Virus record (IMG/VR): IMGVR_UViG_3300028198_000256
Span: 51,004-115,003 of that record
DNA from: a virus
DNA length: 64,000 bases
Reading direction: 5' to 3' (one strand)
Program-made: the position numbers and the translations under genes
Notes under the pieces: model-generated
Told to the model about the DNA's origin: nothing
What the model saw: only the letters and a program-made list of their open reading frames with translations
Database searches by the model: none
In this document: positions 1-64,000 of the stretch, piece after piece
Position numbering within the stretch: the stretch's first letter is position 1
Layout of the letters: every line of letters begins with the position of its first letter

Positions 1-12
1 AGGTTTCTTCAT
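1..12 (-). CDS. First codons of a gene running out of the window
   Basis: An ATG at position 12 (reading MKKP) follows an AGAGGTG ribosome binding site at a normal distance, just after the stop of the preceding minus-strand gene. Only four codons are inside the window, so nothing can be said about the product. Confidence 0.4.
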
Positions 13-46
13 ATCACACCTCTTACATACCATTTTTCTAATGCCA

Positions 47-946
47 TTATGTTAAGAAAAAATCATCCAATACAGTTGACGTTGAAGACGTTATATTATT
101 ATGTTTAATATTATCAACTCCCATTTCAAAATCAGGTCTATTTTTATCCGATTCATTAATAATAATAACATCTTTAAGATCTGTTACATCTTTCCATTGT
201 AGTTTATCTTTTTTTGGATAATTCTTAGTCCAATTCATAGACGATAATTTAAGTAATATTTTAGCAGAACGTTTATCTAATGGATATATGTATCTAAACA
301 TATAACCCTTATATCTACGTATACCACGTTCTTTCATAAATCCTGTGGTCAACCAACTCAACTTATCTTTTTTAAACATATCATCATTACGTCTTTCCCA
401 CTCTACATTTTCTTTACATAAATCTTTACTACTTCTTGGATGTAATTTCTCACCATTTTCCATCATATAAACATCTGTCCAATACCGTTCACCAAAATAA
501 AAATTAGATGCTTGATAAACATATCCACATTTACCCATAATTCCATCTGCCATAGTATACAAATATTTACAATTAGTATTCCGTTTAATCCACCTAATAC
601 TTGATGATATCATGCAAGACCCATATGACTTAGTTCCATTTAATTTAGGTAACAAACACATTTTACCAATTTCAAAATAATAATTAGTCAAAGAATGTTT
701 ATATCCAGAACTCCGAACATTTGGAACATTCAATTCAAACAATTCATCCTTCAACGTTGGTAATATTTTAGCAATAGTATGTCTTGGTCGTGTACCCCAC
801 CCCAATGTCATAACTCCTGATAATTCATCCTTTAAAAAAAACCCAAGATAATGTGTAGTTAGTGCCGGCATAACTGGTGAATAATGATACTTTTCTATAA
901 ACATAACAGCTGTTATTTTATCAATTTTTTTTACTTCAAACTTCAT
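47..946 (-). CDS. Possible Mom-like DNA-modification protein (GNAT-like fold)
   Basis: A 299-residue protein. Its N-terminal third carries a HYSPVMP segment near residue 21 and a hydrophobic strand leading to GVMTLGWGTRP, which recalls phage Mom-type adenine-modification proteins of the GNAT superfamily. This is recognition by eye and is weak. The C-terminus ends in VLDDFFLT, close to the last residues of the phage DNA polymerase (VLDDFL) and of three DNA methyltransferases in this window. That supports a DNA-associated role and possible docking on the sliding clamp. It overlaps the end of the alanine dehydrogenase gene by 11 nt, so it is probably the last gene visible of that operon. A generic phage acetyltransferase is an alternative. 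Confidence 0.4.
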   Translation of the reverse strand: MKFEVKKIDKITAVMFIEKYHYSPVMPALTTHYLGFFLKDELSGVMTLGWGTRPRHTIAKILPTLKDELFELNVPNVRSSGYKHSLTNYYFEIGKMCLLPKLNGTKSYGSCMISSSIRWIKRNTNCKYLYTMADGIMGKCGYVYQASNFYFGERYWTDVYMMENGEKLHPRSSKDLCKENVEWERRNDDMFKKDKLSWLTTGFMKERGIRRYKGYMFRYIYPLDKRSAKILLKLSSMNWTKNYPKKDKLQWKDVTDLKDVIIINESDKNRPDFEMGVDNIKHNNITSSTSTVLDDFFLT

Positions 947-2045
947 AATACTCCATAAGTTCTAATGATTCAGCAACCATTAAATTAGTGATTCTACCAT
1001 TATGTGTATATATACCATTTGTGAAATTAGGATCCACGTTATCAAGACCCATATCAGCCAAAACAGTTATATATGGTAATGTCGCCTTAGTAAGTATGTT
1101 AGTAGCACTTTTAGGATATGCACCGGGCATATTAGACACACAATAATGAATAACCCCATGGTGCATAAATACAGGGTTCTGATGACTCCTAATATGTGAC
1201 GTTTCAATGCAACCACCTTGGTCAATAGACACATCAACCACCACCGAACCGTTCCTCATACTTTTTACCATATCTTCAGTAACAACAATAGGAGATTTCT
1301 TTCCTGGTATTGAAACTGCACCAATAACTAAATCAGCATCTTTAACAGCAGGCTCCAAATTCCATGAAGTGGAACACTTATATTCAATAGAAGTATCCAT
1401 ATGACCTCTACTCAAATACTCCCAACGATAATCGGTTTCCAACCCTAAAATAATAACATTAGCACCCATCCCATTTGCCATCTCAGCCGCATGTCTACCA
1501 ACAACACCATCACCAACAACTACCACATTACCAGAATTAACACCATTAATTTTTCCTAGTTGTACACCAGACCCATCAAAAAACATTGACTTATCTGTAT
1601 ACTGAAGATAATAACTACCAATAGTAACCGCCATATTACCAGCAATAGCAGACATAGGTGACAACAACGGTAAATTACCAAAATTATCTGTTATTGATTC
1701 ATATGCTATGGCAGTAGTATTGGTGGATAATAATTTAAGTGTCAGTTCTTTATCTACACCCGCAAGATGAAGATAAGTAAATAATATTTGCCCATTAAAA
1801 TATTTGTATTCTTCCACTTGAGGTTCTTTAACTTTAACCACAAGATCCGAATCCCATGCATAAAAGTCGTGGCATATTGTCGCACCGGATGATATGTAAT
1901 CATCATCCGAATAACCAGAACCAACCCCAGCTTCAAATGTTACACATACAGAGTGACCTCTATCAACCAATTCACGCACACCATTTGGGGTAATTGCTAC
2001 CCTATGTTCGTTTTCCTTTATTTCTTTGATTAATCCAATTTTCAT
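936..2045 (-). CDS. ald: Alanine dehydrogenase
   Basis: A 369-residue full-length member of the NAD-dependent alanine dehydrogenase family, which interconverts L-alanine with pyruvate, ammonia and NADH. The N-terminus MKIGLIKEIKENEHRV contains the substrate arginine of the family; VKVKEP holds the substrate lysine and YLHLAG the catalytic histidine. The nucleotide-binding loop is VVGDGVVGRHAA near residue 176. It overlaps the purN end by 44 nt, but the start is fixed by the canonical N-terminal motif. In this genome it could supply pyruvate from alanine or dispose of nitrogen; direction cannot be told from sequence. Alanine dehydrogenase is unexpected in a T4-like phage. Confidence 0.92.
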   Translation of the reverse strand: MKIGLIKEIKENEHRVAITPNGVRELVDRGHSVCVTFEAGVGSGYSDDDYISSGATICHDFYAWDSDLVVKVKEPQVEEYKYFNGQILFTYLHLAGVDKELTLKLLSTNTTAIAYESITDNFGNLPLLSPMSAIAGNMAVTIGSYYLQYTDKSMFFDGSGVQLGKINGVNSGNVVVVGDGVVGRHAAEMANGMGANVIILGLETDYRWEYLSRGHMDTSIEYKCSTSWNLEPAVKDADLVIGAVSIPGKKSPIVVTEDMVKSMRNGSVVVDVSIDQGGCIETSHIRSHQNPVFMHHGVIHYCVSNMPGAYPKSATNILTKATLPYITVLADMGLDNVDPNFTNGIYTHNGRITNLMVAESLELMEYYEV

Positions 2046-2649
2046 ATTTAGTCCTCACTGATTCAACTTCCATCAATCTAGGAAGAATTTCATTAATAAC
2101 CCCTATATACAATTCAGATTCAGTAGCACGACAAGCATCACCTAACGATTGCACATCATCATTATCTCTAACTAAAACTAAATTCTGTTTCAATATCGGT
2201 CCAGAATCATATTCATCAGTAACAATATGTACAGTAACTCCTGTAACCTTATCATTAGACTCTAAGACTGATTTATATATATCATCACCAAACATATTAC
2301 CATGTTTAGGCAATAATGATGGATGGATGTTTAATATTCTATTTTCATACCCATTCAATACTATATTATTAACATGTTTCCTGTATCCAGACAACACTAC
2401 CAGATCAGTTGCAACTGATTTTAATTTATTAAAAATAGCATTATCTTCGTCATGTAGATTAGTTTTACCAGATATTATAGAAACATTAATACCATTATCA
2501 TGACACCATTGAACTATAGGAGCATCTTTATTATTACATATAACAACACCAACTTCAGCTACAATTCTCCATGAATTAATTGCTCCTATAACATCCCTAG
2601 CAGCAGTACCACCATCTGACGCCAAAAAACTAATAATTGGTGTCTTCAT
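2002..2649 (-). CDS. purN: Phosphoribosylglycinamide formyltransferase
   Basis: A 215-residue GART-type enzyme transferring a formyl group from 10-formyl-tetrahydrofolate to GAR in de novo purine synthesis. The catalytic segment NIHPSLLPKHG carries the conserved Asn and His, and DEYDSGPIL carries the catalytic Asp. The N-terminal SDGGTAARD loop matches the phosphate-binding region. Length is close to bacterial PurN (about 212). It follows the acyl-CoA dehydrogenase gene after only 4 nt. It fits the phage's purine and pyrimidine precursor set (prs, pyrD, thyX). Confidence 0.88.
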   Translation of the reverse strand: MKTPIISFLASDGGTAARDVIGAINSWRIVAEVGVVICNNKDAPIVQWCHDNGINVSIISGKTNLHDEDNAIFNKLKSVATDLVVLSGYRKHVNNIVLNGYENRILNIHPSLLPKHGNMFGDDIYKSVLESNDKVTGVTVHIVTDEYDSGPILKQNLVLVRDNDDVQSLGDACRATESELYIGVINEILPRLMEVESVRTKYENWINQRNKGKRT

Positions 2650-2653
2650 AATA

Positions 2654-4777
2654 TCACCTCAAATCTTTATCAAAATCATCTACCATAATTGATTCATGTT
2701 CTAAAATTCCATCTAATTCGCCTTTCAGATTAGACTCATATGCCCTTTCTAAAATATTTAATGCATCCTTTGTATTAGATGATGTAAAAGTTTTATCTGT
2801 CAACCTAGACCTTGCATCAAATCCTAATGCAGATTTAATTGAATTAGGAACATTGACCACCGACTTCACCATTCTACTATTCAACTTATCTGATGGACCC
2901 TTATATCTTCTACCAAATGGAAATATCAAACGTCTTAATATAAACCCAATGAACTTTGAAGGATAATTGTCTAAAATGTCCTCAAACGATTTCTGTATAT
3001 TATATAATCCAGACTCAGCACCCCATGTAACATATAATATATCATTCTTCTTATCCATATCATCAGTATCTTCGTAACGTTTTAATACCGCAGATGTCAT
3101 ATACAACTCTGAAAATGCATCTGCAAATCTACCAGTTATTCTTTGTCGTTTCTTAAGATCAGCACCCAACACCGATATACTTATATCAGATAACAATGCA
3201 AAGTTCTTTGATTCCAATTCAATACGTTTATAATACTTACCAATTTCACATGATGCGTCTTTTGGTTTAGATATAAACATACCACCAGTAATATTATGAT
3301 ATAATGACCCAAATATATTACCAATAGTATATTTAAGATGACCCATTAACGCCTTATTAAATGCAATCGCATCACCACATTCAGCAGAAGTTACTTCATC
3401 TTTTATAAATGGATGACACCGTAAAGATCCTTGAGAAAATACAATTAGAGATCTCGTTAATATATTCGCACCCTCAACAGTATTAGCAATAGGTTGTGTT
3501 ATATAATAATTCAATAATAAATTATTAGGACCATCAGATATACCCTTTCCAGCCAAAATGTCCATACCATCAATAATACATTGTCGCATCCTTTCAGTAC
3601 ATTGATATTTCAACATGGCAGAAATAACAGATGGTTTTTCACCATTTACTATTGCAGTAGTAGTGAGATTACACGCAGCCTCTACAACATAACATTGTCC
3701 AATTATCCTAGACAATGGCTCTTCAATACCTTCCATCTTGGAAATTGGAATTTTAAATTGTTTTCTTATCCTAGAATATGCAGTAGTAACTTTTAATGTA
3801 TGTTTAATACCAGCCATAGATAATGATGGTAATGATATTGCCCTACCAGCCGCAAGACACGCCATTAACATTCGCCAACCCTTTCCTACCCCATCAATTC
3901 CACCTATAACATGATTCAATGGTAAAAATACATCTTTACCATAATTTGGTCCATTCATAAATGCTTGTCTAGCAGGATAATGTCTGCGTCCTATACGAAC
4001 ACCCTTAGTATCAGTTGGAACTAATACTAAACTTATACCCTCAACAGGAGGCGAATGCTCAGATTCTTTCAATAACTCATCAGGATCCACAATATGACAC
4101 GCAACACCAAGTAATGTAGATACTGGTCCTAGTGTGATATATCGTTTTTCCCAATTTAATCTAATACCTAATACCTTTTCACCGTCATATTCCCCATATT
4201 CAACAACACCATAATCTTCCATCGCCGCAGCATCTGAACCAGAATATGGTCCTGTTAATGCAAATGCCGGTATATCTTTACCTGATGATAATGTAGGTAA
4301 CCATTTATCTTTTTGTTCTTGTGTGCCAAACTCATAAAGCAATTCACCAGGACCCAAAGAATTTGGAACCATAGTAGTAATTGCTAATGATATACTTCTT
4401 GATGCTAAAATTGATATGATACACGATTGTGCATATGCTGAAAATTCCAAACCACCATATTCTTTCTTGATATTAAGTGCAAAAAAACCATTATCTTTTA
4501 AATAATCCCACACCTCAACTGGTAAATCTTTATGTATAACATTAACTTCCCAATCAGACACCATTTCACAAACAGTATCAACTTCAGAGTTAATGAAATC
4601 ATGTTCTTCTTGTGTTAATTTAGTTTGTTCTGTATTTAATAATATATCCCAGTTTGGTCTACCACCAAATAACTCAGATTCCCACCATACTGTACCGGCA
4701 TCTAAAGCCTCTCTTTCAGTATTTGATATCTTTGGTAATATCTTTTGGAATAATTTCATACCATATTCATTCATCAT
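2654..4777 (-). CDS. fadE: FadE-like acyl-CoA dehydrogenase
   Basis: A 707-residue acyl-CoA dehydrogenase of the large FadE subfamily, which catalyses the first, FAD-dependent step of beta-oxidation (acyl-CoA to trans-2-enoyl-CoA). Diagnostic segments are FALTGPYSGSDAAAM (FAD/substrate), AYSRIRKQFKIPISKMEG and the TVEGANILTRS segment with the FadE-type catalytic Glu. A long C-terminal FadE-like domain follows. E. coli FadE is about 814 residues; the shortfall is at the N-terminus, where the bacterial protein has hydrophobic membrane segments, so this version looks soluble. It sits 4 nt upstream of purN and downstream of two microproteins. With the FadJ- and FadI-like genes it completes the beta-oxidation cycle. 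Confidence 0.9.
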   Translation of the reverse strand: MMNEYGMKLFQKILPKISNTEREALDAGTVWWESELFGGRPNWDILLNTEQTKLTQEEHDFINSEVDTVCEMVSDWEVNVIHKDLPVEVWDYLKDNGFFALNIKKEYGGLEFSAYAQSCIISILASRSISLAITTMVPNSLGPGELLYEFGTQEQKDKWLPTLSSGKDIPAFALTGPYSGSDAAAMEDYGVVEYGEYDGEKVLGIRLNWEKRYITLGPVSTLLGVACHIVDPDELLKESEHSPPVEGISLVLVPTDTKGVRIGRRHYPARQAFMNGPNYGKDVFLPLNHVIGGIDGVGKGWRMLMACLAAGRAISLPSLSMAGIKHTLKVTTAYSRIRKQFKIPISKMEGIEEPLSRIIGQCYVVEAACNLTTTAIVNGEKPSVISAMLKYQCTERMRQCIIDGMDILAGKGISDGPNNLLLNYYITQPIANTVEGANILTRSLIVFSQGSLRCHPFIKDEVTSAECGDAIAFNKALMGHLKYTIGNIFGSLYHNITGGMFISKPKDASCEIGKYYKRIELESKNFALLSDISISVLGADLKKRQRITGRFADAFSELYMTSAVLKRYEDTDDMDKKNDILYVTWGAESGLYNIQKSFEDILDNYPSKFIGFILRRLIFPFGRRYKGPSDKLNSRMVKSVVNVPNSIKSALGFDARSRLTDKTFTSSNTKDALNILERAYESNLKGELDGILEHESIMVDDFDKDLR

Positions 4778-4788
4778 ATATCATACCT

Positions 4789-4935
4789 CTAAAATAAAAT
4801 AAAATCCACCACCCATACTATTATATATAACATTAATGGTATACCAAATGTCAATACAGACATCCAAACCGACTTAGTAACAGATTTACACAACCCATTA
4901 CATTGATAATTAATCTTTTCCCTTATTCTCTCCAT
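4789..4935 (-). CDS. Single-span membrane microprotein
   Basis: A 48-residue ORF starting MERIREKINYQ, with a hydrophobic helix over about residues 25-47. Its start codon lies inside the 3' end of the preceding 55-residue gene in another frame, a typical overlap here. It ends just before fadE. No family recognised. Confidence 0.45.
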   Translation of the reverse strand: MERIREKINYQCNGLCKSVTKSVWMSVLTFGIPLMLYIIVWVVDFILF

Positions 4936-5077
4936 CCTTGACTGTACTAATTCTTCCACTTTCTTTATTCTCCGTTTTTTGTTTATTATTAAATATCATA
5001 TCCCAATTATCTCTATATTGTTTATTACTTACTTTAGATTTTATAGAATCTCCTGTTATATCATTCTTAGCTACCAT
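4910..5077 (-). CDS. Small hydrophilic phage protein
   Basis: A 55-residue charged protein (MVAKNDITGDS start) containing a YRDNWDMIF segment that resembles a short motif seen in small proteins of marine T4-like phages. It overlaps its neighbours on both sides. Function unknown. Confidence 0.45.
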   Translation of the reverse strand: MVAKNDITGDSIKSKVSNKQYRDNWDMIFNNKQKTENKESGRISTVKDGENKGKD

Positions 5078-5369
5078 TTTCTATTTTTCTGTTTAATTTT
5101 TCTATTTTTCTGTTTAATTTGTCGCGATTCCGTTTAAGAGATTTAATCTCACGTTTTAAGTTTCTCACATCATCCAAATACCGGTTTGCATCATTTATAT
5201 CACCACATTTAGCCTCCATACGATTACCAATGCTCTGTAATTCCTCCAGTAATCCCATAACAATTGAAAAGTTTCGTGTTTTATAACAAGAACGCATTTC
5301 ATCTATCACAGTACAAAAATATCTATTTGCCATAAATTCCTCCTCATCTATCCAAATTTCTTTTTTCAT
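5067..5369 (-). CDS. Small coiled-coil protein
   Basis: A 100-residue protein. The chosen start (MKKEIWIDEEE) directly follows the stop of the VWA gene; a longer frame would run into that gene. The last 35 residues are a Lys/Arg/Leu-rich coiled coil ending in two copies of KLNRKIE, encoded by a 21-bp tandem repeat. Unknown function, probably co-translated with the VWA gene. Confidence 0.6.
   Translation of the reverse strand: MKKEIWIDEEEFMANRYFCTVIDEMRSCYKTRNFSIVMGLLEELQSIGNRMEAKCGDINDANRYLDDVRNLKREIKSLKRNRDKLNRKIEKLNRKIENGS
5080..5121 (-). repeat. 21-bp tandem duplication
   Basis: Two adjacent copies of a 21-bp unit differing only at the last base. They encode the KLNRKIE heptads at the C-terminus of the coiled-coil protein, so the coil appears to have been lengthened by slippage. 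Copy number may vary between related phages. Confidence 0.8.
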
Positions 5370-5370
5370 A

Positions 5371-7551
5371 TTAAGCAACCATTCTTGCAAATTCTTGTGC
5401 AATCAACTTGTTAGATTTCTTGTTCTTTTGGAACTTTTTAAAATCACGTTTGATTGTATTCATTCTCTTACGGTCTGTTGTAAACAAAGGGTCATCATCA
5501 GCAACTGTTACAAATTCATCATCTTCTGCCTGTAACCGTTTATCATGAACCACAATGTAACGGTCATAAAACTCATTATCCGAATCAATTTTATCATGAA
5601 CAATATATCCCACTTTTGGATTAACCAATTTACGATATGATGTTAAGAAAAAACCAATTACATTATATCGTTTTCGTAATGCATCAAACATCGCCTTTTG
5701 ATATAATTTAGTTCTTGAATAATATGAATAAATACCACCCACGTTCGCCTCAAGTCTACCATAACCTTCAACATCAAAAACTACAACCTTTTGATCACCA
5801 TAACCCAAACTTTTAGTTCTGATATCTTGTGCCTGACCATCAGTCAGGAAAACCACATTCATCTTTTCAGTATTATGTTTCTTAACAAAATCATCCGCAA
5901 GAATTAATGAGTAAGCAGCAGTTTCAATTAATGGTGTTCCACCCATTGAAAACAGTTTCTCTTTCATCCAAGCATTACCACCTGTCAATGTTTCAGAAGA
6001 AAACATAACTCGTTGAGTCATTTTGTTCTGTTTACTCGTTGTCCAACTAGAATCGGCAATTTTAATCATTCCTAATGCATAATTGGCAAGGTCATATTTA
6101 CCATAATCTTCACCTTTACCAAACATGTTTCTTTTGCCATTATCTTTCCATTTTTTACCATTAGTAGTAAATGTATATAATTCATATGGAATACCAACAC
6201 GTTTCGCAAACATAATCAAAATAACAGACTGTTTTACGGTTTCATATAAACGACCCCACATAGAACTAGAGAAATCAACATACATCAATAATCCATGATT
6301 CTTAGCATCAGGAAATGACATGATTGACTTGAAAATATGATCGTCTAACTTATATTGCCACAATTTATCCACATCAATTGAACCACTTGTAGACTGTCTT
6401 GCCTTTCTTGATTCCATTGCAGATTTACGAAGTTCAAATTGTTGAACCATAGCATTTACTGCGGGTTTAACATCACGAATAAACTCTTTATATCTTACAT
6501 TAATGAACTCATCATGATAAATTTGCATAGCGGGTTGATTATTCTTCATTTCTAAGAATTCAGTATAACTTCTCTCCACCTCTTCATCAGTATATAAAAA
6601 CTCATTAACCAATTGTTCCTTTGTGAATTTAAGATATGAAGTACCACTACCCTCATTAATCATCTTATTTTCATTCTTTCTAAATGCATCATCAGTAACA
6701 GAATGATATGGATCTTCACCAGTAGTATCACCAGTATCAGAAAGTCCACCACCAGAAGAAGAAGAAACATTATCTTCTTCAACACTATTATCATCAGTAA
6801 CATTAGCATCAGCATCAGTATCAGAAGAACCAGATTCTAATGAGTCATCACCATCTTCTGAAGATTCAGTATCACCAACATCAGAATTTAAACTTTCAGA
6901 CAATCCAGAAGAATCTTCAGATTCTTCAGATTCTTCTGAATCACCAGAACCATCACTTGATTGTTGCTGCTGTTGCTGTTGTGGTTGCTGCTGTTCATCA
7001 AGAAACTCCATCAACTCACGTGAAACTCTAACTGTATCATCCCAAGTATCAATTTGAAATACTTTAGACATCATAACAGATTCTTTAAATGAAAACTTAA
7101 TATCAATAGTTTTTGATAACTTAGCCTTCAAATTCAATCTATCAAGAAATCCCAAAGTATCAACATCAACATCTTTAATACCAAAGAAATTATCTGCAAC
7201 TAAATGACGATATCCTTTTAGGAAATCATTAATTAATCCAGGATAAAATTCACGAACAAGACGTTCAATACGAACATCTTCAACAATATTTAAAATAGAA
7301 TGTGGTATATCTTCAATATCAGGTAATAACTTATTTATACTTTCATCATGACTGAAAATACTAGGTGTATATAATGCATGACCAACCTCATGTCCAATGA
7401 ACAGAGTGGCAGCATCTTTATATTCTTCTTTCAATAATGGCAATCTAAGAATACGATTAGTAGGGTCAAATGAAGCAGTTCTAAAATTACCCTCAATAAC
7501 TTCTAAATCTTCTCTTGCCATTAATTTGGAAAGTAGTGAAGTGTTTAACAT
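5371..7551 (-). CDS. VWA-domain protein with HExxH motif (CobT-like)
   Basis: A 726-residue protein. Residues about 50-60 contain GHEVGH, a zinc-metallopeptidase-like HExxH. Residues about 190-290 are a low-complexity Gln-, then Ser/Asp/Glu-rich linker. The C-terminal half has a von Willebrand A fold with a DFSSS MIDAS motif. This layout resembles CobT-like partners of MoxR/CobS-type AAA ATPases; marine T4-like phages carry a CobS-like ATPase, which would lie outside this window. The likely role is a chaperone-like remodelling pair, not cobalamin synthesis, but that is inference. It has its own early promoter about 30 nt upstream. Confidence 0.7.
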   Translation of the reverse strand: MLNTSLLSKLMAREDLEVIEGNFRTASFDPTNRILRLPLLKEEYKDAATLFIGHEVGHALYTPSIFSHDESINKLLPDIEDIPHSILNIVEDVRIERLVREFYPGLINDFLKGYRHLVADNFFGIKDVDVDTLGFLDRLNLKAKLSKTIDIKFSFKESVMMSKVFQIDTWDDTVRVSRELMEFLDEQQQPQQQQQQQSSDGSGDSEESEESEDSSGLSESLNSDVGDTESSEDGDDSLESGSSDTDADANVTDDNSVEEDNVSSSSGGGLSDTGDTTGEDPYHSVTDDAFRKNENKMINEGSGTSYLKFTKEQLVNEFLYTDEEVERSYTEFLEMKNNQPAMQIYHDEFINVRYKEFIRDVKPAVNAMVQQFELRKSAMESRKARQSTSGSIDVDKLWQYKLDDHIFKSIMSFPDAKNHGLLMYVDFSSSMWGRLYETVKQSVILIMFAKRVGIPYELYTFTTNGKKWKDNGKRNMFGKGEDYGKYDLANYALGMIKIADSSWTTSKQNKMTQRVMFSSETLTGGNAWMKEKLFSMGGTPLIETAAYSLILADDFVKKHNTEKMNVVFLTDGQAQDIRTKSLGYGDQKVVVFDVEGYGRLEANVGGIYSYYSRTKLYQKAMFDALRKRYNVIGFFLTSYRKLVNPKVGYIVHDKIDSDNEFYDRYIVVHDKRLQAEDDEFVTVADDDPLFTTDRKRMNTIKRDFKKFQKNKKSNKLIAQEFARMVA

Positions 7552-7582
7552 TTAATTTACCTCTTTATTAACTTATATAGAG

Positions 7583-7611
7583 AGTATATCATACTTTAAC
7601 CGATATGTCAA
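7583..7611 (-). promoter_or_regulatory. Early promoter with extended -10
   Basis: Minus-strand TTGACA at 7606-7611 and TATACT at 7583-7588, 17 bp apart, with TGA immediately before the -10. It lies upstream of the VWA gene and belongs to the set of eight look-alike promoters. Confidence 0.85.
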
Positions 7612-7619
7612 GAACTATT

Positions 7620-8495
7620 TTATAAAAATTCATCCAATGTTGATACGTTACTCTTATAATTCATCAATAACAATTCCTTTCTTTTCTTTTGATTCTCCAC
7701 ATATGACGTTAACTGATTATTCATGGTGTATGTGAGATCCCATTCCTCTTGAGTCCATTCACTATACCATTCACGCAGAGTTGGATTGGAATTATATGTA
7801 ATCATACACGTATTACCAGACTTTGATACCTTTTCATAGAATTCTCTATGATTAAATCCTTTATGCATCGAACCATCCTTTCCATATAAAGAATCCTTGA
7901 TATCATATGGCGGATCCAGAAACAAAAATACATTCGGGTCATCATCAATTAATTCAGAATAATCTAGGTTCGTGATTTTCCAATTCTTGATAATCTTTCC
8001 GAATATTGTTAACGATTCTATTACCCTAAAGTTGAAACAATCTCTCATTGCCCATGTTGACATAGTACCAGATTCAGTTAAACCAGAGAAAGACATTCTA
8101 TTCATAGCATACCATCTCCATCCAACCTCAAATGGGTCTGTCTGATCTCCTATCTCCGATTTCATTTCATTGAACAATTCACGACTCTTGTCCACATCAT
8201 CTCCTACTGATTCCTTCTTTTTCTTTAAAATATTGACTAATTGTTCGGTATCACTCTGCAAAGTAATCCAGAAATAATATAGATTCTGATACTTATCATT
8301 TATATGAATGGGAATATTTGGGAATAAACGTGCAAATGCCAAGGAAGGAGACCCCCCACCACCGAAAGCATCTCGGTACTGGGTAATCTCCTTTATATTG
8401 GCTGGAAGTTTGGTATCATGAAACAAATACTTCATTGCCTTTGATTTACCACCTGGATACCTTAGTGGTGTTTTATAGTTGTTTAACGACCTCAC
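7620..8495 (-). CDS. dam: Dam-like D12-class adenine-N6 DNA methyltransferase
   Basis: A 291-residue MTase with the SAM-binding motif LRYPGGKSKA near the N-terminus and the catalytic LDPPYD motif near residue 190, in the order of the Dam/D12 class. It starts with GTG, sharing its G with the TAG stop of the ParB-like gene, so the two are translationally coupled. It ends in STLDEFL, matching the C-terminal peptide of the DNA polymerase. Likely role: methylating phage DNA against host restriction, possibly on newly replicated DNA via the clamp (inference). Confidence 0.88.
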   Translation of the reverse strand: MRSLNNYKTPLRYPGGKSKAMKYLFHDTKLPANIKEITQYRDAFGGGGSPSLAFARLFPNIPIHINDKYQNLYYFWITLQSDTEQLVNILKKKKESVGDDVDKSRELFNEMKSEIGDQTDPFEVGWRWYAMNRMSFSGLTESGTMSTWAMRDCFNFRVIESLTIFGKIIKNWKITNLDYSELIDDDPNVFLFLDPPYDIKDSLYGKDGSMHKGFNHREFYEKVSKSGNTCMITYNSNPTLREWYSEWTQEEWDLTYTMNNQLTSYVENQKKRKELLLMNYKSNVSTLDEFL

Positions 8496-9592
8496 TATTT
8501 GCTATTTACCTCTTCCAACATCCAATCTTCTAAAATAACAGACTGTTCCTTTGGTAATCCATCCTTCGTTTCAATTGGTGAAATATCTTGATGAAGAAAC
8601 CCCTTAAACACTATAGGTAAATCAAAAACATACTCTTGACCCGTAGTTTTCTCATAAAACTCTTTAGCAAACAACAAAACATGTTTTTTAAAACTTTTTA
8701 ACCACGCCATCCTTTGTCTTTTAAGAACGTCAGATGCCGGCGATGGGTCTTCTATAAACCCTCGGATTTCTATTGGAATATACACACCATCAACTTTAGA
8801 TACCTTCTCATTAACAATTAATGCCATACAATCATGCAATAATGGTTTAAATGTGCCTTGGGGTTTAACATAACCACATTTTCCAGATTCCTGTTCATTA
8901 ACAGATCCCTTATATGGCAACGTCTTTTCCTTACAGAAAGCGTTGGCTGAATCACTATCCCATGTTTTAAGTGTAACATGTCCGCTATCACATGCTCTAT
9001 ACTTTTTAAGTATCAAATTACGATGTTTTGTATCCTTACCAGGAGTCAATTTGATAATAAGATCTTTAATTGCGATTTGTTCTGGGTCTACCAACTTATC
9101 AGCAGTAATAGTGTTTTGCTCAACACACCTCTTAACAGAATTAACTGTATCTTTAATCCTGTTAATTTTCTTTGGATTGCCATTATTTGAATTGTGTTTT
9201 GCAATTTCTCTAAATAATGGAGTTCTATAAACTACCTTATCAAAAGGTAAACAATCCCACTGCGGAATCTTTGCCGCCTCGTAACGGTGAAACCCAGTAG
9301 TACCCTTATTACCATCACGTGAGTCTTCATATTGCAACGGTGGTTCACCATGATCCCAATTTTTAGCTAAAAAAGATTCCCCAATTTCTGATATATTTTC
9401 CTTAATATTTTCTTCAACCTTGTTTTGGTCATTGACATCAAACCTAACTTTGTTTAAGTTCATAACATGTCTTTTCAAAAATTGCACTCCCGGCTCTCCA
9501 TACCATTTTTCCCCATTGGGACCTATGCCATAAATATATTCAGGTGGACACCTTTTTAATGAGTCTTTTAAATCAAAATTTAATTCTAACAT
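8495..9592 (-). CDS. ParB-like domain protein coupled to the Dam-like methylase
   Basis: A 365-residue protein. The segment GFHRYEAAK near residue 100 resembles the G-x-H-R motif of ParB/sulfiredoxin-fold domains, preceded by an EDSRDG loop. The remainder is unrecognised, with several Cys and His residues. It overlaps the methylase by one base (TAGTG), so the pair is expressed together. It could be a DNA-binding partner or a nuclease paired with the methylase. No restriction-enzyme catalytic motif is obvious. Confidence 0.5.
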   Translation of the reverse strand: MLELNFDLKDSLKRCPPEYIYGIGPNGEKWYGEPGVQFLKRHVMNLNKVRFDVNDQNKVEENIKENISEIGESFLAKNWDHGEPPLQYEDSRDGNKGTTGFHRYEAAKIPQWDCLPFDKVVYRTPLFREIAKHNSNNGNPKKINRIKDTVNSVKRCVEQNTITADKLVDPEQIAIKDLIIKLTPGKDTKHRNLILKKYRACDSGHVTLKTWDSDSANAFCKEKTLPYKGSVNEQESGKCGYVKPQGTFKPLLHDCMALIVNEKVSKVDGVYIPIEIRGFIEDPSPASDVLKRQRMAWLKSFKKHVLLFAKEFYEKTTGQEYVFDLPIVFKGFLHQDISPIETKDGLPKEQSVILEDWMLEEVNSK

Positions 9593-9756
9593 TTTCTTTC
9601 CTTCTAATAAAGAGGTCTACTGACCAAATGATAAGGACATCACTGACATCCTTTTAATAAAAAGTATTATCTTTCACTGAAACTTTCACTGAAGATTAAT
9701 ACTAACTTTGTTCTTATTTTTTATAACTCATTGAGAAATAAGAAACTCAATTTAAA
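9593..9756 (-). other. Non-coding spacer after the tRNA-Gly-like gene
   Basis: An AT-rich stretch between the tRNA and the ParB-like gene. A short TTGAG/CTCAA hairpin is possible just after the tRNA, without a convincing T tract, so transcription probably continues. A direct repeat of TTTCACTGAA occurs near 9675-9695. No ORF supported. Confidence 0.4.
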
Positions 9757-9831
9757 TGGAGCGGACGGGTCGGAATCAAACCGCCTCTTTCTGTATGGTA
9801 TACAGATATTCTATCATTAAATTACACCCGC
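9757..9831 (-). tRNA. tRNA-Gly-like, anticodon ACC (possibly degenerate)
   Basis: The acceptor stem is GCGGGTG with CGTCCGC, then U73 and an encoded CCA. The G1-C2-G3 start and U73 are glycine identity features. The anticodon stem TCTGT/ACAGA closes a loop whose anticodon reads ACC. Two oddities: the D-loop lacks the usual GG pair, and the T-stem GGCGG/CCGCC needs a bulged A to form. GGT is the codon an ACC anticodon would read. It is expressed from the promoter 30 nt upstream. It may be a functional A34 glycine tRNA or a decaying one. Confidence 0.65.
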
Positions 9832-9860
9832 AATATTATTTTAACTTAGTACTTATAATG

Positions 9861-9889
9861 ATCATAACACATAATGTCGGAATTGTCAA
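9861..9889 (-). promoter_or_regulatory. Early promoter with extended -10
   Basis: Minus-strand TTGACA at 9884-9889, 17-bp spacer ending TGT, and TATGAT at 9861-9866. It lies directly upstream of the tRNA-Gly-like gene and would also serve the ParB-like/methylase pair. Confidence 0.85.
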
Positions 9890-10068
9890 GTTTTTAACAC
9901 CGTCACATTTCCCTCAATAACCTTTACTGTGTTTTCTTGTCTCCACGTATATCTGTCATCAAATTTATGTCCACATTTTTTATAATCATCCCACTTCATA
10001 CATAAAATATCCTCTGTCAATTTACCACCACCTTCACCTTCAATTATCGGTTGTATCATCATTCCCAT
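9886..10068 (-). CDS. Small hypothetical protein
   Basis: A 60-residue protein (MGMMIQPII start) with two Cys and a His in its centre. It follows the 68-residue membrane protein after 10 nt and ends on the -35 of the next promoter. Unknown family. Confidence 0.5.
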   Translation of the reverse strand: MGMMIQPIIEGEGGGKLTEDILCMKWDDYKKCGHKFDDRYTWRQENTVKVIEGNVTVLKT

Positions 10069-10078
10069 ACTTCACCTG

Positions 10079-10285
10079 TCATATTTTAATTTGTGTCTTC
10101 TTTACTAATGGATATACTATATCTGTATTACTAAAACTAGGAATCTTCTCCAACAATCTAGAAGTCCAAACTACTAAAATTATTAATGATAAAAATAAAG
10201 AAAGTATAATTATTAACTTATAATCACCCCACCCCATATCAGAATCAATATAATGTATTCGATTATTTTTCGTCCGTGTAATCAT
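10079..10285 (-). CDS. Small single-span membrane protein
   Basis: A 68-residue protein with a hydrophobic helix at about residues 23-43. The start is supported by AAGGAG 7 nt upstream, and the gene lies just downstream of both an early and a late promoter. Unknown function. Confidence 0.6.
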   Translation of the reverse strand: MITRTKNNRIHYIDSDMGWGDYKLIIILSLFLSLIILVVWTSRLLEKIPSFSNTDIVYPLVKKTQIKI

Positions 10286-10317
10286 AAATACTCCTTTTTT
10301 TTATAAAGTTGTATTAG

Positions 10318-10325
10318 TATTTATA
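10318..10325 (-). promoter_or_regulatory. Possible T4-type late promoter
   Basis: TATAAATA on the minus strand, between genes, 33 nt upstream of the 68-residue membrane protein and immediately downstream of the early promoter's -10. This octamer is the T4 late promoter element recognised by gp55. In AT-rich DNA it can occur by chance. Confidence 0.4.
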
Positions 10326-10327
10326 CT

Positions 10328-10356
10328 ATAATAACACATTGCGTCAGAATTGTCAA
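10328..10356 (-). promoter_or_regulatory. Early promoter with extended -10
   Basis: Minus-strand TTGACA at 10351-10356, 17-bp spacer ending TGT, and TATTAT at 10328-10333. Its spacer is very similar to that of the promoter at 9861-9889, suggesting duplication or strong selection. Confidence 0.85.
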
Positions 10357-10363
10357 GGATTAT

Positions 10364-10879
10364 TTAAGTTTTACACTTAGATGAGTGAACATCCACCGTT
10401 TCCTTCACACACGTTAATGATTCAATCGTAACTTCTCCTGGATATGGCCAAGTTTGTCTTGGTGGCAATTTCCCCACCTGACTCCCATTATCATACCACC
10501 GTTCACCATATGCCATTTGATTAACAGGGTCTACCGTATCAAGAAAAGTAACTACTGTGGGGAAATACCCACTTTCAATTAACTGCAAATGATATTCCCA
10601 AGTAACTGTACCATATGCAACTATTATAACGTTATCACCAACATCACATAATTTTGCTGCGGCACCATTCACTGAAATAGTAAAAGATCTTTCATCGGGG
10701 ATTGCATATGTTGTGAATCTCTCACCATTATTAATATTATATATTTCAATTTGTTGATAAGGTAATATATTCGACTTCTCTAATATATCATTGGAAATAC
10801 CACAAGAACCCTCATAATCAATATCACATTCTGTAATTGTTGCACCGTGTATTTTTGATTTTAATATCTGTATTTCCAT
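10364..10879 (-). CDS. panD: Aspartate 1-decarboxylase with C-terminal extension
   Basis: A pyruvoyl enzyme making beta-alanine, the pantothenate/CoA precursor, from aspartate. Numbering coincides with E. coli PanD: Lys9, His11, Tyr22, the self-cleavage pair Gly24-Ser25 in YEGSCGIS, and Arg54-x-x-Thr57-Tyr58 in ERFTTY, followed by NGAAAKL. All catalytic and processing residues visible are kept, so it should self-process. It is 171 residues against about 126 for E. coli; the extra 50 C-terminal residues are unrecognised. It precedes the -35 of the promoter at 10328. With beta-oxidation genes in the same phage, a role in expanding the CoA pool is a reasonable inference. Confidence 0.88.
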   Translation of the reverse strand: MEIQILKSKIHGATITECDIDYEGSCGISNDILEKSNILPYQQIEIYNINNGERFTTYAIPDERSFTISVNGAAAKLCDVGDNVIIVAYGTVTWEYHLQLIESGYFPTVVTFLDTVDPVNQMAYGERWYDNGSQVGKLPPRQTWPYPGEVTIESLTCVKETVDVHSSKCKT

Positions 10880-10881
10880 AA

Positions 10882-11319
10882 TTATCCAACCGACCGACTA
10901 ACAAACGATTCCATACACGTTAATACACTCTCACTAAAATTCCTATGAGCATCACTTAACCCCTTTTGACCAAATTCACGCTTTAATCTATACCACATAT
11001 CTTTAGGAGTAAGTTCTTCCATAGTATGAAGTTCTTTATTAAATTTAGAAGAATAGTTCTCGGTAACTGTTTTAAATTTAACTAAATCTGAATATAATCC
11101 ATATTCTTTACCACGTCTTGGATCAAACGTAACATATCCAGACATATTCTTCCCAGATACATCAACCACACACTTACTAAATGACCTAGGCTCAATTGAA
11201 TAATCTATAAGGTCTTGTTCATTCTCAAATAATTTATATACGGCATCTTCATACTTATCTTTGTTTTCAGAACACCCAACCAAAAATAATACCATAAATA
11301 CCAACACAACTTTCTTCAT
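10882..11319 (-). CDS. Predicted lipoprotein
   Basis: A 145-residue protein with a signal sequence MKKVVLVFMVLFLVGC; the lipobox LVGC puts the lipidated Cys at residue 16. The mature part is hydrophilic with two further Cys. It overlaps the metalloprotease-like gene by 4 nt and is followed by panD after 2 nt. Possibly a superinfection-exclusion or envelope protein; unknown family. Confidence 0.6.
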   Translation of the reverse strand: MKKVVLVFMVLFLVGCSENKDKYEDAVYKLFENEQDLIDYSIEPRSFSKCVVDVSGKNMSGYVTFDPRRGKEYGLYSDLVKFKTVTENYSSKFNKELHTMEELTPKDMWYRLKREFGQKGLSDAHRNFSESVLTCMESFVSRSVG

Positions 11320-11684
11320 ATCACACTCCCATTTTGTTCAATCATAAAATCATAATATAATACATATTCAAACGAATAAGCATAATCTTCATCTAATTCT
11401 CTTAAATTTATATACTGATATACATGAACCATCTCATGCATAACCGTACTAATTATTGTACCCCTATCCATATCACGATCAATGTATATATCATATGAAC
11501 TCCTATCATCTGGGTCGCATAATGCATATCCACGTAATGGTCCACCGGGTTCATTACTTAAATCATCAACATAAATTTTAATTTCAATATCATCTGGTAT
11601 ATCTAAACGATAACATACCCACTCAATGACTGCCTTAAATACAGACACATAATAATCATTAACGTCATCGTCATACGATACCAC
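11316..11684 (-). CDS. Small zinc-metalloprotease-like protein (HEMVH)
   Basis: A 122-residue protein with a VMHEMVHVYQ motif near residue 80, an HExxH zinc site as in SprT-like and related minimal metallopeptidases, and a further acidic helix after it. The start is GTG; no ATG fits. It overlaps the lipoprotein gene. The substrate cannot be inferred. Confidence 0.55.
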   Translation of the reverse strand: MVSYDDDVNDYYVSVFKAVIEWVCYRLDIPDDIEIKIYVDDLSNEPGGPLRGYALCDPDDRSSYDIYIDRDMDRGTIISTVMHEMVHVYQYINLRELDEDYAYSFEYVLYYDFMIEQNGSVI

Positions 11685-11690
11685 TTACAC

Positions 11691-12857
11691 TCAACGTAAA
11701 TCCACGCCAATTGCTTCAGATATATTATTATAACCATCACGTCTAAGTAATTCTACAAGTCCTATATTAATTTCAGCTGAAATTTGAGGTCCGTGAAATA
11801 TCATACCAGTAATCAAATGTATTAATGTCGCACCACTTCTTATTTTCAAATAAGCATCTTCAGCAGTATCACACCCACCTATACCTATAACTATAAATTT
11901 ATATTCATTATCTTTAACATGTTGTCCACATACCTTAATTATATGATTAGTCATAGGACGTAATATATGTCCACTTAAACCACCACGGTCATCTGGCATA
12001 ACTCGTTTTTCTATCTTACCACCATGTATGACATATGTAACCTTATCATCATCGGGTATCAATTCACGTTTTACTGTAAGATTACAAGTCAAAATACCAT
12101 TAATACCATACGTATGCATAACATCTATCATCTGACAGATTTCTTCATCTGTATGATCTGGACCAATCTTACAATATACAGGATATTCATTCAACCCCAT
12201 CAATTCTCTTACACTCTTAACCTTTACTAACAATTCTGTTAAATTTTCCATATCAAAAAAGGGATTAGATACCCCCAAATTAGGACAACTAAGATTAATA
12301 GTAGTATAATCTCCATATGGAGACAATCGTTTAAATGAAGTTAATAAATCATCTATAACATCATCCTTATCAGATACACCGTTTGTTGCAGAAACTGATA
12401 CACCACAAACACCATCGGCATGTTTCCAATCAGGGGCAACACGGTCTGCCACATGTAATGAACCAGAATTATTCAACCCATACCAAACATTAATAGATTG
12501 TGACTTAACCGCTCTCCATAATCTAACCGGTGGATTACCATCATGTGGTTCTTTTGAAAATGAACCAAGTTCAATACCAGAAAATCCTAAATCACGTATG
12601 ACAGGTGGCAATACCCCATACTTATCAAATCCAGCAGAAATCAACAATGGATTACTATAATGAACACCATTTACACCTTGAGATAACATAGTATTATCAT
12701 ACCTATATAAATATCTCAATAACTTTTTACTATATGGGATACGTTGAACCCATCCTATAATATTTTTAACTACATCGTGTGCCGTTTCAGGACACAATTT
12801 AAACAATATAGGTCGTAATAACCACTTATAAACAATCCTTTGCATTCTATACTTCAT
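11691..12857 (-). CDS. pyrD: Dihydroorotate dehydrogenase
   Basis: A 388-residue FMN enzyme oxidising dihydroorotate to orotate in pyrimidine synthesis. It has the N-terminal extension typical of class 2 (quinone-linked, membrane-associated) enzymes over about residues 1-60, then NPLLISAGFDKYG, GLNNSG, KIGPDHTDEE, GGLSGHILRP and GIGGC. At the catalytic-base region it reads NLSCPN, with Cys as in class 1 enzymes, where class 2 enzymes usually have Ser. It is longer than E. coli PyrD (336). It is part of the phage nucleotide precursor set. Confidence 0.88.
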   Translation of the reverse strand: MKYRMQRIVYKWLLRPILFKLCPETAHDVVKNIIGWVQRIPYSKKLLRYLYRYDNTMLSQGVNGVHYSNPLLISAGFDKYGVLPPVIRDLGFSGIELGSFSKEPHDGNPPVRLWRAVKSQSINVWYGLNNSGSLHVADRVAPDWKHADGVCGVSVSATNGVSDKDDVIDDLLTSFKRLSPYGDYTTINLSCPNLGVSNPFFDMENLTELLVKVKSVRELMGLNEYPVYCKIGPDHTDEEICQMIDVMHTYGINGILTCNLTVKRELIPDDDKVTYVIHGGKIEKRVMPDDRGGLSGHILRPMTNHIIKVCGQHVKDNEYKFIVIGIGGCDTAEDAYLKIRSGATLIHLITGMIFHGPQISAEINIGLVELLRRDGYNNISEAIGVDLR

Positions 12858-12866
12858 AATATTCCT

Positions 12867-13217
12867 TTATAATTTATTTCCTGGATTATGCTCTGACGGC
12901 AATTCTTCATATTTCTCTTCTGGCATATGATTTCCACCACATCCACCCTCTATATGGTGGTTAGCGCCACAACCAAATTCACCAGTAAATGTATATTCGC
13001 CCAATCTTTGTGTCGTTATGTCCTTAACATTCTTAATATCATTCTTGAGTTTTGCTTCAATAGCAGACATATCTATTTCAGTTTGTTTTACATTATTTGT
13101 AACGTCAACTCCACGTTGAATATACTCTCCAACTAAAGAATTCCAATTAATATCATATGCACCATATACACCAACTAACGTACCTACCGTTAATAACACC
13201 TTATTTCGTTTTTTCAT
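12867..13217 (-). CDS. Membrane-anchored or secreted small protein
   Basis: A 116-residue protein with an N-terminal hydrophobic segment (residues about 7-22) and a Gly/Cys/His-rich stretch (CGANHHIEGGCGGNHMPEE) near the C-terminus that could bind metal. It lies between pyrD and the 82-residue gene. Unknown. Confidence 0.5.
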   Translation of the reverse strand: MKKRNKVLLTVGTLVGVYGAYDINWNSLVGEYIQRGVDVTNNVKQTEIDMSAIEAKLKNDIKNVKDITTQRLGEYTFTGEFGCGANHHIEGGCGGNHMPEEKYEELPSEHNPGNKL

Positions 13218-13219
13218 GA

Positions 13220-13468
13220 CTAACCTCTTTTCAAATTATCAATATGATAAACCCCATTAGTTTTCTCAAATTCAATCAACACATTATTTTCATCAAGTAT
13301 TCGTTTAATAACACCACCACTTCCACTATTACTATCCCAATCCTTAAATGCCAAACACGACATACCCACTTTAACTGCATGTGTATTAAAAAAATCAACT
13401 TCAAGCTTATCTTGAATCACTTGCAATTCTTCTTCACTTGGTTCTTTATCTTTACCAAATTTAAACAT
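13220..13468 (-). CDS. Small hypothetical protein (possible SH3-like barrel)
   Basis: An 82-residue protein. The second half alternates short beta strands (GMSCLAF, GGVIKRI, NVLIEFE, GVYHIDNL), as in small SH3-like barrels. It is 2 nt upstream of its neighbour. No firm family. Confidence 0.5.
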   Translation of the reverse strand: MFKFGKDKEPSEEELQVIQDKLEVDFFNTHAVKVGMSCLAFKDWDSNSGSGGVIKRILDENNVLIEFEKTNGVYHIDNLKRG

Positions 13469-13477
13469 AATTATTCC

Positions 13478-13963
13478 TTAACATCTGTTATTATATCTAT
13501 AAATACCATCATCAATTACTCTCTTAGCCTCTGAATTATCACCCCACCCATTAACTTTTGCCCACTTGTTTTCATCTAAATCCTTATAATGTTCAAAGAA
13601 ATGATATATACTCTCCAACTGGTCAATCGGAACATCTATAATATCATACCAATCAGAATATACCTCATCATCAGGTACTGCCAATATTTTAGGATCGTCA
13701 CCCGACTCATCTACCATATGGAGAACCCCAATGACATTACATAATATTTTGCAATTAGGTATTAATGGATATGGTGTTATTACCAAAACATCAACAGCAT
13801 CATTATCACCACCTATTGTATTTGGCAGACAACCATAATTGCAAGGATAGTGCATTGGTGTGTGTAAAAATCTATCAAATCTAAGCACACCCGTTTTATG
13901 ATCAACTTCATATTTAATATGTGAAGTTCCCATAGACATTTCAATCAATACGTCAATATTCAT
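13478..13963 (-). CDS. ppa: Inorganic pyrophosphatase
   Basis: A 161-residue family I soluble PPase (E. coli 176). Conserved active-site segments are KYEVDHKTG, MHYPCNYG, the metal-binding DNDAVDVLV triad of Asp residues, DESGDDPK and HYKDLDENKW. It hydrolyses pyrophosphate released by DNA synthesis and by PRPP-dependent reactions, pulling them forward. It overlaps the start of the previous ORF by 4 nt (ATGA). Confidence 0.9.
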   Translation of the reverse strand: MNIDVLIEMSMGTSHIKYEVDHKTGVLRFDRFLHTPMHYPCNYGCLPNTIGGDNDAVDVLVITPYPLIPNCKILCNVIGVLHMVDESGDDPKILAVPDDEVYSDWYDIIDVPIDQLESIYHFFEHYKDLDENKWAKVNGWGDNSEAKRVIDDGIYRYNNRC

Positions 13964-14124
13964 TTTTTTGTATATTCATTTAATACCTTTTCATTAATAA
14001 TGCCCATTTTATACAATTCATGTAATGTAACATTTACAGCTAAATACCAACCATGTCTAAACCCTGCCCTGAATGAAACCCCAGCACATATTCCTAATAA
14101 AAATATCCATATTATATCTTCCAT
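13960..14124 (-). CDS. Small membrane protein
   Basis: A 54-residue protein: a short acidic start, a hydrophobic span over residues 4-16, then a Gly/Arg/His stretch and an amphipathic tail. It ends in an ATGA overlap with ppa. It lies between the FTR1-like permease and ppa. Unknown. Confidence 0.5.
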   Translation of the reverse strand: MEDIIWIFLLGICAGVSFRAGFRHGWYLAVNVTLHELYKMGIINEKVLNEYTKK

Positions 14125-14132
14125 ATCTATAT

Positions 14133-14774
14133 TTAGGAGTCATGATATATTATAAGAATGTTATGTAACCATTCAACCTCATAATATTCTGCAAATTCGT
14201 GTATTCCAGAAGATAAAAAATACAAAGCAAATATCGGAAATACATATGATGAAGCTTTAAATATATATTTCGTATTAAAATTGTTAATACGTGTTCCAAT
14301 ATATACTAATATACCAATACCAATCAAAAATCCAAATAACATACCAATAACATCTGATAATACTGATGTATATAATGAGAAATAAAATAACACAACTTCT
14401 ACACCTTCTCTCAATATAGTAAAAAACGATACTAAGACAAATGCCATGGAATTATTATATTGTAAATGTTCGTTAATATGTTTATTTGCATTAACACACC
14501 AAACAGAAATATATAATAACATCAACCCAGTTATAACCTGTACATAACCCTCAAATAACTCTAAATCAGAATGTTCAAATATATCAACAAATAAATAAGC
14601 AACCAAGATTGATGACAGTATACCTAAAAATGAACCCAAATATACATATCTCTTATGTTCATATTCCGTCAACTTTAATATTATCATCAAAAGTAATAAT
14701 ATCTCTATACCTTCTCTAACAATAATAAATAAAGAACTACTTAATGACGGTAAAAAATAATCCCCAAATTCCAT
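14133..14774 (-). CDS. FTR1-family iron permease
   Basis: A 213-residue polytopic membrane protein with about seven hydrophobic spans. Two REGxE motifs, IVREGIEILL near residue 19 and ILREGVEVVL near residue 120, are the signature iron-translocating helices of the FTR1/EfeU family. It is shorter than bacterial EfeU (about 270), with loops trimmed. It would import iron or a related metal across the host inner membrane. Iron is needed here by class I ribonucleotide reductase and by a 2OG-Fe(II) oxygenase. Confidence 0.82.
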   Translation of the reverse strand: MEFGDYFLPSLSSSLFIIVREGIEILLLLMIILKLTEYEHKRYVYLGSFLGILSSILVAYLFVDIFEHSDLELFEGYVQVITGLMLLYISVWCVNANKHINEHLQYNNSMAFVLVSFFTILREGVEVVLFYFSLYTSVLSDVIGMLFGFLIGIGILVYIGTRINNFNTKYIFKASSYVFPIFALYFLSSGIHEFAEYYEVEWLHNILIIYHDS

Positions 14775-14783
14775 AATATACTC

Positions 14784-15077
14784 CTAATGCGATTCATTCC
14801 CCAATGCCAATATTATATAATGAACAGCCTTTAGCAAATCATCTCTATTAGACCCATTCTTCTTACCATACCTCATTAAATATTTCAATGAATTATCAAT
14901 ACACGTATTAGTCATAGTTCCCCTAGCACGATATATATCAAGTACTTGTATATCATTATTATCATTAGTATAATGTGACACATAAGTAGATCCAATATAA
15001 TCTCTTATCTCTGATAAAACTCTAGTTTCATCATATCCTTCAGAATATGGCAATTCCATTGTTTCACTTTCTCTCAT
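14784..15077 (-). CDS. DUF3310-like phage protein
   Basis: A 97-residue protein from the ATG that overlaps the previous stop as ATGA (MRESETM); a GTG- or ATG-initiated longer form to 15101 is possible. The segments IQVLDIYRARG, NSLKYLMRYGKKNG and LLKAVHYI match the common phage DUF3310 pattern, whose function is not established. Confidence 0.65.
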   Translation of the reverse strand: MRESETMELPYSEGYDETRVLSEIRDYIGSTYVSHYTNDNNDIQVLDIYRARGTMTNTCIDNSLKYLMRYGKKNGSNRDDLLKAVHYIILALGNESH

Positions 15078-15214
15078 GGCAATGCCCCATTTAATACCCA
15101 TTTAGAAGTAGGATGTCGTTTCTTTGTATATGACCCATGCCCACTTTGTTTACCAAATGATTTCCCACGGGCATTCTTTTGATCACTTCTAAATGGTTTA
15201 GCTCTTTTACTCAT
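15074..15214 (-). CDS. Basic microprotein
   Basis: A 46-residue, strongly basic protein (MSKRAKPFRSD start) rich in Lys, Arg, Gly and Ser. It is the first gene after the promoter at 15242-15270 and overlaps the DUF3310-like gene by 4 nt. It could bind nucleic acid; unknown. Confidence 0.55.
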   Translation of the reverse strand: MSKRAKPFRSDQKNARGKSFGKQSGHGSYTKKRHPTSKWVLNGALP

Positions 15215-15241
15215 AAAACTCTCCTTTTAATATTTAACACC

Positions 15242-15270
15242 ATTATAACAGATTTTTAACCAAATGTCAA
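15242..15270 (-). promoter_or_regulatory. Early promoter with perfect hexamers
   Basis: Minus-strand TTGACA at 15265-15270, 17-bp spacer ending TGT, and TATAAT at 15242-15247: consensus at both hexamers plus an extended -10. The start of the basic microprotein is 28 nt downstream. Confidence 0.9.
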
Positions 15271-15278
15271 GTCATATT

Positions 15279-15383
15279 TTAATTTAAACTGACATTTATA
15301 ATATACCCAATACCTATTAATATTGCATTTGCACAAATAAAAATAGCAAATAATAACCCTAAAAATTTAAATTTCTCTTTCAT
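15279..15383 (-). CDS. Single-span membrane microprotein
   Basis: A 34-residue ORF (MKEKFKFLGLL start), nearly all a single hydrophobic helix. It begins in an ATGA overlap with the prs stop codon, so it is likely translated by re-initiation. Unknown. Confidence 0.45.
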   Translation of the reverse strand: MKEKFKFLGLLFAIFICANAILIGIGYIINVSLN

Positions 15384-16333
15384 GATACTAACGCCTTTAA
15401 TGATTCACCATTACGAAATCTTCGTATCGTCTCCGATACCAAGTCCTTTACACTTATTACCTTTATCTTTGATGTCAACTCAGAAGTATGTTCTATGGAA
15501 TCTGTAATATACAAAGTCCCGATATCAGACTGTTCTATTCGTTCAATAGACTTTCCAGAAAAAACACCATGAACTGCAACACAATCAACCCTCACCGATC
15601 CAGACAACTTTAATGCCTCTGCAGCACCAACCAATGTTCCCCCACCATCAATCATATCATCTACTATAACACATTTTTTACCTTCAACATCACCAATAAC
15701 ATTCATAACTTCAGACATACCCGGCTCTGGTCGACGTTTATCAATAATTGCGATTGGTAAATTTAATTCCTTTGCAAAATACCTTGCACGACCAGAACCA
15801 CCCACATCAGCAGCAACCACAACATCCCAATAAGAAGGAACAATTGCGGCAACAATAGAATCCCTCATAGTTTTTAAAGCTGATATATGTTCACAAACAA
15901 CATTGTTATTAAAAAATGCTTGTGTTTGTAAAGAATGTAAATCCATACAGATTACTGAATTTATACCAGAATAACAGAGCATATTAGCAAACACCTTACC
16001 AGATATAGGACTTCTATTAGTACGTCTATCTTGTCTAGCATATGCATAATATGGGAATATAACATTAATAACAGATGGATTTGAACGTCTAACTGCATCA
16101 ATAAGTAACATCAATTCCATTATATCATTGTTTCTATTAGAACCTACCCCAGATTTAAATCCAGCTATAATAAAAACTTCCTCTAACCGAATGTTCTCCT
16201 TAATCTCTACATAAATCTCTGAATCAGGAAAATCTCTAATTTTCACCTTGGTCAATCTCATACCAAGATTCTCAGCAACTTGTTTGGCCAACTTTGTATT
16301 AGACCGTGTTGAAATTATTATAGATTTTTTCAT
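15380..16333 (-). CDS. prs: Ribose-phosphate pyrophosphokinase
   Basis: A 317-residue PRPP synthetase, full length relative to bacterial Prs (315). YYAYARQDRRTNRSPIS is the ATP-binding signature region, and VIVDDMIDGGGTL is the PRPP-binding loop. It makes PRPP from ribose 5-phosphate and ATP for purine, pyrimidine and NAD synthesis. It overlaps the upstream decarboxylase gene by 4 nt. It works with purN and pyrD encoded in the same window. Confidence 0.92.
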   Translation of the reverse strand: MKKSIIISTRSNTKLAKQVAENLGMRLTKVKIRDFPDSEIYVEIKENIRLEEVFIIAGFKSGVGSNRNNDIMELMLLIDAVRRSNPSVINVIFPYYAYARQDRRTNRSPISGKVFANMLCYSGINSVICMDLHSLQTQAFFNNNVVCEHISALKTMRDSIVAAIVPSYWDVVVAADVGGSGRARYFAKELNLPIAIIDKRRPEPGMSEVMNVIGDVEGKKCVIVDDMIDGGGTLVGAAEALKLSGSVRVDCVAVHGVFSGKSIERIEQSDIGTLYITDSIEHTSELTSKIKVISVKDLVSETIRRFRNGESLKALVS

Positions 16334-18060
16334 AAATTATCTTTACATAATGTTTCAATTATATTTTTCATTGCAATAGATTGATCATCTGGGGCAATCT
16401 CTATATTTAATACATAAGATTGTGACACATCATCTAATGCAGTTTCTAATGCATTCCTGAATTGAGAAGAATCTGATATATACATCCCAACACCACCATC
16501 CATTAAATCTGTTATTTTATCATATCTCCAATTATGAATATCATTGAACTCACCTTCCATAATTGCCTTTTCAGTAGAATATCCCCTATTATTAAGTATA
16601 AGAATAACAGTATTCAACTCATTACGAATGTGGGATGAAAATTCAGAACCCGTCATTTGAAAGGCACCATCACCAACAATGACTATTGGTCTTTTATGTG
16701 GTTTTGCATACTTAACACCAACTGCGGCAGGAACCGAAAATGACATAGATGTATAATATGCCATACATAAAAATTGTCCTTTCCTCATAGGAACATCAAT
16801 AATACCAAATAACGATTCACCTATATCTGATATTACTATATGATCCTCACTTATCAATTCACCTATAGTATCAAATACATATTCCAATTTAGTAGGATTC
16901 GTCATGTCATGTGACTTAAATGACAATTTACTGGTATCTACAATATTAGTCCATCTACTTATAGAATTATCAGATTGAATCTCAGAATCATCTAAATATA
17001 CCAAAAATGAACGAACCAATTCATAAAAATCCTCAGTTGTGGATTTTAATGTTTTAATATGTTTATTTTGAAACATGATACCATCATCCATATTAATAGA
17101 AATATCAGCAACAAAATCAAATGATTCAATATCCGTATTAACCATACCAATAGTAACAATACAGTCTGATTTTTTTATCTCATCAATAACTGACGAATCA
17201 GAAAATAAACCAGAAACACACCCAATAGAATTTCGACTGAACTCTGAAATGGTGGATTTACCAAGCAAAGTTGTAAATATTGGAATATTAAACTTCTTTG
17301 CAAAATTAAGAATATGATCTTCTAATGAATTACGAAATACCTCATGACCAATAATTAAAACCCTATTACTTGCAGATTTAAATTTATTCAAATTATCATA
17401 TGGTAAATTTATAGATTTGCATTCTTTAGAAAATGGAGTATCCTTAACAATGACATTATTAGAATCCTTCACATATGCTGGAAAGATTTTTGATGGTACA
17501 TCATCCCCATATACTGTTTGAAATTTCTTCAAATATTCATCAACTGAACGTACTATATCTTTATTTGAAAATTCAATATAAATTGGTCTAGAATGTTTTC
17601 GCATTTTATTCAATGCCAAATGAATCATAGACATATTAAAAAACATATCTTCAGAATCTAACGAATAAGTATTAGTGGTTATATTCTTGAATATATCCCT
17701 TTGTGTATTTGCATTATTGATTGTGTGATGTCTATTTGGATTTACCAATAAATCATCAGATGATGGTTTACCAACAAGAATAACAACTGGTGACCTTTCC
17801 GCATAGGCACCAGCAACCGAATTCATAATATTCATAGCACCAACTGAATACGTGACACATACCACACCACAACCACGTAATCTACCATATGCATCTGCGG
17901 CATATCCAGCAGAATCTTCTCTACTCACTCCAACATATTCCATATCAGAATGTTCTTCAATTTCACGCATAAAATTTAACGTGTAATCTCCTGGTATACC
18001 AAATATATGACCTGCACCATATAACTTTAATTGTTCTATTAAAAAATGTCCTAAATTCAT
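16330..18060 (-). CDS. ThDP-dependent pyruvate/indolepyruvate-type decarboxylase
   Basis: A 576-residue protein with three-domain ThDP-enzyme layout. Near residue 50 is the cofactor-activating Glu in VSREDSAGYAADAYGR. Near residue 110 is the adjacent His pair RHHTINN, characteristic of pyruvate and indolepyruvate decarboxylases. The ThDP/Mg motif runs from VGDGAFQMTG to NNRGYSTE near residues 455-485. It would decarboxylate a 2-oxo acid, most likely pyruvate or an aromatic or branched relative, to an aldehyde. Coupled to prs (ATGA). Length matches PDC (about 560). Substrate is uncertain. Confidence 0.82.
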   Translation of the reverse strand: MNLGHFLIEQLKLYGAGHIFGIPGDYTLNFMREIEEHSDMEYVGVSREDSAGYAADAYGRLRGCGVVCVTYSVGAMNIMNSVAGAYAERSPVVILVGKPSSDDLLVNPNRHHTINNANTQRDIFKNITTNTYSLDSEDMFFNMSMIHLALNKMRKHSRPIYIEFSNKDIVRSVDEYLKKFQTVYGDDVPSKIFPAYVKDSNNVIVKDTPFSKECKSINLPYDNLNKFKSASNRVLIIGHEVFRNSLEDHILNFAKKFNIPIFTTLLGKSTISEFSRNSIGCVSGLFSDSSVIDEIKKSDCIVTIGMVNTDIESFDFVADISINMDDGIMFQNKHIKTLKSTTEDFYELVRSFLVYLDDSEIQSDNSISRWTNIVDTSKLSFKSHDMTNPTKLEYVFDTIGELISEDHIVISDIGESLFGIIDVPMRKGQFLCMAYYTSMSFSVPAAVGVKYAKPHKRPIVIVGDGAFQMTGSEFSSHIRNELNTVILILNNRGYSTEKAIMEGEFNDIHNWRYDKITDLMDGGVGMYISDSSQFRNALETALDDVSQSYVLNIEIAPDDQSIAMKNIIETLCKDNL

Positions 18061-18103
18061 ACAACCACCTTTATTTAAAAGTATTACATAATATCTAACA
18101 TCT

Positions 18104-18886
18104 CTATAGTTCTTCTGGATTACCCCTTGTCGATTCTAAATGTTCAGCCCACGCACAACAGTCATGATACCCTGATGATGAATGATCATTAAAAGAATCT
18201 ATTTCAAATTGCAATAATCCACCACACATACCCCATATATATTGTCCAATCAAATACATTCTAGAATATCCAGAAACAACCCTACCATTACAATCAAAAT
18301 ATTTTAATAATCCAATATGTCTGAATCCAACAAGTTCTAATGGGTGTCGTGTAACTATATCACAATTATTTTTAAATCTATAAAATGTTGGAGTAAACGA
18401 AGATGCAAAATCAGAATCACCCACTCTAGGCGACCCAAAAGTATATCCTATAGAATCTTTTCCACCAAATCGTGATGAGGCTAAAGTACATAAAGCAGCT
18501 CCCAAACTATGACCTGTAAAATATACATTCCTGTGTTTATCTCCGACTATTGAATAATCTACATAATGTTGAAACAAATCATCATATATCAAGTCTAATG
18601 CACCCTTAAACCCCCTATGAACACTACCAATACTGTCTGATTCAACCTTTCTAAATTTTATATCTGCCTCAATATCTGACAATTGTGTCGGTTCCGTCCC
18701 CCGAAATACATATATAATATCTTCATCATCCCATAATCCATAACATTGAGTAGACCCATTATTAAAAAACTTAATATCATATTTCTCTGAATATATTTCT
18801 GAGAAATCTGCAACATCCAAATAAGCATTCATAGACAATCCAGAAAAAAACGTTGCATTTTTATAACTAAATTCCCTATTTAACAT
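18104..18886 (-). CDS. Class 3 lipase
   Basis: A 260-residue alpha/beta hydrolase of the class 3 lipase family. The nucleophile elbow is TGHSLGAAL near residue 127; the likely catalytic Asp is in NNCDIVTR and the His in GFRHIG. It has no signal peptide, so it would act in the cytoplasm or at membranes, releasing fatty acids from acylglycerols or phospholipids. It is flanked by a lipoprotein gene and the decarboxylase. It could also help host lysis. Linking it to the beta-oxidation enzymes of this phage is inference. Confidence 0.82.
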   Translation of the reverse strand: MLNREFSYKNATFFSGLSMNAYLDVADFSEIYSEKYDIKFFNNGSTQCYGLWDDEDIIYVFRGTEPTQLSDIEADIKFRKVESDSIGSVHRGFKGALDLIYDDLFQHYVDYSIVGDKHRNVYFTGHSLGAALCTLASSRFGGKDSIGYTFGSPRVGDSDFASSFTPTFYRFKNNCDIVTRHPLELVGFRHIGLLKYFDCNGRVVSGYSRMYLIGQYIWGMCGGLLQFEIDSFNDHSSSGYHDCCAWAEHLESTRGNPEEL

Positions 18887-18887
18887 A

Positions 18888-19094
18888 TCAATCTCCAGAA
18901 CAATTAACTTTTATTGAATTTGGCGCCACAGCCTCACTTACTTGTTCACGAAGGGCAACTCTGCCCATATCACTAATAGAACAATATTGTTCTACTGTAT
19001 GATATGCCGCCAATTTTACTGTATCCATCTTAGAACAACCATACAACATGATAATAATTGACATTATCAAACTCAACTTAACTAACCTTTTCAT
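18888..19094 (-). CDS. Small predicted lipoprotein
   Basis: A 68-residue protein with the signal MKRLVKLSLIMSIIIMLYGC, lipidated Cys near residue 20, and two more Cys in the mature part. Its signal is closely similar to that of the 42-residue lipoprotein just upstream, so the two look like a tandem duplication. Confidence 0.6.
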   Translation of the reverse strand: MKRLVKLSLIMSIIIMLYGCSKMDTVKLAAYHTVEQYCSISDMGRVALREQVSEAVAPNSIKVNCSGD

Positions 19095-19095
19095 A

Positions 19096-19224
19096 TTACT
19101 CTCCTATTATAATTTTACCTTCTAATGTTTGTGAAGCCGATATTCTTATTGGGGTCATATTAGAACACCCAATAGACGAAATAATAATTAATAATATCAA
19201 ATTCACTTTAACTAACTTTTTCAT
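19096..19224 (-). CDS. Very short lipoprotein
   Basis: A 42-residue ORF (MKKLVKVNLIL start) with lipobox SSIGC at about residue 20 and a 22-residue mature part. Its last bases carry the AGGAG of the next gene. Paralogue of the 68-residue lipoprotein downstream, shortened after the signal. Confidence 0.5.
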   Translation of the reverse strand: MKKLVKVNLILLIIISSIGCSNMTPIRISASQTLEGKIIIGE

Positions 19225-19255
19225 ATACCACCCCGCACATATATCTTCTGGTTAG

Positions 19256-19284
19256 AATAATTCCGTCAAATTGGCGGAATTATT
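19256..19284 (-). terminator. Possible terminator hairpin
   Basis: A perfect 10-bp stem (AATAATTCCG with CGGAATTATT) and 9-nt loop, downstream of the secreted protein gene. The T tract after it is poor, so it may only pause transcription or stabilise an RNA end. Confidence 0.45.
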
Positions 19285-19297
19285 CATAATAAATATA

Positions 19298-19615
19298 TTA
19301 ATTGAAATTATATCGGTACTCTACCGCTACATTTTCAAGATGTTGATCATTCCCTTCAAATAAATCCCAAGGTCCAGACATTTGTTGTCTATTATACATC
19401 ATGGTAACTTCATGTGATTTTGAACCAACATAAGCAGTAGTGAATAATCGTAGACCATTAGTATCTTGATCACCACTCCAAAAATTATCTAAGTTATCCA
19501 TATCTTGAGTCCAACGAAAACCAGCATCCTTCATTTTCATTGAAAATGAATCTGCAACAGCCACCGTTGTTGTAAATGCAAATAATACAGTTAATAAAAT
19601 TAATACCTTCTTCAT
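19298..19615 (-). CDS. Small secreted protein
   Basis: A 105-residue protein. The start (MKKVLILLTVL) is fixed by AGAGGA 7-8 nt upstream; a longer frame would run into the terminator and tmRNA. There is a clear signal peptide with an AVA-type cleavage site near residue 21. The mature part, about 84 residues, is rich in Asp, Met and aromatics and ends in VAVEYRYNFN, the alternating pattern of an outer-membrane beta strand. Unknown family. Confidence 0.6.
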   Translation of the reverse strand: MKKVLILLTVLFAFTTTVAVADSFSMKMKDAGFRWTQDMDNLDNFWSGDQDTNGLRLFTTAYVGSKSHEVTMMYNRQQMSGPWDLFEGNDQHLENVAVEYRYNFN

Positions 19616-19646
19616 ATTTTTTTCCTCTTTGTTGTAAAAATGAAAC

Positions 19647-19678
19647 ATAATGTGGGTATTTTCCAACACCCACATTAT
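19647..19678 (-). terminator. Rho-independent terminator after the tmRNA
   Basis: An 11-bp stem, ATAATGTGGGT pairing with ACCCACATTAT around a short loop, followed on the minus strand by a T-rich run. It lies directly downstream of the tmRNA coding piece. Confidence 0.85.
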
Positions 19679-19842
19679 ATATATAAGAGGATTTCTGTTG
19701 CCAAGTATCCCCAAACTCCGCATACTTATATACTAAGCTGCAACCGCAAAATTATCATCTGCATTTATTTTTTTGATTTTTACATCTTTCTTGATGAATA
19801 GTCCATATACAATATAGTACATTGTCGAATCTGTTCTCCCCC
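19679..19842 (-). ncRNA. ssrA: tmRNA, coding piece (5' half) of a circularly permuted two-piece tmRNA
   Basis: Starts at 19842 with GGGGGAG and then AACAGATTCGAC, the conserved tmRNA 5' end. GGGGGAG pairs fully with CTCTTCC of the acceptor piece and includes the G3-U70 wobble recognised by alanyl-tRNA synthetase. Next, AATGTAC pairs with GTATGTT of the acceptor piece (helix 2). A CATC/GATG stem marks pseudoknot 1. The resume codon GCA at 19762 opens the tag ADDNFAVAA, ending at TAG (19733). A TATATAAG stem after the tag matches helix 5. The 3' boundary is approximate. Confidence 0.9.
19733..19762 (-). other. tmRNA proteolysis tag ADDNFAVAA
   Basis: Ten codons from GCA to TAG inside the tmRNA coding piece. 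The tag ends FAVAA, a C-terminal signal of the type read by ClpXP/ClpAP, and resembles alphaproteobacterial tags that end in FAVAA. It is shorter than the 10-14 residue bacterial tags. The longer ORF through here has no independent start and is not a gene. Confidence 0.88.
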
Positions 19843-20120
19843 ACAAAAATTGTCTAGTCACAACCCAAAAGTCCTGCAGAACTTCATGAACGCCACTTGC
19901 GGCTAAGGATACCCGGGAGTTTGTTGTCCCGTGTTCACATACGTCCATATATACATTGTAGAACCCATCATCGCTGGTTTGGTGCTAAGTTAAATGAACC
20001 CGTTGGCTCTGGGGGAATTCCCCCTCACCATCTTTCGTACGCTCCATCTATTCTACTAAGTATACCGTGTGTCACACATTCCGTATATATGCATTATACA
20101 TCTACACTAGACAATTTATG
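19843..20120 (-). other. Intervening segment of the permuted tmRNA precursor
   Basis: 278 nt between the mature 3' end (acceptor) and the mature 5' end (coding). Immediately inside its two ends are perfect complements, ACTAGACAAT at 20106-20115 and ATTGTCTAGT at 19849-19858, which extend the acceptor stem coaxially in the precursor. The interior is visibly GC-richer (32 of 60 bases at 19861-19920) and full of short hairpins, including GGGGGAATTCCCCC near 20012. No coding or known ribozyme signature recognised. Confidence 0.7.
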
Positions 20121-20167
20121 TGGAAGAGGTGGGAATCGCACCCACGTCCAACATACATAAAATATAC
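20121..20167 (-). ncRNA. ssrA: tmRNA, acceptor piece (3' half)
   Basis: Encoded upstream of the coding piece, the reverse of one-piece tmRNA. It contains the helix 2 strand GTATGTT (20150-20156), a T-arm with stem GTGGG/CCCAC, and the acceptor strand CTCTTCC followed by discriminator A at 20121. The next bases read CA, so CCA is not fully encoded and would be added after processing. The 5' boundary is uncertain; pairing partners extend to at least 20167. Confidence 0.88.
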
Positions 20168-20176
20168 TTCAAACTA

Positions 20177-20479
20177 TTATGCTTTTAACTTTAAATCTTC
20201 CTCCGTTACAATATCTTCATACCCATCATACTCACGAACATAAAACTTTAACCCCTCTGTAACATATGACAATCTCATATTATCAAACTCATATAAATTA
20301 TGAGTTGGTTCTGACATCTCCATCACCTGTTTATGAAATGATTTCTCATCCCCATGCAAAAATTCATAAATTAATTCAGCATCCATTCTAAGTGATTGGG
20401 GTTTAATGGAAAATCCACTACCCCAACCAGCATGTATAAGAACTCCTACTTTACCATCTGCACTATAATATTTGCCCAT
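20177..20479 (-). CDS. Small conserved marine-phage protein
   Basis: A 100-residue protein. The N-terminal KVGVLIHAGWGSGFS resembles a VLVSPGYGAGWS-type motif in short proteins of marine T4-like phages, whose function is not known. It overlaps the end of the FadJ-like gene by 17 nt and ends just before the tmRNA. Confidence 0.6.
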   Translation of the reverse strand: MGKYYSADGKVGVLIHAGWGSGFSIKPQSLRMDAELIYEFLHGDEKSFHKQVMEMSEPTHNLYEFDNMRLSYVTEGLKFYVREYDGYEDIVTEEDLKLKA

Positions 20480-22460
20480 CTAAATTCTCCACTAATTGTG
20501 CATCTTGAGAATGATATTGTTTAGTGATTTCTTTATCTGTTTCATCTGAATAATGTAATGGACCACCTCTAAATGGAGCAAATCCAGTACCAAAAATAAT
20601 ACCAGAATCTATAAGATCAGCAGACTCTACAATACCATCATACAAACATAATTTACACTCTCTAATAATTTTTTCAATTAACCTTGTCGTTATCTCTATT
20701 TTAGGATCCGCATAAACCGCATCCACGGGTTTACCTTTGTCATATATGTAAAACCCACTACCAGATTTAATACCCAATTTACCCTTGTCTACTAACTTCT
20801 TTAATCTTTTTGGAACAGTAATTCCAAGATCCTCACTTATTATATCCGTAACAAAATAACAAACATCAAGTCCTACAGTATCTGCCAATAATAATGGACC
20901 CATTGGCATACCAAAATCAGTAAAAGAATTGTCAATTTCTTCTTTACTATATCCCTCATCCAACATATTAATAGCCTCAATAAGTGTAGGCATTAACACA
21001 CGATTAACTAAAAATCCTGGACTCGATTTGACTTTTAATGGTAACTTATCAATATGTCTACAAAATGACATAGACTTCTCTATAACATCCTCTGATGTAA
21101 TATCTGAATATACCACTTCAACCAAAGGCATTTTTGCAACTGGATTAAAGAAGTGTATACCAACTAATCTCTCAGGATTTTTCATTTCACTTGATAATAC
21201 TTCCAACTTGATAGAAGATGTATTAGTGCCCAATATAGCAGTACGTTTCATTTCAGATTCTAATTCACTATATAATTGACGTTTAATATCCGCATTTTCA
21301 ACAATAGCTTCAATGACTATATCTGCGGAAGATATACCATATCCATTTTTATCAGGAATCAACCTATCATACACGTCATTGATTAAATAATCCTTTCCAG
21401 AAAATCTTTTTACATAAAATTTATACGATCTTTTCATTGCGGCAGCTATGGTGTTATCATCAATATCTTGTAAAGTCACCTTATATCCCCTTAGAGCCGC
21501 CCACATTGCAATGTCTCCACCCATTACACCAGCACCTATAACGTGGACATGTTTAAGATCTAACTTAGATTTATCACCAGAAGATTTAAGTAAATCCTGT
21601 AACATAAACACTCGTAATAAATTCTTTGCAGTATCTGTCATTGCTAACTTAGAAACCGACTCCGCCTCTGCATTCATAAAATGATGCTCATCATATCCAT
21701 ATTTTTCCCATATATCAACTAAAGCATATGGAGCAGGATAATGTTGTTTATTTGCCTCTTTCCTTAAATTTCTACGTATCTGCATTGATAATAACTTTCT
21801 ACCAATACCAGAATTCAATACAGAATCTAATTTATCTGGTCGTCTAACGGGAGGACACTTTGCAAGTACATCTTCCGCAGATTTAACTAATAAACGTTCA
21901 GGAACTGCATAATCAACTAATCCCATCTTTTTTGCCTGATATACTGATAAAGTACGTCCACTTAACATCATACCCATAGCCTTAATAACACCAAGAACTC
22001 TAATAGACCTAACAGAACCACCAAATCCAGGATGTATCCCCAACTTAACTTCAGGAAATCCGACTCGGATATTAGGAGAATCTAATATAATTCTATAATC
22101 ACATGATAATGCAAGTTCCAATCCACCACCAAGACACAATCCATTAATTAATGCCAATGTAGGAAATTCCATATCATCAATTAACCACATCACTTCTTGT
22201 CCTTTAGTAATGGCTTCATAAGCATCATCATACTCATGGAAATCCTTAAATTCTGTAACATCAGCACCAGCAATAAACCCAGTTGATTTATCAGAACAAA
22301 TAACCATACCATCAGGATTATCAGATTTAACCTCTAATAATACATCTTTTAATTCCGTTAATACTTCACCAGATAATACATTCATACTACCATAAGAATA
22401 ATCAAAATGTACCCATGCTATATTGTTAGAATATTTTAATTTAAAATGTTTATAATTCAT
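20463..22460 (-). CDS. fadJ: FadJ/FadB-like enoyl-CoA hydratase / 3-hydroxyacyl-CoA dehydrogenase
   Basis: A 665-residue bifunctional beta-oxidation enzyme. The N-terminal crotonase domain has INGLCLGGGLELALSCDYR near residue 107 and PEVKLGIHPGFGG near 137, giving both catalytic Glu positions. The dehydrogenase domain begins near residue 306 with VIGAGVMGGDIA (NAD-binding) and contains GIHFFNPVAKMPLVE with the catalytic His. E. coli FadJ is 714 and FadB 729 residues, so this is slightly compact. It follows the thiolase gene after 3 nt, as fadI-fadJ do in bacteria. It hydrates and oxidises enoyl-CoA to 3-ketoacyl-CoA. Confidence 0.92.
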   Translation of the reverse strand: MNYKHFKLKYSNNIAWVHFDYSYGSMNVLSGEVLTELKDVLLEVKSDNPDGMVICSDKSTGFIAGADVTEFKDFHEYDDAYEAITKGQEVMWLIDDMEFPTLALINGLCLGGGLELALSCDYRIILDSPNIRVGFPEVKLGIHPGFGGSVRSIRVLGVIKAMGMMLSGRTLSVYQAKKMGLVDYAVPERLLVKSAEDVLAKCPPVRRPDKLDSVLNSGIGRKLLSMQIRRNLRKEANKQHYPAPYALVDIWEKYGYDEHHFMNAEAESVSKLAMTDTAKNLLRVFMLQDLLKSSGDKSKLDLKHVHVIGAGVMGGDIAMWAALRGYKVTLQDIDDNTIAAAMKRSYKFYVKRFSGKDYLINDVYDRLIPDKNGYGISSADIVIEAIVENADIKRQLYSELESEMKRTAILGTNTSSIKLEVLSSEMKNPERLVGIHFFNPVAKMPLVEVVYSDITSEDVIEKSMSFCRHIDKLPLKVKSSPGFLVNRVLMPTLIEAINMLDEGYSKEEIDNSFTDFGMPMGPLLLADTVGLDVCYFVTDIISEDLGITVPKRLKKLVDKGKLGIKSGSGFYIYDKGKPVDAVYADPKIEITTRLIEKIIRECKLCLYDGIVESADLIDSGIIFGTGFAPFRGGPLHYSDETDKEITKQYHSQDAQLVENLDGQIL

Positions 22461-22463
22461 AAT

Positions 22464-23768
22464 TTATCTCTTTAAATTTTCAACTAATATTGCACCACCT
22501 TGTCCATGTCCAATACATAAAGATGCAACCCCATAATGTCCACCACTTGATTCTAACGTCTTAATTAAATGATATACTATCCGTGTTCCAGAAGCACCTA
22601 CAGGATGTCCTATACTAATAGAACCACCATGAACATTTAATTTTTCATCAGGTATTAACCCAAATGGTTCATTCAATCCAAACTCAGATAAACAATAATC
22701 TGCATCATTCATTGCCCTTGTACAACCAATAACTTGTGATGCAAAAGCTTCATTTAATTCCCAACTATCAATATCATCACATCGTAACCCATTTCTCATA
22801 ACAAGAGGAACTATTGACTGAACTGGTCCCAATCCCATCTCTGATGGATCTACTCCAGCCCACTTAGTATCAATAATTTTTGCAATAGCTTTATCACGTA
22901 ACCCATACTTATCCAAGGCATCCTCACTTGCCAACAAAACAAATGAAGCACCATCCGTAATAGGTGAAGAATTACCCGCAGTCACATTACCAAATATTTT
23001 ATCAAAAACTGGTCTTAATTTCCCTAATTTTTCAATAGTGTTCTTGGATCTAACAGATTCATCTTTATTGTAAAAATTCCCATCAGTATCATATATAGTA
23101 ACAATCTCATCCTCTAATACATTAGTATTTTGTGAGATAGACGCTTTCATATGACTATCTAATGAATAAGCATCCATATCATTTCTAGATATATTAAACT
23201 TATATGCCAAATTCTCGGCAGTCTGTCCCATTGATAAATTAATAGTTGGATCTTTTAATGCACGTAATAAACTAATCACTGGAACTAATAACTTAGGTCT
23301 AAACTTAAGTAACACAGACAACTTCTTAGAAAATGTCTTAGCTAATGTAAATTCAGACAACCACATAGTCATATCATCATTAAATAATAATGGTGCCCTA
23401 CTCATAGTTTCCGTACCACCAGCAATAATCAAATCAGACTGTCCACAAGATATACTCCTATATGCCGAATCAATTGACTGCAAACCAGAAGCACAATTTC
23501 GTTGTACCGTATATGCCGGTATATTAACATTAAGTCCTAATCGTAATGCTAACAATTTTGCAATATTACACTCATCGGCGTTGGGGTTCATGCAACCAAC
23601 AACCAATTCATCCACATCATCATTACCAATATCATTACGAATCAACATAGGTCTAACCACCTGAATAGCCAAATCCAATGCCTTAAACTTTCCAGGACTT
23701 CCTTTAGCCTTTAAAAAAGGTGTCCTACTACCATCTACAATATATACATCATTTAACTTATATTTCAT
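22464..23768 (-). CDS. fadI: Acetyl-CoA acyltransferase (thiolase), FadI-like
   Basis: A 434-residue thiolase, matching FadI (436) in length. The active-site Cys is in QRNCASGLQS near residue 92; NEAFASQV, GGSISIGHPVGASG and SLCIGHGQGG supply the other catalytic residues (His and second Cys). It cleaves 3-ketoacyl-CoA to acetyl-CoA and a shortened acyl-CoA. The gene order thiolase then FadJ, 3 nt apart, mirrors the bacterial fadIJ operon and suggests the pair was acquired together. Confidence 0.93.
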   Translation of the reverse strand: MKYKLNDVYIVDGSRTPFLKAKGSPGKFKALDLAIQVVRPMLIRNDIGNDDVDELVVGCMNPNADECNIAKLLALRLGLNVNIPAYTVQRNCASGLQSIDSAYRSISCGQSDLIIAGGTETMSRAPLLFNDDMTMWLSEFTLAKTFSKKLSVLLKFRPKLLVPVISLLRALKDPTINLSMGQTAENLAYKFNISRNDMDAYSLDSHMKASISQNTNVLEDEIVTIYDTDGNFYNKDESVRSKNTIEKLGKLRPVFDKIFGNVTAGNSSPITDGASFVLLASEDALDKYGLRDKAIAKIIDTKWAGVDPSEMGLGPVQSIVPLVMRNGLRCDDIDSWELNEAFASQVIGCTRAMNDADYCLSEFGLNEPFGLIPDEKLNVHGGSISIGHPVGASGTRIVYHLIKTLESSGGHYGVASLCIGHGQGGAILVENLKR

Positions 23769-23773
23769 AACTA

Positions 23774-23962
23774 CTATCCCCCTTCTTCAAGGTCTTCCTT
23801 TAATTTCATAAATTTCTTACGTTCCAATAATAACATATAACACCTACCACAATGCCACGTGCTATCATCTTTTAATAATTTTTTAACCAAATCTAACTTC
23901 AATTCACAATAACTAATATCATTACATAAGCATATTATATTCCTATGCCCTATCATGTCCAA
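23774..23962 (-). CDS. Small cysteine-containing protein
   Basis: A 62-residue protein with five Cys, including HCGRC, that could bind zinc. It lies between a membrane microprotein and the thiolase gene with 5 nt spacing. Unknown. Confidence 0.5.
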   Translation of the reverse strand: MDMIGHRNIICLCNDISYCELKLDLVKKLLKDDSTWHCGRCYMLLLERKKFMKLKEDLEEGG

Positions 23963-24148
23963 TCATGGTATGTTGTCCTTAACCGAAATGAGTCCTGTTG
24001 CAATAATTATCCATATCGGTATTAATACAAATAAAATACCTAACAATATTTTATTTGTAATATCTTCAGCCTTCACCGACATATTCATAACATTACATAA
24101 AATCACAAATGACAATATACATAACCAAACTATTTCAAACCATCCCAT
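23963..24148 (-). CDS. Small two-span membrane protein
   Basis: A 61-residue protein with hydrophobic segments at about residues 4-22 and 33-52. It abuts its neighbour directly and sits 9 nt after dnaJ. Unknown. Confidence 0.5.
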   Translation of the reverse strand: MGWFEIVWLCILSFVILCNVMNMSVKAEDITNKILLGILFVLIPIWIIIATGLISVKDNIP

Positions 24149-24157
24149 TTTAAACTC

Positions 24158-25177
24158 CTATTCAAACTTTGACAAAGACCGTAATATCTTTTCATGTTTA
24201 GAATTAATATTTTTAGGAATTTGCAAATCAATACTACATATTAAATCTCCAACACGACCATTACCTCGACGTATACCTTTACCAGTTATTCTTAATAACT
24301 TACCAACAACACTCCCACGTGATATTCTAACTTTAAGAGTGGTATTATCTAATAAAGTTAACTGAACCTCACCACCCAAACACAAAGTGGAATATCCAAC
24401 CTCTAACTTACGAATCAAATTAAAAGCATCTCGTTGATATATGTCATGTGGTAATATTTTAACTGATATATATAAATCACCGACAACACCATTATCTTTG
24501 TTAGTAAATCCACGTCCTTGATATCTTAACCTCTCACCACTGGTTATTCCAGAAGGTATAGTTAATTTAAAATTTTCCTGTTTTTTTGTATAACCTTCCC
24601 CATTACACACTTTACAAGGTTTTATTATAACCTTACCACGACCACTACAATAACCACACTCAGAAGCAACCCTTTGTCCAAACAGATTAGAATGATATAA
24701 CATACCATTACCACCACAAGAACGACAATCAATCTCATCTTTAGGAGATAATATACCACTACCCCTACATGGTGTACATCTATATTCCTTTGGTATCTTT
24801 ATTTCTAAATCATCACCATATACTGATTGTTGTAAAGTTAAAGAAACCGTATATTCAACATCACGACCCCTATGGTTTTGTCTTGGTCGACTTTGTTGTT
24901 GTCCAAACCCACCGAATATATCTGAAAATGGATCAAATCCACGTCCACCCTGTCTTTGTGTATCATGTCCAAATGTATCATACTGTCTGCGTTTTTCAGA
25001 ATCAGACAAAATTTCATACGCCTCAGTAACATCTTTAAACTTAGATTCACAAACAGTATCACCCTGGTTTTTATCAGGGTGATATTTCATTGCCAACTTA
25101 CGATAACTTTTCTTTATATCACCAGAAGATGCATTCTTCTTCACACTCAATACATCATAATAATCACGTTTAGACAT
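24158..25177 (-). CDS. dnaJ: DnaJ co-chaperone
   Basis: A 339-residue full DnaJ. The J-domain carries YHPDKNQGD near residue 35; a Gly/Phe region around residues 75-100 is followed by four zinc motifs ([32 protein letters not shown]) and the C-terminal substrate domain. The ATG at 25177 is preferred to the TTG one codon earlier. It stimulates DnaK ATPase and delivers clients. It follows dnaK after 12 nt, as in bacterial operons. Confidence 0.95.
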
Positions 25178-25189
25178 CAAATCACCGAA

Positions 25190-27100
25190 TTATTTAGTTT
25201 CTGTTTTTTCTTCTGGTGTCGGTTCCACAATCTCAGCATCTACAACTTCTGCCTCTTCGGGAACGACACCATCAACGACTTCTGCTTCAGGTTCCGGAAC
25301 TGGCTTTTGTAAAGTTGCAGATAACTCAGCCAACGATTGCACTTTAGTATTAATATCATCTAAATCTTCACCAGACATAGATTCTTTCAATTCAGAAACA
25401 CTATTTACGATCTTCTCACGTTCTTCATCTGGTACTATAATTTCTTCGTCTGCTAATTTCTTCTCAACATCATTAATAAATCCTTCCGCCATATTTCTTG
25501 CACCAACCAACGCAGTATACTTATCATCTGCATCTTTATGTTCTTCACCCTCTTTAATCATACGTTCTACATCTTCATCAGATAACCCCGATGAAGATTT
25601 AATTTCAATTGATTGTTCCTTACCAGTGTTTTTATCCTTGGCAGAAACATGCATAATACCATTAGCATCAATATTAAATTCAACTTCAATTTGTGGTGTT
25701 CCGCGTGGTCCTGGTTGAATTTCTGTTAAATCAAATCTACCTAAAGAATTATTACCAGAAGCAACTGAACGTTCACCTTGAAGAACATGAATAGTTACAG
25801 CTGATTGATTATCCTCTGCCGTCGAAAATACTTCACTTTTTTTCGTTGGAATGGTGGTATTCTTTTCAATTAATGTGGTCATAACACCACCCATCGTTTC
25901 AATACCTAATGACAATGGAGTAACATCAAGCAATAACACATTGTCAATACCACCAGATAACACACCACCCTGTGTAGCAGCACCAAGAGCAACTGACTCA
26001 TCAGGATTTACATCCTTTCTCGGTTCAATTCCAAAAATAGATTTTACCATTTCTTGAACTTTAGGCATTCTAGTTTGCCCACCAACTAAAATAACATCAT
26101 CGACCTTAGTAATGTCTGCATCCTTTAACGCAGTAACACATGGGTTTTTTGTACGTTCAATTAATTCAGATACCATCTTCTCCAATTTAGAACGTGAAAT
26201 CTTAACATTTAAATGTTTAGGACCAGTAGAATCCGCAGTAATATATGGTAAATTTACTTCAGTTTCTTGAGTCGATGACAACTCAATTTTACACTTTTCT
26301 GCCGCTTCTTTTAATCGTTGTAATGCAATAGGATCATTATGAAGATCTACACCATTTTCTTTTTTAAATTCATCACAGAGATAATCAATAAGTCGTAAAT
26401 CGAAATCCTCACCACCTAAAAATGTATCACCATTAGTAGACAATACTTCAAAGGAATATTCCCCATCCACATTCGACATCTCAATAATAGAAACATCAAA
26501 AGTACCACCACCAAGATCATAAACAGCAACTACCTTATCATCTTTAATATCACCCTTATCTAAACCATAAGATAGAGCCGCAGCAGTAGGTTCATTGATA
26601 ATTCGCATAACATCTAGTCCTGCAATCTTACCAGCATCCTTTGTTGCCTGTCTTTGTGAATCATTAAAATAAGCAGGAACAGTAATAACCGCCTGTGTTA
26701 CTTCAGAACCCAAATATGACTCCGCATCTTTTTTTAATTTCATTAAAATTTTTGATGAAATTTCTGGGGGAGATAATAACTCACCACCAGATTTTACCCA
26801 CGCATCACCATTATCCGCCTCTACAATGTCATAAGGCACCATAGATATGTCCTTTTGAACTGCATCATCTTTAAACTTTCTGCCAATTAATCTCTTAACC
26901 GCAAACAATGTATCTTTTGGATTAGTCACCGATTGTCTCTTAGCCGACTGTCCTACTAATATTTCCGAATCCGAATGTGAAACTATAGATGGTGTCGTCC
27001 TAGAACCTTCACCATTTTCAATTACTACTGCCTTACCATTCTCTAATACAGCTACACATGAATTAGTAGTACCCAAATCAATACCAATAATATTACCCAT
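25190..27100 (-). CDS. dnaK: DnaK (Hsp70) chaperone
   Basis: A 636-residue full-length Hsp70 (E. coli DnaK 638). It starts [15 protein letters not shown] and contains [29 protein letters not shown] and the linker [13 protein letters not shown] leading to the substrate-binding domain. The acidic C-terminus ends in a TPEEKTETK tail rather than the EEVKDKK of E. coli. The pair could assist folding of phage virion proteins or replication complexes. A complete dnaK-dnaJ pair is unusual in a T4-like phage. Confidence 0.96.
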
Positions 27101-27122
27101 TTTTACTTCTCCTTTCTCAATT

Positions 27123-27425
27123 TTAAATTAAACCGCTTTTCTTTCTTGCATTATTAATAATCTCTGTATTCTTTACAGTTTTCGCGTCCCTACCACCCAA
27201 CTTCTCAGCAAGTGGGGTATAAGGATTATTCTCTGCAACTTTAGAAAGTACCTCTTTAAACCCCTCACTGACTTTCATATCACCCCTACCAGATATTATC
27301 TTAGGAGCACCAATTATTTGTTTTATATTAGAGTTATCTGATAAAAATACATCCTTTTCAGATATACTAATAAACTTATCGAATACTTCGTCCGTATCAT
27401 TATTTTTAAATGTATATATAGGCAT
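27123..27425 (-). CDS. FmdB-like small phage protein
   Basis: A 100-residue protein starting [18 protein letters not shown], the N-terminal pattern of FmdB-type zinc-ribbon proteins, but without the Cys pairs. Similar Cys-less versions occur in marine T4-like phages. The second half is basic and disordered. Role unknown. Confidence 0.65.
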
Positions 27426-27935
27426 CTATTTTCTTACCATTATTCTTAATTCTAAATTATCACTTTCTTTACAGAAAGTCTGTTCGAAATTAGATTCCAT
27501 TTCTTCCATATAATCCCTCTCTATATATAAATTACTATTTATTTTTTTATCTAATACTGTCGCAATATAAAACATATTAATATATTTCCAATATGTCATA
27601 TATGTATAATACCCACCAATAATATGTACATTCATATGTGAATGATCGGACAACCACGACAATGAATCAGATATATTAATCTTAAATGATTTCTCATCAT
27701 ATGTTATTTCATTATTAGTCACAACATACTTCATATAATCTTCTGGTAATATACTAAATAATTGCTTATATGTATTATGCCCCATCAACAATATACCATT
27801 TCTCATTCTCATAGTACGGTCAAACCACGCCTGTGTCTTTTTAGAATACACAACAAGATTACAACCATTATCATCAATGCCATAATCTTCACTCAATATT
27901 ATACTTGCACTTACTGTCCTTTTTGTATTAATCAT
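27426..27935 (-). CDS. Dihydrofolate reductase-like protein
   Basis: A 169-residue protein from the ATG at 27935 (two codons after a TTG alternative). ILLMGHNTYKQL matches the DHFR cofactor loop MGRxTYES, and VHIIGGYYTY matches the IxGG motif before the C-terminal strands. T4 carries DHFR (frd). With ThyX in the same phage, which itself oxidises reduced flavin and yields tetrahydrofolate, a DHFR is not strictly needed for thymidylate, so its role may be general folate supply or structural. Confidence 0.72.
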   Translation of the reverse strand: MINTKRTVSASIILSEDYGIDDNGCNLVVYSKKTQAWFDRTMRMRNGILLMGHNTYKQLFSILPEDYMKYVVTNNEITYDEKSFKINISDSLSWLSDHSHMNVHIIGGYYTYMTYWKYINMFYIATVLDKKINSNLYIERDYMEEMESNFEQTFCKESDNLELRIMVRK

Positions 27936-27937
27936 AT

Positions 27938-28342
27938 TCAATCTAATAAATTTGGAAACACCTCGTCTACTAATCTTCTAGTTAACCACTTAACCTTCAT
28001 TTTTTTATTTATAATTTTGACAACGATCTCAGACTCTTTATGATGTAAACTCTCCAAGAATTGAATAAATCTATGTTCACTCCTATAATTAACGAAATAA
28101 GATTCATCTAAAAATACTTCAAATTCTGATAACCTTTTATGCAAATTACTTAGAGTATATCCCTCCGGAGAATCATCAGGAGTATACTTAGGCACTTTAT
28201 CTAATGCAAAATGAAAATCATCAAACATCAATTTTAATGTTTTTAATAATAACTTACTATTATTTTGCAATAACACATGTTTTCTTTCTTTTGTATTCTT
28301 TGCCTCATCAAACTCAAAAAATACTTCGTGTATATGTTTCAT
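27938..28342 (-). CDS. Stand-alone DNA ligase N-terminal-like domain
   Basis: A 134-residue protein resembling only the N-terminal DNA-binding domain of T4 gp30 ligase: a KERKHVLLQNNSKLLLKTLK helix at residues 18-37 and the end WLTRRLVDEVFPNLLD, comparable to the VWPGLI end of that domain. There is no adenylation-domain lysine motif. It overlaps the RNase H gene by 29 nt and precedes DHFR. It may help recruit ligase or bind nicks after RNase H. A remnant of a full ligase is possible. Confidence 0.5.
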   Translation of the reverse strand: MKHIHEVFFEFDEAKNTKERKHVLLQNNSKLLLKTLKLMFDDFHFALDKVPKYTPDDSPEGYTLSNLHKRLSEFEVFLDESYFVNYRSEHRFIQFLESLHHKESEIVVKIINKKMKVKWLTRRLVDEVFPNLLD

Positions 28343-29219
28343 TTATATCCTCTTTAAAATTATCTAATTGCATAAAAAACATCATCATTCTACGTGCTTG
28401 AAAATATTCCATCATAGTACGATTGTTACCATTTGGAGATTTAACGAAAGAATCCAATATATTATTAACAATTTCATCTGGTATACATGAAAAATCTATA
28501 AGTTGTTTGTTTCTATCATATCTTCTAATCATATCCTCATTACAAAATTCTGAAGGGTTCTTCGATATATCCATCATATCAATTATACTTTTTTTACGTA
28601 AAGATGTCTGCCGTTTACCAGTTGCGAATACATCATCATCTGATAATATATTTGGAATTCCATCTGATCTATCACCCCTTATAATATGTTCTCTTAAAAA
28701 CTTTAATGGGTTATCAGTAACTAAAAACTTACCAGCACTTTGACTATATTGAAACACGCCATCATAAATTTGTAATTGTTTAAAATCTTTATCAGAAGAT
28801 AATATCAATACCTTTTCAAGATGATGATACTCTTTAGTCAAAATTGCAATAATGTCATCTGCCTCAGTTTTATCAATCTCTAACACTCTATATGGAAAAT
28901 AATCAACCAAATCCTTCTTTATGGAAGACATGCCATCAAATACAAATTTCCAATCAAATTTAGAAGTCTCTCTATCTTTCTTCCTAGAATGTTTATAATA
29001 CGGAAATATATCCTTTCGCCAAAAATGTTTATTATCACAACATATAACAATATTACCATATTTTTTAGAATATTTCTTTTTAACAGATAATACATATTCT
29101 AAAAATAAATTCATAACCGCAGAATATTCAACTATATCATCTGGTTCCTCTCTTAACGTATTGTTCAATTCCCTAATAGATAAACTTATTATAATTTGAT
29201 TAAAATCTATTAATATCAT
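28314..29219 (-). CDS. rnh: T4-type RNase H / 5'-3' flap nuclease
   Basis: A 301-residue protein of the T4 Rnh family, which removes RNA primers and flaps from Okazaki fragments. It has the N-terminal metal site LIDFNQ, ICCDNKHFWRKDIFPYYKHSR, and the acidic cluster TEADDIIA and SSDKDFKQLQ, followed by GDRSDGIPNI of the H3TH region. Length matches T4 Rnh (305). Confidence 0.9.
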   Translation of the reverse strand: MILIDFNQIIISLSIRELNNTLREEPDDIVEYSAVMNLFLEYVLSVKKKYSKKYGNIVICCDNKHFWRKDIFPYYKHSRKKDRETSKFDWKFVFDGMSSIKKDLVDYFPYRVLEIDKTEADDIIAILTKEYHHLEKVLILSSDKDFKQLQIYDGVFQYSQSAGKFLVTDNPLKFLREHIIRGDRSDGIPNILSDDDVFATGKRQTSLRKKSIIDMMDISKNPSEFCNEDMIRRYDRNKQLIDFSCIPDEIVNNILDSFVKSPNGNNRTMMEYFQARRMMMFFMQLDNFKEDINETYTRSIF

Positions 29220-29230
29220 ATATCACCAAT

Positions 29231-29377
29231 TTATTCACCAAAATCTAAACTAAGGTATTCCGTCACGTCAACATTAGTTCCGCACATACTACAGTATTTA
29301 ACACCATTATCATCGTCATCCATCAACACCACCACATATTCAGATTCACAATTATCACATTTTATTTGTATATCCAT
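29231..29377 (-). CDS. Zinc-ribbon microprotein
   Basis: A 48-residue protein with CDNC near residue 7 and CSMC near residue 29, the paired Cys knuckles of a zinc ribbon, and an acidic loop between them. It ends LSLDFGE. It could be a small transcription or clamp-associated factor; not assignable. Confidence 0.55.
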   Translation of the reverse strand: MDIQIKCDNCESEYVVVLMDDDDNGVKYCSMCGTNVDVTEYLSLDFGE

Positions 29378-29399
29378 ATACCTATCCCTCTCTTAATAA

Positions 29400-29579
29400 T
29401 CAGAACACATCTTCATCCCTTTGAAATTTCTTACTTACTTTTTTATCCTTAAAAGTATTTCTGTATTCTATTTGTTCCCATCTAATTTTACCATACATAG
29501 AAATAAAACTCTCTTTATCCATTTCTAACCAATCGTTCTCAGACTCAAAATCTATATCATGTAAATTCATTTTAGACAT
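29400..29579 (-). CDS. Small hydrophilic protein
   Basis: A 59-residue charged protein (MSKMNLHDIDFES start) with an acidic N-terminal half and a basic C-terminal half. No family recognised. Short spacers separate it from its neighbours. Confidence 0.45.
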   Translation of the reverse strand: MSKMNLHDIDFESENDWLEMDKESFISMYGKIRWEQIEYRNTFKDKKVSKKFQRDEDVF

Positions 29580-29602
29580 AATACTACACCTACTCTCCTA
29601 AC

Positions 29603-29740
29603 TCATTTTTTTAACAATTCTTCTATATGATCAACTACAGAAGTACTCCTTGCAGCCAACCAAACATTAATATACTTATATCCATATTTTTTACCAAATT
29701 CAATCATACTCATAGTTTCAACATCATCACTCATACTCAT
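29603..29740 (-). CDS. Small hypothetical protein
   Basis: A 45-residue ORF (MSMSDDVETM start) whose ATG overlaps the stop of the SH3-like gene as ATGA. Helical, mixed charge. Unknown. Confidence 0.45.
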   Translation of the reverse strand: MSMSDDVETMSMIEFGKKYGYKYINVWLAARSTSVVDHIEELLKK

Positions 29741-30150
29741 ACTCCAATAACCCTATTAGCCTCTTCTATCATATCATCCGCCTCTTTTGAATATGTATAA
29801 AATTCATATTCATGTCTATCCCAATCTTCAATACAATATTTCTTGACAAAATCTTCTTTTGTCATATCATACCACTCTTCCGACTGTCCTGCATAATTAT
29901 ATAAATACTTAAATTCAATAACATTCTCTGGTCGAAATGATCTCCAACCCTGTGAGTTAACATCCCACACAGAAATAACTAATTCAGATACATTACCATT
30001 ACCCTTTGGTAAAAACGATTCAGGAACAAAAATCATATCTAATGTGCATGACATAACACGTAAATCACCATTAACTTTATTAAAAGTTACTTCACACACA
30101 CCATCTTTTAAAGAGTTAACCATTCCGCTCTTACTTCTAATATCATTCAT
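29737..30150 (-). CDS. SH3-barrel-like marine-phage protein
   Basis: A 137-residue protein. The start ATG at 30150 follows a GAGGG site; an earlier TTG is less likely. GVCEVTFNKVNGDLRVMSCTL and WDVNSQGWRSFRPENVIEF match small SH3-like barrel proteins common in T4-like marine phages. The C-terminal third is acidic and helical. Function not established. Confidence 0.65.
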   Translation of the reverse strand: MNDIRSKSGMVNSLKDGVCEVTFNKVNGDLRVMSCTLDMIFVPESFLPKGNGNVSELVISVWDVNSQGWRSFRPENVIEFKYLYNYAGQSEEWYDMTKEDFVKKYCIEDWDRHEYEFYTYSKEADDMIEEANRVIGV

Positions 30151-30152
30151 AA

Positions 30153-30311
30153 TCAACCACCCTCATATAACGCAGCACCAGTAATCATTGATAAAAACCC
30201 AACAAACGAATATGAAATCATAGAACCAATATCATACGTCGCAGAATCAACAACCCCTAGAATAACAAAAAAACCCAAAACACTCAATAAAACACATAAA
30301 AAATTATACAT
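30153..30311 (-). CDS. Small membrane protein
   Basis: A 52-residue protein, almost wholly hydrophobic with two likely spans (about residues 3-21 and 30-48). It ends at the ribosome binding site of the SH3-like gene. Unknown. Confidence 0.45.
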   Translation of the reverse strand: MYNFLCVLLSVLGFFVILGVVDSATYDIGSMISYSFVGFLSMITGAALYEGG

Positions 30312-30393
30312 ATATCCTCATATTAAACTAATTAAAAAACAAAACCAAACTATATTAATACATATCAATTCAATTAATATATCTATTATAAAA

Positions 30394-30576
30394 TCATAAA
30401 TTCTTTTTGGCAATATAGTCATGACTATAATCTATCTCAGTATGTGTATCTCTATCATGATCGTGAACACTCGCATAATCACCATTTACAATCGGTATAA
30501 CAAATACTATCCATAAAAAACCAACTACTATGCACAACATAGTAACTATAATTTTCTGTATAGTTAACTTATCCAT
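30394..30576 (-). CDS. Membrane-anchored His-rich microprotein
   Basis: A 60-residue protein with one hydrophobic helix (residues 9-30) followed by a His/Asp-rich tail (HDHDRDTHTEIDYSHD), which could bind divalent metal. Unknown family. Confidence 0.5.
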   Translation of the reverse strand: MDKLTIQKIIVTMLCIVVGFLWIVFVIPIVNGDYASVHDHDRDTHTEIDYSHDYIAKKNL

Positions 30577-30582
30577 GGCAGA

Positions 30583-30729
30583 TTACCCCACTAATATACG
30601 ATTCTGCACTTCCTCTATCTCAACATCAGTAAATACCTTATTACCAACTAAAGCTGGAAACAGTAATAACATTATAATTAAACCAAACATCAATCCCAAT
30701 AAAACCAATCTTCTTATTAAAATACTCAT
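30583..30729 (-). CDS. Single-span membrane microprotein
   Basis: A 48-residue ORF (MSILIRRLVLL start) with a hydrophobic helix at residues 6-25 and a short hydrophilic tail. It is one of a run of small membrane proteins between 30.1 and 31.0 kb. Confidence 0.45.
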   Translation of the reverse strand: MSILIRRLVLLGLMFGLIIMLLLFPALVGNKVFTDVEIEEVQNRILVG

Positions 30730-30747
30730 TTTAATACTCCATTAAAT

Positions 30748-30969
30748 TTAAAAAAACCATCTATAAATAGCTACAATGTCAATAACAAAATAAACAACAT
30801 TCATCCACATTAAAGAATATTCATGAATCCTATACCCATAAATACACCAAAGAATTGAAGAAACTCCAAATAATATAAAGGAATATGGACTAATAGTTAT
30901 ATTCAATGCCAATAATATTGCGGCAACAACTCCAAAAATGGTTCCCCAATCGGCAATATTAAGTTTCAT
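30748..30969 (-). CDS. Small three-span membrane protein
   Basis: A 73-residue protein with three hydrophobic segments, recalling minimal transporters such as SemiSWEET or PnuC-like fragments, though no diagnostic motif is clear. It is the first gene after the promoter at 30975-31003. Confidence 0.5.
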   Translation of the reverse strand: MKLNIADWGTIFGVVAAILLALNITISPYSFILFGVSSILWCIYGYRIHEYSLMWMNVVYFVIDIVAIYRWFF

Positions 30970-30974
30970 AACAC

Positions 30975-31003
30975 ATTATATCATAAAGTCATCTAATTGT
31001 CAA
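30975..31003 (-). promoter_or_regulatory. Early promoter with perfect hexamers
   Basis: Minus-strand TTGACA at 30998-31003 (overlapping the last codons of the upstream gene), 17-bp spacer ending TGA, and TATAAT at 30975-30980. It drives the small membrane protein cluster and probably RNase H further on. Confidence 0.9.
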
Positions 31004-31269
31004 GTGGTTTTTAACCTTTCCCATAAAATAGTTACTAAAGCTCTATGACTTTTACGTCTATCCAATTCTATATTTAAAAATTCTCTACCAAAAGTTTCTA
31101 ATTGCAATTTATTCATTTTTAAAAGATCCTCATGTGTTACTGATTTTGGATCACCATTTAAATAAGAAAAATCACAATCATCTATTATAACATCCTCTGG
31201 TTTCTTAATGACCCCAGCCGGATCTTGTACTGAAGACAAAAACATATCTTTAATCCACTCAAATATCAT
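31000..31269 (-). CDS. Small hypothetical protein
   Basis: An 89-residue protein. The C-terminal half (LLKMNKLQLETFGREF, IELDRRKSHRALVTIL) forms a helix pair resembling small SAP-like or helical phage proteins. It follows the PD-(D/E)XK nuclease gene after 9 nt. Unknown. Confidence 0.5.
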   Translation of the reverse strand: MIFEWIKDMFLSSVQDPAGVIKKPEDVIIDDCDFSYLNGDPKSVTHEDLLKMNKLQLETFGREFLNIELDRRKSHRALVTILWERLKTT

Positions 31270-31278
31270 ATCATCACC

Positions 31279-31944
31279 TCAAAAACTATTATTATACTTA
31301 TATATAGTATCTTTAAGATCCGTCGTCCAATTATCTCGATGTTCTTTAAATACTTGTGGTTCGTGTCCATCAACTGCAATAATAATTACTAATTCTACTA
31401 TTGGTATATTAGTACGTTCTTCCCACATTATTGCATAAGCAGCACATTGCATAAAATATGACGATATCCATTCTTTCTTTTTCAATTTCTTTGATGTTTT
31501 AAAATCTATAATACTTAACTTTCCATCAAATTCAGCAACACAATCTACTCTACCAGCCAACTTCAAATGATTAGAATATAATGCACACTCTTGTTCATAT
31601 ATACTACCAATACGATCAAGAGTAGATTTCACCGAAGATAATGATGATATTATATTAGGAAAATATCCTTTCGTATAATCAACATCATTATCAAGATACT
31701 TCTCTATTATTTCATGTACTTGTGTTCCACGATAAGACGCAGCATAAGAAATCTTATTAGCCGCTTCAATACCAACACGTCTTTTCCATTTATCAATGAA
31801 TTCCTTTGATAATATAGATAAGACAGTTGTAACAGACGGATATTCAATACCATCTGGTGTCACATATTTCCTAGAACCATCAGATGACGTGACAGATTCC
31901 AAATCATCATAATCCTTAAAATTAATCGGACAATGTTCAAACAC
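31279..31944 (-). CDS. PD-(D/E)XK exonuclease (RecB/Cas4-like)
   Basis: A 221-residue nuclease. SVTTVLSIL and RGTQVHEIIEKYL near residues 38-80 are followed by GRVDCVAEFDGKLSIIDFKTSK near residues 129-150, which contains the D-(x)n-DxK catalytic core, then QCAAYAIMW. This is the layout of Cas4/RecB-like phage exonucleases found in marine T4-like phages, probably acting in recombination or host DNA breakdown. It shares one base with dut. Confidence 0.8.
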   Translation of the reverse strand: MFEHCPINFKDYDDLESVTSSDGSRKYVTPDGIEYPSVTTVLSILSKEFIDKWKRRVGIEAANKISYAASYRGTQVHEIIEKYLDNDVDYTKGYFPNIISSLSSVKSTLDRIGSIYEQECALYSNHLKLAGRVDCVAEFDGKLSIIDFKTSKKLKKKEWISSYFMQCAAYAIMWEERTNIPIVELVIIIAVDGHEPQVFKEHRDNWTTDLKDTIYKYNNSF

Positions 31945-32465
31945 TAATTAACTCCCGTCGAACCAAATCCACCAGATCCCCTACTAAAAGAACCATCACC
32001 AGTACTTGGTAATTCATGCAAATCACTACATACAACTATATCAGGACTTTCATGTGGTATAAACATAATCTGAGCAATCCTATCTCCATCATTTACTCTA
32101 AATTTATCTGAACCATGATTCTGCAATACAACACCAACAACACCACGATAATCAGAATCTATCACACCAGCTAATACATCAATCCCATGTCTTAATGCCA
32201 ACCCAGACCTTGGTTTAATTATACCTACAAATCCTTGACGTATACCAAACACCACACCAGTAGATATCAATAAACGTTCTCCTGGATATATATATGACGT
32301 TCTATGTTTTATACCAGTAGGATTAGATTCATATGTAATTGTTTCATCTACAGATGCATATAAGTCATACCCAGCAGAATAATTAGTACCCCTAGTTGGT
32401 TTTTTAGCAGTCTCATTCATTAATATAACTTTCACACCTAATAGAGAATTTTCATCATATATCAT
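31944..32465 (-). CDS. dut: dUTPase
   Basis: A 173-residue trimeric-type dUTPase with all five motifs visible: YSAGYDLYA, PRSGLALRHG, GVIDSDYRGVV, GDRIAQIMF and the P-loop-like RGSGGFGSTG at the C-terminus. It converts dUTP to dUMP, keeping uracil out of DNA and feeding ThyX. It sits between the exonuclease and thyX. Confidence 0.95.
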   Translation of the reverse strand: MIYDENSLLGVKVILMNETAKKPTRGTNYSAGYDLYASVDETITYESNPTGIKHRTSYIYPGERLLISTGVVFGIRQGFVGIIKPRSGLALRHGIDVLAGVIDSDYRGVVGVVLQNHGSDKFRVNDGDRIAQIMFIPHESPDIVVCSDLHELPSTGDGSFSRGSGGFGSTGVN

Positions 32466-32647
32466 TCTCCACCCCCTATTTGATATTCATATTTTAATAC
32501 ATTCCAAGGCAACTTATCATAAGATGACATACCTTCATCTGTTGGTTTCGGTATGTTAACCCAAATCATATCAGTACCCCTATATCTAACTCTAATACGT
32601 TTATTAGATTTCCAATCATAATTCAACTGTAATACACTTTTACTCAT
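32462..32647 (-). CDS. Small hypothetical protein
   Basis: A 61-residue protein overlapping both dut (4 nt) and thyX (8 nt). Basic N-terminal half. No family recognised; its tight coupling suggests a role in thymidylate metabolism, which is only inference. Confidence 0.5.
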   Translation of the reverse strand: MSKSVLQLNYDWKSNKRIRVRYRGTDMIWVNIPKPTDEGMSSYDKLPWNVLKYEYQIGGGE

Positions 32648-33404
32648 AATCTCTCACCACCTTCTTCATAGTTAATGCTTCCCACGAAATAGGATACAAC
32701 GCCCCTAATATTCTATTCCACTCATCAGCAAGTTCACGTATCTCCAATTGAGCCGTAGAACTTTTTCTTAAATTATATGCTCTTGCCCAAGCATATAAAG
32801 ATCCTGTTACAAAATATTCAGTCATCATAGACTGTGGTAGAACCATACGAGCCTGTTCTGGACACACACCCGACTCAATCATCTCCGTATATAATCTAGT
32901 TGATTGAGTAATATGACTCATATATGCGTCTTCTAATAATGGAGAAGTTAGTCCATTCATGAATGGTTCTTTGAAATGAGTTATAAAATCCGTATCAGAA
33001 GAACCCTGTTTAACCTTCTCTGGGCGTGTTCTCCACCCATTAGTTTCTGGTACATGGAAATCTGGAGTATCTGATACATATCGTCTAGACACTTCATTAT
33101 AACTAAACCCCACAACATGCTTAAATCTCTGTCTAGCAACAAAAATAGGCACTTTCTCACGTAACGTAACCATTTCATGTGTAAATGGTGTGAAGTGGTT
33201 ATGTTTGGCCAAATACCTAATCAACTTTTTATCACCATCTTTAACATTAGGAATAAATGCGTGTAATGTACACTCTCCATCTTCATCCACGTGTTCTACA
33301 ATTTCATCAAAGCCAACCCCCTCAGAAAACTTAGCAAATGAAACACGAGCAGAATTAACTACTGTAATATCATCACCCATATGATTAACATATTCTACCT
33401 TCAT
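32640..33404 (-). CDS. thyX: Flavin-dependent thymidylate synthase
   Basis: A 254-residue ThyX making dTMP from dUMP with FAD, NADPH and methylene-tetrahydrofolate. The signature is ARQRFKHVVGFSYNEVSRRY near residues 90-110, where the first His of the RHR motif is Gln. HFTPFTHEMV precedes it. Phage ThyX is expected alongside dUTPase and NrdAB. Confidence 0.93.
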   Translation of the reverse strand: MKVEYVNHMGDDITVVNSARVSFAKFSEGVGFDEIVEHVDEDGECTLHAFIPNVKDGDKKLIRYLAKHNHFTPFTHEMVTLREKVPIFVARQRFKHVVGFSYNEVSRRYVSDTPDFHVPETNGWRTRPEKVKQGSSDTDFITHFKEPFMNGLTSPLLEDAYMSHITQSTRLYTEMIESGVCPEQARMVLPQSMMTEYFVTGSLYAWARAYNLRKSSTAQLEIRELADEWNRILGALYPISWEALTMKKVVRDYE

Positions 33405-33413
33405 ATATACCCC

Positions 33414-33821
33414 TCATAACCTATTTAAATGTGACTTCCTAACCTTAACCATTATCCAAGAATTGTAATATTCATCAGATTCTAATACTTTATAATCAAA
33501 TTGATACTTAGCCTCAAAATACGCACATTCCGACTTAGTTTTACACAACCTCAATATCTTCCTATCAAACTGTTCAGCCCCAATTTTATTCAAATCTTCT
33601 AATAATAATTCAGAAGAACCATAGTAATCTTGCCAATCAGATTCTACCTTCTTCTTCTTTCTCTTTTTATTCTTTTGATATGACTTAACTGACCAAAAGA
33701 ATTTCTTACCTATATACTTCTTACCATTATCTTTATTAGTTATTTCATATACAAACCCATATAAAAGTTTTGGATCTAAATTCTTGGGTACATATACCTT
33801 ATTCCTATACATCCATGTCAT
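33414..33821 (-). CDS. GIY-YIG-like endonuclease
   Basis: A 135-residue protein; the ATG at 33821 follows AAGGATG, and an upstream GTG is less likely. LYGFVYEITNKDNGKKYIGKKFF is the split GIY-YIG motif region (residues 20-42), followed by WQDYYGSS and an ECAYFEAKYQF helix with the catalytic Glu. It resembles small Seg-like nucleases of T4-like phages; it has no DNA-binding extension. Confidence 0.68.
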   Translation of the reverse strand: MTWMYRNKVYVPKNLDPKLLYGFVYEITNKDNGKKYIGKKFFWSVKSYQKNKKRKKKKVESDWQDYYGSSELLLEDLNKIGAEQFDRKILRLCKTKSECAYFEAKYQFDYKVLESDEYYNSWIMVKVRKSHLNRL

Positions 33822-33836
33822 ACACACATCCTTATA

Positions 33837-34442
33837 TTACAAAATAATATCCCTCCAATCCTTATCATCAATATGCTCAATACTTCTTAATGATATAGGA
33901 CCAAAATCAGACCTACTAATTAAATCATATGCTTCAAATACAAATGCCCTATTATTTACCCTAGAAAATCCATTTATTCCAGTTTTACCAAATTTAGGTT
34001 TACCTAACTTTTCTTTAACACCAACCCGTCCAAATCCTGGCCAACTGTTCTCACACATATTAGTAGATACCGCATAATAATCAGACTCCTTTTCTGCATA
34101 CGTTATTGCATCCTGTTCAAAATCCTTTCCAAGTTCAATAAGATCTTTTAATAACTTACCAGAATCCTTAAGGTCAACAACATAATATGATGCCTCTGAT
34201 ACCTCTTTACCACCATTCTCAATCCAAGAACCCTTTATTTTAGTAATACCATATCCACGTTTTAATAACTTAGAACGTAAAATACTATTCTTACCAGTGT
34301 TCTGTTTCTTTGTATACTTAACACCGTCACCACATTCAGCAGTATCTCTAAATGCTGTAATAGTACCAGTATCATGATCTATCCACGCCGACCGAATACG
34401 GTTCAATGTCGATTCCGATAGAATCTTTGTTATACTACTCAT
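33837..34442 (-). CDS. Conserved marine T4-like phage protein
   Basis: A 201-residue protein. YGITKIKGSWIENGGKEVSE and SYYVVDLKDSGKLLKDLIEL resemble a conserved protein of marine T4-like phages of unknown role. It lies between the GIY-YIG gene and nrdB. No catalytic motif evident. Confidence 0.5.
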   Translation of the reverse strand: MSSITKILSESTLNRIRSAWIDHDTGTITAFRDTAECGDGVKYTKKQNTGKNSILRSKLLKRGYGITKIKGSWIENGGKEVSEASYYVVDLKDSGKLLKDLIELGKDFEQDAITYAEKESDYYAVSTNMCENSWPGFGRVGVKEKLGKPKFGKTGINGFSRVNNRAFVFEAYDLISRSDFGPISLRSIEHIDDKDWRDIIL

Positions 34443-34451
34443 AAATTTCCC

Positions 34452-35645
34452 CTAATATACATCCGTCCAATCTCCCTTTAAACCACCAACTTCATATTCT
34501 GTAACACGATTCTCAAAAAAGTTAGTATGATCGGGTGCATTTAATACCCAATCTAACCACGGTAACGGATTCTCTTTAACTCTATAATTAGGTTTGAATC
34601 CTAATTGTAATAATCTTCTATCAGCAATATATCTGATATATTGTTTAACATCATCTTTATCTAAATCTTCTATAATAGAATCTCCATATGCAAGATCTAT
34701 AAATTTATCTTCTAACTTAACAACTTTACGTAACATACTATATATATCTTTCTTAAAATCATCAGTAACTATTCTTGGATGTTCTTCACAAAACTTCTTA
34801 AAAATTTGAGTCATACCATCAACATGCATACTTTCATCACGAATAGACCATTCTACAACTTTACACATTCCTTTCATTTTACCAAATCTTTGAAAATTTA
34901 ATAACATTACAAATGATGCAAATAATGATATACCTTCAGAAAATACAGATTTTGCAATAGCAAATGCCAAATTAGAATAGTTAGAGTTATCGTTATCTCG
35001 CATAAATTCTACTTTATTATACATTTCTTTATATTCTAAAAAGGACTGAAATTCGGATTCAGGCAACCCCAATGTATCATTCAACAAAGCATATGCTCTT
35101 TGATGTACTCCCTCTCTAGCAGCAAATGAACCGAGCATGTTACGTATCTCATTATTCTTTAATTTTGGAATAAAAAAATCATAATAATTCTGTCCTACTG
35201 CAACATCAGATTGTGTGAATAATCTCAATACTTGAGTAATATAATCCCGTTCAGAATCTGATAATTTACCATTCTTCCAATCTGCAACATCATCTGATAA
35301 ATCAATCTCATCTTCAATCCAATGTGACTGTTCGTGTCTTTTTGTTAATTCAACTGCCCATGGATATCGAAATGGTTTATATGTTTCAGATGGTGTATGC
35401 ATACTAACAGGAGTATTAAATAAAAATTTCTCTTTATTTTTCATAACTACATCTAAATTGCCAAAATACTCACCGTCAATAACAACTTGTGGAACAGTTC
35501 TTTGATTCAGTTTATTAAACTCTTCCCAATATTCCTTTTTTGATTGAATGTCTTTTTCAACAAAATCAACACCATTGGTATTAAACCAATCTTTCAAATT
35601 CACACAAAAAGGACAAGACCCCTGTGAATATACTACTATTTCCAT
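34452..35645 (-). CDS. nrdB: Glutaredoxin-NrdB fusion (ribonucleotide reductase small subunit)
   Basis: A 397-residue fusion. Residues 1-80 are a glutaredoxin with CPFC at about 12-15 and RTVPQVVIDGEYFGN. Residues about 95-397 are a class I RNR beta subunit: HWIEDEID, REGVHQRAY (metal Glu and His plus the radical Tyr position four residues on) and RDESMHVDG. The fused glutaredoxin probably reduces the partner NrdA directly; such fusions are documented in bacteria (for example Facklamia ignava NrdB). The matching NrdA is at 45630-47393. Confidence 0.92.
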   Translation of the reverse strand: MEIVVYSQGSCPFCVNLKDWFNTNGVDFVEKDIQSKKEYWEEFNKLNQRTVPQVVIDGEYFGNLDVVMKNKEKFLFNTPVSMHTPSETYKPFRYPWAVELTKRHEQSHWIEDEIDLSDDVADWKNGKLSDSERDYITQVLRLFTQSDVAVGQNYYDFFIPKLKNNEIRNMLGSFAAREGVHQRAYALLNDTLGLPESEFQSFLEYKEMYNKVEFMRDNDNSNYSNLAFAIAKSVFSEGISLFASFVMLLNFQRFGKMKGMCKVVEWSIRDESMHVDGMTQIFKKFCEEHPRIVTDDFKKDIYSMLRKVVKLEDKFIDLAYGDSIIEDLDKDDVKQYIRYIADRRLLQLGFKPNYRVKENPLPWLDWVLNAPDHTNFFENRVTEYEVGGLKGDWTDVY

Positions 35646-35657
35646 TTATTTCTCCCT

Positions 35658-37109
35658 TTATAAAAAACTATCCAAATCAGTCACAGGTTCAACCGAATCT
35701 ATTCTTAATGTTGCAATCTCAAAATACTCTTTCTCTCTCTCAATACCAATAAAATCAAATCCTTCATATTTAGCAGCCATACCAGTAGAACCAGAACCCA
35801 TAAATGGGTCTAAAACAGTACCGTCTTTCGGTGTAACCATTCTACATAAGTATTTCATTAACTCTACAGGTTTAACCGTTGGATGTACATTCTTTCGTTC
35901 TGTTACAAATCTTCCAGTAACATCATTATCTATCTTTGATTTATCCATTTCATGTGGATCTCGTCTACCAGACATACTTGATGTCTTTTTGATAGGCATT
36001 CCATCACAACCCTGATTTCTCTCTTTCTTAGACACCTTTGGCGAATAGAAATATCGTGAGGCAGAACCCTCATCACCATATTCTCTACCGGCTGGGGTAC
36101 CAGTTGATTTATCCCGAATACCACCAGATTTTGAACCTTCACCTTTGTATTTACCAGCTTTAGTATCTGGAAATACCCCTTTCACCGCATCAGAACCATC
36201 ATGCATTACATTTGACGGAAATCTACCTCTTGGGTCTGCATCAGCATAATGATTTACTTCCTGTTTCATACCTGAGTTTTCATTAGTAAATACATTATCA
36301 TCGGGTCGAGATTTACGATTAGTTGTTTTCCGTTTTGGAAATACCTCTTTCACAACATCAGAACCATCATGCATTACATTTGATGGGAATCTACCTAACT
36401 CACTTGATCCTGTTTTTTCTCCAGCATATCCACCAACATAAACATCTTTTGCCATCTTGTCGGTTTTCCAAGTTCCTTTACCACCTAATCTTGAATCATC
36501 ACCCTCGGATAATCCCACTCTACAACCATCAATATTAATACCACCAGTTCCATGCTTCAGAACATTTGCGACAATAGTCTTTTCTGATAATGGTTTCCTA
36601 GCCATAACAACAGGTTCGTGTGCTGGTTTGAGTGCGGTTCCCCACCCCTCATATTCTGAATTACCCATGGTTTCTTTATATGAATCATCACTTTTCCAAT
36701 CATCATCATGCATAACTCCGAGTGAACTCATAGGTTTCCCTTTACCGACAACATCTCTTTCATTACCAAGTTTCTTATCAATCTGTTTTCCGATATTCAA
36801 ACTCTTTGGAAATCCAGAACCATATAACCACATAATCTGATCTCGTATCTCAAACCCAGCGTCCTCAATAGCAACTGCCATTCTATGATAGGTTCTAGAA
36901 CCAGAAAATGCAAGTAAATGACCACCCGGTTTCAATAACTTTAGTGCCAATTCCCATGTTTCTTTAGAAAATGCTATACCAGTATCATCCCATTGTTTCC
37001 CCATAAATCCTAACTCATATGGAGGATCCGTAACAATTGAATCAACTTGCACACCATCTTCTATCATCTGTTTCATTCTATCAATACAATCATCACAATA
37101 CAGTATCAT
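35658..37109 (-). CDS. DNA methyltransferase (N4/N6 type, DPPY)
   Basis: A 483-residue MTase. The ATG at 37109 is chosen because AAGGATGG precedes it. The catalytic motif IVTDPPYELGF near residue 30 comes first and the SAM-binding LDPFMGSGSTGMAA near residue 440 last, so it is of the beta class. Between them are about 250 residues of Gly/Ser-rich repeats, twice reading FPSNVMHDGSD, which probably form the target-recognition region. It ends TDLDSFL, like the polymerase tail. Confidence 0.88.
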   Translation of the reverse strand: MILYCDDCIDRMKQMIEDGVQVDSIVTDPPYELGFMGKQWDDTGIAFSKETWELALKLLKPGGHLLAFSGSRTYHRMAVAIEDAGFEIRDQIMWLYGSGFPKSLNIGKQIDKKLGNERDVVGKGKPMSSLGVMHDDDWKSDDSYKETMGNSEYEGWGTALKPAHEPVVMARKPLSEKTIVANVLKHGTGGINIDGCRVGLSEGDDSRLGGKGTWKTDKMAKDVYVGGYAGEKTGSSELGRFPSNVMHDGSDVVKEVFPKRKTTNRKSRPDDNVFTNENSGMKQEVNHYADADPRGRFPSNVMHDGSDAVKGVFPDTKAGKYKGEGSKSGGIRDKSTGTPAGREYGDEGSASRYFYSPKVSKKERNQGCDGMPIKKTSSMSGRRDPHEMDKSKIDNDVTGRFVTERKNVHPTVKPVELMKYLCRMVTPKDGTVLDPFMGSGSTGMAAKYEGFDFIGIEREKEYFEIATLRIDSVEPVTDLDSFL

Positions 37110-37371
37110 CACCACCATCCTTACTGGGGAAAAAATCATTTACTTGATGACCTTTAAATTTAATAGTATCAGGTTTTTCAAAACACGACTCATAACCCTT
37201 CCACAACGATTCCATCCTTAACTCAAATAATTTGGATACTGCAACAATATCCTCACGTTCTGAACTAACTCTCATTTTTTTAATAATTAATTCTAAATCA
37301 TCAGAAAATCCCCACACCTTCATTATTAATTGATCTAACTCATACAACCTATCTATTTTATCTTTCTTCAT
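37093..37371 (-). CDS. Small helical protein
   Basis: A 92-residue protein; ATG at 37371 follows AAGGG, better than the TTG two codons earlier. Mostly helical, with LWKGYESCFEKPD near the end. It overlaps the methyltransferase start by 17 nt, so the two are coupled. Unknown. Confidence 0.5.
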   Translation of the reverse strand: MKKDKIDRLYELDQLIMKVWGFSDDLELIIKKMRVSSEREDIVAVSKLFELRMESLWKGYESCFEKPDTIKFKGHQVNDFFPSKDGGDDTVL

Positions 37372-37373
37372 AA

Positions 37374-37613
37374 TCAACCCTTATACTTGTTATACATCCC
37401 CATATAATAATTATAACACATAGCAGAACAATACATATTTTCACACTTTTCTATCCACTCATCACTAGGATATCCATCATCATAATATACCGCCAATGGT
37501 CTATACACAGGAGCATTTATATCAAAAAAGGCATACTTCCCATTTACTCTTTGTAATTCTGGTATATTAATAAGTCCAACAGACACCCTCTTTATCACAT
37601 ATAAATTTTTCAT
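37374..37613 (-). CDS. Small Cys- and Tyr-rich protein
   Basis: A 79-residue protein starting at MKNLYVIKRVS. A longer reading frame to 37742 exists but its first part overlaps another plausible small gene and lacks a ribosome binding site. The C-terminal CENMYCSAMCYNYYMGMY is Cys/Tyr rich. Unknown. Confidence 0.4.
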   Translation of the reverse strand: MKNLYVIKRVSVGLINIPELQRVNGKYAFFDINAPVYRPLAVYYDDGYPSDEWIEKCENMYCSAMCYNYYMGMYNKYKG

Positions 37614-37641
37614 CAGTCGACTCGCACCAACAGATGTTGCA

Positions 37642-37806
37642 TCACACATCTGCACACACAGGTACAAGTGAACACACCCACCTAATACCATATCTATCAA
37701 ATGAAACCTTATAGATATTAAACACATTACGCACATTAACATCTAATACAATACCATATCCATATCTTCCAGATATAACACCATCTCCACTACATATTTC
37801 TCTCAT
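37642..37806 (-). CDS. Small beta-rich protein
   Basis: A 54-residue ORF (MREICSGDGVISG start) just downstream of the CAT tRNA. Strand-rich, with a YGYGIVLDV segment like small SH3-type proteins. Unknown. Confidence 0.4.
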   Translation of the reverse strand: MREICSGDGVISGRYGYGIVLDVNVRNVFNIYKVSFDRYGIRWVCSLVPVCADV

Positions 37807-37825
37807 AACTATTCCCTACTAAAAT

Positions 37826-37901
37826 TGGTGGGTCTGGTAGGACTCGAACCTACACTCGGCCGATTATGAGTCGGATGCATTAACCATTATGCTACAGACC
37901 C
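37826..37901 (-). tRNA. tRNA with CAT anticodon (Ile2 or Met)
   Basis: A 76-nt cloverleaf: acceptor GGGTCTG/CAGACCC, A73 and encoded CCA; D-stem GCAT/ATGC; anticodon loop CTCATAA; T-arm TAGG-TTCGAGT-CCTA. The CTCATAA loop is shared by elongator tRNA-Met and by tRNA-Ile2, whose C34 is modified to lysidine to read AUA. AT-rich phages commonly carry tRNA-Ile2, and AUA codons are frequent here, so Ile2 is favoured. The base at 27-43 is mismatched. Confidence 0.92.
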
Positions 37902-37907
37902 CATTCT

Positions 37908-38009
37908 TTAAAACAAATGATAAGCAAAATATATTCCTGTCACAACCAAATGAAATAAAACTAAATTCGGTTCAAACGTTATTTTTCTATCTATTAAATT
38001 AACTAACAT
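37908..38009 (-). CDS. Leader microprotein
   Basis: A 33-residue ORF (MLVNLIDRKIT start) with a strong GGGGAG ribosome binding site, between the promoter at 38041 and the tRNA. The C-terminal half is hydrophobic. Because the tRNA follows 6 nt after its stop, it may just be a leader peptide. Confidence 0.45.
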   Translation of the reverse strand: MLVNLIDRKITFEPNLVLFHLVVTGIYFAYHLF

Positions 38010-38040
38010 ATTCTCCCCAATTAAAACAACTTTATAACAT

Positions 38041-38069
38041 ATAATACCACAATATGACTCAAATGTCAA
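38041..38069 (-). promoter_or_regulatory. Early promoter with extended -10
   Basis: Minus-strand TTGACA at 38064-38069, 17-bp spacer ending TGG, and TATTAT at 38041-38046. The -35 lies inside the 3' end of the acyltransferase/hydrolase gene. It drives the leader microprotein, tRNA and following genes. Confidence 0.85.
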
Positions 38070-40341
38070 GTCTTTTTTCAATAAACATTGAAATTCTTTC
38101 CCATATTAAATCAGAATTATTATACAATATACCATGACAATCAGAACCAATAATATGCATTTCTTTATCTACAGAAGATATATTATTATATATATAATCA
38201 GCACCATCTACTGAAACTAATGTGTCATCCTTAGAATAAATGACCAACATAGGTATTGTTACATCACATAAACACTTCTTCACACTTTTAACTAATTTAC
38301 CTATTTCATATATACTACGTGTGGGAACTAACCAATAATTAATATGTTCATTCTCTGGAATATTCTTAAAAAAAGGTTTCACTCCATTATTCCCTATCAC
38401 CAAACCCACCACCCTATTAACATAATGAACTAATGGTGCAAATTTAACCCGGAAATCCGTATAAAAAAATGGAGCTGATATAACAACTACTGATTTAACT
38501 CTATAATCAGAAGAAAATTCTTCACGTAATGCAATAAGTCCGCCAGTAGAAAATCCAACAATCACAATATTTTCAGATAACATAGAAGTTATTTGAAAAT
38601 ACTCGTATACTGATTTAATCCAATCTTCATAACTATATGATAACAAATCATAAGGTGATGTACCATGTCCAACTATTCTTGCACCAACTACAATATATCC
38701 TATACCACATAAATATTCACCAAAACCTCTAACTTCATATGGAGATGACAATAATCCATGGATTAATAACACAACAATACCATTAGACTTCTTAGGAAAT
38801 AGAATAAATGGTTTATTATCAGAAGAATTAATACCATCAAATTTAGAATTATATTTATCATTAATATACATATTCTTATCGTACTCATATGACAACTGTT
38901 GGTCGTCCAATAAATGCATTGCAATATCTTTGTTACTAATAGTATCTACACTTTCAACAATCTTATTAATAACTTTACCAACAATAGAAACCGGCTGTAC
39001 TTCATTATAATATACAACTAATAAATTCTCAACCCTAACCGTCAACGGATCTACACCAGAATCAAAATTACCAGATAAATATATAACATCACCACCAATA
39101 ATTAGCAATCCTTGTTTTTCAAGAGAATCAATATACTTAATCATGTTAACATTATTACCATTTAATATATCACCATATATATTAGGTCGCATTAAACCAT
39201 CGTGCAACCTCACTCCTGATTTATGTTGTAATGTTTTTAATGTTAAATATAACTCCTTATAAAGTGTTTTCTTATTTACAAATGATATATTTTGTTTGAA
39301 TCTATACATCAATAAACAAGATGTCAGATGGCTTAAATTAATAGTAACATAAGAATAAATACTTTTAGTGTAAAAGTCACGTGTAACATTAGAACACTTT
39401 ATGAGATGTTTATGCAACATCTCACCTTTCCAAGACTTATCAACACTACCAATAGAAAACACATCATCTAAGGATTTTATAGAATCAGTAAATGTTTCAG
39501 TTAAAGATGACTTCCATGAATGCCAAATACCGGAGGTAGATATCACTTTACTCATAACAACATCCATATCAGTATCTTTAGTAATTAAATTCCCCTCAAC
39601 TATCAATTCTTCTGTTTGTCGTAATGTAAGTCCATTAGAAATATATTCAACAGCCTTCAATAAAACATTATCAGTCGCACGTAAAGGATAAAACGTTATA
39701 TTAGATGCAACTATATTAGTAGGTATTTCTACTGCTGCCAATAACTCATCCAAACTATGAAAATCTAATTCCTTTTGCCACATTAATAATCTATCCATAT
39801 CCATATCTCTATGAGCATTACGAACTATGAACTTAAACACCTCCAACCCATGTGACAAAACAGCTGCACCAGTATGTTGTTTCCGCACTTTCATGGTTGT
39901 TTGACATAACATATTATAATGTCCTTCATCATCAACAACCCGATGATCCTTTACCATCCCACCTTCAGGGAAAATAACTACTTTATGACCATGTAATATT
40001 TGTTTTGCTAATATAGAAAACAACCTTGGATGATCATGTGGTACAACCCCCAACTTCGTTAAATACGATGACAATATACCATCATTTTTAAAAAATTCAC
40101 CAGAACCAACAGAATAACAATAACTACCATTTTCTTCATGTATCAAATATTGAGGAATAAATGTTTCTATACGAGAAAAATGATTAAATACAAATATACT
40201 ACCATCATTTATATTACACGCAGAATGAATATTAACATTCATGCGTAACACTTTCTTCATAATACGAAATGCTCGTAAAGACAAACGATACATACGTTTG
40301 TCTATATCAACCCAATCATGATTATACTTAGAAAGTTTCAT
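38059..40341 (-). CDS. Glycerolipid acyltransferase - alpha/beta hydrolase fusion
   Basis: A 760-residue two-enzyme protein. Residues about 15-190 resemble PlsB/PlsC-type acyltransferases: FNHFSRIETF corresponds to the catalytic HX4D block (Glu in place of Asp) and VVIFPEGGMVKD to the glycerol-phosphate/acyl motif. The middle (about 190-500) is unassigned. Residues about 520-760 are an alpha/beta hydrolase: LLIHGLLSSPYE oxyanion loop, nucleophile elbow VGFSTGG, Asp in YSKDDTLV and His in SDCHGIL. It would remodel or degrade glycerolipids at the membrane. It overlaps the downstream-facing methyltransferase end by 4 nt, so the two share a promoter at 41369. Confidence 0.8.
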   Translation of the reverse strand: MKLSKYNHDWVDIDKRMYRLSLRAFRIMKKVLRMNVNIHSACNINDGSIFVFNHFSRIETFIPQYLIHEENGSYCYSVGSGEFFKNDGILSSYLTKLGVVPHDHPRLFSILAKQILHGHKVVIFPEGGMVKDHRVVDDEGHYNMLCQTTMKVRKQHTGAAVLSHGLEVFKFIVRNAHRDMDMDRLLMWQKELDFHSLDELLAAVEIPTNIVASNITFYPLRATDNVLLKAVEYISNGLTLRQTEELIVEGNLITKDTDMDVVMSKVISTSGIWHSWKSSLTETFTDSIKSLDDVFSIGSVDKSWKGEMLHKHLIKCSNVTRDFYTKSIYSYVTINLSHLTSCLLMYRFKQNISFVNKKTLYKELYLTLKTLQHKSGVRLHDGLMRPNIYGDILNGNNVNMIKYIDSLEKQGLLIIGGDVIYLSGNFDSGVDPLTVRVENLLVVYYNEVQPVSIVGKVINKIVESVDTISNKDIAMHLLDDQQLSYEYDKNMYINDKYNSKFDGINSSDNKPFILFPKKSNGIVVLLIHGLLSSPYEVRGFGEYLCGIGYIVVGARIVGHGTSPYDLLSYSYEDWIKSVYEYFQITSMLSENIVIVGFSTGGLIALREEFSSDYRVKSVVVISAPFFYTDFRVKFAPLVHYVNRVVGLVIGNNGVKPFFKNIPENEHINYWLVPTRSIYEIGKLVKSVKKCLCDVTIPMLVIYSKDDTLVSVDGADYIYNNISSVDKEMHIIGSDCHGILYNNSDLIWERISMFIEKRLDI

Positions 40342-41345
40342 AATGTTAAAAAACCATCAAGTGTCGGAATATTCTTACGTTCAATCTCAGTATTAACATT
40401 CTCTTTAGTTATCTTAAAAAACTGTTCTGATGCTTCAAATCCAATATACTTTCTACCAAGTTGTGATGCTCTAACTAATGTAGTTCCTGTGCCAGAAAAG
40501 GGGTCAAGAACAACACCACCTACTGGACAACCCGCAATTATAGGTTTATCAATTAATTCTGAATTATATGAAGCAAGGTGTGAAGAACGATTACCCTTTA
40601 TCGTGATATTCCAAAAATCAGACACATCACCCGGGTTCTTTCCTTTTGGATTTAATGAAGTATTACCACTATTGTATTCATCAATATCACGTCCACCATT
40701 CTTTGGTCTAGAAAGAGTTTGAGCGGAACTCACCCCAATACCAGTAGAATACTTATTTTCATTAGTACCACGTAAGGCTCTTTTAATAGAAGTAGTCATA
40801 TTCTCATCACGAATAGAATCAAGGTCAAAATAATAACCTTTAGGTTTCTTCGTCATTAAAAAGATATATTCGTGTTTCTTTGAGAATCTATCACGAACCG
40901 ATTCAGGCATACCATTTCTCTTTGCCCAGATTATATCATTACGAATAGTCCATCCACGGTCATAACAACCAATAGCAAATCTATGAGGAATCAATAATAA
41001 ACTTTTAGGTTTCAAATCAGATGGTTGGTTAATCTTCATACCACCCAAATAATCACCAGTTCTACTTCCAGTATGACCAGTATTAAGTCCACCAGATTTA
41101 GTAGAATATGTATCACCAAGATTGATCCATACAGTACCAGTATCTTTTAAAACTCTATGAATTTCATCCATCATTTCCCATAAATGTTCAAGATATTCTT
41201 GGAATGTGGGTTCTAATCCCCACTGACCATCAAACCCATAATCCCTTAATTGCCAATATGGTGGTGACGTAATGACACAATCAATAGAATTATCATCTAA
41301 CTTTTTGAAACCTTCCATGATGTCACAATTATATATTTTATCCAA
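40338..41345 (-). CDS. DNA methyltransferase (SPPY, probably N4-cytosine)
   Basis: A 335-residue MTase from TTG at 41345, which has GGGGGG just upstream; an earlier GTG lies on the promoter itself and cannot be used. Catalytic VITSPPYWQLRDYG near residue 27 and SAM-binding DPFSGTGTTLVRA near residue 280 give a beta-class order; SPPY favours N4-cytosine. It ends PTLDGFLTL, like the polymerase tail. It overlaps the acyltransferase/hydrolase start by 4 nt. Confidence 0.88.
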   Translation of the reverse strand: MDKIYNCDIMEGFKKLDDNSIDCVITSPPYWQLRDYGFDGQWGLEPTFQEYLEHLWEMMDEIHRVLKDTGTVWINLGDTYSTKSGGLNTGHTGSRTGDYLGGMKINQPSDLKPKSLLLIPHRFAIGCYDRGWTIRNDIIWAKRNGMPESVRDRFSKKHEYIFLMTKKPKGYYFDLDSIRDENMTTSIKRALRGTNENKYSTGIGVSSAQTLSRPKNGGRDIDEYNSGNTSLNPKGKNPGDVSDFWNITIKGNRSSHLASYNSELIDKPIIAGCPVGGVVLDPFSGTGTTLVRASQLGRKYIGFEASEQFFKITKENVNTEIERKNIPTLDGFLTL

Positions 41346-41368
41346 ATTAAACCCCCCACTATATTCAT

Positions 41369-41397
41369 AGTATACCACACCACTAGCTAATTGTCAA
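41369..41397 (-). promoter_or_regulatory. Early promoter with extended -10
   Basis: Minus-strand TTGACA at 41392-41397, 17-bp spacer ending TGG, and TATACT at 41369-41374. The expected start of transcription is about 7 nt on, leaving a short leader to the TTG-initiated methyltransferase. Confidence 0.9.
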
Positions 41398-41405
41398 GAT
41401 GTTTA

Positions 41406-42044
41406 TTAATTTTTTTCCATTGCCGTGCCAAATGAAGGTCTATTAATACAACGGTCAACATACGATTTAAGATGTGGGAAATCATGTAAAAGTTCTGGGA
41501 ACCAATTCAATGTAGATGATACCATTATATCAACAACAGAAAATTCATGTCCTATCATATATGGACGTTGAACCATCATTGGATTATTACCATTCATAGA
41601 ATTATTAATAACTACTAATATTTTTTTATATCGTTCTAATGAATACTCAACTACAGACTGTCTACGTTTTTCTTTAGGCAACAACTTACTGTGTAAAAAT
41701 AAATCCACCAACGGATACTCCATAGTAGAAGTAACATAAAACATCCATTTCAAATACTCAGACCGATATAAACTAGACACGTCAGGAGACAACCCCGATT
41801 CGGGATTCATATCACACAAATACATACAAATAGCACCAGCCTCCCATATAACATTATTATTATATTTTAATGTCGGGACAGATGCATTCGGATTTATTGT
41901 TAGATAGTCTCTATTAGTTTTACCATCACCGAATATGTCTATTGGTGTTAACGTGTAATCAACACCTAATTCTTCTAACAACCATAAAGGTCTAAATGAC
42001 CTTGTATCAGTACAATGATACAGCTCAATAACATCTTTACTCAT
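41406..42044 (-). CDS. Glutathione S-transferase-like protein
   Basis: A 212-residue protein; ATG at 42044 has TAGGAG 8 nt upstream, better than a GTG two codons earlier. The thioredoxin-like N-domain (IELYHCTDTRSFRPLWLLEELG, with NPNASVPTL and the EAGAICMYL glutathione-binding region) precedes an all-helical C-domain with SVVDIMVSS. It could detoxify electrophiles, act as an SspA-like regulator, or be structural. Its function in the phage is unknown. Confidence 0.82.
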   Translation of the reverse strand: MSKDVIELYHCTDTRSFRPLWLLEELGVDYTLTPIDIFGDGKTNRDYLTINPNASVPTLKYNNNVIWEAGAICMYLCDMNPESGLSPDVSSLYRSEYLKWMFYVTSTMEYPLVDLFLHSKLLPKEKRRQSVVEYSLERYKKILVVINNSMNGNNPMMVQRPYMIGHEFSVVDIMVSSTLNWFPELLHDFPHLKSYVDRCINRPSFGTAMEKN

Positions 42045-42052
42045 ATTCACTC

Positions 42053-42370
42053 CTACAAATTAGTTGGATTCACCGAGAAATATAATGCAAATGTCTTTAC
42101 CGTGTCAGGGTATACATGTTCATTATATTCTAATACTTTTCCTTCCTCTAAAAATTCACGTTTCAATAAACACTTGTCAACATGATTTGGTAAATTATCA
42201 AAATTATCATATAAATTCTGCATCACCTCATGATGTCTTGTTTCTGAATATATATTATTACTATCTGGATGATGAGTAAACAAATATGAATACATCAAAT
42301 AGTATCCTATTTCTTTTTCTAAATTGTATTTATCAGACTCCATATACTCATAATACTTATCAATCTTCAT
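42053..42370 (-). CDS. Small hypothetical protein
   Basis: A 105-residue protein from MKIDKYYEY; a longer frame to 42406 would sit in the previous gene. Acidic and Tyr/His-rich; no domain recognised. Confidence 0.5.
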   Translation of the reverse strand: MKIDKYYEYMESDKYNLEKEIGYYLMYSYLFTHHPDSNNIYSETRHHEVMQNLYDNFDNLPNHVDKCLLKREFLEEGKVLEYNEHVYPDTVKTFALYFSVNPTNL

Positions 42371-42371
42371 A

Positions 42372-43079
42372 TCATTGATTCCGTTTATTACCAATAGAAT
42401 CACCATAAGCTAAACTCAACGGTAATAACTTATTTAATGGTAAATCAATCTGTATAACATTAAGTTTCATATTTTTGTTTATCAATAACGCAGATAAAAA
42501 TCTATGATGACCATCAATAATACGATTATCAGACGATACTATTAACGTCTTAGAATTCAATAAATCGATAGTGGATTCAACACCATTCTTAGATATGGTT
42601 TTAAACCCCTTATCAAAATATATTTGAGCCTGAATTGGTATCAAATCCTTTGCAGAAATCTTCCCACGCACAATAGATACAACATCATCTTCAGCATCAC
42701 CGTCATATTTCTTTAATCCTGACTTTAAAAAACTATTAGCTTTAGTGCCAGACAATCCTTCTGGAAATGGATTTGATTGATCAGTATCATCTGCAAATGG
42801 TTTTGTTATATCTAAAAACCCCTTAGACAATCTCTTTTGAAATTTATTAACATCCTTTGATGTTATAACAGGCATATCCTTTCTTTTAGTATGTCCTTTA
42901 CGAGCCAACTTCTGTGCTAAAATATAATTAGAATCAAAATCAGGGATATCTTCATCTAACGTAGACATCTTACTCAATGCAAACTTACGGGCATCTGATA
43001 GAGACGTAGTAAGAAGTTCAAGTTTACCAGCCGCAGCACCACCACCCTTTTCCATTAAATAATTCTTAAATGATTTCAT
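42372..43079 (-). CDS. ParB-like domain protein
   Basis: A 235-residue protein; ATG at 43079 overlaps the upstream stop as ATGA. The C-terminal part has TLIVSSDNRIIDGHHRFLSAL, the ParB/Srx-type core (residues about 185-205), preceded by PIQAQIYFDKG. It starts MKSFKNYLMEKGGGAAAGK, an N-terminus like that of the ligase-like gene before it. Such pairs occur in marine T4-like phages; function unknown. Confidence 0.65.
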   Translation of the reverse strand: MKSFKNYLMEKGGGAAAGKLELLTTSLSDARKFALSKMSTLDEDIPDFDSNYILAQKLARKGHTKRKDMPVITSKDVNKFQKRLSKGFLDITKPFADDTDQSNPFPEGLSGTKANSFLKSGLKKYDGDAEDDVVSIVRGKISAKDLIPIQAQIYFDKGFKTISKNGVESTIDLLNSKTLIVSSDNRIIDGHHRFLSALLINKNMKLNVIQIDLPLNKLLPLSLAYGDSIGNKRNQ

Positions 43080-44293
43080 TTCTCCCAACCTTTTATTATA
43101 TCTTTTGAAAAATTATTTGCTGAAAATTCCATTCGGTTTACCAATTTAACAGCATTATCATTACGATCAATTGCAACAAATCCTTCTGAACCAGATACTT
43201 TAAATCCATCCTTGGTTCTTACAAAGGTAGATATATCAGACACACTCTCCATTTTGTCTATTAAAATCTCTTTAGCATCAACTAAATGATTTTGTAACTC
43301 AAACATCAATCTTAAATTCTTTTTATTAGAATCCGAAAAAAAACTTAAAACATCTTCTCTTGATTTCGACTTTTTAGCTTTGCCTTTATCAGACTTCAAT
43401 TTGTCAATATCTTTTTGATACTTATCTGAAATATATTTAATAAGTTCATCTGTGTGTTTTCTAGTATTTGTAATCTTCTCTTGTGACCTAACTTTAGTAT
43501 TATTAAACGTATTAATCAACTGATTAATAACTGAATTGGTAGAAACATCATTTAATGTTGTTGCAGATATTTTTCTAAATATCTTACCAGCATCAGATAA
43601 ATGTGATGTAACTATATCAGTTTCAGATTTAGTCATAGTCGCGGTTCCAGACAAATCAGTAAGGTCAGCAGTTCTCGTCCATACACTCGAAGTCTTTTTA
43701 AAGTCACGAATACTAATATTAAATGATGCAGACATATTCTCAAAAGAATCACCAGTATATTTTGTATGCCAAACAACACCTATCTTTGACTGTAATATAG
43801 AACCAGCCTGTGATGTTGGTACAGCGTATACTATCGTATTAGGATGAAAGGTAACATAAGACTCACCATCAATTGTTTCATTCTTAAGATCAGAATTAGT
43901 ATACATAATATCACCTTGCATGACACCCTTAATACCAAGTTTCCTTAATTCAGTATATGCAATCTTTAACTTACTAGCTAAATCACCAGAAGTGTCGTCA
44001 TCTATATCGTTATGTGACTTATATACTTTTGGATTCTTATTAAATATACCCTTCTTCGCAACAAAAAACTGTCCATCTGTCGGGTCAATACCAGCAAACA
44101 CAGCAGGAGCGCCATCCCACTTAACAGTAACTGAATGTGAAGTATTAGAATTACCAGACAACATATCTCTCAATGACCTTAAAGCATTAATGGCACCACG
44201 TGTGCCATTAACGCCACCATCAAGGACAAGATCCTCAATATGAGTCATATGAGTATTTTTAGCTTCTGTTACATATTCTTGAAATGTTAACAT
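43076..44293 (-). CDS. Ligase-like nucleotidyltransferase-fold protein
   Basis: A 405-residue protein. It shows a series of elements resembling covalent nucleotidyltransferases: SVTVKWDGAPAVFAG near residue 57 (K-x-D-G, motif I), GIKGVMQGDIMYT near residue 122 (motif III position), and SEGFVAIDR with AVKLVNRMEF near the C-terminus (motifs IV and V). A long helical insert with coiled coil separates them. Homologues of unknown function occur in marine T4-like phages. A TATAAATA late motif lies 27 nt upstream. Whether it ligates, caps or is inactive is unknown. Confidence 0.62.
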   Translation of the reverse strand: MLTFQEYVTEAKNTHMTHIEDLVLDGGVNGTRGAINALRSLRDMLSGNSNTSHSVTVKWDGAPAVFAGIDPTDGQFFVAKKGIFNKNPKVYKSHNDIDDDTSGDLASKLKIAYTELRKLGIKGVMQGDIMYTNSDLKNETIDGESYVTFHPNTIVYAVPTSQAGSILQSKIGVVWHTKYTGDSFENMSASFNISIRDFKKTSSVWTRTADLTDLSGTATMTKSETDIVTSHLSDAGKIFRKISATTLNDVSTNSVINQLINTFNNTKVRSQEKITNTRKHTDELIKYISDKYQKDIDKLKSDKGKAKKSKSREDVLSFFSDSNKKNLRLMFELQNHLVDAKEILIDKMESVSDISTFVRTKDGFKVSGSEGFVAIDRNDNAVKLVNRMEFSANNFSKDIIKGWEK

Positions 44294-44319
44294 ATATTAC
44301 AACTCTAATTGTAAAATTA

Positions 44320-44327
44320 TATTTATA
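44320..44327 (-). promoter_or_regulatory. Possible T4-type late promoter
   Basis: TATAAATA on the minus strand in the 37-nt gap between isocitrate lyase and the ligase-like gene, with the start codon 27 nt downstream, a spacing normal for T4 late promoters. It suggests the ligase-like and ParB-like genes are late genes. Confidence 0.5.
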
Positions 44328-44330
44328 ATA

Positions 44331-45608
44331 TTAAAACTGTTCCTCTTCAGTAGAACCATCCATAGCAGTAACCGATGAGTTACCACCTTGTATAACATTT
44401 GTAACAGAATCAAAATAACCAGCACCAACTTCCTCTTGATGCCTTGCAAATGTATATCCATCTTTAACCGAATTAAACTCAGGTTCTTGGACACCCTCCA
44501 CATAAGCAGTCATACCACGTTCAACATAATCTTTTGACAACTCAAACATAGAATGCCACATATCATGAATACCAGCCAGCGTAATAAATTGCCACTTGAA
44601 CCCCATCTCTCCCAATTTTTGTTGATAGTGTGCTATTTCTTCGTCGCTCAAATTCTTCTTCCAATTAAAAGACGGTGAGCAGTTATAAGCCAGCAACTTG
44701 CCAGGATACTGTTGGTGTATCGCAGTCGCAAATTTTTGAGCCTCTTCTAAATTCGGCACCGCAGTTTCACACCAAAGCATATCAGCATAAGCCGCATAAG
44801 ATAATCCCCTTGATATCGCTTGGTCTATTCCGCAGTTGACTCTAAAAAAACCCTCTTCAGTTCTCTCCCCTGTGACGAATTCCTTGTCACGAACATCAAT
44901 ATCAGATGTCAGCAAAGTTGCTGCGTTAGCATCTGTCCTTGCGATAATAACGATAGGCACACCCATAACATCAGATGCCAATCTCGCGGATACTAGTTTC
45001 TGGATTGCCTCTTGGGTTGGCACTAACACCTTACCACCCATGTGTCCACATTTCTTAGCAGATGACAGTTGATCTTCTAAATGAATACCAGACACACCAC
45101 ACTCTATCATAGATTTAGTCAACTCATAAGAGTTCAACACCCCCCCAAACCCAGCCTCAGCATCTGCGATAATTGGAGCAAAGTAATCAATATCATTTCT
45201 TCCCTTATTCCATTGGATTTCATCTGCTCTACGGAATGTATTATTAATACGTCTTACCATCATTGGTACTGAATTATATGCATATAATGATTGATCTGGA
45301 TACATAGTTTCTGACGAATTACCATCAGCAGCAACTTGCCAACCTGATAAATATATAACCTTAATACCAGCCTTAACTTGTTGCATTGCCTGTCCAGCAG
45401 TTATAGCACCCATAGAATTAACATATCCATCTTCGTTAATCAATTTCCAAAGTTTTTTAGAACCCACGGTAGACACTGTATATTCTTCATCAAACGAACC
45501 ACTTAACCTAATAACATCTTCTGCCGAATAATCACGTTTGACATTCAACCAACGCTCATTCTCTCTCCAATCTTTCTCTAAAGTTCGAACTCTACCCAAT
45601 TGTTCCAT
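44331..45608 (-). CDS. aceA: Isocitrate lyase
   Basis: A 425-residue class I isocitrate lyase (E. coli 434) splitting isocitrate into glyoxylate and succinate. The catalytic KKCGH loop is at residues 185-189; HLEDQ and [10 protein letters not shown], which holds the second active-site loop, are intact, as is the C-terminal STEEEQF. Base composition is locally higher in G+C than in neighbours (28 and 27 G/C in the 60-base blocks at 44701 and 44941), suggesting recent acquisition. It follows nrdA after 21 nt. No malate synthase is in this window, so that step would be host-encoded or elsewhere. Confidence 0.96.
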
Positions 45609-45629
45609 AAATAAATTCTCCTATTTTAA

Positions 45630-47393
45630 TTAACCTTCACAACTAACACAACCATCCTGACTAACAAATTCACCCCTTACACCTGTCAACAAATCTTGAC
45701 CAGATGGGGTTTCCGTATAATCCGTCATAGTATTCTGTTCTATCTTTTCCGATAATATTTCAGTACGATTTGATGTTTCTGTTCTTAAATAATATAACGA
45801 CTTATTACCAAATTTCCACGCATTATAATGTACTTCGTGTAAATATTTCTTATCAACTCCTGCGGGGAAAAATACATTCAAACTTTGGGATTGACAAATA
45901 TATTTTGCACGCTGACCACCCAAACGAACAATTGCATTTTGATCTATCTCAATTGCCGTTTTAAATACTTCTTTTTCATGTGACGTTAAGAAATCCAAAT
46001 GTTGAACAGAACCATTATTAGCAATAATAGAATTCCATATATGTTCATTATCTTTATCATAATCAATCAACAATTTCTTAATATATCTATTTTTAATCAA
46101 ATGACTCCCAGCACGTGTTCTATGAACAAATGCATTAGCCTTTATAGGTTCAATAGATGGAGATGTTGAAGCAATACTTGAACTATTTGCGTTAGGGGCA
46201 ACTGCCAACAAATTAGCATTTCTTCTTCCAGTACCAATCATATCAGAACACTCACCATATTGTTTTCCTAATTCCAATGACTGTTCAACTGCCTCGTTTT
46301 TAATATATGAAAATATTTCCTCATTAAGTTCTGCGGCAGATTGACTACCAAAAGGTATAGACTGTTTCATTAATAAATTATGCCAACCCATAGCACCTAT
46401 ACCAATTGACCGTTCCTGACTAGCAGAATATCTAGCCTTACCTATATCACACGGAGCGTGTTCTATAAAATAAGTTAATACATTATCTAAAAAAACAGTT
46501 AAATCTTTCACTAAAGAAGTTCCTTTCCACTCATCATAAGTTTCAAGATTCAATGAACTTAAACAACATACAGCAGTGCGTTCTTCATTAGTAGGTAGAG
46601 TTATTTCACAACAAAGATTAGAACCTCTTGAGAACAATCCTTTATCTTTTTGTGTTTGTGGATATGCATCATTTGCCGTATCAATAAAATATATGTATGG
46701 TTCACCAGTACGATATCGTGTTTCTAATAGAGTTTCCCATAACTCTCTAGCCATAACAGTATCGGTGGGATCACCAGATTTTGGATCAATAAGTTCCCAT
46801 ACTGAATCACTTTCAACTGCATTCATAAAACTATTAGGAACATTAACACCATGATGTAAATTAAGACACTTCCTATTAACATCACCCGTAGGTATTCTCA
46901 AAGACATAAACTCTAAAATATCAGGATGTGATATATCCATATACGCAGCATACGACCCCTTACGAGTGATACCCTGTTTATATGCAGTCATATCAGCATC
47001 CACAGTATGTAAAAATGGTATTGGTCCTGGTGCTATATCTGATACAGAACGAACATCCGACCAATGTCCACCAACACCACCACCCTTAACTGACAACCAC
47101 CTCAATTCAGATGTGTGTTCTATTAAACCCTCTAATGTGTCTGGTACATATCCCAAAAAACATGATATTGGTAACCCACGCACAAGTTCTTCCTTTTCTG
47201 GTGCATTTGACAAAATAGGAGATGAAAACATAAACCAATTCTTGTCAACATATGAATATATTCGTTTTGCCAATTTCTCATCATCAAAACTAAAAGCATC
47301 AGATGTTCGTTTAAATGCATCCTCTGGAGTATCTTCATACTCCCTCATATAATAATCACGTAATAACTTCAACCCCTGTTCACTTATATTCAT
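45630..47393 (-). CDS. nrdA: Ribonucleotide reductase large subunit, compact form
   Basis: A 587-residue class I alpha subunit. Active-site residues are kept: LPISCF (first redox Cys), GGGVGGHWSDVR, SNLCCEITLPT (Asn, thiyl-radical Cys and Glu), CCLSSLNLE (second redox Cys), NANSSSIASTSPSIEP, and the C-terminal CVSC. It is about 170 residues shorter than E. coli NrdA (761), mainly from absence of the N-terminal ATP-cone, so dATP feedback inhibition is probably lost. Its partner is the glutaredoxin-NrdB fusion at 34452. Confidence 0.95.
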   Translation of the reverse strand: MNISEQGLKLLRDYYMREYEDTPEDAFKRTSDAFSFDDEKLAKRIYSYVDKNWFMFSSPILSNAPEKEELVRGLPISCFLGYVPDTLEGLIEHTSELRWLSVKGGGVGGHWSDVRSVSDIAPGPIPFLHTVDADMTAYKQGITRKGSYAAYMDISHPDILEFMSLRIPTGDVNRKCLNLHHGVNVPNSFMNAVESDSVWELIDPKSGDPTDTVMARELWETLLETRYRTGEPYIYFIDTANDAYPQTQKDKGLFSRGSNLCCEITLPTNEERTAVCCLSSLNLETYDEWKGTSLVKDLTVFLDNVLTYFIEHAPCDIGKARYSASQERSIGIGAMGWHNLLMKQSIPFGSQSAAELNEEIFSYIKNEAVEQSLELGKQYGECSDMIGTGRRNANLLAVAPNANSSSIASTSPSIEPIKANAFVHRTRAGSHLIKNRYIKKLLIDYDKDNEHIWNSIIANNGSVQHLDFLTSHEKEVFKTAIEIDQNAIVRLGGQRAKYICQSQSLNVFFPAGVDKKYLHEVHYNAWKFGNKSLYYLRTETSNRTEILSEKIEQNTMTDYTETPSGQDLLTGVRGEFVSQDGCVSCEG

Positions 47394-47396
47394 ATA

Positions 47397-47558
47397 TTAT
47401 TCCTGTTTTTGTGTTCCTTTATATTCATTATCCATGGCATTCCATAAAACCTCATCCTTTACTTGATGTTCTGCATTATCATATTCCAAATCCTTTATCT
47501 TATGTTTTAATTCGTCATTCTCTTTTTTTAAAAAGTCAAGTTCGTCTTTGATTCCCAT
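47397..47558 (-). CDS. Coiled-coil microprotein
   Basis: A 53-residue protein (MGIKDELDFLKK start) with a leucine-heptad coiled coil over residues 5-35. It lies between primase and nrdA with short gaps. Unknown. Confidence 0.5.
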   Translation of the reverse strand: MGIKDELDFLKKENDELKHKIKDLEYDNAEHQVKDEVLWNAMDNEYKGTQKQE

Positions 47559-47567
47559 AAATCTCTC

Positions 47568-48587
47568 CTAACATCGTTTCCATTGATTAAGACATGCCTT
47601 CGCCGATAATCCATATTTTACATTATTAGATATAACTTTTTGTAAATCTTCCTCCGTATAACCATTAATGATCATGTCATTAATGTCTTTTTCATTAATC
47701 TCATCAGGCCATATAAGTACACCATATTCGTGTTCTATAACCTTCTCCATTTTCTTTACTATCTGTATATTTCTAGGTTCATTATCATATATAAAAACCA
47801 CATCATCAAACTTCTTAAAAATATCCAAATCACAATCACTTCCAGCCATTGCTATAGAATTATCAACAAACAATGAATCTAATGGTCCTTCTAATACATA
47901 TACTATATTAGTATCATCAACCGTATCCATACCATATATCTTCAATGAATCATCTTTTACTTTTATAGTAATATATCTAATAGAAGAATCACCAATAGAT
48001 CTACCTTGTATAGCAGTTAAATTATATTTATCATCATAAAATGGTATTACTATTCTAGGATCATTTTTAATCAAAGAATATGTATTCTTCGGTAATATAG
48101 AATCCACCATAAGTTTAAAATCATCAGAATAATATAATGACTGTAATTTAGTTATCTTTCTATTCTTTATATACTTCAATGCAGTATGATTTTCATCTAA
48201 TTCAGACAATTTAACCACATTATCATAATTAAAACTTTTTACCTTTTTATAAGAAAAATCCATATTATATTTAACTACAACTTCTTTCTTGATTTTCTTA
48301 TTAGATATCGATTTCCCCTCTTTCCATAAATCCATCACATACTCGTCATATAATGGTTTGTCAACAATTTTAATAAAATTCTTTAAAGTCATCGACGCAC
48401 CACAATTATGACACATATAAAAATAATTATTCTTTTTTAAATATATAAATCCACGTGATTTTACTTTATTCTTTTGCGAATCACCACACAAAGGACACCT
48501 AAAATTATAAAGAGACTCCTTTTTCTTTACAAACATATCAAACTTATAAGACATTCTCATAATATAAGAATTATCTATATAACTCAT
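47568..48587 (-). CDS. 61: DNA primase (T4 gp61-like)
   Basis: A 339-residue primase. The N-terminal zinc ribbon has CPLC at about residues 35-38 and CHNC near 58-61. The TOPRIM-like core reads VYVLEGPLDSLF near residue 220 and FIYDNEPRN near 262. It makes RNA primers for the lagging strand and pairs with the gp41-like helicase at 52565. Length equals T4 gp61 (342). Confidence 0.9.
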   Translation of the reverse strand: MSYIDNSYIMRMSYKFDMFVKKKESLYNFRCPLCGDSQKNKVKSRGFIYLKKNNYFYMCHNCGASMTLKNFIKIVDKPLYDEYVMDLWKEGKSISNKKIKKEVVVKYNMDFSYKKVKSFNYDNVVKLSELDENHTALKYIKNRKITKLQSLYYSDDFKLMVDSILPKNTYSLIKNDPRIVIPFYDDKYNLTAIQGRSIGDSSIRYITIKVKDDSLKIYGMDTVDDTNIVYVLEGPLDSLFVDNSIAMAGSDCDLDIFKKFDDVVFIYDNEPRNIQIVKKMEKVIEHEYGVLIWPDEINEKDINDMIINGYTEEDLQKVISNNVKYGLSAKACLNQWKRC

Positions 48588-48615
48588 ATCACCACCTCAC
48601 ATCATACTAAATAAT

Positions 48616-49284
48616 TTATACCTCGTTGTGTCTATATAATATCATCATACTACCATAAGTATCATCCTGAATCACAACATTCTTTTTTGGATTACTTTTA
48701 ATATACTTTCTAACATCCTTAGCCTCTTCAGATGACATATAATTCTTCCATCTCGCATACTTCTTCTTACCTTTCATCAATTTTACATATGTGTTAAATG
48801 TTACAGGATATACTGAAAACCCACCAAATTTAGATGGTGGAGTTTTTCCCAAACCCGCAAAATTACTAATCTCCCCACCCGAACTCATAGGTCCAATAGA
48901 ATTTGCGAATTCCTCAGTTAACAATAACTCATCAACCTTCTTAAATTCTATAGAATTTACATATTCAATTAAACATAATTTCAATATACGTGATGTGTTT
49001 TCATCAAACTCACTTTCTCTAATTAACGCAAATGCCGCAACATAAGAAGCAATTTGACTTTTACCACCAGGTACTTTACCAAGTAATCGTTTTAAATTAA
49101 AAATCAACCTATGCAATAAAGTATAAGAATCCTTCTCAGATTTTTTATCTAAATCTTTAGACTTCCTAAGAGCAACACCATTCTTATCAATAATACCATA
49201 TTTAAAAGCATCTTGTTTATGCCAAGGTCTAGTCAATATTCTTAAAAATCTATAAGAAATAAACCCATCTATAACTGCCGTCAT
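48616..49284 (-). CDS. Conserved marine T4-like phage protein
   Basis: A 222-residue protein starting MTAVIDGFISYRFLRILTRP, then WHKQDAFKYGIIDKNG and LLGKVPGGKSQIASYVAA. These match a conserved protein of marine T4-like phages; function unknown. It shares one base with the next gene, so the two are coupled. Confidence 0.6.
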   Translation of the reverse strand: MTAVIDGFISYRFLRILTRPWHKQDAFKYGIIDKNGVALRKSKDLDKKSEKDSYTLLHRLIFNLKRLLGKVPGGKSQIASYVAAFALIRESEFDENTSRILKLCLIEYVNSIEFKKVDELLLTEEFANSIGPMSSGGEISNFAGLGKTPPSKFGGFSVYPVTFNTYVKLMKGKKKYARWKNYMSSEEAKDVRKYIKSNPKKNVVIQDDTYGSMMILYRHNEV

Positions 49285-49673
49285 TACAACTCCCTTAAAA
49301 TTAAAAAAATATCTCTATCAATATCAATTGAAATGATATCTACATCAACAGACCCAATACCATATACCTTGTTAGGTAATCTATCCATAAATAATAAAAA
49401 TGTTTTTAATATATAATAATATTCTACATCAATTTTAAAAAATAATAATCTAGTACAAGATTCAGATTCTAATATATTATATAACACTATTAAATGATTT
49501 AATATCAATCTTTCTTTTAAAATATCTCTAACATGATATCGATAAAATAATCGTTTGATATATTCAAATCGTTTCATATCATCACTAAACTCGTCCATAG
49601 TACAACAACTATAATTCATATACGACTTCATCTGATACATAACTACATTCTTACTTGTCAAAACTTCAAACAT
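49284..49673 (-). CDS. Conserved marine T4-like phage protein
   Basis: A 129-residue protein with YIKRLFYRYHVRDILKERL and NHLIVLYNILESES, a pattern of a conserved, unnamed protein in marine T4-like phages, always near the gene above. Mostly helical. Unknown. Confidence 0.6.
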   Translation of the reverse strand: MFEVLTSKNVVMYQMKSYMNYSCCTMDEFSDDMKRFEYIKRLFYRYHVRDILKERLILNHLIVLYNILESESCTRLLFFKIDVEYYYILKTFLLFMDRLPNKVYGIGSVDVDIISIDIDRDIFLILREL

Positions 49674-49688
49674 GATATTAACTAAAAC

Positions 49689-49895
49689 CTACTTATCTGA
49701 TACATTCTTCTTTTTCTTAGCAGATTTGGGTTTCTTAACAACTTTAGGTTTCTCTTCAACAACTTCAACAACTTCATCAACCACTAAACCGCGTCTTGCA
49801 ACCAATAATTCCTTAGTTCTTGGATGTCTCCAACCTTGAGGACTAGCTACCGCATCTTTGGCCCATCTTGGTGGCATTTGTTTTTCTACCGACAT
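49689..49895 (-). CDS. Small conserved phage protein with basic tail
   Basis: A 68-residue protein. PPRWAKDAVASPQGWRHPRT and LLVARRGL are conserved in short marine T4-like phage proteins; the tail is Lys/Val-rich (VVKKPKSAKKKK). It overlaps the nucleotidyltransferase-like gene by 10 nt. Possibly DNA-binding or structural. Confidence 0.6.
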   Translation of the reverse strand: MSVEKQMPPRWAKDAVASPQGWRHPRTKELLVARRGLVVDEVVEVVEEKPKVVKKPKSAKKKKNVSDK

Positions 49896-50665
49896 ATCTT
49901 TTCTCCTATTTTATCTAATTCATTTAAGTTTTTTACCTTTGTAGACAATTCCACAAGATAACTATTATATTTATATAATTCCTCTGATATAATAAATTTA
50001 TACAATTCATCCGGAGTCTGTTCAATAACACTATAACTATCTAAACAATCAAAGTACTCAGACAACATCAAACTATCATTTGCAATAAAATCATATATAT
50101 CTTCACTGATTCCCATACCACTACGCACATCATTCATTAATGATTCTCCACCCTTAAATGATGTGGGAAGTCCTTTTTTAAAATTGTCATAATCATTTGC
50201 GGCTGCAGCCAATCGCATTTTTGATGCTGACATCCCAACCACTCCCTCTGCATCTGGATCACGTCTACCAGCAGATTTAACAGTAATAGTATTAAAATTA
50301 TAATACCCATGTCTAGCCTTAACATCATTATACTTTTTCATTAATAATTCGAACTCATTAACCCTATCAGCACCAACCACCATAGTAACGTTTTTATATC
50401 CACCTTTATAAATATGAACTAATATATCAAAAACATTATTTATATTTTTATCAGTCATTATATTTGAAGAATGTTTTGGAAACATCCGTTTCACATATTT
50501 CAACTTGTCAGAAAAGGTTAATGGGTTTTTCTTAGAATCATGACTCTTTGATAAATACATTCTATATTCGCCAGTAGACACAGAAGATAATGCATCTAAT
50601 AATTTACCATGACCTGTTGTTGGTGGATTCAATCTACCAAATGAAAAAGTAATTTCTTTATCCAT
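49886..50665 (-). CDS. Cytidylyltransferase-fold nucleotidyltransferase
   Basis: A 259-residue protein; ATG at 50665 preferred to a GTG five codons earlier. FGRLNPPTTGHGKLL at residues 9-23 is the HxGH-type nucleotide-binding motif of the NMNAT/CTP-transferase superfamily (TGHG form), and GMSASKMRLAA near residue 145 is the ISSTxxR-type motif. The C-terminal third is helical and unassigned. Similar proteins occur in T4-like phages; the substrate is unknown, NMN-like or sugar-phosphate being possible. Confidence 0.7.
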   Translation of the reverse strand: MDKEITFSFGRLNPPTTGHGKLLDALSSVSTGEYRMYLSKSHDSKKNPLTFSDKLKYVKRMFPKHSSNIMTDKNINNVFDILVHIYKGGYKNVTMVVGADRVNEFELLMKKYNDVKARHGYYNFNTITVKSAGRRDPDAEGVVGMSASKMRLAAAANDYDNFKKGLPTSFKGGESLMNDVRSGMGISEDIYDFIANDSLMLSEYFDCLDSYSVIEQTPDELYKFIISEELYKYNSYLVELSTKVKNLNELDKIGEKICR

Positions 50666-51077
50666 TATCTCTATCCCCACCAGTTAATAACAAAATCTCA
50701 TCAATCTGTTTTTTTATTATCACTTCACGATTTGGCCAATAAATATAATCTTTATCATCATTCTTCATTAAATTATATAATAATGGCATAATCATACGCT
50801 CAACTTTCAACAATTTATCCTCGACAACTTCTTTACTTATATCAATACTACTGGATTTATCTTCGTAAAGTTGTTTTGTAGATAATAACTCACGCAATAC
50901 ATCATTTTGTTTCTCCAAAAAAACATCCATCTTCTCTAATACATGTTTTACTTCCACATTAGTAGTATCTATCTTTTTTGAAACCTCGTCATTTGTTGAT
51001 TTTATACTAACTAATTCTTCTTCGTCTACTGCCGTAAATCCAAAATCTATCTCGTCGTATTTATATTCATTAACCAT
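50658..51077 (-). CDS. Conserved coiled-coil phage protein
   Basis: A 139-residue protein: DFGFTAVDEEEL near the N-terminus, a central coiled coil and MIMPLLYNLMKNDDKDYIYW with PNREV near residues 95-120, a pattern typical of a conserved marine T4-like phage protein. Overlaps the previous gene. Unknown. Confidence 0.6.
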   Translation of the reverse strand: MVNEYKYDEIDFGFTAVDEEELVSIKSTNDEVSKKIDTTNVEVKHVLEKMDVFLEKQNDVLRELLSTKQLYEDKSSSIDISKEVVEDKLLKVERMIMPLLYNLMKNDDKDYIYWPNREVIIKKQIDEILLLTGGDRDNG

Positions 51078-51085
51078 CTTAATTC

Positions 51086-51397
51086 CTACTTATTAAATAT
51101 ATATTTATCTTTTTCAACATATAGTTCTTCCATAAGTCCATCTACAATAATTTCCACATTCTCAATATTACTAGATTCTATAGTTTCAGACCTACAAGTA
51201 AACCATCGTTTTAATTCATATAATATCAGACGTTCTATATACAGAACGTCCTTTTTTTCAATGTCAAGTTCATAAATTTTATAATAACTCAAAGTTGGAT
51301 CACTCGTTCTATAAGACTTAATACGTTGATCTGTATTCTTAGTGATGCCAACCTTGATTCTGTTATCATGTATTTTTATTATATAATAATAATACAT
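51086..51397 (-). CDS. GIY-YIG/T5orf172-like small protein
   Basis: A 103-residue protein. YYYYIIKIHDNRIKVGITKN at residues 2-21 and IERLILYELKRW fit the compact T5orf172-type GIY-YIG fold. It shares one base with the nuclease gene before it. Possibly a nuclease or DNA-binding module. Confidence 0.6.
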   Translation of the reverse strand: MYYYYIIKIHDNRIKVGITKNTDQRIKSYRTSDPTLSYYKIYELDIEKKDVLYIERLILYELKRWFTCRSETIESSNIENVEIIVDGLMEELYVEKDKYIFNK

Positions 51398-51831
51398 TAC
51401 TCCAATGGACTTTCAATACGACTTTCAAGAAACATCTTGCGATTACGTTGTAACATATTCCACTTTTCATCCATTTCCATCTTCGACCCACCATCATATG
51501 GCACAGCAAATCCTTCCATAACAAGAGTATCATTAATACTTCTATCATCAGATTCTGTTATAAACAACTCACCTAGTACTCTACCATACTTACCAACACC
51601 ATGAGATTTTATAATAAACTCACCATCATTCTCATCTATTATCTCATATAAACGATGTTTGGCTGCTATCCCCAATTCCTTTTCTTCAAGAAACTTCGTC
51701 CTTGACTCTGCCGTATCAATAAACATTAATCTAATTCGTTTTGTAACTGATACATCAAATCCCAAATCAATATAAGCATCTAATGTATCACCGTCAACAA
51801 TACGTTTTAAAATGGCATTATACGTATACAC
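51397..51831 (-). CDS. Staphylococcal nuclease-like protein
   Basis: A 144-residue SNase-fold protein. VDGDTLDAYIDLG, RIRLMFIDTAESRT, and YGRVLGELFI carry the Ca2+-binding Asp, catalytic Arg and Glu positions. No signal peptide, so it would act inside the cell, perhaps in host DNA breakdown. It shares one base with the oxygenase gene. Confidence 0.85.
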   Translation of the reverse strand: MYTYNAILKRIVDGDTLDAYIDLGFDVSVTKRIRLMFIDTAESRTKFLEEKELGIAAKHRLYEIIDENDGEFIIKSHGVGKYGRVLGELFITESDDRSINDTLVMEGFAVPYDGGSKMEMDEKWNMLQRNRKMFLESRIESPLE

Positions 51832-52568
51832 TATTCTTCCTCATCATCTGTGTCAGTTCCATCAACACTACCATCCAAATAATGCATATACGTACCAATA
51901 ATATATTTATCATTAGATTTTGGAACATCACCTACATGTGGGTGTGTCCAAAATGGAGGAAATATTACAATAGTACCTTTCTTGGGTTTAATATTAATAC
52001 CATATTCAGGAAATATAGTTTCACCACCTTCCTCAACATCATTTAAATATAAAAATATAACCAAAAACCTTCTTGCAGATGGGTGATCACCAACATCCAC
52101 ATGATAATTGAAAAAATCTTCCTTTTCTGTACTATATTTTTTAATTCTAATCTCTTCGCAAGCAGCATTTCTAGGGAAAAATGATATATTATAAAATCTG
52201 CGATAACTCTCAATATAATCATATATCATTGTCATAAACTCGTATGAAAGTTTAGATGGTTCGGTGGTTGGTTTCTTTCCATCAATCAACTCATTATCAA
52301 ATAAATTCAACTCTGTAAATTGACGATATTCAGGATGTGCAGTATGTGTATGATCATCCTCATTTTCATCGAAAAACTTCACAACCTTATCACACCATTC
52401 CTCTGATATTGCACTTTCCCATGTTGAAACAAAAGCAGAATTAGTGGTTGGTTCAATAACCACAAAATCGTCAGTTGATTCCGTTTCTTCACTTTCCACA
52501 TTTACACTTTCGTTATTAACTTCAACATCACTCAATTCAACAGTTCCTACTACTTCTTCTTTACTCAT
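51831..52568 (-). CDS. 2OG-Fe(II) oxygenase (prolyl hydroxylase-like)
   Basis: A 245-residue protein with an acidic N-terminal 40 residues. The iron triad is YHVDVG (His-x-Asp) near residue 150 and the distal WTHPHVGD near 208, with a basic KYIIG for 2-oxoglutarate. Similar oxygenases are common in marine T4-like phages and may hydroxylate protein or nucleic acid. It overlaps the helicase gene by 4 nt. Confidence 0.82.
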   Translation of the reverse strand: MSKEEVVGTVELSDVEVNNESVNVESEETESTDDFVVIEPTTNSAFVSTWESAISEEWCDKVVKFFDENEDDHTHTAHPEYRQFTELNLFDNELIDGKKPTTEPSKLSYEFMTMIYDYIESYRRFYNISFFPRNAACEEIRIKKYSTEKEDFFNYHVDVGDHPSARRFLVIFLYLNDVEEGGETIFPEYGINIKPKKGTIVIFPPFWTHPHVGDVPKSNDKYIIGTYMHYLDGSVDGTDTDDEEE

Positions 52569-53947
52569 AATACTATCTCCACATTTCCAATACGTTTATT
52601 ATTCCCGACACCAGTATAATTCTGACCGCCAGATTCGTTTGATATATTTGATTGTGCCGAATCCGACACATCATATAATCTCATCTTTGACTTATCAACC
52701 CCAACCACAAATCTCTTAGTCATATTTGGATCATTATATCTATTCTTTAATTGTTTAATCATAATTTGATTTAAATCATCCATTTCTTCTGAAGATATTA
52801 ACGCGAACATCAAATCCGCAGTAGCTGGTAAACCAAAACTTTCTGAAGTATCTTCCAATCCAAAATCAGAAGATACAAACCCCTGTCTGTTCACTTGAGT
52901 TGCACTAACCAATGGAACATTATATTCAACGGCAAGTCCACGTAATTCCTCAGCTATAGATTTTACATATGTATATGAATTTACATTACTCCCACCCTTT
53001 AATCTAGATGAAGTACATATATTCAGATAATCTATAAAAATAACATCAGGTTTAAATGAAATCTTTAACCACAACTCATTCAATAAATGTTTGAAATGAT
53101 TCGTGGATGCAGAAGCGGTTGGATACTCCTTAATTATCAACTTTCCAGTTATTTTTGATTTTGCCCTATCAATTCTTTTTGTATATATATCTAAAGGTAA
53201 CTCTGACAACTTCTGTATAGGTGTATCAAGTAAATTAGCATCAATACGTTCTGCAATCTTTTCTTCTGACATCTCTAATGTAATATACAAAACATTAAAC
53301 CCACTACATATATGACTTGCGGCAAGATCACACATAAATAAAGATTTCCCAACACCAGTACCAGCCATTGCAATATTTAAAGTCTTTCTAGAAAGACCAC
53401 CTTTAGTTATCTTATTGAACTTATCAATACCAAATGGTATTTTTTCTTCAACTCGATGATAAAATTCCCACCTCTCTTTATAATCATTAACAAAATCATG
53501 TCCAACATTATTATCAAAAGATACAGCAAGAGCCTCAGTCAATATCTTTGGTATCTCCCCTTTATCTTTAGTTCCTTTATCATCATCAATTATACCAATA
53601 GATTCTAAAATACCATTATATAATGCCCTTTCCTTACACCATTCCTCAGTAGTATCTAACAAATATTCTAAATCTTCTTTAACACAATCACCTAATACAT
53701 CTATAACATCCTTTGTAGATGTATAAAGAGATTCGACACCATCCATAGAATCAATTCCTATATATAATGAATTTAAACTTGGACGATTATTATATTTTAC
53801 AATATACTCATCAACCATGTTATATATTAATTTATATCTATCATCACTAAAATATTCACTTTCTATATATGGTATTACTTTCCTACAATATTCATCATTA
53901 TTTATCAGATTCTTCAATATTGTCAATTCCGTCAGACTCATCTTCAC
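52565..53947 (-). CDS. 41: Replicative DNA helicase (T4 gp41-like)
   Basis: A 460-residue DnaB-family helicase. Walker A is MAGTGVGKSLF near residue 194; Walker B is IFIDYLNIC; VSATQVNRQG follows. Length is close to T4 gp41 (475). It would unwind the fork with the gp61-like primase. It overlaps the acidic protein gene by 50 nt. Confidence 0.93.
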   Translation of the reverse strand: MKMSLTELTILKNLINNDEYCRKVIPYIESEYFSDDRYKLIYNMVDEYIVKYNNRPSLNSLYIGIDSMDGVESLYTSTKDVIDVLGDCVKEDLEYLLDTTEEWCKERALYNGILESIGIIDDDKGTKDKGEIPKILTEALAVSFDNNVGHDFVNDYKERWEFYHRVEEKIPFGIDKFNKITKGGLSRKTLNIAMAGTGVGKSLFMCDLAASHICSGFNVLYITLEMSEEKIAERIDANLLDTPIQKLSELPLDIYTKRIDRAKSKITGKLIIKEYPTASASTNHFKHLLNELWLKISFKPDVIFIDYLNICTSSRLKGGSNVNSYTYVKSIAEELRGLAVEYNVPLVSATQVNRQGFVSSDFGLEDTSESFGLPATADLMFALISSEEMDDLNQIMIKQLKNRYNDPNMTKRFVVGVDKSKMRLYDVSDSAQSNISNESGGQNYTGVGNNKRIGNVEIVL

Positions 53948-54278
53948 TCTCTTTATTGTCTAAATATTCATATAATAAAAAATTCAAAATCTTACCAACA
54001 ACTATTTTAAATTCGTCAGATTCATCTAATTGTTCTATGGTATATTCCGAATTACCAACCAACACATTATATTCAAATTGTATATTTAATCTATCCTCAG
54101 TTTCTTCGGGTTCAATACTACCATATTTATAAACAACATCTACATATTCCCCCTTAGAAAGTTTAACAGCATAATAATCAAAATTATCGTTTTCTACAAC
54201 TTCAAATAATTCTTTAAATTCATTTACTACGTCATCAGATAACATAACATTAGCACATTCACTCAATCGTTCATCCAT
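53898..54278 (-). CDS. Acidic hypothetical protein
   Basis: A 126-residue very acidic protein; ATG at 54278 is preceded by GAGGGG. It lies between uvsX and the helicase, where T4-like phages commonly carry an unnamed gene. The C-terminal tail is Glu/Asp/Ser-rich. Possibly a helicase accessory factor; no motif supports this. Confidence 0.55.
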   Translation of the reverse strand: MDERLSECANVMLSDDVVNEFKELFEVVENDNFDYYAVKLSKGEYVDVVYKYGSIEPEETEDRLNIQFEYNVLVGNSEYTIEQLDESDEFKIVVGKILNFLLYEYLDNKESEDESDGIDNIEESDK

Positions 54279-54288
54279 ATCACACCCC

Positions 54289-55341
54289 TCAATCATTAAA
54301 CAGATAATCAGTATCTGTAATAAGTTTTTTATTACTAGAAATACAATATTTATTACTTAAAAATGTTAAAAATTTATCAGATTGTAATATAGGTTTCCAA
54401 AATTCTATATTATTCGTAGTAGCCCCCCTAAACTTTTTATCTACAATCTCACCAGTTTCTAAATCAATAAGATTATACCAACCACCGGATCTCTTTATTA
54501 TACCACAATCCACCGCCATGTCAAGTAACCCAGACCATCTATCCAATCCATCCTCAAAGGAAACATTTATAGGTATCTTCGATTTCTCTTTAACATACCT
54601 AGATTTCTCTATATTAATTATAAAATTATAACCCGTCAGATCAGAACCAGTTTTATCTTGTTGTCTACCAACAATCCATATATTATCGGAAGAATAATAT
54701 GCACCCTTACCACCAGACACCACTTGTTTTGAAAACATTTCTTGTGTGTCATACGTATGATTAATAACAATCATTGGAATGTCATTTAATGTAAGATGTG
54801 GTGTAACCATCCTAAATAATGACTTGAATTGTTTTGCCCTTGTCATATCAGCAGCACTCTTCTCTGCATGGGCATCATCTACCTCTTTTTTCGATGCTAA
54901 ATTACCAACAGAATCTATCATAATAAATATTCTATCATCACGACTGATTTCCTTCACTTGTTTCATAATATCAAATTTAAGTTCCTCTAAATCTGTAACA
55001 GGAACATGCAACACTCTACTCGTATCAATCTCAAATGTATCAAAATATGATTGCGGTGTACCAAATTCGCTGTCATAAAATATACATATAGACTCTTCAT
55101 ACTTATCCATATAAGATTTCATACATAATAAACCAAATGCCGTCTTAAAATGTTTTGATGGTCCAGCAATCATAGTTAACCCAGAACTAAATCCACCAAA
55201 AGGACTTCCAGAAAAAGCAATATTAATAGCAGGAACTTTAGTAGTCACCACATCATTGTTATTCAAATAAATAGAATCTTGCAATACAGAAATTCTATCC
55301 TGCAACGTGGAATTCTTCCTCATTCTTTCCATTAAACCCAT
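54289..55341 (-). CDS. uvsX: UvsX recombinase (RecA-like)
   Basis: A 350-residue RecA-family protein; ATG at 55341 has GGAG upstream. The Walker A form GPSKHFKTAFG near residue 64 is characteristic of T4 UvsX; IFIMIDSVGNLA is Walker B, and VVSGGKGAYYSSDN lies in the DNA-binding loop. It drives strand exchange in recombination-dependent replication. It ends TDYLFND, which might also touch the clamp, though less clearly than others. Confidence 0.93.
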   Translation of the reverse strand: MGLMERMRKNSTLQDRISVLQDSIYLNNNDVVTTKVPAINIAFSGSPFGGFSSGLTMIAGPSKHFKTAFGLLCMKSYMDKYEESICIFYDSEFGTPQSYFDTFEIDTSRVLHVPVTDLEELKFDIMKQVKEISRDDRIFIMIDSVGNLASKKEVDDAHAEKSAADMTRAKQFKSLFRMVTPHLTLNDIPMIVINHTYDTQEMFSKQVVSGGKGAYYSSDNIWIVGRQQDKTGSDLTGYNFIINIEKSRYVKEKSKIPINVSFEDGLDRWSGLLDMAVDCGIIKRSGGWYNLIDLETGEIVDKKFRGATTNNIEFWKPILQSDKFLTFLSNKYCISSNKKLITDTDYLFND

Positions 55342-55353
55342 ACACAATCTCCT

Positions 55354-57870
55354 TTATAAAAAATCATCTAAAACATTCCTACGTTCTACTGACCACCCTA
55401 TAGCATCCGTTATAGTTTTAATTGGATCTAAAAACGTTTTAATAAACTGAAGTTCATAATTGATATACGTATCTAATTTAAATTCTGGTGGCAACACATC
55501 CAACATGGATATGGTGTTATTATGAATAGGATTTGGTTCAGATAAATAACAAAATTTTATCTTATCCCCAGATTTTATTTCTTGATATTTACCAACCAAA
55601 CCAAGTTCTTTCAATAAATGATTATAAAATAAAGCACCCTTTACATGTATAGGAGTACCCTTTATATAAACATCTCTAGAATTATAATACTTATTAATAG
55701 CATTAATACCGCGTGGAAATGATATATCCACTATATTCATTTTTTTAAATTGTTCTTTGAATTCGTCAATAAACTCTATTAACTCATCATTGGTGTTAGA
55801 AAGAATTATTTTTAAAGATTCTTTGATTTTATCTCTGCAACATTCAGGTGTAGAACTTCTAACAGCCTCTATACCCATCATCTTTAATTTCGGAGTTGTA
55901 TATCTAACCCCCTCATCATCATATACATTTAATATATATCTCTTCTTTGCAGTCCATATACCAGCATCGGCAATAACTTCACGGGACATAACCATCTTAT
56001 TTTCATACCCATACATATAATTATACAAGTCTTTATATGCAGATTCTAACATTGGTTCAAACTTATCACCACATATCTTATCTAAAACATCAACCACTTT
56101 ATTTTTATTAGATGTATCCAATCCCAATTTAGTCACTAGCGGTTTAAAGTCAACATATAAAGAATCAGTATCAATTGCAATCACATAATCCTCAGAACCA
56201 ATACCCATTATCTTATTAAGATATTCATTCATATATTTCTCCGCCCACTTAATAGATAACTGACCAGACAAAGTAACACCCTCTGCAACTCGTAAATCAT
56301 AATATCTAAAATAAGGATTACCTAACGCACCATATAATGAATTCATCATAATCTTAATAGCTAATTGCTGATTATGTAATGAAGAAATCTGATTATCCAA
56401 CTTACCATGTTGAACACCCTCACGTTGTTTTTTGAGTTTAATCATATTCTTCTTAATAACACTTCGTTCAGAATATAATTTATCAATTACAGATGGTATT
56501 ACCCCAAGAACATCTGTCTTATAATGAGTGCCATTTGCCGCCATAGTAGATTCAGTAGAACCATACTGCCTATCAAAATCCATCATACTTAAACAACTAT
56601 CTACATCAACACCACTAGTAACTAACGGCAATATAGTTTCGGGTGACATATTATATTGTTGTAATAACATAGGATATAAACTATTCAAATCAAAAGATAC
56701 AATCCACTCATGTTTACCAATAAATGGGGTTTTAACATACCCACCAGCAAACGTACTCTTTATATTTTCTTTCTTTGGTGGAGGTACCATTTTTTGTGAT
56801 GATAAAAGCCGATAAATTAATGAATCCCATATTACAGTAGTACCAAACGCAGTTTCATAATTAACACCACCCTTATATGCAATATTAAAACACAGATCCA
56901 TCAATTGTAATTTAACATCCAACCTATCTACAATTTCAACATCTTTTATATTATAATCAATATATAATTGAAAATTGTTCGTGTATAAATCATGAAGATC
57001 AGTATATTCATGATATTGTAATTTACGATCACCAAGTTCGACATAAGCAACATGATCAAGTCTATATGACTCTAAATTTTTATATGTGAATTTACGATAT
57101 AAATCTATATAATCAATCTGTTGAATACCGTATATAACATAATATGGATGTTCCTTACCCATCTTTAATGTGGTTCTTTGACTAACCATATTCCATGGTG
57201 ATATCTTTTTCATAAAAGAGTCACTAAATAATCTAATACTACGATTAACTATATATGGTATGTCAAAAAACTTAATATTCCATCCAGTAATAACATCAGG
57301 AACATGTCCATCACTTGATAAAAATTTTATAAACTTACTTAATAAATCACCCTCATCATCACATTTAATATATTCTATATCTAAATGATCATGGATTGAA
57401 TCCTTCACCGAATATTCACCAAACCCAAACACATAGTATATATTTGAATTATCTTTAACTGTTATAGCTGTTATTGGGAATTTTGCTTGAGTCGGATCAG
57501 GAAACCCATCATCAGAATCAACTTCAATATCAATATTAGTTACATTAATTAAATCAGTATCAAATTCAATAACACCATCATGTTTATCATTAATATATTG
57601 TGATATATAATTACTCATACCATAAACATTAAAACTATCCACGTTCTCATATTTCTTCATAAACTCATGAGAATCTTTCATATTATCAAAAGATAGTTCT
57701 GATACAGATTCACCACTAATGGTTTTCCATGGACTATCAGAATTATTATTATTTGTAACATATAACGTGGGTTTATAATATTCTTTATATTTAACCACAT
57801 TACCACCATCATCGTATCCGCAATATAATATATTATTGCCCACTTTCTCAACAGATGTATAAAAACTCAT
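55354..57870 (-). CDS. 43: DNA polymerase (T4 gp43-like, family B)
   Basis: An 838-residue replicative polymerase. Exonuclease motif TNIDIEVDSDDGFP near residue 110; polymerase motif A SFDLNSLYP near 395, motif B region with MNSLYGALGNPYFRYYD, motif C IAIDTDSLYV near 560. Slightly shorter than T4 gp43 (898). It ends NVLDDFL; in the T4 system the last residues of gp43 bind the sliding clamp, and this peptide is shared with four other proteins here. Confidence 0.97.
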   Translation of the reverse strand: MSFYTSVEKVGNNILYCGYDDGGNVVKYKEYYKPTLYVTNNNNSDSPWKTISGESVSELSFDNMKDSHEFMKKYENVDSFNVYGMSNYISQYINDKHDGVIEFDTDLINVTNIDIEVDSDDGFPDPTQAKFPITAITVKDNSNIYYVFGFGEYSVKDSIHDHLDIEYIKCDDEGDLLSKFIKFLSSDGHVPDVITGWNIKFFDIPYIVNRSIRLFSDSFMKKISPWNMVSQRTTLKMGKEHPYYVIYGIQQIDYIDLYRKFTYKNLESYRLDHVAYVELGDRKLQYHEYTDLHDLYTNNFQLYIDYNIKDVEIVDRLDVKLQLMDLCFNIAYKGGVNYETAFGTTVIWDSLIYRLLSSQKMVPPPKKENIKSTFAGGYVKTPFIGKHEWIVSFDLNSLYPMLLQQYNMSPETILPLVTSGVDVDSCLSMMDFDRQYGSTESTMAANGTHYKTDVLGVIPSVIDKLYSERSVIKKNMIKLKKQREGVQHGKLDNQISSLHNQQLAIKIMMNSLYGALGNPYFRYYDLRVAEGVTLSGQLSIKWAEKYMNEYLNKIMGIGSEDYVIAIDTDSLYVDFKPLVTKLGLDTSNKNKVVDVLDKICGDKFEPMLESAYKDLYNYMYGYENKMVMSREVIADAGIWTAKKRYILNVYDDEGVRYTTPKLKMMGIEAVRSSTPECCRDKIKESLKIILSNTNDELIEFIDEFKEQFKKMNIVDISFPRGINAINKYYNSRDVYIKGTPIHVKGALFYNHLLKELGLVGKYQEIKSGDKIKFCYLSEPNPIHNNTISMLDVLPPEFKLDTYINYELQFIKTFLDPIKTITDAIGWSVERRNVLDDFL

Positions 57871-57892
57871 AATATACCTTATTTAAATTTAA

Positions 57893-58234
57893 TTATATTT
57901 TAACATACGCATTAGACCCGCCTTTAGGTTTAATTATATCTTTCTCACTAGGAACAATAATACCAACACCAAATATCTTATTATACTCATTCAATAAATC
58001 AACAACAGGATCAACAATAAACGCAACAAATGTCGCATCTACAACAATACTATCTTTTGCATTAGTATAAGGCATATATGGTGACAATCCAATCCTAGCA
58101 GTAGCTGTAGTTGGATCTGAATATGATGCAGCCAATTGACATATGTTTTTTAATTCATATGTACCTTTATTCTCTACAATTTCACCAATTAGTTCCTCCC
58201 CAGATATAAATCGTATAACTTTAATATTACTCAC
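57893..58234 (-). CDS. Sm/SH3-like conserved phage protein
   Basis: A 113-residue protein. VIRFISGEELIGEIVE and TYELKNICQLA resemble the N-terminal strands of an Sm-like fold conserved in marine T4-like phages. Possibly RNA-binding, Hfq-like; this is unproven. Confidence 0.6.
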   Translation of the reverse strand: MSNIKVIRFISGEELIGEIVENKGTYELKNICQLAASYSDPTTATARIGLSPYMPYTNAKDSIVVDATFVAFIVDPVVDLLNEYNKIFGVGIIVPSEKDIIKPKGGSNAYVKI

Positions 58235-58478
58235 TATTTGTTTCTTCGTCTTTTTGTGCGAAATGCACTAACAAACTTTTTAATTTATTTTCAGCATCAC
58301 TCAATTTATGTAACCATGAATCCAACTCATCAGTGACGGATGGTTCAGTGAAAGTTTTATCCGAAACAACCGGATTATCAAACAAATTTTTAATATGTGC
58401 TATAGCATTATCCCTCTCATACTCATACTTACGTATCATAGTTCTCATAAACAAATTATTTACATAGTTATTACTCAT
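58227..58478 (-). CDS. Small helical protein
   Basis: An 83-residue protein, helical at both ends with a variable middle. Overlaps the Sm-like gene by 8 nt. Similar short proteins sit upstream of phage polymerase genes. Unknown. Confidence 0.5.
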   Translation of the reverse strand: MSNNYVNNLFMRTMIRKYEYERDNAIAHIKNLFDNPVVSDKTFTEPSVTDELDSWLHKLSDAENKLKSLLVHFAQKDEETNSE

Positions 58479-58499
58479 TATACTCTCCCATTAATTAAA

Positions 58500-58772
58500 T
58501 TAATCTTCCCAATCATAAGACTCACCTTCTTTAAGTCCATATTTTCTTGCCATCCTTCTGGCATGTTCACCAACATAATCACCCTCACCATATGTAGAAA
58601 CAATCCACTCTCTTTCTTCAAGAATCTCTTGTCTCCTTGTCTCACAAATACGTATCACTTCCCTAAGAATACTTCTTACTCGTATAGAAGCGGAATAATT
58701 ACTTTTTAAAAATTTGTCATTCTCCAACTTATATTCTTTAAGTAGAGAATCCAACTCATCTTCAACCTTCAT
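58500..58772 (-). CDS. Small basic helical protein
   Basis: A 90-residue protein. NYSASIRVRSILREVIRIC is reminiscent of the KSAGTRARKAL motif of small histone-like phage proteins, but the match is loose. Its C-terminus is hydrophilic. It lies one base after regA. Confidence 0.5.
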   Translation of the reverse strand: MKVEDELDSLLKEYKLENDKFLKSNYSASIRVRSILREVIRICETRRQEILEEREWIVSTYGEGDYVGEHARRMARKYGLKEGESYDWED

Positions 58773-58773
58773 A

Positions 58774-59166
58774 TTACTTTCGTTTACCTATATTATACTT
58801 TGGTATCAATTCCCATTCCTCTTTCTCTTTATATGGTATCACCTTTATTTGAGATATAGGTGCGTCAGGAAAAACATCAGATCTAACGACTTCTACTAAC
58901 CCCCACTCTTCTAATAACGAAACTATCTTATTTCGTCTACTTCTATCATTATCAGTAAAGTCTGAAGGTTTGCCATCTAATAAAAATAACTCCTTAAAAT
59001 GAACTATATAATACTTATCTTTTTTATGCAGAATATGACATGACTGAAATAATTTCTTTTCTCGTTTTGACGAAACCCCAATCCGTGTCAATGTTTCTAT
59101 TACTCTTAAAAAATCATCATCCTCTATCAAACTAACTTCAACTAAACTATCTACTACACTCATCAT
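58774..59166 (-). CDS. regA: RegA translational repressor
   Basis: A 130-residue RegA. FLRVIETLTRIG, LFQSCHILHKKDKYYIVHFKE, LLEEWGLVEVV and the end ELIPKYNIG match T4 RegA in order and length (122). It binds ribosome-binding sites of early phage mRNAs, so it likely controls the replication genes around it. It is between gp62 and small genes, as in T4. Confidence 0.95.
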   Translation of the reverse strand: MMSVVDSLVEVSLIEDDDFLRVIETLTRIGVSSKREKKLFQSCHILHKKDKYYIVHFKELFLLDGKPSDFTDNDRSRRNKIVSLLEEWGLVEVVRSDVFPDAPISQIKVIPYKEKEEWELIPKYNIGKRK

Positions 59167-59183
59167 GTCCCTTTACTCCCAAT

Positions 59184-59585
59184 TCAATCACCCTTATACA
59201 TAATATCCTTAATATAATTAATTTGAGATTCAGTTAAAATTCCAATAATATCCTCAGTTTTCTTATCACTATAACTATAATACTCTTTAACTAACTCAAA
59301 ATCCTTGTGTTGTGTTTTTTTTGGCCAAGATGTAAATCGTTTCTTTGACCGTATTATATTTAGTAAATAGTCATATTGCATTTTATTATCTAAATGCGGT
59401 AGTTTATTCATTTCATTAGCATATAATATAGTATCCTTATACATAGAAAATATTTTATTTACCATATAAGGACTATAATTACTTTCCCATAACTCATCAT
59501 CAGTGTCTAATAAATTAGTTTTAGTATACGATATAGAATTTGCATAACCTTTAAATAAATCATACTTTTTATGTTCGTTTGACAT
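59184..59585 (-). CDS. 62: Clamp-loader small subunit (gp62-like)
   Basis: A 133-residue protein at the T4 position between gp44 and RegA. YDLFKGYANSIS and NYSPYMVNKIFSMYKDT resemble gp62. It is shorter than T4 gp62 (187). It has no ATPase motif, as expected. It completes the gp44/62 complex. Confidence 0.85.
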   Translation of the reverse strand: MSNEHKKYDLFKGYANSISYTKTNLLDTDDELWESNYSPYMVNKIFSMYKDTILYANEMNKLPHLDNKMQYDYLLNIIRSKKRFTSWPKKTQHKDFELVKEYYSYSDKKTEDIIGILTESQINYIKDIMYKGD

Positions 59586-59588
59586 AAA

Positions 59589-60518
59589 TCACTTCCAATC
59601 ACAATTACACATCAATTCCGTCAAACAAGCAACTAAATTAATCTCTTGATTAACCACAAATGAAGATTTATACTGGTAGTCTCCCAATATAATTACCGCA
59701 TCTGGGATTGACTGACTCTCAATATAATTATATAATCCATCATATATCATTTTAAAAACTTGATTGCAGTCAACAGAAGAATTAACAACAACCCATTTCC
59801 TCATTTCAGTAAATTTCTTATTTTTTAATGAAACACAAAGATCACTAATATCACACGTTTCTGATATAATATCAACATCAATCTTTCCATCATTAGAATA
59901 TGACTGCAATTCATTTAACGTCCGTCTCCAATCAGGGAAATGTTTCATAAGTACATCCCTTACTGCGGCAGAATCATATTCAACACCCTCTTTTGTCAAG
60001 ATTTCACATACTCTATTGTAAAATCTTTTTGCAATTTTAGGTTTTTCCTTATTAGTGATTTTAAATTCAACAACAGTACATCTACTATGCAATGGATCTA
60101 TTATCTTGTTTTTAAAATTACATGTGAAAATAAACCGACAGTTATCTGAAAATTCCTCAATAAATCCACGCAACGCTGGTTGTGCTGCCCATGATAAATA
60201 ATCAGCCTCGTCAATAATGATTACTTTAAACCTACCATCCAACGACACAGAAGATGCATACTGACGTAATGTGGTTCTTATACCATCAATACCATTGTCT
60301 TCCGTTCCATTTATAAAAAGATAATCATAATCCAACTCTTCACATAGTGCCTTAGCTACTGTAGTTTTTCCTACACCAGGACCACCAGATAATAATAAAT
60401 TAGGCATAACTTTAGAAGAAATTATATCAGTAAATATCTTCTTAATATCTGGTGATAATACACAATTTTCTATTGTCTTAGGTCTATATTTCTCAACCCA
60501 CAAAAAATTATCGTTCAT
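59589..60518 (-). CDS. 44: Clamp-loader ATPase (gp44-like)
   Basis: A 309-residue AAA+ clamp loader; ATG at 60518 has GGAG upstream, better than the TTG four codons before. WVEKYRPKTIENCVL, Walker A GGPGVGKTTVA, Walker B IIIDEADYL and the SRC arginine-finger motif are all present. Loads the gp45 clamp with gp62. Confidence 0.96.
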   Translation of the reverse strand: MNDNFLWVEKYRPKTIENCVLSPDIKKIFTDIISSKVMPNLLLSGGPGVGKTTVAKALCEELDYDYLFINGTEDNGIDGIRTTLRQYASSVSLDGRFKVIIIDEADYLSWAAQPALRGFIEEFSDNCRFIFTCNFKNKIIDPLHSRCTVVEFKITNKEKPKIAKRFYNRVCEILTKEGVEYDSAAVRDVLMKHFPDWRRTLNELQSYSNDGKIDVDIISETCDISDLCVSLKNKKFTEMRKWVVVNSSVDCNQVFKMIYDGLYNYIESQSIPDAVIILGDYQYKSSFVVNQEINLVACLTELMCNCDWK

Positions 60519-60535
60519 AATATACTCCAACCATA

Positions 60536-61249
60536 TTAAACTTTATTATAATATGAATCACTCTCTATAGCTACCCAATATTGTAATAATTCATTCTCAT
60601 TTTTAAAAGTAGACAACCCACTCCCCTTTTCACTTATACTTGATACACTAATTTTATAAGTACCGTCATATAATTTAAAATTATCAGATTTGAAATATAT
60701 TTTAAAATCATCAGTAGATTCCCCAACTGGCTCTCTAGACACATCACTCATGCTATTCTTTTTATCTAATGCAACAAAATAAATAATACCACCATCAGTC
60801 ATTAATGCATAATCTGGTAAAGAATTGATGGTTGATACTTTTTTAATACGACTCAAACTAGCTTCAGTTAAATTTACTGAAAAAAGGACTTCTGGGAATT
60901 CCTTACTCTCATCTGTATTAAATTCAGAACCTTCTAATTTAAATGTTTTTTTAGGATGAACTATAACCTTCTCATCTGTGGTTCTAAACTCATATCGTCT
61001 ATCTTCAGAAAACATCATAATGTGATCATCATGAAATTCCAATTCTGGGTACATCTGTAAATTAGATAAAAATCTTGGTAAATCGTATATTCCTATCTTA
61101 TTTGGGAAGTTTTCTTCTACATCAGAAGATACTATTATATTCCTCATAATAGACATAGAAGTGATTCTATGTCCTTTATTCAACAAAATTGATGGATTAA
61201 TTGTTGAGAAATTTCTCAATATTTGTTGCGTTTTTTCACTGATTTTCAT
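60536..61249 (-). CDS. 45: Sliding clamp (gp45-like)
   Basis: A 237-residue clamp (T4 gp45 228), in the expected order before gp44. MKISEKTQQILRNFSTINPS and LPDYALMTDGG show the T4-type fold. In T4 it also works as a mobile enhancer of late transcription. It is the presumed partner of the LDxF[LF] C-terminal peptides in this window. Confidence 0.93.
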   Translation of the reverse strand: MKISEKTQQILRNFSTINPSILLNKGHRITSMSIMRNIIVSSDVEENFPNKIGIYDLPRFLSNLQMYPELEFHDDHIMMFSEDRRYEFRTTDEKVIVHPKKTFKLEGSEFNTDESKEFPEVLFSVNLTEASLSRIKKVSTINSLPDYALMTDGGIIYFVALDKKNSMSDVSREPVGESTDDFKIYFKSDNFKLYDGTYKISVSSISEKGSGLSTFKNENELLQYWVAIESDSYYNKV

Positions 61250-61409
61250 AATTAATCTCCTTTAATTTCTCAAGCATCATCATCTGTCTATCTTTCATCT
61301 TTATCATCTTTTTCATAATCACCCTTTCAATATTGTAATTCTTCTTAATTCCTTTCGTCCGTCTTACCTTCTTTAATTGTTTTCGTTTCTTCATATTTGT
61401 CATAGACAT
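61236..61409 (-). CDS. Small basic coiled-coil protein upstream of the clamp
   Basis: A 57-residue ORF (MSMTNMKKRKQL start), Lys/Arg-rich then Met-rich helical. It overlaps the clamp start by 14 nt, suggesting coupling. T4 has small genes at this place. It is first after the promoter at 61445. Confidence 0.55.
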   Translation of the reverse strand: MSMTNMKKRKQLKKVRRTKGIKKNYNIERVIMKKMIKMKDRQMMMLEKLKEINYENQ

Positions 61410-61444
61410 TAGTTTAATCCCTCAATTATCACCTAATCAATACA

Positions 61445-61473
61445 AGTATAACACATAATTACCTATTTGTCAA
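61445..61473 (-). promoter_or_regulatory. Early promoter of the clamp-polymerase operon
   Basis: Minus-strand TTGACA at 61468-61473 (within the end of gene 46), 17-bp spacer ending TGT, and TATACT at 61445-61450. It would drive genes 45, 44, 62, regA, 43, uvsX and 41. Confidence 0.9.
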
Positions 61474-63190
61474 CATCTTTCTTAATAAAACTAAAGTTTC
61501 TCTTTTTTTCAAAAGTTATTGTTTTTGCAAACTTATCATATAGAATATCACCTTTATGAGAAATAATAAAGACATTTCTATCAACAAAACTACTTATTAA
61601 CTTCAAAAAATCATCAGTACCATTTGTATCTAAGCTTGAATCAAAAACCTCATCTAATATTAACAAATTAGTATTAACACTATTCTTCATCCTTGCAATA
61701 TCTCTCCATGTGAACAAAAGAGCTAAATCTATACGCATCCTCTCACCCTCAGAAAACGAACTATATGTGAATTTATTACGATTCATAGACTCAATAGTTT
61801 CAGAAAACTTAGCATCTAACTTAAAATTTACATAAAAATTCATCTTATGTAAATACACATTAATGAGATGATTAATTTTAGGTAAATAATATTTTATAAT
61901 TGATATCTTAACACCATCATCATTCAATATTTTAGAAACTAAAGAATAGTGATGTTTATCATTACTTAACTCTTTTTTTCGTTCTACAAAATCATCATAC
62001 TCATATTCATAGGATTCAAGTTCATCTATCAAATCTGAAGTTGAGACTACATCGGATAATATACTTTTATTATCATTATTTAAATCCTCAATAGAACTTA
62101 ATAATGAATTGTTAGTCATTCTATATTCTAAACTGGTGTTTTCTAACTCGGAACACTCCAATCGTATATCATTAAGATTAGTAATCCTCTCTTCTACCCT
62201 GGATATCTCATCTGATACCTCAATTGACGATGCAGTTATATTATCAATTTTATTAATATTCTCTGATATTATAACTTTTTTATATTCATCACTTATATCT
62301 TGTTTACAAGATGGACACTCACTCTTATCAGAAAACCATTCTATTACCTTAGTAAACATATCTCTTGATGCATCCATCTTATATTTTACTTTATTAATAC
62401 CCTTTAACCTTTTCCTGAATTTATCTATTTTAAAATCAAAGGAATCCCTTAAATCCAATATATTCTTATCCAATCTATCAATTTCAAGTGAATTGTTTTT
62501 TAATAATTGTTGTTTTTGAGAAATCTTCTCCTTATTATTATTAATAATGTCAGTAGTATTTTTCTGTTTATCAGATATAAATTTCTTATGTAATGATACT
62601 TTATGTTCTAATATGTCAAGTTTACTAGACACTTCCATCAAGTCATTCTTACACAATGACTCCTTATTTTTTATAATATCATTCATATAAGAAAATATCT
62701 TAATGTCTAATATATCTTCTATTATATCTCGTCTATCAGAAGTATTTAATTGCATAAATGGTATAAATGTAGCCGAACCCAACAATACCGTCTGTGTAAA
62801 TGACTTATAATTTAGTTTTAATATACTATCTTCTAAATATTTTTGTGAATCTTTAACTCTCGAATCCTGATCTAATAACCTATCATTAACATATATGTTA
62901 AATATACTAGGTTTAATTGAACGGATTACTTTATATTCATTATCACCAATACTAAATTCTATTTCAACTACACAATCTTTACCATTAATAGAATTAACTA
63001 TCTGTGGTTTATTAATCTTCCTAAATGATTTTCCAAACAACACGAATGTCAACGCATCTAATATAGTAGATTTCCCAGCACCATTCTCACCAACAATCAA
63101 TGTACTGCCACATTCATTTAAAATTATTTCAGTAAATTTATCACCAGTAGCTAAAAAATTCTTCCAACGAATTCTCTCAAATATAATCAT
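61463..63190 (-). CDS. 46: Recombination nuclease ATPase subunit (gp46-like)
   Basis: A 575-residue SMC/Rad50-like ATPase. Walker A GENGAGKSTILDA near residue 34; zinc-hook CPSC near residue 293 between two coiled coils; signature SFSEGERMRIDLALLF and Walker B LLILDEVFDSSLD. Length matches T4 gp46 (560). It works with gp47, which it overlaps by 4 nt. Confidence 0.96.
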   Translation of the reverse strand: MIIFERIRWKNFLATGDKFTEIILNECGSTLIVGENGAGKSTILDALTFVLFGKSFRKINKPQIVNSINGKDCVVEIEFSIGDNEYKVIRSIKPSIFNIYVNDRLLDQDSRVKDSQKYLEDSILKLNYKSFTQTVLLGSATFIPFMQLNTSDRRDIIEDILDIKIFSYMNDIIKNKESLCKNDLMEVSSKLDILEHKVSLHKKFISDKQKNTTDIINNNKEKISQKQQLLKNNSLEIDRLDKNILDLRDSFDFKIDKFRKRLKGINKVKYKMDASRDMFTKVIEWFSDKSECPSCKQDISDEYKKVIISENINKIDNITASSIEVSDEISRVEERITNLNDIRLECSELENTSLEYRMTNNSLLSSIEDLNNDNKSILSDVVSTSDLIDELESYEYEYDDFVERKKELSNDKHHYSLVSKILNDDGVKISIIKYYLPKINHLINVYLHKMNFYVNFKLDAKFSETIESMNRNKFTYSSFSEGERMRIDLALLFTWRDIARMKNSVNTNLLILDEVFDSSLDTNGTDDFLKLISSFVDRNVFIISHKGDILYDKFAKTITFEKKRNFSFIKKDVDK

Positions 63191-63999
63191 ATTTCCCTTA
63201 ACACATCCATATACACATCATTAATAATATTCTTCAATTTATCCTTATCTACATCAACAGTAGTTCCATCTATATATGTATATACCAATGACATAGTATC
63301 ATCATCAATAGACACTTTGTCATCAATACCGACACCATCTATCATAGTTTCATCAATAATATTAATATCAATCACATCATTCTTATACAACGTGTCAACA
63401 AATAAATCAAATTTATATACATCAGTCTTTTTATTAACAATTATCTTAATAAACTTACCATTATAATAAGAAAAATCAAAATCATCTACAGTATCTTCAT
63501 CATAAAATATCTTCTCAAATATAGTATATGTATTCTTAATAAATTCCAATTCCAATGTATCAGTATCAAATATATGAAATCCACGGTCATCTTTATAATC
63601 AGACCAAGTTAATTCATATGGATTGCCCAAATATGTTATATTATCCTCGGTTGACTTATGATGAAAATGACCAGAATATACTTTCTCAAATCTACTAAAT
63701 ATTGATTTTTTAATACCTTCCAAACAACGAATACCACTGTTCATTAAAAACCCAGATATTTCTAAATGACCGAATACTACGGTAGAATTAGTATCATTTA
63801 AATGCGATATAGACTCATCATAATTGTCATCATTAATCCACGGACATAAACAAATATCCAAACCATCAAAATTAACAGTATCAATGGACGAATATATCTT
63901 TGGTGATAACGGATTATCCACATCAATCAAAGACTCCATAGCATTCACTTTATTAGAATTCTTAAAATATGTATCATGATTACCTATAATAATATGGGT
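63187..63999 (-). CDS. 47: Recombination nuclease subunit (gp47-like), 5' end outside window
   Basis: Open to the edge of the window: upstream of the first ATG the same frame reads HIIIGNHDTYFKNSNKVNAME, so the gene continues past 64000. GNHDTY is the metallophosphoesterase motif of Mre11/gp47 nucleases; GHFHHKST is a further metal site. At least 271 residues are visible; T4 gp47 has 339. Confidence 0.93.
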   Translation of the reverse strand, partial: THIIIGNHDTYFKNSNKVNAMESLIDVDNPLSPKIYSSIDTVNFDGLDICLCPWINDDNYDESISHLNDTNSTVVFGHLEISGFLMNSGIRCLEGIKKSIFSRFEKVYSGHFHHKSTEDNITYLGNPYELTWSDYKDDRGFHIFDTDTLELEFIKNTYTIFEKIFYDEDTVDDFDFSYYNGKFIKIIVNKKTDVYKFDLFVDTLYKNDVIDINIIDETMIDGVGIDDKVSIDDDTMSLVYTYIDGTTVDVDKDKLKNIINDVYMDVLREI

Positions 64000-64000
64000 A

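Follow-up and report, generated by a model that had tools for sequence, protein, structure and literature searches.

A conserved, apparently independent structured RNA in the intervening sequence of a circularly permuted phage tmRNA gene

Two-piece tmRNAs encoded by phages have already been published, as in the Methylophilales phage Melnitz, and 53 have been predicted among phage genomes (PMC9004378); a tmRNA database holds 79 phage sequences of all forms (PMC11915505). By itself, a permuted phage tmRNA is a known kind of gene, found in Melnitz and in other marine phages. The intervening sequence (IVS) of such a gene can also house another gene, and in GCA-2688965 sp002688965.2 a permuted tmRNA carries a tRNA-Ala gene inside its IVS (PMC11915505). 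The Rfam model RF04321 (tmRNA_permuted) re-detects the tmRNAs of Melnitz (113.4 bits, span 333 nt) and of Pelagibacter phage HTVC008M (90.6 bits, span 210 nt). The Melnitz IVS, of ~143 nt, is unrelated to the IVS described here and also seems readable as a short open frame. A glutamine riboswitch was reported as part of Melnitz ssrA; in the Melnitz sequence (MZ577097; L079) this riboswitch lies at 1886-1934, just downstream of the tmRNA match and not inside it, given that the alpha_tmRNA match ends at 1878.

The stretch analyzed here, referred to as the window, comprises 64,000 nucleotides (G000:C1:51004-115003) of a 115,003-bp virus record. The preliminary description had assigned this DNA to a T4-like phage, and the gene content of the record agrees: it includes gp43, gp44, gp45, gp46-like and baseplate genes, the last comprising baseplate wedge and tube-cap genes, and its T4-type matches include phrog_262 DNA polymerase, an SbcC-like protein and RNR. 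The polymerase is ~47% identical to cyanophage gp43. Judged by these genes, the carrier genome is that of a marine T4-like myovirus. Genes for a FadB-like protein (enoyl-CoA hydratase and 3-hydroxyacyl-CoA dehydrogenase; window 20463-22460) and a FadA-like thiolase (22464-23768) lie side by side on the minus strand. For FadB, the best matches among GenBank 'phage' entries reach ~34% identity, and most of these entries appear to be bacterial contigs that carry a phage label. The window also encodes isocitrate lyase (44331-45608), Hsp70 (DnaK; 25190-27100), DnaJ (24158-25180), a class 3 lipase (18104-18886), a thiamine-pyrophosphate enzyme (16330-18060) and an acyltransferase/hydrolase fusion (38059-40341), which together form a lipid/glyoxylate and chaperone set that is unusual for a phage. 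A marginal tRNA match (29.9 bits against a cut-off of 29), which ARAGORN does not call, lies at 9761-9831 on the minus strand.

The tmRNA gene and the sequence between its two pieces consist of the following features.

20121 to 20178, minus strand: acceptor piece, matched by RF04321 from model position 1 and 100% conserved in L005, L009 and L011; it contains the 3' strand of helix 2, GGAC, the T-arm (20145-20129), CUCUUCC (20128-20122) and A73 (20121)
19843 to 20120, minus strand: 278-nt IVS, a conserved structured RNA as judged from the six-sequence alignment A4, with copies in L052 and L056 and no Rfam match
19970 to 20046, minus strand: variable central domain of the IVS with a GGGGG/CCCCC hairpin and an AAUU loop, 74% identical between the window and L011
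19679 to 19842, minus strand: coding piece, matched by RF04321 to 19733 and by RF01849 to 19684; it contains GGGGGAG (19842-19836), TTCGAC (19829-19824), the 5' strand of helix 2 and the conserved 3' GGCAACAGAA
19733 to 19762, minus strand: tag reading frame GCA GAT GAT AAT TTT GCG GTT GCA GCT TAG, ADDNFAVAA*, from sequence and translation
19645 to 19680, minus strand: intrinsic-terminator-like hairpin of 16 pairs with a T-rich tail

The preliminary description had recognized a circularly permuted tmRNA gene of the two-piece type at this locus, and the covariance analysis supports that view. The segment 20178-19733 (minus strand) matches RF04321 with 89.9 bits (E 5.9e-16 over 64 kb), well over the GA cut-off of 47 bits, and homologous loci score 85-90 bits. 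The check proposed at that time, a search with the alpha_tmRNA family (RF01849), gave a score of 47.5 bits (E 6e-12), which falls just short of the GA cut-off of 50 bits. This alpha_tmRNA match reaches over the conserved 3' GGCAACAGAA. Among relatives with a short IVS, L043 and L054 pass the alpha model and L041 and L044 pass the beta model. ARAGORN detects the short-IVS relatives and makes no call on the window gene, likely because of the long insert. The mature tmRNA would consist of two pieces.

The structural elements proposed earlier are all located on the minus strand, with the acceptor half encoded ahead of the coding half. GGGGGAG pairs with CUCUUCC to form the 7-bp acceptor stem, which includes the expected G3-U70 pair and also G4-U69. 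TTCGAC, the intact ADDNFAVAA frame with its degradation-type end and the terminator-like hairpin likewise occur where they were described. Helix 2, through which the two pieces would be held to each other, is present and covaries among relatives, reading AAUAGU/ACUAUU in the window, GAUAGU/ACUAUC in L041 and GACAGU/ACUGUC in L044; it carries one mismatch in L024. ARAGORN reports the tags AEDNFALAA and AEYNFALAA in relatives. Two other phage permuted tmRNAs (L051 7745-8159 and L055 11173-11613) have predicted tags of 30 residues rather than ~10 (VNAKTSTGEVTVSGKGVKFSARTAKATLAV and a relative), which end in LAV rather than LAA. Both tmRNA pieces are under strong constraint: between the window and L011, identity amounts to 100% in the acceptor piece and 98.8% in the coding piece, compared with 82% at fadB third positions.

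The unusual part of the gene, absent from the observation and the interpretation of the preliminary description, is the 278-nt IVS. It spans the gap between A73 (20121) and G1 (19842), with CAU in place of an encoded CCA. The nearest phage tmRNAs fill this gap with CCA followed by 2 nt (L024 and L044), 6 nt (L054) or 7 nt (L041); L024 further shares with the window a homologous small signal-peptide gene downstream. The RF04321 match of the window thereby spans 446 nt, versus ~169-337 nt among the over-cut-off matches listed from a sample of 398 Pseudomonadota genomes. The two ends of the IVS pair in a 12-bp closing helix (20117-20106 with 19858-19847), stacked on the acceptor stem.

Judged by its conservation and pairing, the IVS is a conserved structured RNA rather than junk. 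It is present in L002-L005, L009, L011 and L037, and the window and L011 share 98.6% identity over its 3' 138 nt, though fadB third positions have diverged as noted above. The central domain is variable, and its changes preserve pairs (GGGGG/CCCCC, GGGUG/CGCCC and GAGUG/CGCUC), with two two-sided changes in this hairpin. In alignment A4, which consists of six distinct sequences, one partial and all metagenomic, 346 of the 347 cells of a structure with 65 pairs in 11 helices are paired, where the structure was drawn from the same sequences on which the pairs were counted. Six pairs, distributed over five helices, show two-sided changes. None of 500 shuffles reaches the pairing and covariation values of the IVS, and slid partners pair at 34-48%. 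The closing helix, the hairpins and the long-range helix all reappear in an unbiased helix listing, but its 12 covarying helices only equal the maximum of 30 column-shuffled controls. Single-sequence folding yields modest z-scores (-1.6 for the window and -1.9 for L056). G-U pairs occupy 41 of the 347 cells; these would be A-C mismatches on the opposite strand, which indicates that the RNA is made from the tmRNA strand. Two hairpin loops, AAUU in GAAUUC and UGCA in CUGCAG, are palindromic and invariant; in a third, AUGCAU, only L005 breaks the palindrome. A pseudoknot between the loop CAACAAAC and the 3' GUUGU was rejected, as it is not kept in L056.

Searches for known relatives of the IVS RNA returned no match. 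The IVS alone, in its window and L056 copies, has no Rfam match at E<=10, so the RNA is filed under no known family, and a riboswitch, a group I or II intron, RNase P, a known ribozyme, GOLLD and ROOL were dropped as candidates. A retron or reverse-transcriptase-linked RNA was rejected given that the phage record contains no RVT_1 match. An antisense 87-aa open frame (19897-20160, plus strand) is not a credible protein-coding gene, given that the homologues differ from one another by single-base insertions and that the G-U pairs are strand-specific. The insert has no second copy in the phage's own genome. It was likewise not found in 398 Pseudomonadota genomes by a search run without a positive control, in 84,980 species genomes by an exact-pattern scan, or in the Melnitz and HTVC008M tmRNAs, and blastn gave no meaningful match among GenBank phages and plasmids. 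Looser-pattern matches (L059-L061) lie within coding sequence and were set aside as chance. Weak matches to a covariance model of the IVS RNA, R1, in the L055 record and in MH319754 (9-11 bits) were chance-like on inspection.

Pattern scans revealed two more homologues of the IVS in other T4-like phages. In L052, the RNA again forms a tmRNA IVS with the same CCA-less junction, and the copy is 86% identical to the window IVS (E 4e-41), although it is partial because the contig ends inside the RNA. In L056, a 10.4-kb contig in which RF04321 finds no tmRNA, a free-standing copy (8312-8035) is 82% identical to the window IVS (E 6e-71) and comes immediately after a small gene, itself located downstream of a cobT-like gene. 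Downstream of this free-standing RNA lie two near-perfect matches to sigma-70-type promoters (7982-7954 and 7772-7744, minus strand). The gp44 proteins of the three phages share only ~52% amino-acid identity. Model R1 detects the RNA once per phage record and not at all in the records that carry short-IVS tmRNAs. L011 has a mosaic copy, in which the IVS flanks share about 99-100% identity with the window, whereas the central domain is closer to the free-standing L056 copy (92% identity) than to the window (74%). This pattern shows that copies inside and outside tmRNA genes recombine between phages, either directly or via shared relatives.

These relationships, drawn from six sequences, fit one event in which the RNA entered a tmRNA gene and then spread, given that four close relatives have a short gap and that CCA is lost at the identical junction in the window clade and in L052. 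Alternatively, the relatives may have lost a long IVS.

Whichever way the insert arose, we consider it likely that the locus is a working permuted tmRNA gene whose IVS has been taken over by an independent structured phage RNA of ~280 nt, of a family not in Rfam. Transcription would begin upstream of 20178 and run to the terminator at 19645, yielding one precursor. Host RNase P would then cut before G1, RNase Z or exonucleases would cut after A73, and CCA would be added to the acceptor end after cutting because none is encoded, unlike in the short-IVS relatives. The two-piece tmRNA would act with SmpB in ribosome rescue and would tag peptides with ADDNFAVAA; no phage-encoded SmpB was found in the record, and host SmpB would therefore serve. 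The same cuts would free the IVS, which would then act separately as a compact RNA closed by its helix. The acceptor stem and the closing helix of the IVS form one long continuous helix in which A73 lies opposite U-1, and this helix could hinder precise cutting by RNase P and RNase Z, which counts against the proposed explanation. Similar pairing of the IVS ends is visible in other phages (L050-L055).

That end-pairing also bears on an alternative reading, in which the IVS is an ordinary spacer of unusual length that folds only in the service of the tmRNA in cis, keeping the halves together for processing before being degraded. Bacterial permuted tmRNAs differ widely in IVS length, and the Melnitz IVS measures ~143 nt. 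However, the L056 homologue, 82% identical, stands outside any tmRNA, and the nearest relatives need just 5-10 nt in all; we therefore regard the spacer reading as unlikely. Somewhat less probable still is the insertion of a catalytic RNA into the junction, be it a self-splicing or mobile ribozyme (the remnant of a group I or II intron) or one of another type. The ~280-nt size, the site in a tRNA-like gene, the exchange of modules between phages and the near-invariant 3' half would suit such an element, and group I introns do occur in tmRNA genes, where they sit in the T-loop (PMC11915505). Nevertheless, neither the window nor the L056 copy resembles an Rfam intron or ribozyme family at the threshold given above, 12-bp pairing of the 5' and 3' ends does not characterize group I introns, a splicing reaction would ligate the acceptor and coding pieces so that the CCA end would be blocked, and the record contains no reverse transcriptase. 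It is quite improbable that the phage RNA acts against host trans-translation, as a decoy or inhibitor, instead of being a working tmRNA. A tag-less phage tmRNA (DS6A) inhibits host tmRNA (PMC11915505) and the window gene encodes no CCA, but the intact tag frame ending in AVAA, the G3-U70 pair, the covarying helix 2 and the 99-100% conservation of both pieces speak for a functional molecule.

Beyond the proposal of a working tmRNA gene with an independent RNA in its IVS, we tentatively suggest that the IVS RNA may belong to a new class of structured phage RNAs that are mobile and perhaps form homo-oligomers via their conserved palindromic loops. Such an RNA would spread between T4-like phages in two forms, as a stand-alone gene and as an insert at the permuted tmRNA junction, with tmRNA maturation doubling as its excision and expression. 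Palindromic kissing loops help to hold OLE and GOLLD oligomers together (PMC12286853), and on this precedent homo-oligomerization of the IVS RNA is a guess, no more. Independently of this suggestion, a tmRNA gene in which the spacer, as a rule thrown away, is a conserved RNA that also stands alone in another phage would be an RNA gene within a gene, in which one maturation pathway yields two different phage RNAs. The locus also adds a structured RNA family absent from Rfam to a field that includes large phage RNAs such as GOLLD and ROOL.

The tmRNA itself closely resembles the permuted tmRNAs described by RF04321 and RF01849, including those of Melnitz and HTVC008M, in gene order, the G3-U70 stem, the T-arm, TTCGAC, helix 2, the tag and the 3' GGCAACAGAA, as well as in its location on a marine T4-like phage. 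It differs in that its 278-nt IVS consists of a conserved, independently occurring RNA and in that CCA is not encoded. Group I introns in tmRNA genes are RNA inserts of similar size, but they occupy the T-loop, whereas the IVS RNA, which lacks a group I match and has paired ends, sits at the permuted junction. GOLLD and ROOL, too, are phage RNAs with conserved structures and no known function that lie near tRNA-type genes (PMC12286853), and they assemble by kissing loops, some of which are palindromic, as are the conserved AAUU and UGCA tetraloops of the IVS RNA. The IVS RNA is smaller, at ~280 nt compared with >800 nt for many GOLLD RNAs, has no Rfam match and shares no sequence found with either. 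The tmRNA gene of GCA-2688965 sp002688965.2 offers the same arrangement of an independent RNA gene nested in an IVS; that gene nests a tRNA, whereas the window nests a structured RNA that is conserved across several phages and also occurs free-standing.
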